From Trinickia mobilis (GTDB lineage Bacteria > Pseudomonadota > Gammaproteobacteria > Burkholderiales > Burkholderiaceae): DNA of 44,002 nucleotides. A program made the translations under genes and the position numbers. Under the pieces are notes generated by a model. That model worked only from the letters and a program-made list of their open reading frames with translations. It was not told the DNA's origin and did no database searches. The stretch lies in contig NZ_JAFLRF010000043.1 in NCBI RefSeq assembly GCF_017315705.1, positions 967 to 44,968 of the forward strand. Reading direction: 5' to 3'. Shown one piece after another: positions 1 to 44,002 of this stretch (the first letter of the stretch is position 1; each line of letters opens with the position of its first letter).

Positions 1-539
1 GGCAATGGGATGGGAGGCGGGCACTGTGCCATCGCCCTCCTCTGCCGATACGCCTGGTTCAATTGCCACTGCAGGCTGCTGCCCATCCACAAGTTCAGCC
101 CGGCGCGATTGACCTGCCAATACCCGCCGTCCGGCGCCTCCGGAGCGTCGATCCAATCGACCAGCGCCGAACTTGCCGATATCTCTTTCAGTACGACCCA
201 ATCGCCGTTATGTATCCGATCCGCCAATCGCTGCAGGTTGTTATGCAAAATCTCGCCCTGGAGGGCACCCCATCGGCGCCAGCTTGGGTCGACGAACATA
301 TCGTCGATGAACTGTTCAAGCTCGCTTGGGTTGACATCACTTTCGAGCAGGCCATAGCGGTCCATGCCCGACAATCGCGCATGGGCTGCCGGCGCAATGG
401 CGGACCACGCAAGCAATGGTGGGATGACCCAGCACGCTTGCTCGGGCGTCAGGTCTCGCATGGGCAACAGGTGGGCGCGGCCGCCGATTGGGCGCGCGAG
501 GCGTCGGCGGGCCTCCGGGGAGCGGTGTCGGTCTGACAT
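1..539 (-). CDS. Unrecognised protein, 3' end cut by the window edge
   Basis: An open frame runs on the minus strand from ATG at 539 to the left edge with no stop, giving 179 codons. The start is supported by a purine-rich GGGGGG stretch four to five bases before the ATG. The protein begins MSDRHRSPEARRRLARP and is rich in Trp, Leu and Asp, with a tract FIDDMFVDPSWRRWGALQ near residues 78-95. The last visible residues are proline-rich. There is no signal peptide or obvious membrane segment, and I do not recognise the family. It lies 11 bases after a small ORF with its own ribosome-binding site, so the two may be co-transcribed. Codon use matches the neighbours, and other frames here give only short, Arg/Ser-rich translations. 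Confidence 0.6.
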   Translation of the reverse strand, partial: MSDRHRSPEARRRLARPIGGRAHLLPMRDLTPEQACWVIPPLLAWSAIAPAAHARLSGMDRYGLLESDVNPSELEQFIDDMFVDPSWRRWGALQGEILHNNLQRLADRIHNGDWVVLKEISASSALVDWIDAPEAPDGGYWQVNRAGLNLWMGSSLQWQLNQAYRQRRAMAQCPPPIPL

Positions 540-550
540 GATCCCCCCGC

Positions 551-667
551 TCATCGGATGCGACGCAGAGCGTCTTCATCGCGCTGCCAACGTTGAGCGT
601 TAGCGATAACGAGGCGAATCGTGAATCGAGGTGATGTTTGCGCGGTGGCGTTGCGCGACGTGGTCAT
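551..667 (-). CDS. Small ORF, 38 aa, upstream of the edge gene
   Basis: The ATG at 667 is preceded on the minus strand by GGAG eight bases away, a good Shine-Dalgarno. The frame encodes a basic 38-residue peptide starting MTTSRNATAQTSPRF and ending DEDALRRIR. Its stop lies 11 bases before the ATG of the next gene, the spacing of an operon leader or a small partner protein. I recognise no family. It could be a real small protein or a leader peptide. The rest of the stretch from 668 to 880, downstream of icmF, holds nothing I can support. Confidence 0.4.
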   Translation of the reverse strand: MTTSRNATAQTSPRFTIRLVIANAQRWQRDEDALRRIR

Positions 668-880
668 GTCTCGTTCTCCATGTTCTGATCGTTGAGAGAA
701 CGCAACATAACCAGCCCGATGATTGGCGGGATATAGGAATGGTCCGAAATGCGGAAAAGCGTTAAAGCAAAGGCAGGCGAATCGCATGAGACGGTCGAGC
801 CGACCAGACGACCGTGATATCGATCGGTGATGCGGCCTTTTAAGCGCCGCCTCTGCCGGCCGCTATTACGACGCACACGC

Positions 881-3800
881 TCACATATTCCGCCGATACT
901 GCCCCCCCACCTCGAACAGCGCGTGCGTGATCTGCCCGAGCGAAGCGACGCGCACCGCGTCCATCAGCACCGCAAACACGTTCTCGTCGTCGATCACCGC
1001 GCGCTGCAGGCGTTGCAGCATCTCCGCCGATTCGCCCTGATGCCGTGCCTGGAATGCGCGCAGGCGCGCGAGCTGGCTCTGCTTTTCCGCCTGCGTCGAG
1101 CGTTGCAGCGCGATCGGCGGCGGGGCCTCGTGCGGGTGCGCGGACAAGAACGTATTCACGCCGACGATCGGATACGAGCCGTCGTGCTTGCGGTGTTCGT
1201 ACAGCATCGATTCGTCCTGAATGCGCCCGCGCTGGTAGCCGGTCTCCATCGCACCCAGCACCCCGCCGCGCTCGGTCAGCCGGTCGAATTCGGCGAGCAC
1301 CGCCGCTTCGACGAGATCCGTCAGTTCCTCGACGATGAAGCTGCCCTGATTCGGATTCTGGTTCTTCGCGAGCCCCCATTCGCGGTTGATGATCAACTGG
1401 ATCGCCATCGCACGGCGCACCGAGTCTTCGGTCGGCGTCGTGATCGCTTCGTCGAACGCGTTCGTGTGCAGCGAGTTGCAATTGTCGTAGATCGCGATCA
1501 GCGCCTGCAGCGTCGTGCGGATGTCGTTGAAGTCGATTTCCTGCGCGTGCAGGCTGCGGCCCGAAGTCTGCACGTGATATTTGAGCTTCTGGCTGCGCTC
1601 GTTCGCGCCGTACTTGTCACGCATCGCGACCGCCCAGATGCGGCGCGCGACGCGGCCGAGCACCGTGTATTCCGGCTCCATGCCGTTCGAGAAGAAGAAC
1701 GACAGGTTCGGGGCGAAATCGTCGATGTGCATGCCGCGCGCGAGATACGCCTCCACGTACGTGAAGCCGTTGGCGAGCGTGTAGGCGAGCTGCGAGATCG
1801 GGTTCGCGCCGGCCTCGGCGATGTGATAGCCGGAGATCGACACCGAGTAGAAATTGCGCACGCCGTGCTCGACGAAGTACGCCTGGATGTCGCCCATCAC
1901 CTTCAGGCTGAACTCGGTCGAGAAGATGCACGTGTTCTGTCCTTGGTCTTCTTTCAGGATGTCGGCCTGCACGGTGCCGCGCACGTTTTGCAGCGCGTGG
2001 GCGCGGGCGGCGGCGATTTCGTCCGCCGTGGGTTTCCGCCCTTTTGCTGCGCAGCGGGTCTCCAGGCGTTCGACTTGCTGATCGATCGCGGCGTTGAAGA
2101 ACATTGCGAGGATCGTCGGCGCGGGACCGTTGATCGTCATCGACACCGACGTTTCCGGCGAGCACAAATCGAAGCCGTCGTAGAGCGCCTTCAGGTCGTC
2201 GAGCGTCGCCACCGATACGCCCGAGTTGCCGACCTTGCCGTAGATGTCGGGGCGTTCGTGCGGCTCCTCGCCGTAGAGCGTCACCGAATCGAACGCGGTG
2301 GAAAGGCGTTTTGCCGGCAGCCCTTCGGACAGCAGCTTGAAACGCCGGTTGGTGCGCAGCGGGTCGCCTTCGCCGGCGAACATCCGCGTCGGGTCCTCGT
2401 TCTCGCGCTTGAACGGAAACACGCCCGCCGTGAACGGGAAATAGCCGGGCAGATTCTCTAGCGAGAGCCAGCGCAGCAGTTCGCCGGGGTCGGCGAACTT
2501 CGGCAGCGATACTTTTCGGATCGACGTGCCGGAGAGCGTCGTGACCGAAAGCGAGGTGCGGATCTCGCGGTCGCGGATTGTCACGACGTGCTCGTCGCCG
2601 GCATAGGCGGCGGCCGTCTTCGGCCATGCAGCGAGCAGCGCCTTCTCGCGTTCGCCGAGCCGGGATTCGCGCGCGGCGATCAAAGTGTCAAGGGCGGTGA
2701 CGGCTTGCGGGCCCGCGGCGCTCGATTCATCTACACCGCCGATCGCGGCCGTGGCAACCGATGCCGCAGCCGCTTCCGCCGCTCCGGCCGCCTCCGGTCC
2801 GTTTGCTCCGTTCGCCGCTCCCGTCTCTTCCTCCAACATCCTCCGCGCTTCGCTCAACTGCCAGCGCTCGCGGGCCACGCGCGCCTGCGTCTCAGCCCGC
2901 GTGCGATAAACCCGTACCGTCTCGGCCACCTCCGACAGATAGCGCACGCGCGCCGGCGGCACGATCGCGCGACGCTCGCTCGAATAGCGCACGTCCGTCT
3001 TCGGGAGCCGCGCGCCGCCGTCGCGCAAGCCGTGTGCGGCGAGCGACGCCGCGACATGCTGATAAAGCGCCGTCACGCCGTCGTCGTTGAAGTGCGACGC
3101 GATCGTGCCGAACACCGGCATCGCGTCGGGCGGCGTGCCCCACGCGTCGCGATTGCGCTGGACCTGCTTCGCGACGTCGCGCAGCGCGTCGGCGGCGCCC
3201 TTGCGGTCGAACTTGTTGATCGCGACGAAATCGGCGAAGTCGAGCATGTCGATCTTCTCGAGCTGGCTCGCGGCGCCGAACTCGGGCGTCATCACGTAGA
3301 GCGACTGGTCGGCGTACGGCACGATCCCCGCAGCGCCCTGGCCGATGCCCGAGGTCTCGACGACGATCAGGTCGACGCCCGCCGCCTTGCACGCGGCGAT
3401 CGCGTCGGGCAGCGCCTCCGCGATCTCCGCCGCCGCGCCGCGCGTCGCGAACGAGCGCATGAAGACGCGCGGCCCGCGGCCCCAGTCGCCGATCGCGTTC
3501 ATGCGGATGCGGTCGCCGAGCAGCGCGCCGCCGGACTTGCGGCGCGACGGGTCGATCGCGAGCACCGCGATCGTCAGCGTGTCGTCGTAGTCGAGGCGAA
3601 AGCGCCGCACGAGCTCATCGGTCAGCGACGATTTGCCCGCGCCGCCCGTCCCCGTGACGCCGAGCACCGGCACGTGCACGGCCGCCGCGCGTGCCGCGAG
3701 CGCTGCGCGCGTGGCGGCGTCGGCCTGTCCGCTTTCGAGTGCGGTGATGAGCTGGGCAAGCGGGCGGAAACCGTCGCTGCCGCCGCGCCCCAACTGCGCG

Positions 3801-4291
3801 ACTGCATCCGCGCCCAACGCGGCGCGCGGCGACTTCGACGCGCGCGCGATCATGTCGTCGATCATCCCTTGCAGGCCGAGCCGCTGGCCGTCCTGCGGCG
3901 AGTAGATGCGCTCGACGCCGTAGCGCTGCAGCTCGTCGATCTCGTCGGCGACGATCACGCCGCCGCCGCCGCCGAACACTTTGATACGCCCGCCGCCGCG
4001 CTCGCGCAGCATGTCGACGAGGTACTCGAAATATTCGACGTGACCGCCCTGGTAGCTCGACACGGCGACGCCGTCGGCGTCCTCTTCGAGCGCGGCGTTC
4101 GCGACGTCGGCCACCGAGCGGTTGTGGCCGAGGTGGATCACCTCGACGCCGCTCGCCTGAAGAATGCGGCGCATGATGTTGATCGACGCGTCGTGGCCGT
4201 CGAACAACGCGGCGGCCGTCACGAAACGCAGGCGCGGCGCGGACGGCGGCGTGTGGCCGCTCGTGCGCTGCGGCATCGAAAGATCGGTCAT
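881..4291 (-). CDS. icmF: Fused isobutyryl-CoA mutase IcmF
   Basis: This 1136-residue protein joins in one chain the B12-binding domain, a MeaB-type G-protein chaperone and the substrate-binding mutase barrel. IcmF interconverts isobutyryl-CoA and n-butyryl-CoA with adenosylcobalamin, and some members also act on isovaleryl-CoA. Visible signals are a cobalamin motif with DGHDAS near residue 31, a P-loop [12 protein letters not shown] near 210-220, and mutase-core stretches [12 protein letters not shown] and [11 protein letters not shown] in the C-terminal half. The length matches the family. I place the start at 4291 ([10 protein letters not shown]) because GGGGGA precedes it at good spacing. 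A longer frame from 4318 would begin inside a palindromic repeat. No B12 or fatty-acid genes adjoin it, so it appears to be transcribed alone. Confidence 0.93.
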
Positions 4292-4298
4292 GTCTCCC

Positions 4299-4359
4299 CC
4301 GGATCGGCAGCTCTGCATGGGACCGGAGTAAGTGCTAAAGCACTAACTCCGGATCGGCA
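4299..4359 (-). repeat. Palindromic repeat, family 2, copy 1 (icmF leader)
   Basis: A 30-bp palindrome at 4323-4352 has 14-base arms with one mismatch around a 2-base centre. It is followed on the minus strand by TCCCATGCAGAGCT. The same unit recurs at 28737-28784 with T-A pairs replaced by C-G pairs. The 11-mer CCGGATCGGCA occurs at 4299-4309 and again at 4349-4359, which may be a footprint of insertion or slippage. The element forms the leader of icmF and supplies an upstream in-frame ATG (4318). Confidence 0.75.
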
Positions 4360-4450
4360 AATCAAGCGGGTGTTTTTCGCAGTATAGGCAAACGCCTGGG
4401 GAGATTGACGTTCGCGTCAAGACGAACGCAGGCCGATCAAGCCCGCCGCT

Positions 4451-5383
4451 TCAGCGCGCCGCCGCGCGAATCTCCTCGAGCGACGGCCACAGCGGCCGGT
4501 CCGAAAACCGCTCCGCCATGAAGTCGACGAACGAGCGCACTTTCGCCGACACGTGGCGCCGGCTCGCGTACACGGCATGGATCGGCAGTTCGCGCGGCGG
4601 CAGCGCGTCGACGAGGATCGGCACGATGCGCCCTTGCGCGATGTCTTGGCCGATCACTTCGGTACCGAGCCGCGCAATGCCCACGCCCGAGAGCACGACG
4701 ACGCGCTGCGCTTCCAGATCGCCGACCACGAGATTGCCCGCCAGCACGACGCGCGGCGCGTCGGGCCCGCTTGGCAGCCAGTCGAAGTTCGGCAAGTTCG
4801 TGTACTGGATGAAGTTGTGCTTCGCGAGATCTTCGATTTTTCGCGGCGTGCCGTGGCGGCTCAAATACTCCGGCGACGCGCACAGCACGATATGCGCGGT
4901 CGCGAGCTGCCGCGCGATCAGCGACGACGACTTCAGCCCGAATGGCGACGCGCGGATCGCGATGTCGAAGCCCTCCTCGATCAACTCGACGATGCGATCG
5001 GAGAGCGCCACTTCGGTCGTCACCTGCGGATGCGTCGCGGCGTAGTCGGAAACCGCGGCCATCACGTAGCGCAGGCCGAACGCCGACAGCGACGACACCC
5101 TGAGCCGCCCTTGCGGCACGATGCTCGCGGCGCTGACGGCCTGCTCGGCCTCGTCGAGCTCGGCGAGCACTTGCGCGAGCCGTTCGTAGTATTCGCGGCC
5201 GGCCTCGGTCGGCGCGACGCGCCGCGTGGTCCGGTTCAGGAGCCGCGCGCCGAGCTGCTGCTCGAGATGCATCACGTGCTTGCTCGCCATCGCCGCGGAC
5301 ATTTGCATGCGCTCGGCCGCGCCGACAAAGCTGCCCACCTCGACGACATAGCGGAACACTTTCATGCTGACGAGGGTATCCAT
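4451..5383 (-). CDS. LysR-family transcriptional regulator
   Basis: A 310-residue LysR protein of normal family length. The N-terminal winged helix-turn-helix spans about residues 5-62 and includes MKVFRYVVEVGSFVGAAERM and LLNRTTRRVAPTEAG. The effector-binding domain covers roughly 92-300. The RTTRRVxPTEAG tract is typical of the large AaeR/DmlR-like subgroup. Its target is unknown. It lies between the porin, which reads toward it, and icmF, which it reads toward, all on the minus strand. A terminator separates it from the porin, so it is probably transcribed separately. An interspersed repeat begins only 68 bases upstream of its start codon and therefore overlaps or abuts its promoter. Confidence 0.9.
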   Translation of the reverse strand: MDTLVSMKVFRYVVEVGSFVGAAERMQMSAAMASKHVMHLEQQLGARLLNRTTRRVAPTEAGREYYERLAQVLAELDEAEQAVSAASIVPQGRLRVSSLSAFGLRYVMAAVSDYAATHPQVTTEVALSDRIVELIEEGFDIAIRASPFGLKSSSLIARQLATAHIVLCASPEYLSRHGTPRKIEDLAKHNFIQYTNLPNFDWLPSGPDAPRVVLAGNLVVGDLEAQRVVVLSGVGIARLGTEVIGQDIAQGRIVPILVDALPPRELPIHAVYASRRHVSAKVRSFVDFMAERFSDRPLWPSLEEIRAAAR

Positions 5384-5450
5384 GGCAATCGCTCGCAGTA
5401 AGAATGAATCGGCCGGTTTGCCCGCACTTTATCAAAGTCACGTAGGCAAT

Positions 5451-5585
5451 TGAACTGCCCCCCACGCTCACATTCGTTCGCTGCCCGCTCCCCCAATCCC
5501 CCAGGGGGACTTCCTGCGGGGCCGGGGACTTCCTGCGGGGCGCGAGGGGGCTGATGCTTTCCTTGGGGCGGCCCGGCGGAAGGCA
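5451..5585 (+). repeat. Interspersed repeat, family 1, copy A
   Basis: This copy starts TGAACTGCCCC, carries the CACGCTCAC and TTCGTTCGCTG boxes, and ends with the loop TTGGGGCGGCCCGGC (5563-5577). The loop is flanked by arms TGCTTTCC (5555-5562) and GGAAGGCA (5578-5585). They pair at seven positions plus one G-T. Its middle is expanded by a tandem 19-bp unit (5505-5523 and 5524-5542). Both flanking genes are on the other strand, and no ATG follows the right arm, so this copy cannot couple translation. Confidence 0.8.
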
Positions 5586-5611
5586 AGAAAAACGGCGCCG
5601 AAGCGCCGTTT
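5585..5611 (-). terminator. Rho-independent terminator of the porin gene
   Basis: A perfect 9-bp stem AAACGGCGC / GCGCCGTTT (5590-5611) has a CGAA loop on the plus strand, TTCG on the minus strand. On the minus strand it is followed by TTTTTCTT. It lies 25 bases after the porin stop codon. Confidence 0.85.
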
Positions 5612-5635
5612 CTCCTCGAAGCAGCCCGCGAGCGC

Positions 5636-6745
5636 CTAGAACTTCGCGCGAATGCCCGCCCCGAAGGTGTTGCCGTCCGACAGGCCGCTCAAGCGGTCGT
5701 TCATATAGGCCGCGTAGACATCGGTGCGCTTGGACAGCGGATAGTCGTAGCCGAGCGCCCAGGTCTTGCGGGTCTGGTCGAGGCCGCCCGCATCGCGCGA
5801 ATAGGCGAACGAGGCCATGACCGTGCCGGGACCCACCGGCACCGTCACGCCGCCCTGGCCGGTGTTGACGTGCCAGCTGCCGACGGTCTGGTCGTTATGC
5901 GTGTACATGTACTGTCCGTAGAACTTCACGAACTTGAGGTCGTAGCTCGCGCCGAGCTGGCCGACATACTGGCTCTTGAACGGCACCACGCTGCCGCCGA
6001 ACGACACCGGCGGCGGGTTCAGCAAGTCGCCCGGCGCGTTGTTGAAGTTCACGTACTGGAAAACGCCGGTCGCGGCGAACGGTCCGTGGAAGTAGAGGAA
6101 CTGAGCGCTCCACTTCTTCGCGCCGTTGTCGCCGGCGGTATTGCCGAGCCCATACATCACGCTGCCCGACAGGCCGTTGAAGTCGGGCGACGCGTACTGC
6201 ACCGCGTTGTTCCAGCCCGAATCGCCGACCACGCCGGTATCCGTCGTATAGGTCGCGCCGGTCGGTATCGCCGTGTTGCCGAGGAAGGTGTGCCACACCA
6301 TCGGCGAGAACTCGTACGAGTCGATGAACGGATTGAAGAGAATCGTCGAGACGAACAGCTGCGTCGTCAGGCGGCCCGCGGTGACGGTACCGTACGGCGA
6401 CTCGATGCCGACATACGCGTTGCGCGAGAAGAACGAGTCGCCGGTGAAGCGGCCGAAGTTGCCGTTCTGCGGCAGGAAGAAGTCTTCCAAGGTGAAGATG
6501 GCCTTATAGCCGCCGCCCAAGTCTTCCGAGCCCTTCAAGCCCCAGTACGACGTCGACATGCCGCCGCCGGCGACCTGCCACGCGCTCTTCTGGCCGGGGA
6601 ATTTCTGGTCCCCGACCCACGTATCGACCTGGCCGTACAACTGCACGCTCGACTGCGCATGCGCCGCGGTGCCCGCGGCGAGCAAGCCGGCCACGGCTGC
6701 ACGTTTGACGTTTGTTTTCAGCGTACGGCTGACGATTGCTTTCAT
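5636..6745 (-). CDS. Outer-membrane porin, OmpC-like (Gram-negative porin family)
   Basis: A 369-residue trimeric-porin homologue for general diffusion of small solutes across the outer membrane. The start at 6745 (MKAIVSRTLKTN) is preferred over an upstream in-frame ATG because GGAG precedes it by six bases. A signal peptide ends near AAHA-QSSVQLYG, and the mature protein begins with the usual SVQLYGQVD strand of beta-proteobacterial porins. The C-terminus is GAGIRAKF, with the terminal Phe recognised by the BAM complex. Alternating aromatic and polar strands run throughout. A strong terminator follows. The substrate cannot be told from sequence. Confidence 0.93.
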   Translation of the reverse strand: MKAIVSRTLKTNVKRAAVAGLLAAGTAAHAQSSVQLYGQVDTWVGDQKFPGQKSAWQVAGGGMSTSYWGLKGSEDLGGGYKAIFTLEDFFLPQNGNFGRFTGDSFFSRNAYVGIESPYGTVTAGRLTTQLFVSTILFNPFIDSYEFSPMVWHTFLGNTAIPTGATYTTDTGVVGDSGWNNAVQYASPDFNGLSGSVMYGLGNTAGDNGAKKWSAQFLYFHGPFAATGVFQYVNFNNAPGDLLNPPPVSFGGSVVPFKSQYVGQLGASYDLKFVKFYGQYMYTHNDQTVGSWHVNTGQGGVTVPVGPGTVMASFAYSRDAGGLDQTRKTWALGYDYPLSKRTDVYAAYMNDRLSGLSDGNTFGAGIRAKF

Positions 6746-7213
6746 ATGATCTCCTGTCTTTTTCAAAGGTAAGCGTTGACGGGCGCTGGGGGCGGTTCGC
6801 GCGAACTGTTTAGTTGGCCGTTCGATCGTCGATCCGGTTGTGGGCGAAGATCATCTTCACGGACCATTTTTCCGGACAAAAATGGGTTCGCTTATTGCTG
6901 GTATAGCTGTCCCATTAATTGCCCATTGATACGTCTTGCTTATCGAGCGCGGTGTCCGAAGAACAACGAAGGCAATGGCCCGCAATGCCATGTCAGCGGC
7001 TGTTCTGGCCGACATGCGGACACAGCGCTATCGTCGCTGAAAGCGGCGGGGTCGCAAATTAATTTTGAAAACCGAGGCCCGATCAAAGGCACAGAAGCGC
7101 CTGCGAGCTCGAAAAGTGTGGCGTGATTACGTCACTTTGGTTGCCGGATCGCGGCTTGCTGGAAGGTGGGACGCTTGGCGCTGCAACCGCCGACTGCGCG
7201 CGGTGCGCTGCAG
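6746..7213. other. Intergenic region upstream of the porin
   Basis: About 470 bases between the porin start and the end of the next minus-strand gene. It must contain the porin promoter, but I cannot place it with confidence. A weak inverted repeat (AAAGTG ... CACTTT) lies near 7113-7137. Open frames here are short and have no coding character. Confidence 0.4.
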
Positions 7214-7702
7214 TCAGTTGCGGTAGGGGGAAGGCGCGGGAGGATGCGGGACTTCGCTAGGCGGACGCGGCACGAAGTGCGACGAATCGCGTTCCTCGTT
7301 GTAGCGGGTGATGTCGGCGCGAATCGAGCCCGATCTCACATACGGAGGGTTGGGATCCTGGCGCTGAAACGGCCGCGTGACCTCACTGACAGGGTGAATC
7401 GGCGTGCCGTACACCGGGTCGCGGCCGCTCGGGCCGCCGGCCGGCCCCATCCACGGCGCGCCGCCGGCGGCCACACGCGGATTCTGACCGGGACCTGCAA
7501 CGCGGCGCGGCGCGGCGTAACCGCGGGAATCGGCCCGGGACGCACGCATGGCTTGCCCGCCGTAGGCGCGCGTGGCGCCGCCGTAGTGGCCGCCCTCGCC
7601 GTGATCCATTCGTGGCGGCTGCGCATGGGCGAAGGACAGCATGGCCGCGCAAAACGCACCCACCGCCCAACGTCCCAAGTTTCGAGTACCCAATTCCACC
7701 AT
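7214..7702 (-). CDS. Small exported protein, Gly/Pro-rich, unknown function
   Basis: This 162-residue protein starts at 7702 with MVELGTRNLGRWAVGAF and has a short hydrophobic stretch ending SFAHA-QPP, which reads as a Sec signal peptide. An upstream in-frame ATG at 7795 would bury that signal 31 residues inside, so I prefer 7702, although no clear Shine-Dalgarno is visible. The mature part is low-complexity, rich in Gly, Ala, Pro and Arg. It has a more ordered C-terminal segment around IRADITRYNEERDSSHFVP and a proline-rich end. It has no Cys lipobox and no membrane helices. I do not recognise the family. A periplasmic location is inferred from the signal peptide only. Confidence 0.6.
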   Translation of the reverse strand: MVELGTRNLGRWAVGAFCAAMLSFAHAQPPRMDHGEGGHYGGATRAYGGQAMRASRADSRGYAAPRRVAGPGQNPRVAAGGAPWMGPAGGPSGRDPVYGTPIHPVSEVTRPFQRQDPNPPYVRSGSIRADITRYNEERDSSHFVPRPPSEVPHPPAPSPYRN

Positions 7703-8261
7703 GATCGATTTGCGTGCAAACCCTTCCTGAAACGCCTGCCCAAGCAGGGTGCACAGCACCGGAAAACACGCGTCGTACCGACTCGTATTACTCACACAGC
7801 TGTGCTTCGAAGAGCTTTTCAGCAGTAATTTATGGGTCGCTCGAAAAGGTGTCGAGGTAAAAAGTGTTAGACCTGGGGCATCGTTGTAACGCCTTGTTAC
7901 TGCGCCGAAATTGCCGTGTTTTCCCTATATCGACGCGCCTTTTGCGCGCTCGGATTTCGTGCAAGCAAGGTCGATGTCAGGACGTCTGGCGAGAGCTGCC
8001 GACGCGGTTATGCTTGTTGCTTGCAAGCGACGCATTCGCGTCTACGCGCCCCACGAAGAGGCACGCCGCACGGGACACAAGCCACGCTCCGCCATCGTCG
8101 CCGGCTCATGCGCCCAGATCATCAATCAACAATTTAAATGAATTTGTATTTTCAATAGCTGAGGCTGACAATAGCGTCAATGAATAGCGTCAATGCCCCT
8201 GGGCGCGAAGCCGCTGCCCACAACACAATCCTTTACTGCAATAGCCGCATTGAGAGTCAAG
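7703..8261. other. Divergent intergenic region
   Basis: About 560 bases between two diverging genes, less G+C-rich than the surroundings. It contains a small inverted repeat GTAAC-GCCTT-GTTAC (7886-7900) and a tandem 13-bp duplication (8170-8195). Short open frames here (for example 7864-8187) show no coding bias or recognisable product. Promoters of both flanking genes should be here but were not identified. Confidence 0.4.
8170..8195 (+). repeat. Tandem 13-bp duplication
   Basis: AATAGCGTCAATG occurs twice with no gap (8170-8182 and 8183-8195). The second copy carries the ATG at 8193, an alternative upstream start for the transporter gene. Confidence 0.85.
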
Positions 8262-9287
8262 ATGGCCCGCCCGAAATTTCTCCCCGATAACTTCACGCTA
8301 ATGCTGGTCGGCACCGTCATCGTTGCGAGCGTGCTGCCGTGCCGAGGCGAAACGGCGGTCGCGTTCAACTGGATCACGAACATCGCGATCGGCCTGCTGT
8401 TCTTCCTGCATGGCGCGAAACTGTCTCGCGAAGCGATCGTGGCGGGCGCGACGCATTGGCGCCTCCATGCGGTCGTGCTCCTCAGCACGTTCGTCATGTT
8501 TCCGCTGCTCGGCTTCGCGCTCAAGCCGCTGCTTTCGCCGCTTGTCACGCCCGCGCTGTATACCGGCGTCCTGTTCCTCTGCACGCTGCCGTCCACCGTT
8601 CAGTCGTCGATCGCGTTCACGTCGATGGCCAAGGGCAACGTGCCCGCCGCCGTGTGCAGCGCGTCCGCGTCCAGCCTGCTCGGCATCTTCATCACGCCCG
8701 CGCTCGTCAGCGTGACGCTCGCCAATCAGGCGGCCGGCTCGGGCTCGGCCTGGCACACGGTCGGCAACATCGTGCTGCAACTGCTCGTGCCGTTCGTCGC
8801 CGGGCAATTGCTGCGGCCGGTGATCGGCAAGTGGCTCGACCGCAACCGCGGCGTGCTCAAGATCGTCGACCAGGGCTCGATTCTGCTCGTCGTCTATTCC
8901 GCGTTCAGCGAAGCCGTGAACGAGGGCCTTTGGCACCACATTCCGCCGATGGCGCTGGTTGGACTCGTGGTTGTGAATGCGGTGCTGCTGGCCGTGGCGC
9001 TCGGCCTCACGGCATTCAGCAGTAAGCGCCTGGGCTTTAGCCGTGAGGACCAGATCACGATCATTTTCTGCGGCTCGAAGAAGAGTCTTGCCGCAGGCAT
9101 TCCGATGGCGAAAGTGATCTTCGCTTCGCACGCCGGCGCGGTCGTGCTGCCGCTGATGCTGTTCCACCAGATTCAGCTCATGGTCTGCGCCGCGCTCGCG
9201 CAGCGCTGGGGCGCGCGCGAGATGAGCCGCGAACGCCGCGCCGCCGCCTCGCGCAGGGCGGCGGCGCCCGCCGGGGCGCGCCGCTGA
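8262..9287 (+). CDS. SBF-like (bile acid:sodium symporter superfamily) transporter
   Basis: A 341-residue inner-membrane protein with about ten hydrophobic segments, beginning near residue 8 (NFTLMLVGTVIVASVLP). The tracts NIAIGLLFFLHGAKLS, LFLCTLPSTVQSSIAFT and IIFCGSKKSLAAGIPMAKVIF are characteristic of the YfeH/SLC10A7-like branch of the bile-acid:sodium symporter superfamily. The substrate of bacterial members is usually unknown. The start at 8262 (MARPKFLPDN) is chosen because it puts the first membrane segment close to the N-terminus. An upstream ATG at 8193 would add 23 residues and arises from a tandem duplication. A strong terminator follows, so the gene ends its transcription unit. 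The C-terminal tail is Arg/Ala-rich. Confidence 0.9.
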   Translation: MARPKFLPDNFTLMLVGTVIVASVLPCRGETAVAFNWITNIAIGLLFFLHGAKLSREAIVAGATHWRLHAVVLLSTFVMFPLLGFALKPLLSPLVTPALYTGVLFLCTLPSTVQSSIAFTSMAKGNVPAAVCSASASSLLGIFITPALVSVTLANQAAGSGSAWHTVGNIVLQLLVPFVAGQLLRPVIGKWLDRNRGVLKIVDQGSILLVVYSAFSEAVNEGLWHHIPPMALVGLVVVNAVLLAVALGLTAFSSKRLGFSREDQITIIFCGSKKSLAAGIPMAKVIFASHAGAVVLPLMLFHQIQLMVCAALAQRWGAREMSRERRAAASRRAAAPAGARR

Positions 9288-9354
9288 GTCCGCGGCTTCG
9301 CGCGGCAATACAAAGGAACGGGCCACGATCTTCCCTCCAAGCCTGTCAGACACG

Positions 9355-9379
9355 AAACGCCGCCTCACGCGGCGTTTTT
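9355..9379 (+). terminator. Rho-independent terminator after the SBF-like gene
   Basis: A perfect 9-bp stem AAACGCCGC / GCGGCGTTT has a CTCAC loop and runs into TTTTT (9375-9379). Confidence 0.88.
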
Positions 9380-10006
9380 GCCATTTGACGCGAGCGGGGC
9401 GGGCGCGTCGCGTCGGCCGAAAGTCATAAGGCGCCGCATTAGGGCCTGTTCAACCTAATAACAGGCTTGCGAACGTGCCTTGCCGGCTGTCCCCCAAGGG
9501 GACTTCCTGCGGGGCGCAGTGCAAGGAGGGAGGAGCGCCGTTTGGCCTCGCCAAACAAGCGGCGAGCGCCGGCGCAGCGGCCGGGCAATCCCGTAGTTAA
9601 TCGAACCAACGCTTTTCGAGCCCGTCTGTAATTTTCGGAAATAAAGCGCCGGGGGCGGACAATTTAATCCTACAAAATCGGCAGGCTCGACTCCTTTCAC
9701 TTAATTCGGGTGCCCGAATTAAATAAAGCGGCACAGCAAACGTTTGCCTTTCGGCGATTATCTCCAAGCCCAGGGACAAGACACGGATTGCCCGCCTTGG
9801 TTATGTCCGAAGCCGCTGGAGCGGCGCCTTCGAAAGCCCCCGGTCCATTCCAAAAGACGCAGGCGTCCGCGATAATGCCTCGCAGAAACTTCAAATCTCT
9901 TTAAAATCAGCGCCTGCGGTATTTGGCGCTATTAGAATGACGCCACGGAACTGAGAGACCGTGCTTCAGATGTACCCCGGATTCGCATGCCAAAGAGAGA
10001 ATAAAA
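9380..10006. other. Intergenic region with repeat debris
   Basis: About 630 bases with no supported gene. In order it holds an inverted repeat GCCTGTT / AACAGGC (9445-9467) and the 19-bp motif GGGGACTTCCTGCGGGGCG (9499-9517), also found twice in repeat copy A. A perfect hairpin GTTTGGC-CTC-GCCAAAC (9540-9556) follows. The stretch from about 9600 to 9960 is distinctly A+T-richer and probably carries the promoter of the diguanylate cyclase gene. Confidence 0.5.
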
Positions 10007-11317
10007 ATGAGCAGCCAAGACCGGTCCCACGAGGATCGTCACGAGGTAGCAGGCATCCGGCGGTCGAAAAGGCGTTCGCGGGGGCGCCGGATCAAAACCG
10101 CCGAAGTGCCTGAAGACAACCTGTCTTTCGAAGACTACGCAGCCGACCGGCTGGGGTCGTTTCTTTGCGCGCAATTGGCGACGGCGCTCGCCGCCTACAC
10201 CGTCATGTTCGCGGGCGTCGCCTGGCTGCGCGGCGAGCTGCTCGCGCTCGCGACGCTCGTCTGCGCGGCGCCCGTGTTGCCGATGGCGGCAGCGCTCGCC
10301 TTGGCGTGGCGCAATGACAGCGGCGTGCGTCCGAGCCTCGCCGCGCTCGTCTTCATCGGCGCGCTCGAAACGGGCCTCGTGCTGCACGGCCTGCACTGGC
10401 AGCGCGGCGCGCTTATCGTCCTGCCGGCCTTCGTGCTGATTCCGTTGATGTTCAGTCCGGTCCTGCAGCGCGGCTGGGACTTCCCGCTCGCCGCGGGGCT
10501 CGCGCTCGCAGGCCCACTGGCGCTTCTCGCGCTCCGCCGGCAGCCGGCCGACGCGCAGATCGGCATCGTGCTGTCGATGTTCGTCGCGCTCGCCGCGAGT
10601 TTCGTCACGAACTTCTCTGCGCGGCGCGCGAAGCAGAAGAGCTTCCGGCTCGAACACCAGTTGCGCGCGTTCGCGGACATCGACGAGCTCACGCAACTGC
10701 CGCGCCGCCGCCGCGTGTTCGAACTCGGCCGCCGCGTCCTGCAGCGCTCGGAGCGCGCGGGGCAGCCGTTCTCGGTGCTCTACATCGACGCCGATCACTT
10801 CAAGTCGGTCAACGACCGTTTCGGCCACGACGCCGGCGATCGCGCGCTGCGCCTCATCGCCCACCACATCCAGGCCAGCATGCGCTCATCCGACGTCGCG
10901 GGGCGCTTCGGCGGCGAGGAGTTCGTGGCGCTTCTGCCTGGCACAGACCAGATCGACGCCGCGCGCGTCGCCGAGCGGCTCAGAAAGCGCATCGAGGACA
11001 TCCGCCAGTTCGAAGTCACGCTGACGATCAGCATCGGCGTCGCGCAACACGTGCGCGGCGAGCAGATCGACCGCGTGATCCGCCGCGCCGACGGAGCGCT
11101 TCTCGATGCGAAGGGCAGCGGCCGCAACCGGGTGGTGATCGCCGGTCGTCCCGCGGGCGACGACGCCGCGCCCGCGCAAGCGGCGCAAGGGACACAAGTG
11201 ACTCAAGGGTCCCAACCCGGGTCCCAAGCCGGGTCCCAAGCCGCCCCCGGCACGCACGGCAAATCGGCGCACGAATCGAACGCCGAGCCGTTTTCGCGCG
11301 AGTGGCTGCCGGACTGA
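10007..11317 (+). CDS. Membrane-bound diguanylate cyclase (GGDEF)
   Basis: A 436-residue protein that should make c-di-GMP from two GTP. A basic cytoplasmic N-terminus (about 45 residues) is followed by roughly six hydrophobic segments between residues 50 and 205, then a GGDEF domain from about 222 to 385. The active-site loop reads GGEEF at 302-306. An RxxD motif (RSSD, 293-296) lies five residues upstream, the expected position of the allosteric product-binding I-site, so feedback inhibition is likely. The substrate-side tract DADHFKSVNDRFGHDAGD is intact. The C-terminal tail is low-complexity and contains a 12-bp tandem repeat. The next gene encodes an EAL protein, so synthesis and breakdown of the same messenger lie side by side. 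Confidence 0.93.
   Translation: MSSQDRSHEDRHEVAGIRRSKRRSRGRRIKTAEVPEDNLSFEDYAADRLGSFLCAQLATALAAYTVMFAGVAWLRGELLALATLVCAAPVLPMAAALALAWRNDSGVRPSLAALVFIGALETGLVLHGLHWQRGALIVLPAFVLIPLMFSPVLQRGWDFPLAAGLALAGPLALLALRRQPADAQIGIVLSMFVALAASFVTNFSARRAKQKSFRLEHQLRAFADIDELTQLPRRRRVFELGRRVLQRSERAGQPFSVLYIDADHFKSVNDRFGHDAGDRALRLIAHHIQASMRSSDVAGRFGGEEFVALLPGTDQIDAARVAERLRKRIEDIRQFEVTLTISIGVAQHVRGEQIDRVIRRADGALLDAKGSGRNRVVIAGRPAGDDAAPAQAAQGTQVTQGSQPGSQAGSQAAPGTHGKSAHESNAEPFSREWLPD
11207..11242 (+). repeat. 12-bp tandem repeat in the cyclase C-terminal tail
   Basis: Three in-frame units of GGGTCCCAACCC / GGGTCCCAAGCC (x2) encode GSQPGSQAGSQA. In-frame length variation between strains is likely. Confidence 0.85.
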
Positions 11318-11336
11318 ACCGTGAGACCTCAATGGA

Positions 11337-11363
11337 ATCCTCGCACCGCAAAGGTGCGCGGAT
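11337..11363. other. Stem-loop between the cyclase and EAL genes
   Basis: Arms ATCCTCGCACC and GGTGCGCGGAT pair at 10 of 11 positions around a GCAAA loop. It is not followed by a T-run on the plus strand, so it is not a standard terminator. Its role is unknown. Confidence 0.5.
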
Positions 11364-11447
11364 TCACAAAAAATTCATTCAACTCTGCCGGCTCGACGTC
11401 GATAACCCGATCGTCCTGTCAAACGTCGGCGCGTCAGCCGTTCAGTC

Positions 11448-13313
11448 ATGTCACTTCGTTCGTCATCGGCCGCCTCTGCCCCGAGGATCGCCGATCTGAT
11501 CGCGCAGCGTGCGCTTTCCGCGGTCTTTCAGCCGATCGTCGATTTCGACGGCGGCACGATTCTCGGTTATGAAGGGTTGATCCGCGGTCCGGCGGGCTCG
11601 CCGCTCGAATCGCCGGGCGCGCTCTTTTCGCGCGCCGTGCTCGAGGGGGTGTTGACCGAGCTCGAGCACGCCGCCGCGCGCACCTGCATCCACGCGTTCG
11701 TGAAGCTCGGCTGCGAAGGCAAGCTGTTCCTGAACTTCAGCGCGGAAGCGATCCTGAAGCTCGAACAGTCGCGCGACGCCACGCTCGCGTGGCTCCGGCG
11801 CCTCGGCCTGCCGGTCGAGCGGCTCGTGGTGGAGCTGACCGAGCAATGCGCGATCGCCGACTTCGCCGGCTTCATGCCGATCGTCGCGGGGCTGCGCGAA
11901 ACCGGCGCGCAGTTCGCGCTCGACGACTACGGCACCGCGAACGCGAGCATGAACCTGTGGGTGCGCCTGCAGCCGGACGTCGTGAAGATCGACCGCTTCT
12001 TCATCCACAACATCGCGAGCGATCCGCTCAAATTCGAAGCGGTCCGCGCGATGCAGCACTTTGCGAATTCGAGCAGCGCGCGGCTCGTCGCCGAAGGCAT
12101 CGAAAACGAAGCGGACCTGATCGTGATCCGCGACATGGGCATCGGCTGCGGCCAGGGCTATTTCTTCGGCCGCCCGAACGCGGCGCCCGCGAGAGGCATC
12201 GCCGACGCCGCGAAGCAGGCGATCCGCGCCGAGCACATCGCCGTGTTTCCCGGCCAGACCCGCAGCGTGTCCGCGTCGCCTTCGGGCGGCGTCGCGGCGG
12301 CGAAGATGCTGGTGGCCGCCCCCGCGCTGCCGCGCAAGGCGACCAACAACGACGTCCTAGATCTGTTCAACCGGATGCCGAATCTGCACGCGGTCGCCGT
12401 CGTCGAAAACGACGAGCCGGTCGCGCTCATCAATCGCCGCGCCTTCATGGACCGCTATGCGCTGCCCTATCACCGCGAGCTGTTCGGCAAGCGTCCGTGC
12501 CTGCAGTTTGCGAACGCGTCGCCGGTCATCATCGAGAAGTCGATGACGGTCGAGCAAATGGCGAAGCTGCTCGCGAGCGACGACCAGCGCTACCTCGCCG
12601 ACGGCTTCGTGATCACCGACAACGGCCAGTACCTCGGCCTCGGCACCGGCGAAAACCTCGTGCGCGCGGTGACCGAAGTGCGGATCGAAGCGGCGCGCTA
12701 CGCGAACCCGCTCACGTTCCTGCCGGGCAACATCCCGATCAGCTCGCACATCGCGCGCCTGCTCGGCCACGACGCCGAGTTCTTCGCGTGCTACGTCGAC
12801 TTGAATCACTTCAAGCCGTTCAACGACCAGTACGGCTACTGGCAAGGCGACGAAGTGCTGAAGTTCGCGGCCGCCGTGCTCGCCGACATCTGCGATCCGA
12901 CGCGCGACTTTCTCGGCCACGTCGGCGGCGACGACTTCCTGATCCTCTTTCAAAGCGAGGACTGGCAGGCGCGCGCCAAGAACGCGATCGCGACGTTCAA
13001 CGAGGGCGCGCAGCGCTTCTACGCGGATGCGGACCGCGCCGCGGGCGGCATCCACGGCGAAGACCGGCGCGGCAACCCGACCTTCTTCGGCTTCGTGACG
13101 ATGGCGATCGGCTGCGTGCGCGTCAAGCCGCAGCCCGGCCAGAGCCACGTCTACAGCAGCGAGATGATCGCGTCGGCGGCGGCGCTCGCCAAGCGCCGCG
13201 CGAAGCACGAGTCGGCGGGCTTCTTCCTGATCGACGTCGAGGAAGGCGAATCGATGATGCACATGGCCGCCACGCCGCCGCAACCGGAGACCGAGGCGCG
13301 CACGCTCAACTAA
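11448..13313 (+). CDS. EAL-CBS-GGDEF c-di-GMP phosphodiesterase
   Basis: A 621-residue soluble protein. The EAL domain (about 12-255) keeps the catalytic signature: YEGLIRGP for the EAL glutamate, LNFSAEAI, VVELTEQ, LDDYGTAN (metal-binding Asp pair), VVKIDRFF and VAEGIENEAD. It is therefore likely an active phosphodiesterase that linearises c-di-GMP. A central region (about 290-420) has the length and pattern of a CBS pair, which often binds adenine nucleotides. The C-terminal GGDEF domain reads GGDDF, with Asp at the fourth position, so cyclase activity is doubtful and a GTP-sensing or regulatory role is more likely. This EAL-CBS-GGDEF order is a known architecture. The start at 11448 has a weak ribosome-binding site. 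The upstream neighbour is a diguanylate cyclase. Confidence 0.9.
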   Translation: MSLRSSSAASAPRIADLIAQRALSAVFQPIVDFDGGTILGYEGLIRGPAGSPLESPGALFSRAVLEGVLTELEHAAARTCIHAFVKLGCEGKLFLNFSAEAILKLEQSRDATLAWLRRLGLPVERLVVELTEQCAIADFAGFMPIVAGLRETGAQFALDDYGTANASMNLWVRLQPDVVKIDRFFIHNIASDPLKFEAVRAMQHFANSSSARLVAEGIENEADLIVIRDMGIGCGQGYFFGRPNAAPARGIADAAKQAIRAEHIAVFPGQTRSVSASPSGGVAAAKMLVAAPALPRKATNNDVLDLFNRMPNLHAVAVVENDEPVALINRRAFMDRYALPYHRELFGKRPCLQFANASPVIIEKSMTVEQMAKLLASDDQRYLADGFVITDNGQYLGLGTGENLVRAVTEVRIEAARYANPLTFLPGNIPISSHIARLLGHDAEFFACYVDLNHFKPFNDQYGYWQGDEVLKFAAAVLADICDPTRDFLGHVGGDDFLILFQSEDWQARAKNAIATFNEGAQRFYADADRAAGGIHGEDRRGNPTFFGFVTMAIGCVRVKPQPGQSHVYSSEMIASAAALAKRRAKHESAGFFLIDVEEGESMMHMAATPPQPETEARTLN

Positions 13314-13537
13314 GCAGGCAAGCTCGACCATGGCGGCCGCGGTTGCGCCGAAGCGGCCCAATCTTGCGGTTGCCTTCCCGCCGACTACACCGCGCTGACG
13401 CCTTGTAATCTCCCATAACCGTCGCGCGCGGATAAACGCGCGCATGGGGAGCGCGCCGCCGAACTCCGTCGGCTGTCCCAGTCTAAACTGCACGCGGCGC
13501 CTAAGCGCGGACATCAATCGCGGCAACGAGGATCGGG

Positions 13538-14230
13538 ATGGTTGGGTTGTACGACAGCAGCGTGCGGCTGATGCGCCGCATATTCGACAGTCGCATCGAC
13601 GACGCCCCCGTGCTCGACGCGGCCCGCCACTTCCCCGACGCGGCCCGCTTCGTCGCGAACTGGCAGGCGATTCGCGCCGAGGCGCTCGACGTCGCCGAGA
13701 ATCTGCGCAACATCCCGCGCTTTCACGACATCATGCGCGAGCAAGCCGACATCTCGGCCAACGATGCGCGCGACTGGCGCATGTACATCATGAAGGCGTA
13801 CGGCGTGGCGTTCGAGCGCAACCTGAAGCGCTGCCCGACGCTGGCGTCGATCATCGCGCAATCGCCGGACGTGCTCTCCGCGTCGTTCTCGTTCCTCGCG
13901 CCGGGCAAGCACATTCCGCCGCACCACGGGCCGTTTCGCGGCATCCTGCGCGGCTATCTCGTGCTGTCGATGCCGCTCGACGCGAAGGGCGTGCCCGCCG
14001 CCACACTGACCGTCGACGGCCATGCCCACGGCCTCCACGAAGGCGAATTCATGCTATGGGACGACACCTTCGAGCATGAAGTGCTGAACGCGAGCGACCA
14101 GGTCCGCATCGTGCTGCTGCTCGACGTTCGCCGCCGCCGGATGCCCTTCGATATGCGCATCCTGTCGGACGCGGTGATCTTGATCGTGCGTCTCGGCATC
14201 CGTCTGCGCGGCGAGAGGATCGCGGTTTAG
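13538..14230 (+). CDS. Aspartyl/asparaginyl beta-hydroxylase family dioxygenase
   Basis: A 230-residue Fe(II)/2-oxoglutarate-dependent hydroxylase of the AspH family, related to LpxO, which hydroxylates lipid A acyl chains. Visible ligands are His129/His130 in IPPHHGPFRG and His180 in DDTFEHEVLN. Arg190 in VRIVLLLDV is the usual 2-oxoglutarate carboxylate partner. The C-terminal stretch ILSDAVILIVRLGIRL is hydrophobic and may associate with the membrane, as in LpxO-like proteins. GAGG lies upstream of the ATG. The gene stands alone between a c-di-GMP gene and a sugar operon. The substrate cannot be decided here: lipid A, ornithine lipid or a peptide are all possible. Confidence 0.88.
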   Translation: MVGLYDSSVRLMRRIFDSRIDDAPVLDAARHFPDAARFVANWQAIRAEALDVAENLRNIPRFHDIMREQADISANDARDWRMYIMKAYGVAFERNLKRCPTLASIIAQSPDVLSASFSFLAPGKHIPPHHGPFRGILRGYLVLSMPLDAKGVPAATLTVDGHAHGLHEGEFMLWDDTFEHEVLNASDQVRIVLLLDVRRRRMPFDMRILSDAVILIVRLGIRLRGERIAV

Positions 14231-14237
14231 CGCGCGT

Positions 14238-14352
14238 GTTTAGCTGGTTTTACTAAACAAACGAATGTTCGTTTTCTCCTGATTCTACGGGTATTTCCGC
14301 GTGTCCCGGCACGCGTTTTCCGGCAGTTTGCGTCGATTTTTACTATACAATC
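14238..14352 (+). promoter_or_regulatory. Candidate operator/promoter region of the LacI-AGE-PfkB operon
   Basis: The motif TTTTACTAAACAAACG (14248-14263) recurs as TTTTACTATACAATCG (14337-14352), matching at 14 of 16 positions. The upstream part also holds an inverted repeat TGTTTAG ... CTAAACA and a palindrome AAACGAA-TG-TTCGTTT (14259-14274). The second direct repeat contains TATACAAT, a plausible -10 element, about 30 bases before the LacI start codon. These are likely autoregulatory LacI sites, which is inference from position and symmetry. Confidence 0.5.
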
Positions 14353-14383
14353 GGCCGAACCAGAATCGACAGAATCGGAGACG

Positions 14384-15409
14384 ATGGCGACAACCATTCG
14401 CGACGTCGCACGGGCGGCGAGCGTATCGATCGGCACCGTATCGCGGGCGCTGAAAAACCAGCCGGGCTTGTCGGAGGCGACGCGCCTGCGCGTCGTCGAG
14501 GCCGCGCGGCGCCTGGGCTATGACCCGGCGCAATTGCGCCCGCGCATCCGGCGGCTGACCTTCCTGCTGCATCGCCAGCACAACAACGTCGCGGCAAGCC
14601 CGTTCTTTTCGCACGTGCTGCACGGCGTCGAGCACGCGTGCCGCGAGCGGGGCATCGTGCCGTCGCTGCTCACGGCAGGCCCGACCGACGACATCGTCGA
14701 CCAGTTGCGGTTGCATGCGCCCGATGCCATCGCGGTGGCGGGTTTCATCGAGCCCGAAACGCTCGCGGCGCTCGTCGCGCTGCAGCGCCCGCTCGTCCTG
14801 ATCGACCTGTGGGCGCCGAACCTGCGCTCCGTGAATCTCGACAACGCCGCGGGCGCCGCGCTCGCGATGAAGCACCTGTTCGAATTGAAGCGCAGGCGCG
14901 TCGCGTTCATCGGCGGGTCGCTCGCGCACTACAGCATCGCGCAGCGCGCACTCGGCTACCGCCGCGCGTTCTTCGAAGCCGGCCTGTTGTTCGACCCCTC
15001 GCTCGAAGTCACGATCGACGCCGGGCTCGATCCCGATGCCGGCGCCGCGCGCGCGATGCAGCGCATTCTCGACGCGCCCGGCCCCGCGCCCGATGCGCTC
15101 TTCGCCTACAACGACGCAGCGGCGCTCGCCGCGCTGCGGGTGTGCCTCGCGCGCGGCCTGCGCGTGCCGCACGACATCGCGATCGTCGGCTTCGACGACA
15201 TCCCTGCCGCCGCGCATGCCGTGCCGCCGCTCACCACGATCGCCGTCGACAAGGAAACGCTCGGCGCACGCGGCGTCGAGCTGCTGCTCGAGGAAACGCC
15301 GGCCCAGCTCGAAGTGCGGCTGCCCGTGCATCTCGTCCCGCGCGCCAGCACCGCCGCCCCGCTCGACACGTTCAGTACCGCCAGCACCCTCTTGGGAATC
15401 ACGCCATGA
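14384..15409 (+). CDS. LacI/GalR-family transcriptional repressor
   Basis: A 341-residue LacI-family regulator. The N-terminal helix-turn-helix (TIRDVARAASVSIGTVSRAL, residues 4-23) and hinge helix (to about 58) are intact. A periplasmic-binding-protein-like sugar-sensing domain covers about 60-330, with GFDDIPAA near 268. It is the first gene of an operon; its stop overlaps the next start as ATGA at 15406. The context suggests it senses a hexose or hexose phosphate and represses its own operon through the symmetric elements just upstream. Confidence 0.92.
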   Translation: MATTIRDVARAASVSIGTVSRALKNQPGLSEATRLRVVEAARRLGYDPAQLRPRIRRLTFLLHRQHNNVAASPFFSHVLHGVEHACRERGIVPSLLTAGPTDDIVDQLRLHAPDAIAVAGFIEPETLAALVALQRPLVLIDLWAPNLRSVNLDNAAGAALAMKHLFELKRRRVAFIGGSLAHYSIAQRALGYRRAFFEAGLLFDPSLEVTIDAGLDPDAGAARAMQRILDAPGPAPDALFAYNDAAALAALRVCLARGLRVPHDIAIVGFDDIPAAAHAVPPLTTIAVDKETLGARGVELLLEETPAQLEVRLPVHLVPRASTAAPLDTFSTASTLLGITP

Positions 15410-16866
15410 CGAAGCTGCCTAACCAGTCCAAATCGCAAGCCCGCGCCGTTCTCGCCGCCGTGCATACGAACGAGGCCGTGCCGCCCATCGACGACTTCCG
15501 CGACCGCGCGTTCCTGCTCTCGCACGTCGCGGGCACCTTGCGCTTCTACGCGCCGGCGGTATTCGATCCGTCCGGCGGCTTCTTCCATTTCTTCAAGGAC
15601 GACGGCTCGATCTACGACCGCACGACGCGCCACCTCGTCAGCAGCTGCCGCTTCGTCTTCAACTACGCGATGGCGTACCGCCATTTCGGCGACGCGCAGC
15701 ACCTCGACTACGCGCGCCACGGCCTCGAGTTCCTGCGCGACGCGCACTGGGACGCCGACCACCAAGGCTACGACTGGGAAATCGAATGGCGCGACGGCAA
15801 GAAGCGCACGCTCGACGGCACGCGCCACTGCTACGGCCTCGCGTTCGTGCTGCTTGCCGCCTCGCATGCCGTGATGGCGGGCATCGAGGAGGCGCGGCCG
15901 CTGGTCGCCCAAACGTTCGAACTGATGGAGCACCGGTTCTGGGACCGCGCCGCCGGCCTCTACGCCGACGAAGCGACGCCCGACTGGCACGTGTCCGGCT
16001 ACCGCGGCCAGAACGCGAACATGCACACGACCGAGGCGCTTCTCGCCGCGTACGAAGCGACGGGCCATCTCGTCTATCTCGATCGCGCGGAACGCGTCGC
16101 GACGAACATCACGATGCGCCAGGCGCAGCTCTCGCACGGTCTCGTCTGGGAGCACTTCCACGCGGACTGGTCGGTCGACTGGCACTACAACGAAGAGGAC
16201 AGCTCGAACATTTTCCGCCCGTGGGGCTTTCAGCCCGGGCACCAGACGGAATGGGCGAAGCTGCTCCTGATCCTCGAGCGCCACCGCGCGCTGCCGTGGC
16301 TCCTGCCGCGCGCCATCGAACTGTTCGACGCCGCGCTCACCCACGCCTGGGACGACGATCACGGCGGCCTCTTCTACGGCTTCGGCCCGGACGGCATGGT
16401 GTGCGATCACGACAAGTATTTCTGGGTGCAGGCCGAGACCTTGGCCGCCGCCGCGCTGCTCGGAGAGCGCACCGGCAGCGAGCGCTTCTGGGACTGGTAC
16501 GAGGAGATCTGGCGCTATAGCTGGGCGCATTTCGTCGACCATCGCTACGGCGCCTGGTATCGCATCCTCACGTGCGACAACCGCAAGTACAGCGACGAAA
16601 AGAGCCCCGCCGGCAAGACCGACTATCACACGATGGGCGCGTGCTACGAAGCGCTGAACGCGCTGTCGCCGCTCGTGCGGGGCGCAGCGAATTCGGGGGG
16701 CGTCGCGGCGGACGTCACCGCTGCCGCCGCGCTCGAACGCGCCGCAGAATCGTCCAAACACGCGGCCGAGCACGCCACCGCACAGGCGGCGAAACACGAG
16801 ACTAAGCACGCCCCCAAGCGCGCGCCGAAACCCAACAGCCACAGCAAGCCGCGAGAAGCGTCATGA
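15406..16866 (+). CDS. AGE-superfamily sugar isomerase/epimerase
   Basis: A 486-residue (alpha/alpha)6-barrel enzyme of the N-acylglucosamine 2-epimerase / mannose isomerase (YihS) / cellobiose epimerase superfamily. Family stretches are FFHFFKDDGSIYDRTTRHL, TRHCYGLAF, NANMHTTEALLAAYE and HYNEEDSSNIFRPWGFQPG. These carry the active-site His and Arg residues. The catalytic part ends near residue 420. Residues from about 425 on form an unusual tail rich in Ala, His and Lys (ending APKPNSHSKPREAS), not part of the fold. The ATG overlaps the LacI stop. With a PfkB sugar kinase next, the most economical role is isomerising D-mannose to D-fructose, which the kinase then phosphorylates. An epimerase acting on another sugar is the alternative. 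Translation appears coupled to the following repeat ORFs. Confidence 0.88.
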   Translation: MTKLPNQSKSQARAVLAAVHTNEAVPPIDDFRDRAFLLSHVAGTLRFYAPAVFDPSGGFFHFFKDDGSIYDRTTRHLVSSCRFVFNYAMAYRHFGDAQHLDYARHGLEFLRDAHWDADHQGYDWEIEWRDGKKRTLDGTRHCYGLAFVLLAASHAVMAGIEEARPLVAQTFELMEHRFWDRAAGLYADEATPDWHVSGYRGQNANMHTTEALLAAYEATGHLVYLDRAERVATNITMRQAQLSHGLVWEHFHADWSVDWHYNEEDSSNIFRPWGFQPGHQTEWAKLLLILERHRALPWLLPRAIELFDAALTHAWDDDHGGLFYGFGPDGMVCDHDKYFWVQAETLAAAALLGERTGSERFWDWYEEIWRYSWAHFVDHRYGAWYRILTCDNRKYSDEKSPAGKTDYHTMGACYEALNALSPLVRGAANSGGVAADVTAAAALERAAESSKHAAEHATAQAAKHETKHAPKRAPKPNSHSKPREAS

Positions 16867-16949
16867 ACTGCCCCCACGCTCACGTTCGTTCGCTGCCCCC
16901 CGAGGGGGCGGTTGCCTCCCTTGGGGCGGCCCGGCGGGAGGCAACATGA
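16863..16949 (+). repeat. Interspersed repeat, family 1, copy C (28-codon coupler ORF)
   Basis: The unit begins with ATGA overlapping the AGE stop codon and stays open for 28 codons (MNCPHAHVRSLPPEGAVASL...). It stops at TGA 16947-16949, which overlaps the ATG of the next copy. A first hairpin pairs GCCCCC with GGGGGC. A second has perfect 10-bp arms GTTGCCTCCC (16911-16920) and GGGAGGCAAC (16936-16945) around the loop TTGGGGCGGCCCGGC. The right arm is also the Shine-Dalgarno of the next ATG. Confidence 0.85.
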
Positions 16950-17026
16950 ACTGCCCCCACGCTCACGTTCGTTCGCTGCCCCCCGAGGGGGCGAATGCCT
17001 TCCTTGGGGGACGGGAGGCATCATGA
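16946..17026 (+). repeat. Interspersed repeat, family 1, copy D (26-codon coupler ORF)
   Basis: This copy lies in tandem after copy C. It opens with ATG 16946 and encodes 26 codons (MNCPHAHVRSLPPEGANAFL...). It ends at TGA 17024-17026, overlapping the kinase start ATG 17023. The second hairpin has arms ATGCCTTCC (16995-17003) and GGGAGGCAT (17013-17021), eight pairs plus one G-T, around a shortened loop TTGGGGGAC. GGGAGG at 17013-17018 serves the kinase gene at four-base spacing. Confidence 0.85.
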
Positions 17027-17934
17027 CCGCCACGCCCGATTTCCCGCTCTTCGTCTCCGCCGGGGACATCCTGACCGACCTCGTGCGCACCGGCGATTCG
17101 CACTGGCTGTCGCGCCCGGGCGGCGCGGGCTGGAACGTCGCGCGCGCGGTCGCGCGGCTCGGCATTCCGACGGCGAGCGCCGGCTCGCTCGGCACCGACT
17201 ACTTCTCCGACGAACTCTGGAACGCGAGCGTCGCCGCCGGTCTGGACATGCGCTTCCTGCAGCGCGTCAACCGTCCCCCGCTGTTGGCGATCGTCCACGA
17301 GACACATCCGCCGACTTACTTCTTCATGGGCGAAAACGGCGCGGATCTCGCGTTCGACCCCGAGCTGCTGCCGCAAGGCTGGATGAAAGCGGCGCAGTGG
17401 GTGCATTTCGGCTGCATCAGCCTCGTGCGCCAGCCGCTCGGCGCCACGCTCGCGACGCTCGCTGTCGAGCTGCGCGCGCACGGCGTCAAGATCAGCTTCG
17501 ATCCGAACTACCGCAACCTGATGGAAACGGGCTACCGCCCGACGCTCGAAACGATGGCCGCGCTCGCCGACCTCATCAAAGTCTCCGATGAAGACTTGCG
17601 CCTCATCTTCAAGACCGACGAGGCCGCAGCGCTCGCCGAACTGCGCGCGATGAATCCGCAAGCGCTGGTGCTCGTGACGCGCGGCTCGGACATGGCGACG
17701 CTTTTCGCCGGCGGCGAAACGTTCGAAGCGAAGCCGCCGCGCGTCGAAGTCGCCGATACGGTGGGCGCGGGCGACGCGTCGATCGGCGGTTTCCTCTTCA
17801 GCCTGATGCAATCGCCGCAGCGCAGCTACGCCGAGCACCTGGCGTTCGCGCTGGCCGCCGGCGCGGCGGCGTGCCGCCATTCGGGCGCCCATTCCCCGAC
17901 GCTCGACGAGGTGGTCTCGCTCCTCACGGATTAA
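17023..17934 (+). CDS. PfkB-family sugar kinase (probable fructokinase)
   Basis: A 303-residue ribokinase/PfkB-fold kinase. The first family signature is GGAGWNVARAVARLG (residues 33-47). The second, DTVGAGDASIGGFLF near 246, carries the catalytic Asp in GAGD. The start at 17023 (MTATPDFPLF) is fixed by GGGAGG four bases upstream and by alignment of the signature to the N-terminus. An upstream in-frame ATG (16912) lies inside the repeat. It is the last gene of the LacI-AGE-kinase operon and probably phosphorylates fructose made by the AGE enzyme. Phosphorylation of another ketose or deoxysugar acid is possible. Confidence 0.9.
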   Translation: MTATPDFPLFVSAGDILTDLVRTGDSHWLSRPGGAGWNVARAVARLGIPTASAGSLGTDYFSDELWNASVAAGLDMRFLQRVNRPPLLAIVHETHPPTYFFMGENGADLAFDPELLPQGWMKAAQWVHFGCISLVRQPLGATLATLAVELRAHGVKISFDPNYRNLMETGYRPTLETMAALADLIKVSDEDLRLIFKTDEAAALAELRAMNPQALVLVTRGSDMATLFAGGETFEAKPPRVEVADTVGAGDASIGGFLFSLMQSPQRSYAEHLAFALAAGAAACRHSGAHSPTLDEVVSLLTD

Positions 17935-18037
17935 GGCCGCTTCGCCCCGCCGAGCTGGCTGACCGTGCGGGAACCGACACAGTAAGTTCGCAAAGCGCGT
18001 GCTAGGATGAATTATCCCTGTCGAGCGGAGCGGCATC

Positions 18038-18259
18038 ATGGACGACGTCACCTACACCAAGGGAATCTACACGGCCACGGCAACAGCGCGTCCGCTGGAC
18101 GGCGGGCAATTCCAGGGCGTGGTGACGCTGTCACGCGACGACCCCGACGACCCCGAATCGACCGCCTACGAAGTGGAGGCGACGAGCGCAAGCGAACAGG
18201 AGGCGCTCGATGAAGCGAAGGCGCTTGCGCACCGCATTCTCGGCGAGCTCGAACTGTAG
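18038..18259 (+). CDS. Small acidic protein of unknown function, 73 aa
   Basis: A compact 73-residue protein starting MDDVTYTKGIYTATATARPL with a predicted beta-rich N-terminal half and a helical C-terminal half (SEQEALDEAKALAHRILGEL). GGAG precedes the start. It has no signal peptide or membrane segment. The gene 60 bases downstream encodes a protein of similar size and layout (Y-x-G-x-Y start, central D-P, Ala/Glu-rich closing helix), so the two may be distant paralogues. I know no function for it. Confidence 0.65.
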   Translation: MDDVTYTKGIYTATATARPLDGGQFQGVVTLSRDDPDDPESTAYEVEATSASEQEALDEAKALAHRILGELEL

Positions 18260-18321
18260 CCGTTCTGCACGGTTCTAAAAGAACGACAAGCCCGATCGAT
18301 CGAGGGCAGCGGGAGACGACG

Positions 18322-18567
18322 ATGGCCGAGCAACTCTTTCTCTATGGGGTGTATTCGATCCACGTGCGCGCGCTTGAACTGCAAGGCGCGCGCTGGGATG
18401 CCGAATACGAAATCCGTCACCGCGACCACCCGGTGCAGAAGTGGACGACGGTCGGCGGCGACAGCGGCTACGCGGACGAAGCGGCGGCGGTCGAAGCCGC
18501 GCACCGCCAAGCCGTCGCCGATATCGATCACGGCGCCGGCGTGCCGAAGCCGCGCTCGTTTCCTTGA
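18322..18567 (+). CDS. Small protein of unknown function, 81 aa
   Basis: An 81-residue protein starting MAEQLFLYGVYSIHVRALEL with GGGAGA about six bases before the ATG. It contains HRDHPVQKWTTVGGDSG and a closing helix ADEAAAVEAAHRQAVADI. No signal peptide, cysteine pair or known motif is visible. It follows another small gene in the same direction and precedes the potassium channel gene. A function is not inferable. Confidence 0.65.
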   Translation: MAEQLFLYGVYSIHVRALELQGARWDAEYEIRHRDHPVQKWTTVGGDSGYADEAAAVEAAHRQAVADIDHGAGVPKPRSFP

Positions 18568-18757
18568 GCGGCGCGGCAGGCGCGCAACCTCTCTGAGGCA
18601 GCGCGTGCCGGTAGCGGCGCCGCCAATAATCCGGTAAGCAGGTCGATCGGCGAAGCGGCTCAAGCCGGGCCGCGAACCGCCTTGCACAGCACTGCGCGGA
18701 AAAAAGCTTAAGCGGCGTGCTACGCTGCAAGCGATAAAAGCCCGCGCGTTTCCGCTG

Positions 18758-19726
18758 ATGACAATCCGATCTCCCTGGACGACCGACACCAAGCCCGAGC
18801 GCGAGCAGCACGTCCCCCGCGGCCGCAAGATCACCACGAGCTCGGGCACCGTGATCGCGCACGGCATGCCGGCGCGCGCGTGGTTCGATCTCTACCATCG
18901 CGCGCTGAACCTGAACTGGCCGTGTTTCTTCGCCTCGCTCGCCGCGATGTTCCTGATCTTGAACACGGTCTTCGCGAGCCTTTACATGCTCGGCACCGAG
19001 CCGATCGCGAATCAGTCGCCGAAAGGCTTCACGGGCGCGTTCTTCTTCAGCGTCGAGACGCTCGCCACGGTCGGCTACGGCGACATGCATCCGCAGACCG
19101 TCTACGCGCACGTGGTCGCCACGCTGGAAATCTTCACCGGGATGTCGGGCATCGCGCTCGCAACCGGCCTCGTGTTCGCGCGCTTTTCGCGGCCGCGCGC
19201 GAAGATCATCTTTGCGCGCCACGCCGTGGTGCGGCCGTACGACGGCCGTCAGACGCTGATGATCCGCGCCGCCAACGCGCGGCAGAACGTGATCGCGGAA
19301 GCGAAGGCGAAGCTGCGCCTGTTGCGCCGCGAAACGACGCCGGAAGGCGACACGCTATGGCGCATCCGCGATCTCGATCTCGTGCGCGACCAGCATCCGG
19401 TCTTCCTGCTCGGCTGGCTGCTCGTGCATGTGATCGACGATACGAGCCCGCTCTTCGGCGAAACGGCGGAAACGCTCGCGCATTCCGACGCGTCGTTCAT
19501 GGTGATGATCGAAGGCTCCGACGAGACCACCGCGCAGACGATGCAGGCCCGCTACGAGTGGTCGCACAAGGATGTCCTCTGGCAGCACCGTTTCGCCGAT
19601 CTGCTGCACGACGACGAAGACGGCATCACGCACATCGACTACTCGAAGTTCGACAAGGTCGTGCCGATCGAGCCGGCCGAAAAGGAGTCGCGGCTAGAGA
19701 CTGTGCACGAGGCTACGCGGCCTTAG
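18758..19726 (+). CDS. Inward-rectifier potassium channel, KirBac1.1-like
   Basis: A 322-residue bacterial Kir channel. From memory, most of its length reads closely like KirBac1.1 of B. pseudomallei, including GMPARAWFDLYHRAL (slide helix), ANQSPKGFTGAFFFSVETLA and FARFSRPRAKIIFARHAVV. The selectivity filter TVGYGD is at residues 104-109, between outer helix TM1 (about 54-78) and inner helix TM2 (about 118-145). The cytoplasmic immunoglobulin-like domain (about 155-300) is complete and gates in response to anionic lipids in known relatives. The N- and C-terminal tails differ most from KirBac1.1, so this is a homologue in another species or strain rather than the identical protein. A strong terminator follows. 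Confidence 0.95.
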   Translation: MTIRSPWTTDTKPEREQHVPRGRKITTSSGTVIAHGMPARAWFDLYHRALNLNWPCFFASLAAMFLILNTVFASLYMLGTEPIANQSPKGFTGAFFFSVETLATVGYGDMHPQTVYAHVVATLEIFTGMSGIALATGLVFARFSRPRAKIIFARHAVVRPYDGRQTLMIRAANARQNVIAEAKAKLRLLRRETTPEGDTLWRIRDLDLVRDQHPVFLLGWLLVHVIDDTSPLFGETAETLAHSDASFMVMIEGSDETTAQTMQARYEWSHKDVLWQHRFADLLHDDEDGITHIDYSKFDKVVPIEPAEKESRLETVHEATRP

Positions 19727-19777
19727 CGATGCGGGTCGCGGAGCGGCGCGCCGATCTCGTCGAGCAGCTAGCGGGCG

Positions 19778-19802
19778 GCCCCGAGCAATCGGGGCTTTTT
19801 TT
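19778..19802 (+). terminator. Rho-independent terminator after the K+ channel gene
   Basis: A perfect 7-bp stem GCCCCGA / TCGGGGC with a GCAA tetraloop is followed by seven T (19796-19802). The gap up to 19995 otherwise shows only the presumed promoter of the next gene. Confidence 0.92.
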
Positions 19803-19995
19803 CGCATCCAGAGCCAACCCGAGAAAAAATTGCTCAACAAAAGCGCCGCGATAGCGAGATAGCAAAAATCTTCCCTTATTGCCGCTGAAGAATAGAGTCT
19901 CCACAGACGCGCCCCCTTGCGCGTCCGCCCCATCCGCCCGATCCGCTTGGTTTCCCCGCTCGCCGCGGATGGCATAAGAACCGGAGACGCTCCCC

Positions 19996-22900
19996 ATGAC
20001 CGCCCGTCCGCCGTCGCTCGACACGCCTGCCCTGTCGGACTACCGCCTCACCGATAACCTCACCGCCACCCGCGGCCGCATCTTCATTACCGGCACCCAG
20101 GCGCTCGTGCGCCTGATGCTCTCGCAGCGCGCGCTCGATCAATCGCGCGGCCTGAACACGGCCGGCTTCGTATCCGGCTATCGCGGCTCGCCGCTCGGCA
20201 TGGTCGATCAGCAAATGTGGAAGGCGGCGAAGCTGCTCGACGCGAGCAACGTGCGCTTCCTGCCCGCGATCAACGAAGAGCTCGGCGGCACGGCCGTGCT
20301 CGGCACGCAACGGGTCGAATCGGACAGCGAGAAGACGGTCGATGGCGTCTTTGCGATGTGGTACGGCAAAGGCCCGGGTGTCGACCGCGCCGGCGACGCG
20401 CTCAAGCACGGCAATGCCTACGGCTCGTCGCCGCACGGCGGCGTGCTCGTGGTGGCGGGCGACGATCACGGCTGCGTGTCGTCGTCGATGCCGCATCAGA
20501 GCGACTTCACGATGATGTCGTGGCATATGCCGGTCGTGAACCCGTCGAACGTCGCGGACATGCTCGAGTTCGGACTCTACGGCTGGGCGCTGTCGCGCTT
20601 CTCGGGCGCGTGGGTCGGGTACAAGGCGATTTCGGAGACGGTCGAGTCCGGCTCGACCGTCGATCTCGACGCGCTGAAGACCGACTGGACCGATCCCGGC
20701 GACTTCCAGGCGCCCGCGGGCGGCCTGCACAACCGCTGGCCCGATCTGCCGAGCCTCACGATCGAAGCGCGTCTCTCTGCGAAGCTCGACGCCGTGCGGC
20801 GCTTTGCGCGCACCAACAGCATCGACAAATGGATCGCGCCGAGCTCGCAGGCGAACGTCGGCATCGTGACGTGCGGCAAGGCGCACCTCGACCTGATGGA
20901 AGCGCTGCGGCGACTCGACCTGAGCGTCGCCGATCTCGACGCGGCCGGCGTGAGGATTTACAAGGTGGGCCTGTCGTTCCCGCTCGAGACGACGCGCCTC
21001 GATACGTTCGTCGAAGGCTTGAGCGAAGTGCTCGTGATCGAAGAGAAGGGCCCGGTCATCGAGCAGCAGATCAAGGACTATCTGTACAACCGCAGCGCGC
21101 TCGCGCGCCCCGCGGTGATCGGCAAGCACGACGCGAACGGCGCGCCGCTCCTGTCGGACCTCGGCGAGCTGCGTCCGTCGCGCATCCTGCCGGTGTTCGC
21201 GAACTGGCTCGCGCGCCACAAGCCCGCGCTCGACAGGCGCGAGCGCGTGGTCGATCTCGTCGCGCCGCAGATCCTCTCGAACGCCGCCGACGCCGTGAAG
21301 CGCACGCCCTACTTCTGCTCGGGCTGCCCGCACAACACGTCGACGAAGGTGCCGGAGGGCTCGATCGCGCAAGCGGGCATCGGCTGCCATTTCATGGCGT
21401 CGTGGATGGAGCGCGATACGACGGGCCTGATCCAGATGGGCGGCGAAGGCGTCGACTGGGCCTCGCACTCGATGTTTACGAAAACGCGCCACGTCTTTCA
21501 GAATCTCGGCGACGGCACCTATTTCCACTCGGGCATCCTCGCGATTCGCCAGGCGGTCGCGGCGCGCACGAACATCACCTACAAGATCCTCTACAACGAC
21601 GCGGTCGCGATGACGGGCGGGCAGCCCGTCGACGGCAGCATCTCCGTGCCGCAGATCGCGCGGCAGGTCGAGGCCGAAGGCGTCTCGCGCTTCGTGGTGG
21701 TGAGCGACGAGCCCGAGAAATACGACGGCCATCACGGCGTCTTCCCGAACGGCACGACGTTCCACCACCGCAGCGAACTCGATACCGTGCAGCGCGAACT
21801 GCGCGAGACCGAGGGCGTCACCGTGCTGATCTACGACCAGACCTGCGCCGCCGAAAAGCGCCGCCGCCGCAAGAAAGGCGAATTCCCCGATCCGGACAAG
21901 CGCCTCTTCATCAACGAAGAGGTTTGCGAAGGCTGCGGCGATTGCGGCGTGCAGTCGAACTGCTTGTCGGTCGAGCCCGTCGAGACGCCGCTTGGCCGCA
22001 AGCGCCGCATCGATCAATCGTCGTGCAACAAGGACTACTCCTGCGTGAACGGCTTCTGCCCGAGCTTCGTGACGATCGCAGGCGGCAAGCTGAAGAAGGC
22101 CGCGGGCGTCGCGTTCGATGAAGCGGCGCTTGGCGCGCGCGTCGATGCACTGCCGGTTCCGGCCACCCATCTCGACGCCGCGCCGTACGACATCCTCGTC
22201 ACCGGCGTGGGCGGCACCGGCGTCGTGACGGTCGGCGCGCTGATCAGCATGGCCGCGCACCTCGAAGGCAAGAGCGCTTCGGTGCTCGACTTCATGGGCT
22301 TCGCGCAGAAAGGCGGCTCGGTGCTGTCGTTCGTGCGCTTCGCCGCGCGCGACGAGTGGCTGAACCAGGTGCGCATCGATACCCAGCAGGCCGACGTGCT
22401 GCTCGCGTGCGACATGGTGGTCGGCGCGAGCGCCGAGGCGCTGCAATCGGTACGGCATGGCCGCACGCGGATCGTCGTCAACACGCACGCGATTCCGAAC
22501 GCGTCGTTCGTGCAGAACCCCGATGCGAGCCTGCACGCCGACGCGCTCATCGACAAGATGCGCCACGCGGCCGGCGAGGACTTCATGTCGGCCTGCGACG
22601 CGCAGAAGCTCGCGACAAAGTTCCTCGGCGATACGATCGGCGCGAACATCCTGATGCTCGGCTTTGCGTGGCAGCTCGGGCTCGTGCCGGTGTCGCACGC
22701 GGCGCTGATGCGCGCGATCGAGCTGAACAACGTCGCGGTGCCGATGAACCAGCTCGCGTTCGCGGTGGGACGGCTCGCCGCGGGCGATCCGGCTGCGCTA
22801 GATGCGCTGTGGGCGGCACGTCATGCGGCAAAGCCCGCAACGGCAACGGCGGCGGTCGAATCGCTCGATGCGCTGGCCGCCGATCGCGAAGCGCGTCTCG

Positions 22901-23586
22901 CTGCGTATGGCGGCGCGCGTTACGTCACGCGCTATCGCGCGCTCGTCGACGCGGCGCGGCGGGCGGCCGCGAACGCCGGAGACGAGCGCATCGCACGCGC
23001 CGTCGCGACGACGTTCTACCGGCTGCTTGCCGTGAAGGACGAATACGAAGTCGCGCGCCTGCACACGGACACCGCATTCCGCGAGGCGCTGGAAGCGCAA
23101 TTCGAAGGCACGGCGGGCAAGGACTTCACCGTGAAGTTCAACCTCGCGCCGCCGGCGCTCGCGAAGCCCGAGCATGGCGGCCCGCCGCGCAAGATGGTGT
23201 TCGGCCAATGGCTGTGGCCGGTGCTCGGCACGCTCGCGAAATGGCGCGGCCTGCGCGGCACGGCGCTCGATCCGTTCGGCCGCACGGTCGAGCGGCGCAT
23301 GGAGCGCGCGCTCGCTGACGACTACGAGACGACGATGGAGCGGGCGTTTGCGGTGTTGAATGCGGCGAATGCCGACGATGTCGCGAAGCTCGCCGAACTG
23401 CATGCGCGCGTGCGCGGGTATGGGCATGTGAAGCTGGCGAATCTCTCAGGCGTGAAGCGCAGCGAGCGCGATCTTGCCGTGAAGCTCAACGTCGATGCAG
23501 CGACGAGCCGCGACGTGCAAAAAGCGCTCGACGAAGCGAAAGGCGCGGGGACGTTGCGGGGGATTCCGGTGGTGGCGGCGAAGTAA
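19996..23586 (+). CDS. Indolepyruvate ferredoxin oxidoreductase, single-chain type
   Basis: A 1196-residue protein that fuses the units of archaeal IorA/IorB into one chain, as is common in proteobacteria. It oxidatively decarboxylates aryl-pyruvates such as indolepyruvate to the acyl-CoA, passing electrons to ferredoxin. The N-terminal pyrimidine-binding region includes TAGFVSGYRGSPLGMVDQQ. The thiamine-diphosphate part includes YFCSGCPHNTSTKVPEGS and GIGCHFMASWM. An iron-sulfur segment CEGCGDCGVQSNC starts at Cys644. A gamma-type domain follows with VTGVGGTGVVTVGALISMAAH. Length and domain order match the family. It converges on a branched-chain amino-acid-type ABC transporter, which suggests joint use of amino acids as carbon source. 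Confidence 0.94.
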   Translation: MTARPPSLDTPALSDYRLTDNLTATRGRIFITGTQALVRLMLSQRALDQSRGLNTAGFVSGYRGSPLGMVDQQMWKAAKLLDASNVRFLPAINEELGGTAVLGTQRVESDSEKTVDGVFAMWYGKGPGVDRAGDALKHGNAYGSSPHGGVLVVAGDDHGCVSSSMPHQSDFTMMSWHMPVVNPSNVADMLEFGLYGWALSRFSGAWVGYKAISETVESGSTVDLDALKTDWTDPGDFQAPAGGLHNRWPDLPSLTIEARLSAKLDAVRRFARTNSIDKWIAPSSQANVGIVTCGKAHLDLMEALRRLDLSVADLDAAGVRIYKVGLSFPLETTRLDTFVEGLSEVLVIEEKGPVIEQQIKDYLYNRSALARPAVIGKHDANGAPLLSDLGELRPSRILPVFANWLARHKPALDRRERVVDLVAPQILSNAADAVKRTPYFCSGCPHNTSTKVPEGSIAQAGIGCHFMASWMERDTTGLIQMGGEGVDWASHSMFTKTRHVFQNLGDGTYFHSGILAIRQAVAARTNITYKILYNDAVAMTGGQPVDGSISVPQIARQVEAEGVSRFVVVSDEPEKYDGHHGVFPNGTTFHHRSELDTVQRELRETEGVTVLIYDQTCAAEKRRRRKKGEFPDPDKRLFINEEVCEGCGDCGVQSNCLSVEPVETPLGRKRRIDQSSCNKDYSCVNGFCPSFVTIAGGKLKKAAGVAFDEAALGARVDALPVPATHLDAAPYDILVTGVGGTGVVTVGALISMAAHLEGKSASVLDFMGFAQKGGSVLSFVRFAARDEWLNQVRIDTQQADVLLACDMVVGASAEALQSVRHGRTRIVVNTHAIPNASFVQNPDASLHADALIDKMRHAAGEDFMSACDAQKLATKFLGDTIGANILMLGFAWQLGLVPVSHAALMRAIELNNVAVPMNQLAFAVGRLAAGDPAALDALWAARHAAKPATATAAVESLDALAADREARLAAYGGARYVTRYRALVDAARRAAANAGDERIARAVATTFYRLLAVKDEYEVARLHTDTAFREALEAQFEGTAGKDFTVKFNLAPPALAKPEHGGPPRKMVFGQWLWPVLGTLAKWRGLRGTALDPFGRTVERRMERALADDYETTMERAFAVLNAANADDVAKLAELHARVRGYGHVKLANLSGVKRSERDLAVKLNVDAATSRDVQKALDEAKGAGTLRGIPVVAAK

Positions 23587-23613
23587 ACGCAACGTCAAAG
23601 CGGCTCATGTGAA

Positions 23614-23631
23614 AGCCCGCTTCGGCGGGCT
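23614..23631. terminator. Shared terminator hairpin between convergent genes
   Basis: A perfect stem AGCCCGC / GCGGGCT has a TTCG loop on the plus strand, midway between two convergent stop codons. On the minus strand it is followed by TTTCAC, a weak T-tract. It probably serves both directions. Confidence 0.7.
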
Positions 23632-23643
23632 GTGTCGTACGCC

Positions 23644-24372
23644 TCACCCCGCTGCCGCACTTCCCCCCAAATACGCCGCCCTCACCCGGCTGTCCTGCGC
23701 CAGCTCCTGCGACGGCCCGGATAGCGCAATCCGCCCGCTTTCCAGCACATAGGCGCGCGACGCAATCCTGAGCGCCTGCCGCGCGTTCTGCTCGACGACG
23801 AGAATCGCCGTCCCCTCGCTCTGGATCTGCGCGATCATCGCGAAGATCGCGCGCACGAGCTTCGGCGCGAGCCCCATCGACGGCTCGTCGAGCACCACGA
23901 GCCGCGGCTTCAACATCAGCGCGCGCGCAATCGCGAGCATCTGCTGCTCGCCGCCGCTCAATGTCCCGGAGAGCTGATCGCGCCGCTCGCGAAGCCGCGG
24001 AAACGTCTCGAACAGCTTTGCCATCCGCGCGTCGATCGAGCCCGCGTCGCGCCGGATCAAATAACCGCCGAGCCGCAGATTCTCCTCGACCGTCAGCGCG
24101 CTGAACATGCGCCGCCCCTCCGGCACGTGCCCTAGCCCCAGCGCGACGATCCGGTGCGCGGGCAAGTCGGTGAGCGACTGTCCGTCCATCGTGATCTGTC
24201 CGGCGCGCGGGCGGACAAGCCCCGAAATCGCCCGCAGCGTCGTGGTCTTGCCGGCCCCGTTGCTGCCGAGCAGCGCGACGATCTCGCCCGCGGCCACCTC
24301 GAGCGAGATGCCGTGCAGCACCTCGACCTTGCCGTAACTCACGTGCAGATCGCGGATCTCTAGGAGTCCCAC
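23644..24372 (-). CDS. livF: Branched-chain amino-acid-type ABC transporter, ATPase LivF
   Basis: A 242-residue ATPase of the hydrophobic amino-acid uptake family. Walker A LLGSNGAGKTT, signature LSGGEQQMLAIARAL and Walker B LVVLDEPSMGLAP are intact, and the length is normal for LivF. The start is a GTG at 24372 that lies inside the end of the preceding gene (13-bp overlap), so translation is probably coupled. It is the last gene of the transcription unit livJ-livH-livMG-livF. LivF forms a heterodimer with the LivG part of the neighbouring fusion protein. Confidence 0.93.
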   Translation of the reverse strand: MGLLEIRDLHVSYGKVEVLHGISLEVAAGEIVALLGSNGAGKTTTLRAISGLVRPRAGQITMDGQSLTDLPAHRIVALGLGHVPEGRRMFSALTVEENLRLGGYLIRRDAGSIDARMAKLFETFPRLRERRDQLSGTLSGGEQQMLAIARALMLKPRLVVLDEPSMGLAPKLVRAIFAMIAQIQSEGTAILVVEQNARQALRIASRAYVLESGRIALSGPSQELAQDSRVRAAYLGGSAAAG

Positions 24373-26177
24373 AGCGACGCCTCCCCGGCTTTGCCGTCGT
24401 CGGCCGTCTCGTCTTTTTCCGCGGTGCCGAGATAGGCGTCGATCACGCGCGGGTCGGCCTGGATCTCGGCGGGCTGACCCTGAGCGATGATCACGCCGTG
24501 GTCCATCACGATGATGCGGTCGGACACGCCCATCACGAGCATCATGTCGTGCTCGATCAGAAGGACCGTCACGCCGTGGTCGCGAATCCGGCGGATCAGT
24601 TCCATCAACGCCTGCTTCTCGGTCGGATTCATCCCGGCGGCCGGCTCGTCGAGCAGCAGAAGGTGCGGGCGGCTCGCGAGCGCGCGGGCGATCTCGAGGC
24701 GACGCTGGTCGCCGTAAGGCAGGTCCGCCGCCCGCTCGCCTGCGCGCGCGCGCAGGCCGACGAAATCGAGCCAGACGAGACCGTCCTCGGCGTGATCGGC
24801 CGCCTCGGCGCGCGCGAACGGGAGCGCCGCCAGCTCCGCGATGATCGGCGCCTTGAAGCGGTGATCCATGCCGACCAGCACGTTCTCGAACGCGGTCATG
24901 TTGCCGAACAGACGGATGCCCTGGAACGTGCGCGCGATGCCGCGGTGAACGATCCGGTGCGGCGCGCCGCCCGCGAGCGGCGCCCCGCGCCAGAGCACCT
25001 GCCCGCTCGTCAGGCGGATCACGCCGGTGAGGCAGTTGAACACGGTCGTCTTGCCGGCCCCGTTTGGCCCGATGACGCTGAGGATTTCGCCGCTCTTCAC
25101 GGTGAAGCTCACGCCGCCCACCGCCAGCACGCCGCCGAACCGCTTCGTCATGTCGCGCACGTCAAGGAGGGTCTCGCCGGCGGCGATCTCGCGCGGCGCC
25201 GGCGCGGCGCTCGCCTCGCCGAGCGCCGCCTTCCTAGGCGGCGCGACGCGGCGCAACGCGGCCGGCCACAGCCCTTGCGGCCGCAGCAACATCAGGATCA
25301 CGAGCCCGATCGCAAAGCCGAAGATCCGCCACAAGGAAAGAAACCGCAGCATCTCGGGAAGCCCCGCGACGATGACGGCGCCGACCAGCACGCCAGGAAT
25401 GCTGCCCCGCCCGCCGAGCACGACGATGATCAGGATCGTGACGGACTGCAGATAAGTGAACCCCGTCGGATCGATGGTGCCGAAGCGCGCGGCGAAGAGG
25501 CTGCCGCCCAAGCCGCCGATCAGCGCGCCCATCACGTACGCGAGCAGCTTGGTGCGCAGCGTCGGCACGCCGACCGCTTCGGCCGCCGATTCGTCCTCGC
25601 GGATACTGGTCCACGCCCGCCCAAGGCGCGATTGCCCGAGCCGGATCGCAAACACGAGCACGCACGCGACGAACACGATCCCGAGTTCGTAGACGGCGCG
25701 CGGCGACGCGATCTCGTAGCCGAAAAAGTTCGGGCTCGCGATGCCATAGATGCCGTTCGGGCCGCCGGTGATGTCGAGGTTGGTCGCGATGATGCGCACG
25801 ATCTCGCCGAAGCCCAGCGTGACGATCGCAAGATAGTCGCTGCGCAGGCGCAGCGTCGGATAGCCGATGACGATCCCCGACGCGCCCGCGAACACGAGAG
25901 AAAACGGCAGCGTCTCCCAGAACGAGAAGTGCAGCAGCGTTTCCATCAGCGCCGTGGTGTACGCGCCGATCGCGAAGAACGCGGCATAGCCGAGGTCCAG
26001 CAGCCCGGCGTAGCCGACGACGATGTTCAGCCCGAGCCCGAGGATCGAATACGTGAGAATCGTGAGGCCGACATCGACGATGTAGTTGCTGGCAATCGCA
26101 GGCAGCGCGGCTGCCGCGGCGAACAGCACCACGCCGATCGAACGGCGCTGAAGCGAGGAAGCCGCGTCGGAACTCAT
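24360..26177 (-). CDS. Fused ABC permease-ATPase LivM-LivG
   Basis: A 605-residue fusion. Residues 1 to about 320 are a LivM permease with eight or more hydrophobic segments (ILGLGLNIVVGYAGLLDLG and related stretches). After a short Ala/Pro linker, residues from about 338 form a LivG ATPase with Walker A VIGPNGAGKTTVFN near 367, Walker B LLLLDEPAAGMNP, and the Liv-type insert GIARTFQGIRLFGNMT. The ABC signature is the degenerate form usual for LivG, around LPYGDQRRLEIARAL. Fusion would fix 1:1 stoichiometry of LivM and LivG. It starts three bases after livH ends. The C-terminal tail after the ATPase is acidic. Known from other beta-proteobacteria, but not the typical two-gene form. Confidence 0.92.
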   Translation of the reverse strand: MSSDAASSLQRRSIGVVLFAAAAALPAIASNYIVDVGLTILTYSILGLGLNIVVGYAGLLDLGYAAFFAIGAYTTALMETLLHFSFWETLPFSLVFAGASGIVIGYPTLRLRSDYLAIVTLGFGEIVRIIATNLDITGGPNGIYGIASPNFFGYEIASPRAVYELGIVFVACVLVFAIRLGQSRLGRAWTSIREDESAAEAVGVPTLRTKLLAYVMGALIGGLGGSLFAARFGTIDPTGFTYLQSVTILIIVVLGGRGSIPGVLVGAVIVAGLPEMLRFLSLWRIFGFAIGLVILMLLRPQGLWPAALRRVAPPRKAALGEASAAPAPREIAAGETLLDVRDMTKRFGGVLAVGGVSFTVKSGEILSVIGPNGAGKTTVFNCLTGVIRLTSGQVLWRGAPLAGGAPHRIVHRGIARTFQGIRLFGNMTAFENVLVGMDHRFKAPIIAELAALPFARAEAADHAEDGLVWLDFVGLRARAGERAADLPYGDQRRLEIARALASRPHLLLLDEPAAGMNPTEKQALMELIRRIRDHGVTVLLIEHDMMLVMGVSDRIIVMDHGVIIAQGQPAEIQADPRVIDAYLGTAEKDETADDGKAGEASLWDS

Positions 26178-26180
26178 GGC

Positions 26181-27080
<900 letters not shown>

Positions 27081-27085
27081 GCGCC

Positions 27086-28288
27086 CTACTTCATCGCCAT
27101 CCACTTCCCGCTTGCGCTCAACGACTGATACGGCACGAACGCATCGTTCTTGACGATCACCGTGACGTACACCGCGCGGCTGCGGTCGCCCTTCGGGTTG
27201 AAGCCGATCGAGCCGGTCACGCCCTTGTAGTCGGTGATCTTGTGCAACGCAGCGGTGATCGCGGCAGGCGACGTCGATTTCGCGTCCGCGATCGCCTTCG
27301 CGGTCACGCCGACGGCATCGTACTCGTAGACCGAGTACGGTCCCGGCCCTTGTCCGTACGTCTTCGTGTATTCGTCGACGTAGCCGTGCGCCGTGGACAG
27401 GAACTGCGCGAGCGGCGCGGTCGTGATGATCATGCCCTCGGCCGCGGGGCCGGCGGTCTTGAAGAGCGTCGGGTCGTTGGTCGCGTCGCCGCCCATGAAG
27501 GTCGCCTTATTGCCGAGCTGCCGCGCTTCCTTCACCATCAGCCCGGCTTCCGCGAAATAGCCGGTGTAGTAGATGACGTCGGGGTTCAGCGAGTTGACGC
27601 GCGTGAGCGTCGGCGAATAGTCCATCTGCCCCGGCGTGATCGAGTTCGCGTAGACCACCTCGACCCCTTGGCTCTTCAGCGCCGACACCGTGTTCTGCGC
27701 GAGGCCCTTCGAGTAGGTCGTGTTGTCGTCGATCACGGCCACTTTCTTCGCGTGCAAGAAGTTCTTCATGAAGCCGGCGGCGAACGGCCCTTGCTCGTCG
27801 TCGCGGCCGATCGTGCGGAACACGTTGTCCCAGCCCATCTCAGTCAACTGAGGATTGGTCGACGCGTCGAGCACATAGGGAATTCCCGAGCGGTGAAATG
27901 CAGTCAGCTCCGGCAGCGCGGCGCTCGAGCAATAGCCGCCCGCCACCGCGACGACGCCCGCGTCGACGAGTTTTTGCGCCGCCTGCACGGCCGTCTGCGC
28001 GTCGCAGGCATCGTCTTCGGGAACCAGTTCGATCTGCTTGCCGAGCACGCCGCCCGCCGCGTTGATCTTCGCGGCGGCGAGCTTGGCGCCGTTCACGATA
28101 TCCTGGCCGGCGTTCGCCGAGCTGCCCGAGAGCGGCACCGGCACGCCGATCTTGATCGTGTCGCCCTGGCTTTGCGCGACGCCCGGCGCGAGGCCGGCCG
28201 CCGCCGCCATGGCGACGAGCGGCACGAGCGCCAGCGGCCGCAACACCAGTTTCTTCGCGCGACGCGCGCCATCGTTTCCTGTGGTCAT
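27086..28288 (-). CDS. Periplasmic branched-chain amino-acid-type binding protein
   Basis: A 400-residue type-I periplasmic binding protein of the LivJ/LivK family. The start at 28288 (MTTGNDGARRAKK) has AAGGAG eight bases upstream. A signal peptide with a basic n-region and a hydrophobic core LALVPLVAMAAAAGLAPGVA ends near AQS-QGDTIKIG. The mature domain begins DTIKIGVPVPLSGSSA, the standard opening strand and ligand-contact loop, and a Cys pair is likely between DDACDAQ and GGYCSS. As first gene of the liv unit it sets ligand specificity. Leu/Ile/Val are expected, but aromatic or D-amino acids cannot be excluded given the neighbours on both sides. Confidence 0.93.
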   Translation of the reverse strand: MTTGNDGARRAKKLVLRPLALVPLVAMAAAAGLAPGVAQSQGDTIKIGVPVPLSGSSANAGQDIVNGAKLAAAKINAAGGVLGKQIELVPEDDACDAQTAVQAAQKLVDAGVVAVAGGYCSSAALPELTAFHRSGIPYVLDASTNPQLTEMGWDNVFRTIGRDDEQGPFAAGFMKNFLHAKKVAVIDDNTTYSKGLAQNTVSALKSQGVEVVYANSITPGQMDYSPTLTRVNSLNPDVIYYTGYFAEAGLMVKEARQLGNKATFMGGDATNDPTLFKTAGPAAEGMIITTAPLAQFLSTAHGYVDEYTKTYGQGPGPYSVYEYDAVGVTAKAIADAKSTSPAAITAALHKITDYKGVTGSIGFNPKGDRSRAVYVTVIVKNDAFVPYQSLSASGKWMAMK

Positions 28289-28703
28289 TTCGTTTCTCCT
28301 TCTTTTAAGAATGATCGGCGCCATCGCGCAAGGGGATTCGGGGGCCGGCCATCGGGTTCGTCGGGTTGCTGCCCCGAAAGCGCTCGCTTCATGATAGGCC
28401 TCGTTCCCCCTGATATGAAGGAAGTGGAAACACGTACGGCACGCGCGAGCGCAGCGCTTCATGCTCGGCGAGCCTGCGGTTTTTTCGGAGCCTTCACCGT
28501 GCGCGATCCCACAGAGCGTCAGGAGCAAGTGCCTACTCTCGCGATTCGTCAGTTCTCCTCGCCGCGCCGCTGCCATGCCCGCGGCTCGCCCGGACCGGGC
28601 GCATGAACGACGGCGCGTTCCGTACTATCCTGTGATCAAGCCGGTTTTTTCGATGACAACGACAAGCGTCACTGTTCGCTGAAGCCGGCATGGGGAGGCT
28701 GTC
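28289..28703. promoter_or_regulatory. Divergent intergenic region between livJ and the dadA unit
   Basis: About 415 bases that must hold promoters for livJ (leftward) and the dadA unit (rightward). I cannot place -35/-10 boxes with confidence. Near the right end, GTTCGCTG (from about 28675) and GGGGAGGCTGTC before ATG 28704 look like a decayed end of a family-1 repeat. GGGGAGG (28692-28698) is a strong ribosome-binding site five bases before that ATG. Open frames in this stretch show no coding character. Confidence 0.45.
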
Positions 28704-28736
28704 ATGAACAACCCCCACGCTCACTATCGTTCGCTG

Positions 28737-28784
28737 TCGGCCGGAGTTAGCGCTTTAGCGCTTACTCCGGTCCCATGCAAAGCT
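28737..28784 (+). repeat. Palindromic repeat, family 2, copy 2 (nested in copy E)
   Basis: A palindrome CCGGAGTTAG-CGCT-TT-AGCG-CTTACTCCGG is followed by TCCCATGCAAAGCT, matching the icmF-leader element read on the minus strand. Two stem positions differ, T-A in the icmF copy and C-G here, so pairing is preserved. It is inserted precisely between the CGCTG box and the CCCCCC arm of the host repeat. Confidence 0.8.
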
Positions 28785-28808
28785 CCCCCCGAGGGGGCGG
28801 ATGCCGTC

Positions 28809-28880
28809 CACGGCCGGCTTTGCAAAGCCGGCCGGCTGCGCAGGCGCGGAGCGGTGCTCCGCGAATTCCCTGCTACGCCC
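28809..28880 (+). repeat. Second insert in copy E with two hairpins
   Basis: This 72-nt stretch is absent from the other copies. It contains a perfect 22-bp palindrome GGCCGGCTTTG / CAAAGCCGGCC (28812-28833) and a perfect 8-bp hairpin CGCGGAGC-GGT-GCTCCGCG (28845-28863). Confidence 0.75.
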
Positions 28881-28906
28881 CTTGGGGCGGCCCGGCGGGA
28901 GGCATC

Positions 28907-30151
28907 ATGAAGACGATCGTGATGGGCGGAGGAATCGTCGGAGTCACGTCCGCCTATTTCCTGGCGAAAGCGGGCGACGAAGTCACGGTCGTCGACCGGC
29001 GCGCGGGCGTCGCGCTCGAAACGAGCTTCGCCAATGCGGGCCTCGTCGCGCCCGGCCATTCGTATACCTGGGCGTCGCCGCGCGCGCCGATGATCATGCT
29101 CAAGTCGCTGTTCCAGGAGGGGCAGGCGCTGCGCCTGAAGCTCACGGCCGACTGGCACATGTGGGCCTGGTGCTGGCTCTTCCTGCAAAACTGCACGGAG
29201 GAGCGCTCGCGCCTCAACACGTCGCGCAAGGTGCGGCTGTGCCGCTATTCGCAAGCGCAATTGCAGGCGCTTACCGCCGCCGAACAGTTGGATTACGAAC
29301 GCATCAGCCGCGGTCTGCTTTATCTCTATCGCGACGAGGCCGCGTTCGCGAGCGGCATCGCGCACATGTCGATCCTGACCGAGAACGGCCTGCCGCTCGA
29401 AACTCTCACCCCACAGGACGCGATCACGAAGGAGCCCGCGCTCGCCGCCGCCCGCAACGAGCTGGCCGGCGCGATCTACTGCCCGACCGACGAAAGCGGG
29501 GACGCGCACCTCTTCACGAAGGCGCTCTACGAACGGTGCGTGGCGCTCGGCGTGACGTTCCAGTTCGACACCGAGATCCAGCGCGCGAGGGCGAGCGCCG
29601 AGCGCATCGAGCAGATCGAGACCTCGCGCGGCCCGGTCAAAGGCGACCGCTACGTGCTGGCGCTCGGGTCCTATTCACCGTTTCTCGGACGCAAGCTCGG
29701 CTACCGGATACCGGTGTATCCGGTGAAGGGCTACTCGGTCACGCTGCCCATCGAGAGCGGTCACACGCCGCCCGATATCGGCGGCGTCGACGAGAAGAAC
29801 CTCGTCGCCTGGGCGCGCTTCGGCAACCGTCTGCGCTTTACCGCGACGGCGGAATTCGCGGGCTACGACACGCGGCACAAGCCGGCCGATTTCACGCACA
29901 TGCTGCAGACCGCGCGCGGGCTCTTTCCGAACGGCGCGGACTACAGCCGCCCGTCGTACTGGGCGGGCTTGAGGCCGATGACGCCCGAGGGCACGCCGAT
30001 CATCGGCGCGACCCGGCACCGCAACCTCTTCATCAACACCGGCCACGGGCACATGGGCTGGACGATGTCGTGCGGCACCGCGCGCGTGCTCGCCGACATC
30101 ATGCAAGGCCGCACTCCGGAGCTGGACATCACGGGACTCACGCTTAAATGA
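28907..30151 (+). CDS. dadA: D-amino-acid dehydrogenase, small subunit (DadA type)
   Basis: A 414-residue FAD-dependent dehydrogenase that oxidises D-amino acids to 2-oxo acids, feeding electrons to the respiratory chain at the inner membrane. The FAD-binding dinucleotide fold is at the N-terminus (MKTIVMGGGIVGVTSAYFLA), followed by VVDRRAGVALETSFANAG. The C-terminal flavin-contact region reads NTGHGHMGWTMSCGTARV. Length and start fit DadA: GGGAGG at the end of the upstream repeat lies four bases before the ATG. Its stop overlaps the next start (ATGA at 30148). Unlike many dad operons there is no adjacent dadX alanine racemase or Lrp regulator. Instead a racemase-superfamily gene follows, suggesting a dedicated D-amino-acid degradation route. 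Confidence 0.92.
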   Translation: MKTIVMGGGIVGVTSAYFLAKAGDEVTVVDRRAGVALETSFANAGLVAPGHSYTWASPRAPMIMLKSLFQEGQALRLKLTADWHMWAWCWLFLQNCTEERSRLNTSRKVRLCRYSQAQLQALTAAEQLDYERISRGLLYLYRDEAAFASGIAHMSILTENGLPLETLTPQDAITKEPALAAARNELAGAIYCPTDESGDAHLFTKALYERCVALGVTFQFDTEIQRARASAERIEQIETSRGPVKGDRYVLALGSYSPFLGRKLGYRIPVYPVKGYSVTLPIESGHTPPDIGGVDEKNLVAWARFGNRLRFTATAEFAGYDTRHKPADFTHMLQTARGLFPNGADYSRPSYWAGLRPMTPEGTPIIGATRHRNLFINTGHGHMGWTMSCGTARVLADIMQGRTPELDITGLTLK

Positions 30152-30236
30152 AACTCCCCCCACGCTCACTTCGTTCGCTGCCCCCCAAGGGGGCTGGTCA
30201 GTACGCTTGGGGCGGCCCGGCGCGTACTGACAAGAA
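30148..30236 (+). repeat. Family-1 repeat, copy F, fused in frame to the next gene
   Basis: This copy starts ATGAAACTCCCCCCACGC, overlapping the dadA stop. The first hairpin is G-CCCCC / GGGGG-C (30180-30194). The second has perfect 10-bp arms GTCAGTACGC (30197-30206) and GCGTACTGAC (30222-30231) around the same loop TTGGGGCGGCCCGGC (30207-30221) as copies A and C. There is no stop and no Shine-Dalgarno in the right arm; the frame continues into the racemase-family gene. Confidence 0.85.
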
Positions 30237-31005
30237 TACCGCAGACGTTTCCGACGACTACCTGCGCCTGGCTTTCACGCTCGATGAAGGGACGGCGCGC
30301 CGCGCGGCGATCGGCCTGATCGTCCTCGCGACGGACAACACGATCGAGTACGAGTGGCGCAAGCTGCTCGCGCTCGACGGCGTCGCGCTCTATGAAAGCC
30401 GCGTCGCGAGCCCGGCGCAGATCACGCCCGAGACGCTCGTCGAGATGGAAACGCGCATCGGCCCCGGCACCGAAGTCATCCGCCCGGGGCAGCGGCTCGA
30501 CGTGGTGGCGTTCGGCTGCACGTCGGCGTCGATGGTGCTCGGCGAGGAAACGGTATTTGCGCGCATCCGCGAAGTGCGGCCCGGCGCGGCGTGCACGACG
30601 CCGATCACCGCGGCGCGCGCCGGGCTCGAAGCGCTCGGCACGCGCCGCATCGCGCTCCTCACGCCGTACCTGCGCCGGATCAACGACGCGATGCGCGACT
30701 ATCTCCAGGCGCGCGGCCTCGACGTCGTGCGGATGGGATCGTTCGAGCACAGCGACGACAACGAGGTCGCGCGAATCGATGCCGGGTCGATCCGGCGCGC
30801 GATCCTCGCGCTCGGCGAGCGCGCCGATGTCGAAGCGGTCTTCGTCTCATGCACGAGCCTGCGGCTCGCAGACACCGTCACCGGGATCGAGGCGGAACTC
30901 GGCAAGCCGGTGACGTCGAGCAATCACGCGATGGCCTGGCACGCGCTGCGGCTCGCGGGCGTCGCCGACGCGCTGCCGCAGTTCGGGCGCCTCTTCACCG
31001 TCTGA
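30148..31005 (+). CDS. Asp/Glu racemase superfamily enzyme (maleate isomerase / arylmalonate decarboxylase-like)
   Basis: A 285-residue protein of the Asp/Glu racemase fold. The two cysteines expected for two-base catalysis are present: Cys124 in FGCTSASMVLGEE and Cys235 in VSCTSLRLAD. This pattern is closest to maleate isomerases, arylmalonate decarboxylases and related enzymes. The conserved domain begins only near residue 50 (RRAAIGLIVLATDNT). The first 30 or so residues are encoded by an interspersed repeat, and no ATG, GTG or TTG lies in frame between 30148 and the domain, so the repeat appears to supply the start codon. The gene follows dadA with a 4-base ATGA overlap. It may racemise or otherwise activate a substrate for DadA; this is inference from context. 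Confidence 0.8.
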   Translation: MKLPPRSLRSLPPKGAGQYAWGGPARTDKNTADVSDDYLRLAFTLDEGTARRAAIGLIVLATDNTIEYEWRKLLALDGVALYESRVASPAQITPETLVEMETRIGPGTEVIRPGQRLDVVAFGCTSASMVLGEETVFARIREVRPGAACTTPITAARAGLEALGTRRIALLTPYLRRINDAMRDYLQARGLDVVRMGSFEHSDDNEVARIDAGSIRRAILALGERADVEAVFVSCTSLRLADTVTGIEAELGKPVTSSNHAMAWHALRLAGVADALPQFGRLFTV

Positions 31006-31027
31006 GAGAAACCGGCGCTCACACGAT

Positions 31028-32017
31028 TCAGCGGCAGCGATAAGCCCGCGGCGACACCCCGTAGCGCCGCCGGAACTGGCGCGCGAGGTGGCTCGCATGG
31101 GCGAAGCCGCAGCGCCAGGCGATTTCCTTGATCGGCAATGCGCTTTCGTCGATGAGCTGCACCGCGTGCTCGAGCCGGCGCTCGAGCACGTAGCCGTACA
31201 CGCTCTTGCCGAACAGTTGCTGAAACCCCTGCTGGAGTGCGTGAAGCCCAAGCCCGACGACGCGTCCGATCCCGGCCACTTCGAGCGGCTCCAGGCAATG
31301 CTTGTCGATGTGTGCGCGCGCATCGAGCAGCAAACGGCGCTCCCTGCCCGTCAACGGGTGCGCGCGAGCCCGCCGGGAATCAGGCTCACGACGAGGCTCA
31401 CAACCAGGCTCGCAGCCGGGCTCCCCCGCGCGCGCGCCCGAACCGAAGCTTAAGTCATGGGCGACCCGCCACAGCGCCGACAGCGCCCGGCCCTCCACCT
31501 TCAGCACATCGAGCGGGTGCTCCGGGATGCCGTCGTCGAGCAGTTCCTGCGCCAGCTGGCGAAGTTCGGGCGGCATCGGCATGCGCAACACCCAGGCGCG
31601 GCGCGTCGGATGGGGGTAGAGCTCGGCGCCGGCTCGACGCTCTAGAAGGAGCGGCGTCAGCAGATCGAGCCATTCGGTGCGGTATTGAAAAATCGCCAGT
31701 TTGAGGAGATGGCCGGCGGGAAAGTAATCGGCGCCGCCGAAACGCTCGTGGGCGCAGCTCAGGTAGCAGAAACCCCGGGTAAAGAGGCACGCCTGACGCG
31801 CTCCGTCCATCAGGTAATGGCCGCTGCCCTCGAGCATCAGCACCAGCGAAACGTGCCGCCCCGCCTCGCCGGGCCTTCTTATGTCCGTGCGCGGCAGCCC
31901 GTTCACGAGGCCGACGCGCAGGCTCGCATTCACCTGTCCCCACTTGAGGCCCGGCACCGGCTCGGTTTGCCGTTCCGCGCAGGAGTTCGCTCGAGAGTCG
32001 GTCGCCTGGAGTCGCAT
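31028..32017 (-). CDS. AraC-family siderophore regulator, YbtA/PchR-like
   Basis: A 329-residue AraC/XylS regulator. The C-terminal double helix-turn-helix (about 232-329) reads YGYVLERRLEHAVQLIDES, PIKEIAWRCGFAHASHLARQF and RRRYGVSPRAYR. The N-terminal ligand-sensing part includes RHVSLVLMLEGSGHYLMDG, as in YbtA and PchR, which activate siderophore synthesis and uptake genes when bound by the iron-loaded siderophore. It diverges from the receptor gene, the usual arrangement for autorepression and activation from a shared promoter. The linker near residues 197-212 is expanded by a 12-bp tandem repeat (EPGCEPGCEPRREP). No clear Shine-Dalgarno precedes the assigned ATG, so the exact start is uncertain. 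Confidence 0.88.
   Translation of the reverse strand: MRLQATDSRANSCAERQTEPVPGLKWGQVNASLRVGLVNGLPRTDIRRPGEAGRHVSLVLMLEGSGHYLMDGARQACLFTRGFCYLSCAHERFGGADYFPAGHLLKLAIFQYRTEWLDLLTPLLLERRAGAELYPHPTRRAWVLRMPMPPELRQLAQELLDDGIPEHPLDVLKVEGRALSALWRVAHDLSFGSGARAGEPGCEPGCEPRREPDSRRARAHPLTGRERRLLLDARAHIDKHCLEPLEVAGIGRVVGLGLHALQQGFQQLFGKSVYGYVLERRLEHAVQLIDESALPIKEIAWRCGFAHASHLARQFRRRYGVSPRAYRCR
31382..31429. repeat. 12-bp tandem repeat in the AraC regulator linker
   Basis: Four in-frame units, AGGCTCACGACG, AGGCTCACAACC, AGGCTCGCAGCC and GGGCTCCCCCGC, lie between the sensing and DNA-binding domains. They encode the Glu-Pro-Gly-Cys-type repeats on the minus strand. Confidence 0.8.
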
Positions 32018-32209
32018 GTAAAGCCGGTGCTGTGTGGAAATGAGGTCGGCAAATCGTACGGGAATTTCAATAGCCGAACAAGTGAATGCAAATCATTCGC
32101 ATTACCGATTGTGTTGCTTTGCAACCGATCGTGCGACTTCTCGGCGGCATTCGTCATTAGTCTTCGTCAATTCAGACCTTTCACCTCTCTTTCGTTGCCC
32201 TGCCTTCCC
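32018..32209. promoter_or_regulatory. Divergent siderophore promoter region
   Basis: A 192-base region between the regulator and receptor starts, noticeably A+T-richer than the genes. Besides the Fur box, it contains an inverted repeat GTTGC-TTT-GCAAC at 32113-32125 that could be a binding site for the AraC regulator. This assignment is inferred from position only. Confidence 0.6.
32085..32103 (+). promoter_or_regulatory. Fur box
   Basis: AATGCAAATCATTCGCATT is a near-palindrome matching the 19-bp Fur operator pattern (AATGAtAATCATTatCATT type), and GCAAATCATTCGCATT is typical of beta-proteobacterial sites. It lies about 110 bases before the receptor start, between two divergent siderophore genes, and predicts repression by iron. 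Confidence 0.8.
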
Positions 32210-34303
32210 ATGCCGCTGTACCGGAACTCACTCAATTCACATGCGCGCCGCCCATGCGGCCCCCTCGCGTACGCTGTCGGCCTGGCGTTGCCCGTCGCCG
32301 CCCATGCGCAAGCCCAACCCGTCGAAAGCTCGCCCTCGCTGGCGCCGGTAGTCGTTTCCGCCAGCAAGCGCGAGCAGTCCGCGCGCGACCTCGACGCGAG
32401 CGTCGCCACGGTGTCCGCGCAGGCGCTCGACGACGCCGAGATCCGCGGCACGGGCGATCTGGCGCGTGTCCTGCCGGGCGTGCAAATGAGCCAAAGCGGC
32501 AGCGAGCTGTTCCCGATCGTCTCCGCGCGCGGCGTGACCTCGGCACAGAATTTCTACAATCCCGCCTTGACCGTCTATATCGACGGCGTGCCGCAATTGC
32601 CGGTTTTCGCCTACCAGATGCTGACCGATGTCGAGCGCGTCGAACTGCTGCGCGGCCCGCAAGGCACGCTCTACGGCAAGAGCGCCGAGGGCGGCGTCAT
32701 CGACATCGTCACGCCCAAGCCCGATGCCCAAGCCGTGGCCTCCGTCGAGGCCGGCGCCGCCAGCCGCCACGGCTACGTCACGAAGGGCAACGTGAGCGGC
32801 ACGCTTCTCCCGGGCCTGTTGTACGGCTCCCTGACGGCCGTCTCGCAGGCGCAGCCGGGCGACCTGAGCAATCCCGCGACCGGCAGCGGCAACCTCGGCA
32901 GCACCCGCGGCGAGGCCGGCGCCGCACGGCTGCGCCTCGCGCCCGAGGGTCAGCCGTGGGAGGTCGATCTCGCTCTGAGCGGCGAATACAGCCGCGCCTC
33001 CCAGGACGTCTACCTCCCCTTCTACAACGTCGACGCGAAAACGCTGTCGAGCCCCGGCCCCGGCACGCCCGACCCGTATCTGCGCCGCTACGGCAACAGC
33101 GAGTCGCTCGGCGGCAGCTACCGCGCGGGCGACTGGCTGATGACGGCAGTCGCCGCATGGCAGAACGTCCATTACGCGCGCGCCTTTCCGTTCGGCGCTT
33201 ACGTCTCCGAGCAGCCCGAGCGCTGGCGGCAGAACACGCAGGAGATACGGCTCGCGACGCAAGGCAAGGGCCGTCCGTGGGACGCCGTGTTCGGCCTGTA
33301 CCGGCAGGATGTCCAGCAGCACCGCCTGTCGACGACCTATCCGTTCGCGCCGGTCGCGGTGCCGTCGCCCGTCACGGTCTCGGGGAGCGATAGCCAGACG
33401 CTTGCCGCCTATGCGGACGGCACCTGGCACGTCACTTCGTCGTTCGATCTCGGCGCGGGCGTGCGCCTTTCTCGCGATTCCGCCAAGACGAGCATCCAAA
33501 ACGACTCCCTCGGCGCGACCCAGTTCGAGGCCACCGGGCGCACCCATCGCACTCACGCGCTCGGCCAGGTGTCCGCCGGCTTCCGGCTCACGCCCGATTG
33601 GCGCGTCTACGCGCGCATCGCGCAAGGCTACGAGCCGGTCGGCTTCAACCTCACGCCGTCGAGTCCGGCGGACGCCACGCCGTATGGCGCACAAACTTCG
33701 GTGAACTACGAATTGGGAACCCGCTACGACGACCAGCGAGTCAGCGTAGCGGCCGCCCTGTTCCACACCGACACCCGGAACATGCAGCTCTTTGTCGGCC
33801 CGGTCGGCGGGCAGTCCATCGCGAACGCCGGCAGCGCGTACGCGAACGGCGCCGAAGTCGCGCTCGACTGGCGTCTTCTGCCCGGCTGGTCGGCGGGCGT
33901 CGACGCCACCGCCGTGTCGGCGCAATTCAGCCGCTTCGACGCCGCCCCCGCGCTCAGCTATGCCGGCAAGCGCCTGCCCTACATCCCGCGCTACAGCGCC
34001 GGCGCGCATCTGCACGGGCGTATCGGCACCGCCTATGGCGCCTTGCGGCCCGGCATCGACATCCGCATCGCCGGCCCCCAAGCGCTCGACGTCGCCAACA
34101 CGCTGCGCCAGCCGTTTTATGCGACGGCGGACCTGAGGCTCGGCTGGCAACCCAATTCGCAAGTGGAATTGACGGTCTATGCGCTGAACGTGACCAACCG
34201 CCTCTATCGCACCTACGCCTTCACGAGCGCCTCGGGCGAAGCGTTCGCGCAGATCAACGCCGGGCGCACGGTCGGCGTCAACGTCCGGCTCGACATCCTG
34301 TGA
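32210..34303 (+). CDS. fyuA: TonB-dependent ferric-siderophore receptor, FyuA-like
   Basis: A 697-residue outer-membrane receptor. The start at 32210 (MPLYRNSLNSHARR) gives a signal peptide ending LPVAAHA-QAQ, a TonB-box-like segment APVVVSAS near residue 44, a plug domain (about 55-165) and a 22-strand barrel. From memory, long tracts match yersiniabactin/pesticin receptor FyuA: DFYNPAVTLYVDGVPQLS-type (here NFYNPALTVYIDGVPQLP), LTDVxxVELLRGPQGTLYGKSA and NPATGSxxLGxTR. So does the end, AQINAGRTVGVNVRLDIL. FyuA is 673 residues. This resemblance is much stronger than to pyochelin receptor FptA. It is the first gene of a unit with two ABC transporters and the NRPS, behind a Fur box. The longer frame from 31685 overlaps the regulator and is not used. 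Confidence 0.9.
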   Translation: MPLYRNSLNSHARRPCGPLAYAVGLALPVAAHAQAQPVESSPSLAPVVVSASKREQSARDLDASVATVSAQALDDAEIRGTGDLARVLPGVQMSQSGSELFPIVSARGVTSAQNFYNPALTVYIDGVPQLPVFAYQMLTDVERVELLRGPQGTLYGKSAEGGVIDIVTPKPDAQAVASVEAGAASRHGYVTKGNVSGTLLPGLLYGSLTAVSQAQPGDLSNPATGSGNLGSTRGEAGAARLRLAPEGQPWEVDLALSGEYSRASQDVYLPFYNVDAKTLSSPGPGTPDPYLRRYGNSESLGGSYRAGDWLMTAVAAWQNVHYARAFPFGAYVSEQPERWRQNTQEIRLATQGKGRPWDAVFGLYRQDVQQHRLSTTYPFAPVAVPSPVTVSGSDSQTLAAYADGTWHVTSSFDLGAGVRLSRDSAKTSIQNDSLGATQFEATGRTHRTHALGQVSAGFRLTPDWRVYARIAQGYEPVGFNLTPSSPADATPYGAQTSVNYELGTRYDDQRVSVAAALFHTDTRNMQLFVGPVGGQSIANAGSAYANGAEVALDWRLLPGWSAGVDATAVSAQFSRFDAAPALSYAGKRLPYIPRYSAGAHLHGRIGTAYGALRPGIDIRIAGPQALDVANTLRQPFYATADLRLGWQPNSQVELTVYALNVTNRLYRTYAFTSASGEAFAQINAGRTVGVNVRLDIL

Positions 34304-34310
34304 GGCACGC

Positions 34311-36134
34311 ATGAGCGATAGCGCCAACACCCTCTCCCCCAGCCGCTTCCCCGCGCATCCCGAGCCGCCGCTCACGTTTGCGGCACTGTTGCGGCTCGCG
34401 CCGGCCCCGTTGGGCGCCGCCATCGGGCTGGCCGTGCTGTCGGCGGCGCTGAGCCTGGCGCCGCTCTGGTGCGCGTATCGAATCGTGGCCGCCCTGCTCG
34501 CCCCCGTGCCCGACACGGGGAACGCGCTAGGGTTCGCCGTGCTCGCGCTGGCCGCGGTGGCGCTGCGCATCGTGACCATGGTCTTCAGCCACGTCACCGC
34601 CCATCTGGGCGCCTTCCGCTTGCTGCACCGCCTGCGCCTTACGCTCGCGCGCAAGCTGGGCGAAGTCCCGCTGTCGTTCTTCGCCACGCGCGGCACGGGT
34701 TCGCTGCGCCGCACGCTCGGCGACGACGTGGCCTCGCTCGAAGGCTTCTTTGCGCACATGCTGCCCGACGCCGTATCGGCGGCGGCCATGCCGCTCGCCG
34801 CGTTCGCGCTGCTCTTCGCGGCGGACTGGCGCCTCGCGCTCGCCGCGCTGCTGCCGCTGCCGCTCGCGCTCGTTGCACAGCGGCTCGCGATGCGCGGCGG
34901 CGCGACGCGCCTGCGCGAATGGAGCGAGATCCAGCACCGCATTGCCGATCACGTCAGCGAGTACGTGCGCGGCGTCCATGTCGTGAAGAGCTTCGGCTTG
35001 TCAGCGCGCCGCTTCGGCCAATTGGCCGAGAGCATTCGCGCCGCCGCCGCATGGGTCGCCGGGCTCGTGCGCTCGCAAGCGCCCGGCTGGGTGATGTTCA
35101 CCGCGCTGATTTCGGCCAGCCTCGTCTTGGTGGCGCCGTTCGGTGCGTGGCTCCACCTGCGCGGCGCGCTCGACTTGCCGACCTATCTGCTGTTTCTGCT
35201 CGTCGCGCCCGCCGTGCCGCTGCCGTTCCTGCGCCTGACCTACGCGTTCGGCGAGCAGCGCCGCCGTGCCGAAGCGCTCGCGCGCATCAACGCCGTGCTC
35301 GGCGCCCCGGCGCTCGTCGACGCCGCCGGCGCCGCCGTGCCGCGCGCGCCGCTCGATATCGCGTTCGAACAGGTCGCGCATGCCTATGGCGGACGAGCAG
35401 CGCTGCGCGACGTGAGCTTCACCGCCCGGGCCGGCGAGCTGACCGCCGTGGTGGGCGCGAGCGGCGCAGGCAAGAGCACCGTGGCGCGGCTCGTTTCACG
35501 CCTGATCGACGCCGATGCCGGCCGCGTCACAGTGGGCGGACGCGACGTGCGGCAGTGGCCGCTCGACGCCTTGCTCGAACGCGTGGCGACGGTCTTCCAG
35601 GACGTGCATCTGTTTCACGGCACCGTGCTCGATAACCTCCGCCTGGGACGCCCCGGCGCGAGCCGCGACGAGGTCGTGGCCGCCGCTCGGGCGGCCCGCG
35701 CCCACGCTTTCATCGAACGGCTCCCGCACGGCTACGACACCGTGCTCGGCGAGCGCGGGGCACGCCTGTCGGGCGGCGAGCGCCAACGGCTGTCGATCGC
35801 CCGCGCGCTCGTCAAGGACGCGCCCATCCTCGTGCTCGACGAAGCCACGGCCTACGCCGACAGCGAAAACGAGGCGCTGATCCAGGAGGCCTTGATGGAA
35901 CTGTGCCGCGGCCGCACCGTGTTGATGATCGCGCACCGCCTGCATACGGTCGTCGACGCGGATCGCATCGTCGTGCTCGACGCCGGCCATGTCGTCGGCG
36001 ACGGCCGTCATGACGCGCTGCTCGCGTCTTGTCCCGCCTACCTGCTTCTTTGGCGCGATCACACGCGCGTACGGGAATGGCGGCTCGGCGGCGGCCCTGC
36101 CCGGGCGTTCTCGCCGGCGGGAGGGCAGGCATGA
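34311..36134 (+). CDS. ABC half-transporter with fused ATPase, YbtP-like
   Basis: A 607-residue half-transporter with six membrane segments (about 25-330) and a nucleotide-binding domain (about 350-585). Walker A VVGASGAGKSTVAR, signature LSGGERQRLSIARAL and Walker B ILVLDEATAYAD are intact. The fold is of the exporter type, but its counterparts YbtP/YbtQ (and PchH/PchI) are needed for uptake of the ferric siderophore or its iron across the inner membrane. It begins seven bases after the receptor gene ends and overlaps the next gene by four bases (ATGA at 36131). It should pair with that gene's product as a heterodimer. Confidence 0.88.
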   Translation: MSDSANTLSPSRFPAHPEPPLTFAALLRLAPAPLGAAIGLAVLSAALSLAPLWCAYRIVAALLAPVPDTGNALGFAVLALAAVALRIVTMVFSHVTAHLGAFRLLHRLRLTLARKLGEVPLSFFATRGTGSLRRTLGDDVASLEGFFAHMLPDAVSAAAMPLAAFALLFAADWRLALAALLPLPLALVAQRLAMRGGATRLREWSEIQHRIADHVSEYVRGVHVVKSFGLSARRFGQLAESIRAAAAWVAGLVRSQAPGWVMFTALISASLVLVAPFGAWLHLRGALDLPTYLLFLLVAPAVPLPFLRLTYAFGEQRRRAEALARINAVLGAPALVDAAGAAVPRAPLDIAFEQVAHAYGGRAALRDVSFTARAGELTAVVGASGAGKSTVARLVSRLIDADAGRVTVGGRDVRQWPLDALLERVATVFQDVHLFHGTVLDNLRLGRPGASRDEVVAAARAARAHAFIERLPHGYDTVLGERGARLSGGERQRLSIARALVKDAPILVLDEATAYADSENEALIQEALMELCRGRTVLMIAHRLHTVVDADRIVVLDAGHVVGDGRHDALLASCPAYLLLWRDHTRVREWRLGGGPARAFSPAGGQA

Positions 36135-37915
36135 TCCGCGAATGGCTTTGGGCCGGCCAGCGTCTGTCCGGCATCCGCGACTCGCGGCTCACGCGCGGCC
36201 TCGGCTTCGCCGTCATCGAGGGCGGGTTGAGCGCCGCACCCTACCCGCTCCTCTACGTGTTGCTCGAGCGCGTCTTTGAAGGCACCGCGCGCGCGCCGTT
36301 CATCGCGGCGATCGCGGCCGCCCTCGTCGTCTGCCTGATCGGCCGGATCGCCGCCGGCTGCTGCGCGATGCCGCTCGTCTTCAGCGGGGCCTACGCGATG
36401 ATGGCCGAGGCCCGCATCCGCATCGCCGAGCACCTGCAGCGTCTGCCGATGGGGTGGTTCACGCGAACGCGCAGCGGCGAGCTCGCGGCTCGGCTCACGA
36501 GCGACCTCGAGCTCGTCGAGCACCTCTGGTCACATTTTCTCGGGGTATGCGCATCGGGCCTCGCGATGCTCGGCTTCCTGCTGCTGTTCCTCGGCTGGCT
36601 CGACGCCCGCCTCGCGCTGACCGTGCTCGCCGTGCTGCCGCTTGCCGGGCTGGCGATGGCCTGGGGCCAGCAGCTCGCAAACCGCGAAGGCGAGGCGATG
36701 CTGCGCGCAGCGGGCGACGCGCAAGCGGAACTGCACGACTATGTCCACGGCATTGCCGTGATCCGCGGCTACGGCCGCTTCGGCGCCGCCCTGTCGCGCC
36801 TCGCCCGCGCGCTCGACGCGCAGCGCGACGCCATGGTGCGGCTCGAACTGAAGCCGGCGCCGTGGATCGGCGCGTTCGGCTTCGTGATCGAGACCGGCTT
36901 CGTGCTAATGGTGCTCGCCGGCACCTATCGGGTCGCCGGCGGCAGCCTGCGCGCCGACACCTTGGCGCTCTTCGCCGCGCTGTCGCTCCCCGTCTACCGC
37001 CAACTCCAGGAGATCGGCTTCGCCACGCTGCTCCTGCGCTTCGGACGGCGCGCGATGAACCGCATTCAGGCCCTGCTCGACGAAGCGGCGCTTGCGGAGC
37101 CGGTCGCGCCGCGGCAGCCCGCGGACCACGACATCGTGCTCGACGACGTCCACTTCGCCTACGGCGAGAACGAGCCGCCGGTATTGCACGGCGTGTCCTG
37201 CACGCTGCCTGCCCGCGCGATCACGGCGGTCGTCGGACCGAGCGGCGCGGGCAAAAGCACGCTCGTCCATCTGATCGCGCGGCTTTGGGATGTTCAGCGC
37301 GGCGCGATCCGGATCGGCGGCGCGGATGTGCGCGAGATCGGCACGGACGCATTGCAGGCCCGCGTCGCCACCGTGTTCCAGGATGTCGTGCTGTTCTCCG
37401 GCACCGTGCTCGACAACCTGCGCATCGGCCGCCCCGAGGCCACGCGCGACGAGGTGATCGAGGCGGCACGGCGAGCCTGCGCACACGACTTCATCGAACG
37501 CTTGCCGCAAGGTTACGAGACGCCGCTTGGCGCGGGCGGCGGCGCGCTGTCCGGCGGCGAGCGCCAGCGCTTGTCGATCGCCCGCGCGCTCTTGAAAAAC
37601 GCCCCGATCCTCCTGCTCGACGAAGCGACGGCGAGCGTGGATCCCTCGGCCGAAGCCGACATCCAGGAAGCGCTCAGCGCGCTCGTGCGCGACCGCACCG
37701 TGGTGGTGATCGCGCATCGCCTGCAAAGCATCGCGCATGCGGATCAGATCGTGGTGCTCGACGCCGGCCGGCTGGTCGAAGCGGGGCGGCACGACAGCCT
37801 GCTCGCGGCGAACGGTCTCTACGCACGCCTTTGGCGGCGCCAGACGCGCTCGCGCGAATGGCGGCTTGCTGCGCACGGGGCCGGGCCCGTCCTGGCCCAA
37901 GACACGCCCGGCTGA
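36131..37915 (+). CDS. ABC half-transporter with fused ATPase, YbtQ-like
   Basis: A 594-residue half-transporter with six membrane segments in the first 320 residues and an ATPase with Walker A VVGPSGAGKSTLVHL, signature LSGGERQRLSIARALL and Walker B ILLLDEATASVDPSAE. The start at ATG 36131 overlaps the previous stop and matches the family's N-terminus. An in-frame ATG further upstream (36029) is inside the previous gene. Partner of the preceding half-transporter. Its inferred role is import of the ferric siderophore into the cytoplasm; export of the siderophore is an alternative that sequence alone does not exclude. Confidence 0.88.
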   Translation: MIREWLWAGQRLSGIRDSRLTRGLGFAVIEGGLSAAPYPLLYVLLERVFEGTARAPFIAAIAAALVVCLIGRIAAGCCAMPLVFSGAYAMMAEARIRIAEHLQRLPMGWFTRTRSGELAARLTSDLELVEHLWSHFLGVCASGLAMLGFLLLFLGWLDARLALTVLAVLPLAGLAMAWGQQLANREGEAMLRAAGDAQAELHDYVHGIAVIRGYGRFGAALSRLARALDAQRDAMVRLELKPAPWIGAFGFVIETGFVLMVLAGTYRVAGGSLRADTLALFAALSLPVYRQLQEIGFATLLLRFGRRAMNRIQALLDEAALAEPVAPRQPADHDIVLDDVHFAYGENEPPVLHGVSCTLPARAITAVVGPSGAGKSTLVHLIARLWDVQRGAIRIGGADVREIGTDALQARVATVFQDVVLFSGTVLDNLRIGRPEATRDEVIEAARRACAHDFIERLPQGYETPLGAGGGALSGGERQRLSIARALLKNAPILLLDEATASVDPSAEADIQEALSALVRDRTVVVIAHRLQSIAHADQIVVLDAGRLVEAGRHDSLLAANGLYARLWRRQTRSREWRLAAHGAGPVLAQDTPG

Positions 37916-37950
37916 CAGCCGATCCCTCATTGACTCGAAACGGAAAGCCC

Positions 37951-40900
37951 ATGTCCGATGCCATTCGCAGTACTGATAACACAGCGGTTGCAGACGCCGG
38001 CGACGGCGCGCCCTTCGACGACGCCCTGCACCGCGAACTCGCGGCCGAGCTGGGGATCGCGCCGCGCGATCTCGATCCGCGCGCGAGCCTGCTGCAGCTC
38101 GGCCTCGATTCGATGCACCTGATGGCGTGGCTCAACCGCCTGCGTTCGCGCGGGCACCGGCTGACCTTGCGCGAGCTGTACCGCGAGCCGACGCTGGCCG
38201 GCTGGAGCGCTCTCGTCGCGCGCGCCGGGGTCGACGAAGCCGGCCCGGCCACCGCGCCGGGTCCGCACGCCGGGCGGCCGTCGCGGGCGCCGGCCAACAC
38301 GGCTTGGCCAACCATGCGCGACGGCGCCCCGTTCGTGCCGACGCCCGTGCAGCACGCCTATTTCGTCGGCCGCTCGCCGCAGCAGCCGCTTGGCGGCGTC
38401 GGTTGCCACCTGTACCAGGAGTTCGACGGCGCGGGGCTTGCGCCCGAGGTGCTCGAAGGCGCCGTCGCGGCGCTGATCGCGCGCCATCCGATGCTTCAGG
38501 TGGCATTTTGCGCCGACGGGCTTCAGCAGTGGCGCGAGCAGCCGGCCTGGCCGGGCCTGACGGTCCACGACCTGCGCGAACTGCCCGAAGGCGAACGCGA
38601 GCGACGCCTGGCCGGACTGCGCGAGACGCTTGGGCATCGCGTCCTGGCGGTCGAGCGCGGCGAGACTTTCGACTTCCAATTGTCGCTGCTGCCCGAGGGG
38701 AGGCAGCGCCTGCACGTCAACCTCGATCTGCTCGTGCTCGACGCCGCGAGCTTCACTCTGATCTTCGAAGAGCTTGCCGCGCTGGTCGCCGGCAAGCCGC
38801 TGCCGCCGTCGCCCGGACATTACGACTTCTGCAGCTACCTCGCCCAGTCGGAAGCACAAACCGCCGACGCACGCGATAGCGCGAAGCGCTACTGGCGCCG
38901 GCGGCTTGCGACGCTGCCCCCCGCCCCCGAACTGCCGCTCGCGCAGGAACCCGAACGCATCGCGGAGGTTCGCGTGAGCCGCCGCCGCGCCGAGCTCGAC
39001 GCCGACACGTGGCGCGCGTTCCACGGCCACGCCGGCGAGTGCGGCGTCACGCCGGCGATGGCGCTCGCGACCGCCTTCGGCGCCGTGCTGGCGCGCTGGA
39101 GCAGCCAGGCGCGGCTCCTGCTGAATCTCACGCTGTTCGACCGGCGGCCGCTCGATGCGGCCGTCGAGCGGATGATCGCCGACTTCACCAGCATCCTGCT
39201 GCTCGACCTCGCCTGCGAGGGCGACACGTTCGCCTCGCTCGCGCGGGCGAACCAGGACGCCTTCGCCGAGGCGTACGAGCATCGCGACTGGTCCGGCGTC
39301 GAGGTGCTGCGCGAGCTGCGCAAGGAAGGGCGGCATCCGCATGGCGCGCCGATCGTGTTCACGAGCAACCTCGGGCGGCCGCTCTACGGCGAGGCTACGG
39401 CGGACGCGCTCGGCGAACCGGGATGGGGCATCTCGCAAACGCCGCAGGTCTGGATCGACCATCTCGCGTTCGAGCACGCTTCGTCGGTATGGCTTCAATG
39501 GGACAGCAACGACACGCTCTTTCCTGCGGGGCTCGTCGACGCCCTTTTCGACGCCTACGCCGGTCTCGTGAGGCGGCTTGCCGGCGATGCGGCGGCCTGG
39601 CGCGAACCGCTGCCGGACCTGCAGCCGAACGCGCAGCGCGAGGTGCGCGCGCGCGTCAACGCCACGGCTTGTCCGCTGCCGGATGGATTGCTGCACGACG
39701 GCTTTTTCCGCCAGGCTGAGCGCACGCCGCAAGCGGCCGCACTCGTTCATGACGACGCGCAACTGAGCTACGCCGAGCTGGCCGCGCTCGCGCGGCGCTG
39801 CGCCGGCGCGCTGACCGCGCGCGGCGTACGCCCCGGCGCACGGGTGGCCGTGAGCATGTCCAAAGGCCTTGGACAGATCGTCGCGGTGCTGGGCGCGCTC
39901 TGCGCCGGCGCGGTGTACGTGCCCGTGCCGCTCGACCAGCCGCTCGCACGGCGCCGCCAAATCTACGACGACGCCGGCGTCGCACTGGTGCTCGTCTGCG
40001 CCAAGGATCGCGCCGGGCGCGGAGCGCGCGAGAGCGACGCCGACGCAGCGGACCAAGCGGACCAAGCGGCCGATCGCGCCCGCCATCTCGATTGGCAGGA
40101 GGCGGTGCGGGCCGAACCGCTTACGGCTTCCCCGGCCGTCGACGCTCACGCGCCCGCCTACGTGATCTACACGTCCGGTTCCACCGGCACGCCGAAGGGC
40201 GTCGTGATCTCGCACCGCGGCGCCCTGAACACCTGCGCCGACCTCAACCGCCGCTACGGCGTCGGGCCGGCCGACCGCGTGCTCGCCATCTCGGCGCTTC
40301 ACTTCGACTTGTCCGTCTACGACATCTTCGGCTTGCTCAGCGCAGGCGGCGCGCTCGTGCTGCTCGACGAGAGCCGCAGGCGCGACCCGTCGGCCTGGTG
40401 CCGGCTGATCGAGCGCCACGGCATCACGCTCTGGAACAGCGTGCCGGCTCTCTTCGACATGCTGCTCACCTACGCCGAAGGCTTTGCGCTCGGCGCGCCG
40501 TCGGCGCTGCGCGCGGCGATGCTCTCGGGCGACTGGATAGGCCTCGACCTGCCCGCGCGCTATCGCGCGTTCCGGCCCGACGGCGCGTTCATCGCCATGG
40601 GCGGCGCGACCGAGGCGTCGATCTGGTCCAACGTCTGCGACGTCGCCGAGGTGCCGCGCGAGTGGCGCTCCATCCCGTACGGGCATCCGCTCGCCAACCA
40701 GCGCTACCGTGTCGTCGACGAGCAGGGCCGCGACTGCCCGGACTGGGTGCCGGGCGAATTGTGGATCGGCGGCGCCGGCGTCGCGCTCGGCTATTTCAAC
40801 GACGCGGCACGCACAGCGCAGCAGTTTGTCGCAGCCGCGGGCGAGCGCTGGTATCGCACCGGCGATCTCGGGTGCTACTGGCCCGGCGGCACGCTCGAAT

Positions 40901-43900
40901 TTCTCGGCCGGCGCGACAAGCAGGTCAAGATCGGCGGCTACCGGATCGAGCTCGGCGAGATCGACGCCGCGCTCGCCCGCCTCGACGGCATCAAGAGCGG
41001 CATCGCGCTTGCCTACGGCGAGCGCGAGAAATCGCTCGCGGCGTTCGTCGTCGGCGCGGGGCCGGCGCTGTCCGCCCCCCTCTTTGCCGATCCTGCGGCG
41101 CCGCCCGATTACGGCGCGCTTTTCGCTGCGGGAAACGGCCCCGCGAAGCGCGAGTACGACGAACGCGAGGCACGAGTCGCCGCCGCCGCGCACGGCGAGC
41201 GCGGCGAACACGAAACACGCCTCGTCGCTGACTTCCTCTACGAGCATCTGTTGCTGCAGGGACTCGACTTCAACTCGCCGCTCGGCGTCGACGACGTCCT
41301 GACCCGTTACGGCGCCGCGCCCGCCCGGCGCGGGCTATTGGCGCGCTGGCTCGCGCTTCTCGCGGCAAGCGGCCGGTTGCAGGACGCGGGCGACGGCCGC
41401 TATCGGAACGGCCCGCGCCACGACGCTCCATGGTCGCCGCCCGCCGGCGACGCACTCGCCCCCATCGCCGAGGCCTTGCCCGGACATCACGCGGCGCTCG
41501 CCGGGATCCTGCGTGGCGAGCGCCCGGCTGAAACGCTGCTTGATCATCCGCGTCTTTCCCCAGAGCACCTGTTGCGCCATAGCGACGGCGCGAGCGCCGC
41601 CGTTGCCGCGTTCGCCGCGGCTGTCGCGGCGCTCGCGCGCGTGCTGCGCCGCCCCGTGCGCGTCGTCGAGATCGGCGCGCGCACGGGCCTCGGCGGCGCG
41701 GCGCTGCTCGCGCGTCTTGGCCCCGAAGCGCTCGCGTATACGGCGCTCGACGAATCGCAGGAGCGGGTGCTGCGCGCCCGCGAACGGCTCGCCGCTTATC
41801 CGCACGCCAGCGTCCGGCGCTGGGATGCCTGCGCCGCCGACCCGCTGCGGCACAGCGCCGACGTGGTCTGGGCCGACAATGCGCTGCATCGCCTTGGCGA
41901 ACGCGCCCTGGACAGCCTCGCTGCACTTGCTGCGCCGTCGGCACTCGTGCACGTGCTGGAACTGCGCCAGCCGCAGGCGCTCGCGCTCGTGACCGCCGAC
42001 TTGCTGACGCACGACAGCGGCGGCGGCGCCGGGCGACTGCGCGACGCCTCCGGCTGGCTCGCGGCATTCCGGACCCGGGGCCTCCACTGCGAGCGCGCCG
42101 ATATCGTCGGCGCGCAGCAGCGGTTCGTGCTGCGCGCCGCCCCGAGCGCCTGGCGGCCCGATCCGGGCAAGCTCAAGGCCGCGCTCGCCGCGCAGCTGCC
42201 GTCCTACATGCTGCCGCAGCGTGTCTATTTTCTAGACGCGATGCCGCTCACCGCCAACGGCAAAGTCGACCACAAAGCGCTCGCGGCGCGAGCGGCGGCG
42301 TCGGCTGAATCGGCCGCGCCCGATGCCGCGCGCGAGACTCCGGAGGGCGCCGCCGAAGCAACGCTCGCAGCGCTGTGGCGCAAGCTGCTCGAGACGCCCG
42401 CCATGCATCGGCGCAGCCATTTCTTCGAGCTGGGCGGCGACAGCCTCCTCGCGACGCGGTTGATCGGCGAACTGAATCGAGCCGGCTATGGCGCGCAGCT
42501 CGGCGACCTGTACGACTATCCGACGCTCGCCGCCTTTGCCGCAACCTTGCGCGCGCGGCCGGCCGGCGCCGCGGCGCCGGCATTGCGGCACGACGCGGCG
42601 GCCCGGCACCGGCCCTTCGCGCTCACGGATGTCCAGCAAGCCTATCTGGTCGGGCGCCGGCCGGGTTTCCCGCTCGGCGGCGTCGGCTCGCATTTCTTCG
42701 TCGAATTCGAGGTGGAAGACCTCGACGTGCCGCGCTTCGAGGCCGCATTCAACCGGCTGATCGCGCGCCACGACATGTTGCGCGCCGTGGTCCGCAACGG
42801 GCTGCAGCAGGTCCTGCCCGAGGTGCCCGCTTTCGTCCTGCCGCTGCACTGCTTCGCCGAGCTCGACGGCACCGGGGCGCATGCGCTGCGCGAGCGCCTC
42901 GCGCATCAAGTGCTCGACCCGTCGCGCTGGCCGGTGTTCGACGTGCAGGCGGCAAGCGCCGGCGGCCGGCTCACACGCCTTTACTTGTGTCTCGACAACC
43001 TGTTGCTCGACGGCCTCAGCATGCAGATCCTGCTGGCCGAACTCGAGCAGGGCTACCTCGAACCGGGCACGGCGTGGCCGCCGCTCGAGATCGGTTTTCG
43101 CGACTACGCCGAGCACGCCGCCAAGGCGCGCGAAGCCGCGCCGTCCGAAGCGAGCGCGGCCTCGCGCGCCTACTGGCGCCGCCGCCTGGACACCCTGCCC
43201 CCCGCGCCGCAGCTGCCGCTCGCTCGCCAGCCCGCCGAAGCGGGCGTGCCGCATTTCGTCAGGCTCTCCGACCGCCTGCCGGCGCCGGCTTGGCGCGTGC
43301 TGAAGGAGCGTGCGGCCGCCGCGCACGTGACACCGTCGGCGCTGCTCCTGTCGGCCTATGCCGCCGTGCTCTCGGCCTTCAGCACCCGCCGCAATCTCTG
43401 CCTGAACCTCACGCTGTTCGACCGCCAGCCCGTGCATCCGCAGATCGAGCGCGTGCTCGGCGACTTCACCTCGCTCCTGCTCGTCGCATGGCAACCGGGC
43501 GAAGGCTGGCTCGACAGCGTGCAACGCCTGCAGCAGCGGCTCTGGCAGGATCTTGCGCACCGCGACGTGTCGGCGCTCTGGGTCATGCGCGAACTGGCCC
43601 GGCGGCGCGGCCTGGCGTCGACGGAGATGCCGGTCGTCTTCACGAGCGCGCTCGGCTTCGAGACGGAGCGGTTTCTCGCCCACGCGTCATGGCTCAAGCC
43701 CCGCAGCGGCATCTCGCAGACGCCGCAAGTCTGGCTCGATCACCAGGTCTACGAATCGGAAGGGGAGTTGCGCTTCAACTGGGATGCGGTCGAAGCGCTG
43801 TTCGAGCCCGAGACGCTGCGCGCCATGTTCGGCCAGTACGTCGCGCTGCTGCGGCGGCTCGCCGCCGACGCCGACGCGTGGCGCCTGCCGCTCGATACGC

Positions 43901-44002
43901 TCGTGCCCCGCGCGCCGGTCGTGCCCCCCGCGCCGGTCGTGCCCCTCGCGCCGGTCGTGCCCCCCGTGCCGGGCGCCGGCGGCGCCGGGACGCACGAACC
44001 GG
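37951..44002 (+). CDS. irp2: HMWP2-like siderophore NRPS, 3' end cut by the window edge
   Basis: The frame is open for 2017 codons to the window edge. Domains: aryl carrier (Ser54 in LGLDSM); first cyclization domain (about 128-555, motif D259-xxxx-D264); adenylation (about 575-1010, YTSGSTGTPKG at 740-750); an inserted methyltransferase-like segment (about 1080-1395, motif VVEIGARTG at 1238-1246); the adenylation C-terminus (Lys1438 in TANGKVD); peptidyl carrier (Ser1498 in GGDS); second cyclization domain (about 1556-1995, D1682-xxxx-D1687); then a proline repeat linker. This order, and long stretches recalled from Irp2/HMWP2 of Yersinia (2035 aa), identify it; a terminal carrier should follow. 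The pocket reads D786, L787, Y790, N829, as in cysteine-type domains. It should load salicylate and build hydroxyphenyl-thiazoline units. The methyltransferase-like insert probably epimerises, as shown for PchE. Confidence 0.93.
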   Translation, partial: MSDAIRSTDNTAVADAGDGAPFDDALHRELAAELGIAPRDLDPRASLLQLGLDSMHLMAWLNRLRSRGHRLTLRELYREPTLAGWSALVARAGVDEAGPATAPGPHAGRPSRAPANTAWPTMRDGAPFVPTPVQHAYFVGRSPQQPLGGVGCHLYQEFDGAGLAPEVLEGAVAALIARHPMLQVAFCADGLQQWREQPAWPGLTVHDLRELPEGERERRLAGLRETLGHRVLAVERGETFDFQLSLLPEGRQRLHVNLDLLVLDAASFTLIFEELAALVAGKPLPPSPGHYDFCSYLAQSEAQTADARDSAKRYWRRRLATLPPAPELPLAQEPERIAEVRVSRRRAELDADTWRAFHGHAGECGVTPAMALATAFGAVLARWSSQARLLLNLTLFDRRPLDAAVERMIADFTSILLLDLACEGDTFASLARANQDAFAEAYEHRDWSGVEVLRELRKEGRHPHGAPIVFTSNLGRPLYGEATADALGEPGWGISQTPQVWIDHLAFEHASSVWLQWDSNDTLFPAGLVDALFDAYAGLVRRLAGDAAAWREPLPDLQPNAQREVRARVNATACPLPDGLLHDGFFRQAERTPQAAALVHDDAQLSYAELAALARRCAGALTARGVRPGARVAVSMSKGLGQIVAVLGALCAGAVYVPVPLDQPLARRRQIYDDAGVALVLVCAKDRAGRGARESDADAADQADQAADRARHLDWQEAVRAEPLTASPAVDAHAPAYVIYTSGSTGTPKGVVISHRGALNTCADLNRRYGVGPADRVLAISALHFDLSVYDIFGLLSAGGALVLLDESRRRDPSAWCRLIERHGITLWNSVPALFDMLLTYAEGFALGAPSALRAAMLSGDWIGLDLPARYRAFRPDGAFIAMGGATEASIWSNVCDVAEVPREWRSIPYGHPLANQRYRVVDEQGRDCPDWVPGELWIGGAGVALGYFNDAARTAQQFVAAAGERWYRTGDLGCYWPGGTLEFLGRRDKQVKIGGYRIELGEIDAALARLDGIKSGIALAYGEREKSLAAFVVGAGPALSAPLFADPAAPPDYGALFAAGNGPAKREYDEREARVAAAAHGERGEHETRLVADFLYEHLLLQGLDFNSPLGVDDVLTRYGAAPARRGLLARWLALLAASGRLQDAGDGRYRNGPRHDAPWSPPAGDALAPIAEALPGHHAALAGILRGERPAETLLDHPRLSPEHLLRHSDGASAAVAAFAAAVAALARVLRRPVRVVEIGARTGLGGAALLARLGPEALAYTALDESQERVLRARERLAAYPHASVRRWDACAADPLRHSADVVWADNALHRLGERALDSLAALAAPSALVHVLELRQPQALALVTADLLTHDSGGGAGRLRDASGWLAAFRTRGLHCERADIVGAQQRFVLRAAPSAWRPDPGKLKAALAAQLPSYMLPQRVYFLDAMPLTANGKVDHKALAARAAASAESAAPDAARETPEGAAEATLAALWRKLLETPAMHRRSHFFELGGDSLLATRLIGELNRAGYGAQLGDLYDYPTLAAFAATLRARPAGAAAPALRHDAAARHRPFALTDVQQAYLVGRRPGFPLGGVGSHFFVEFEVEDLDVPRFEAAFNRLIARHDMLRAVVRNGLQQVLPEVPAFVLPLHCFAELDGTGAHALRERLAHQVLDPSRWPVFDVQAASAGGRLTRLYLCLDNLLLDGLSMQILLAELEQGYLEPGTAWPPLEIGFRDYAEHAAKAREAAPSEASAASRAYWRRRLDTLPPAPQLPLARQPAEAGVPHFVRLSDRLPAPAWRVLKERAAAAHVTPSALLLSAYAAVLSAFSTRRNLCLNLTLFDRQPVHPQIERVLGDFTSLLLVAWQPGEGWLDSVQRLQQRLWQDLAHRDVSALWVMRELARRRGLASTEMPVVFTSALGFETERFLAHASWLKPRSGISQTPQVWLDHQVYESEGELRFNWDAVEALFEPETLRAMFGQYVALLRRLAADADAWRLPLDTLVPRAPVVPPAPVVPLAPVVPPVPGAGGAGTHEP
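43903..43974 (+). repeat. 18-bp tandem repeat in the NRPS linker
   Basis: Four in-frame units of the form GTGCCCCNCGCGCCGGTC (43903, 43921, 43939, 43957; the last diverged) encode VPRAPV-VPPAPV-VPLAPV-VPPVPG. They form a Pro/Val-rich linker directly after the second cyclization domain. Confidence 0.88.

Follow-up and report, generated by a model that had tools for sequence, protein, structure and literature searches.

A short repeat that recurs many times in this genome is best read, with a probability of roughly 0.7, as a small non-autonomous mobile element that inserts at start codons, mostly those reading ATGA, and brings with it a leader for translational re-initiation. The reading covers the copies sorted below as subfamily A, together with the D variants, and subfamily B in part. 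On insertion, the upstream flank and the native ATG stay in front of the copy, and the right end of the copy supplies a second ATG that is the start of the gene. The old ATG then opens a leader ORF, 28 codons long in units of 83 nt, the TGA of which usually overlaps the ATG of the gene, or which runs into the gene in frame. The new GGAGG is predicted to pair with a CCTCC of the left arm, and a ribosome arriving from the native signal would translate the leader, melt the hairpin, terminate on ATGA and re-initiate. Leader translation followed by re-initiation could explain why insertions are tolerated before genes that, from inspection of their starts, we take to be panC-, nadB-, lysA-, hisC- and rseP-like. 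Tandem arrays would arise from the insertion of a new copy at the start of one already in place.

The core of the repeat occurs at 140 places in the genome at up to two mismatches, compared with nine for a reversed control, so its recurrence is not due to chance. The part of the genome that was read comprised 569,827 bases in 110 segments, namely the surroundings of the listed copies, the window (the whole stretch of 44,002 nucleotides analysed here) and, as background, eight stretches of 20 kb. These segments hold 128 core copies, a few of them possibly chance matches, in 116 arrays. Sorted by their right arm, 61 copies belong to subfamily A (GGAGGCATC followed by ATG), 29 to subfamily B (CGTACTGAC followed by ATG, with no Shine-Dalgarno sequence at the right end) and 19 to subfamily C (TTTTCTTGA); ten are D variants, which resemble A but carry an insert behind the core, and nine are unclassified. 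GAAAA/TTTTC arms are seen in copies of subfamily C, for example L106. A 48-nt palindromic insert lies forward in the A copies L005 and L018 and reversed in B copies such as C34 29123 and C64 37638; of the three frames in the A consensus, all but the leader frame contain a stop, and among the three B copies of the corresponding length two carry an open leader ending on ATGA.

Three genomes of the genus Trinickia contain 121, 58 and 24 copies of the core at up to one mismatch; the present genome is congeneric with G001, taken to be that of Trinickia terrae. The 22-mer of subfamily A, searched at up to one mismatch, was absent from 38 genomes of other genera. Of 120 genomes from the order Burkholderiales, 14 contain the 16-nt core, counting the present one, and it is high-copy in G000, G072, G106 and G141. 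By eye, the core copies of other families are mostly intergenic and often closely follow a stop codon, and now and then one sits at a start codon (L272 and L344), both statements being limited to the matches listed. G106, from another family of the order, carries a related repeat in tandem arrays with a period of 111 nt (L345, L348 and L351). Searches with sequence strings and with words found no paper on the repeat among the top matches listed for open-access papers.

According to the gene caller alone, the loci at which the right end of the repeat adjoins a called start number 40 of 57 in subfamily A, 12 of 26 in B and none of 17 in C, so that in this strict count 14 of the 26 B loci and all 17 C loci lie away from starts. 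The background, 204,002 bases with 182 called genes and 81% coding, contains 140 ATG starts and 1017 further non-genic ATGs at which no gene begins (140/1157); P is 3e-24 for A versus this background and 1e-7 for A versus C. At two further A loci the caller places the start of the gene at the left ATG, with the repeat in frame, giving 42/57, and reading by eye adds another eight (C32, C36 364764, C47 73429, C47 114516, C51, C57, C62 17886 and C69 240591). Among these eight, C47 114516, C51 and C57 have their gene start 15-33 nt downstream, and C69 240591 is an in-frame fusion. With two A loci left out for runs of N, caller and eye together place 50 of 55 at starts, or 47 if the three shifted starts are dropped; the five that lie away from starts are C13, C36 340566, C60, C62 6528 (in the window) and C91. 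Nine of the ten D loci are at starts by eye, one of them as a fusion. Measured from the core, a coding start lies within 45 nt in 45 of the 61 A copies, as against 5 of the 19 in C, and at 8-10 nt in 42 A copies and no C copy. The T. terrae genome gives a comparable picture by eye, 13 of 14 A-type copies among the matches listed being followed, at 9-12 nt from the core, by a coding start. Starts at the repeat read ATGA in 30 of 37 cases, compared with 57 of 140 ordinary ATG starts (P 1.3e-5). The site may be chosen by recognition of the start region, perhaps at the RNA level or as open DNA near the ribosome binding site. At one locus (L026, C51 7315) a near-duplicate of the first 33 nt of the gene lies behind the repeat and makes up an ORF of 11 codons, with ATGA once more at its end.

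Orthologs of 25 of the 53 gene starts were searched for in T. terrae and in a second congeneric genome (G002), and most of those found lack the repeat. The flank test kept 20 genes, with at least 80% identity and a sufficiently long flank, the empty sites coming from these two genomes, and compared gapped, end-anchored flank alignments with mismatched-gene controls. The flank upstream of the left ATG matches that upstream of the ortholog start above 95% of the controls in 17 of the 20 genes and above 99% in 15, the other three showing no match. The flank upstream of the right ATG matches in three of 20 genes at 95% and in one at 99%; one of the three is the rseP-like gene, for which both G001 and G002 have short B-like remnants. 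An ungapped comparison of 25-nt flanks gave 11 of 20 genes (P 0.41). Since it is the left flank and not the right that matches the flank of the empty site, the alignments indicate that copies are inserted at start codons, with the native signals staying ahead of the leader. Where empty sites can be compared, the native ATG is the left ATG, which now opens the leader ORF.

The AGE-kinase junction and the panC-like gene form near-perfect pairs of filled and empty sites, in keeping with the earlier proposal that the sequence is mobile. The empty panC-like site in G001 reads ...CACACAGCCGACT-ATGAAAGTC; here the G001 flank continues into ATGAACTAC..., after which come the unit, GGAGGCATC and ATGAAAGTC, and G002 is also filled. 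The kinase in G002 reads ...GCCACAGCAAGCCGCGAGAAGCATC-ATGACCGCC, with the same flank as here bar one difference and without both units. The dadA orthologs are empty, and their flanks match in part only. ATG (at most ATGA or ATGAA) stands at both borders of a copy and once in the empty site, as expected of either a target duplication or an ATG borne by the element.

Table 1. Features of the window at the AGE-kinase and dadA loci, with the other copies of the repeat.
Feature	Position	Strand	Remarks
Subfamily A copy	5450..5587	+	exception: away from gene start
AGE (N-acylglucosamine 2-epimerase) gene	15406..16866	+	start by inspection; TGA 16864-16866, within an ATGA that begins at 16863
Unit C, subfamily A	16863..16949	+	83 nt ATG to ATG; leader ORF 28 codons
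CCTCCC, left hairpin arm and anti-Shine-Dalgarno of unit C	16915..16920	+	arm pairs covary
GGGAGG Shine-Dalgarno, right end of unit C	16936..16941	+	
Unit D, degraded core	16946..17026	+	77 nt ATG to ATG; leader ORF 26 codons
GGGAGG Shine-Dalgarno, right end of unit D	17013..17018	+	
PfkB-family kinase, ATG 17023	17023..17934	+	orthologous junctions without repeat in L446 and L121
GGGGAGG Shine-Dalgarno ahead of dadA unit	28692..28698	+	
dadA unit, subfamily A with internal inserts	28704..28910	+	203 nt ATG to ATG; leader ORF 68 codons
DadA-like FAD oxidoreductase	28907..30151	+	orthologs in L442 and L443 begin without repeat
Subfamily B copy, on dadA stop (ATGA)	30148..30235	+	right border approximate

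Within the window (Table 1), the chain described in the earlier note, in which ATGA overlaps lead from the AGE stop through units C and D to the kinase start, agrees with both coordinates and translations. Unit C, from ATG 16863 to TGA 16947-16949, translates as MNCPHAHVRSLPPEGAVASLGAARREAT up to its stop, and unit D, from ATG 16946 to TGA 17024-17026, as MNCPHAHVRSLPPEGANAFLGGREAS. The right end described there, GGGAGG, four nucleotides and ATGA, is present in units C and D and in the dadA unit alike. The start-to-start distances of the three units (83, 77 and 203 nt) all equal 2 modulo 3, which the 4-nt ATGA overlap requires. The two tandem units are both open, as had been stated, but the core of unit D is degraded and the unit is 6 nt shorter than unit C, with the frame kept. 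The gene products belong to the Pfam families GlcNAc 2-epimerase (AGE), PfkB (kinase) and DAO (dadA product). The notion that the repeat bridges a gap between AGE and kinase is weakened by the relatives: in G002 (L446) and in T. terrae (L121) the kinase junction is empty and is a plain ATGA overlap, so the repeat created the very gap that it was said to bridge. Before dadA, the reported third unit does have an open frame, of 68 codons, and its ATGA into dadA, but it is preceded by a Shine-Dalgarno sequence and not by an upstream stop. The B copy on the dadA stop is in frame with an ORF of the arylmalonate-decarboxylase (Amdase) family (30148-31005), which thereby has about 31 extra N-terminal residues from the repeat and no further ATG, GTG or TTG before codon 100. 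A terminator-like inverted repeat is seen by eye directly 3' of the A copy at 5450-5587. No Rfam match reached the gathering score in the window.

The genome-wide count proposed earlier finds that ATGA borders and frame-open lengths recur. A loose pattern yielded 218 candidate left ends, of which 124 without a resolved next start were excluded; some of the remaining 94 are probably not the repeat. In 68 of these 94 resolved units the leader stop lies beside the next start (-6 to +16 nt), 17 are fused in frame and nine are neither. This stop/start architecture, together with the anatomy of the unit, suggests termination and re-initiation. That frame-open lengths exceed chance holds in part: when 83 nt is set aside, 18 of 35 distinct lengths equal 2 modulo 3 (P 0.02), and 18 of 37 do so when pooled with T. 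terrae (P 0.04), but T. terrae alone gives 2 of 5. Frame retention is thus modestly significant and is not replicated in T. terrae alone. Among distinct lengths whose next start is ATGA, a subset chosen post hoc, 14 of 20 keep the frame (P 0.0009). Left ends that lack a recognisable core number 22: eight of them end on ATGA (41, 41, 50, 62, 62, 62, 110 and 116 nt), one ends 10 nt into the gene and six are open in frame; the remaining seven have no left start or no gene, or are broken (L427 and L429). In fused ORFs the next ATG, GTG or TTG comes at codon 100 (window, 30148), 82 (L412), 81 (C69 240591, with ACG in place of the ATG of the gene itself), 50 (C66 31305) and 37 (L395). A short-chain-dehydrogenase-like (SDR) ORF at L399 opens with the left ATG of the repeat (MNSPHAHYRSLESKHAVVTGG...), its next NTG being a TTG at codon 34. 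The test for nonsense substitutions has no power and gives no signal: 0.8 were expected and two observed in 24 units of 83 nt, and 0.45 expected and none observed in 13 units of 131 nt.

The arms around the core covary in the 61 A copies. Of the three outer pairs, one is G-C in 51 copies, A-T in three, T-A in two and unpaired in five; another is A-T in 40, T-A in ten, G-C in two, C-G in two and unpaired in seven; the third is T-A in 52, C-G in five, A-T in one, T-G in one and unpaired in two. The downstream Shine-Dalgarno sequence is predicted to be hidden, as had been supposed, with a median unpaired probability of 0.026 in 38 copies compared with 0.337 at Shine-Dalgarno matches in 74 ordinary genes (P 2e-11). 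Ahead of the left ATG, a Shine-Dalgarno core of at least 4 is present in 26 of 35 first units and in 97 of 181 ordinary starts (P 0.03). Similar hairpins persist in subfamilies B and C with no Shine-Dalgarno sequence in the arm, from which we infer that the hairpin serves mobility first; hiding the Shine-Dalgarno sequence is unlikely to have been its original purpose.

Insertion at start codons could be real and translation could nevertheless begin directly at the strong GGAGG of the element, with the leader and the ATGA overlap as by-products of a fixed length and of a target preference for ATGA. This is rather unlikely, though several observations fit it: the base length of 83 already gives the overlap, so that most copies simply inherit it, the preference for ATGA could be target specificity, the nonsense-substitution test shows no signal, and frame retention is absent in T. 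terrae alone. It sits poorly with the predicted occlusion of the GGAGG, with subfamily B, which adjoins starts at 12 of 26 loci although it lacks a Shine-Dalgarno sequence there, with distinct lengths and core-less remnants that keep the frame above expectation, and with fused genes, some of which have the left ATG only. The earlier note had instead seen the repeat as recruited to be a linker that carries ribosomes between cistrons across a gap. The left ATG does overlap an upstream stop in 13 of 62 A/D loci, compared with nine of 124 ordinary same-strand neighbours, but it does not in the other 49, and the AGE-kinase overlap is native in relatives, the gap being made by the repeat. Recruitment as a linker is therefore very improbable, and the linking of genes is secondary.

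There is equally little to recommend an ordinary repeat of the REP/BIME type moved by a RAYT transposase, with placement at starts left over after harmful insertions had been purged. High-copy hairpin repeats, tandem arrays and one Y1_Tnp gene in the genome are what such a repeat would lead one to expect, and Y1_Tnp genes also occur in G002 (one of them strong), G072 and G106. On the other side, the GTAG tetranucleotide of REP/BIME repeats is absent from both strands of the 83-nt consensus, and no Y1_Tnp with HxH was found in the genome, its single Y1_Tnp protein (L201 1126-1833) reading MPGAVQLL at the expected position; the 3.3-kb locus of this gene holds neither the repeat core nor the left block. 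Weak Y1_Tnp hits extend to other genera of the family, including genomes without the A 22-mer, G141 has 57 core copies and no Y1_Tnp, and purging alone would have spared many of the non-genic ATGs, which far outnumber the starts. Slimmer still is the chance that the repeat is a domesticated regulatory leader, an attenuator controlling a regulon. A leader ORF with an occluded Shine-Dalgarno sequence does resemble translational attenuators, but by inspection the target genes have no visible common theme, and the insertions differ between congeneric species.

If the preferred reading, a mobile repeat that enters at start codons and is passed by re-initiation, is true, a mobile element can occupy a gene's most sensitive region by setting up translation initiation anew around its own sequence, a single step can give rise to leader peptides and N-terminal extensions, and many natural pairs of filled and empty sites are at hand for measuring translational coupling. 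On this reading the repeat might also be the source of short predicted peptides such as MNxPHAHxRSLPPEG... More tentatively, at slightly under even odds, it may represent a class of mobile repeats that targets the translation start site with a full stop-start re-initiation cassette, enters the 5' ends of essential genes almost free of cost, stacks in tandem and leaves leaders or N-terminal extensions behind.

Among known systems, integron att sites come closest in working: ORF-11/ORF-17 of attI1 and short ORFs in attC involve ribosome passage and re-initiation by translational coupling (PMC8876359), and there too a short ORF adjoins, or lies within, a mobile site that forms a hairpin. Unlike attC, the 83-nt consensus has no GTTRRRY or RYYYAAC boxes, and unlike integrons the repeat has no cassette gene and stands at native start codons in many chromosomal places. 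MITEs, described in PMC10969869 as non-autonomous, mobile and sometimes giving fusion ORFs, differ in their terminal inverted repeats, which the consensus lacks (7 of 20 positions match). The likeness to REP/BIME repeats, high-copy intergenic hairpins in tandem arrays associated with RAYT (PMC2817692), is in the hairpins, their number and the arrays, and the difference is in the placement at start codons. A RAYT was also considered as the mover and rejected, the only Y1_Tnp of the genome having no HxH and the consensus no GTAG. Closest in kind are the Rickettsia palindromic elements, of which nearly half of the copies are in-frame inserts within genes (PMC10969869): each is a small mobile palindrome with a conserved ORF able to stay in the frame of the host gene. 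The present repeat falls under the definition of neither integron att sites nor these elements. By the description of the latter it differs in that the start codon is its main site and that most resolved units end in a stop at or beside the start of the gene; its 17 fusions among the 94 are N-terminal in-frame extensions, whereas the in-frame inserts of the Rickettsia elements lie within coding sequence.
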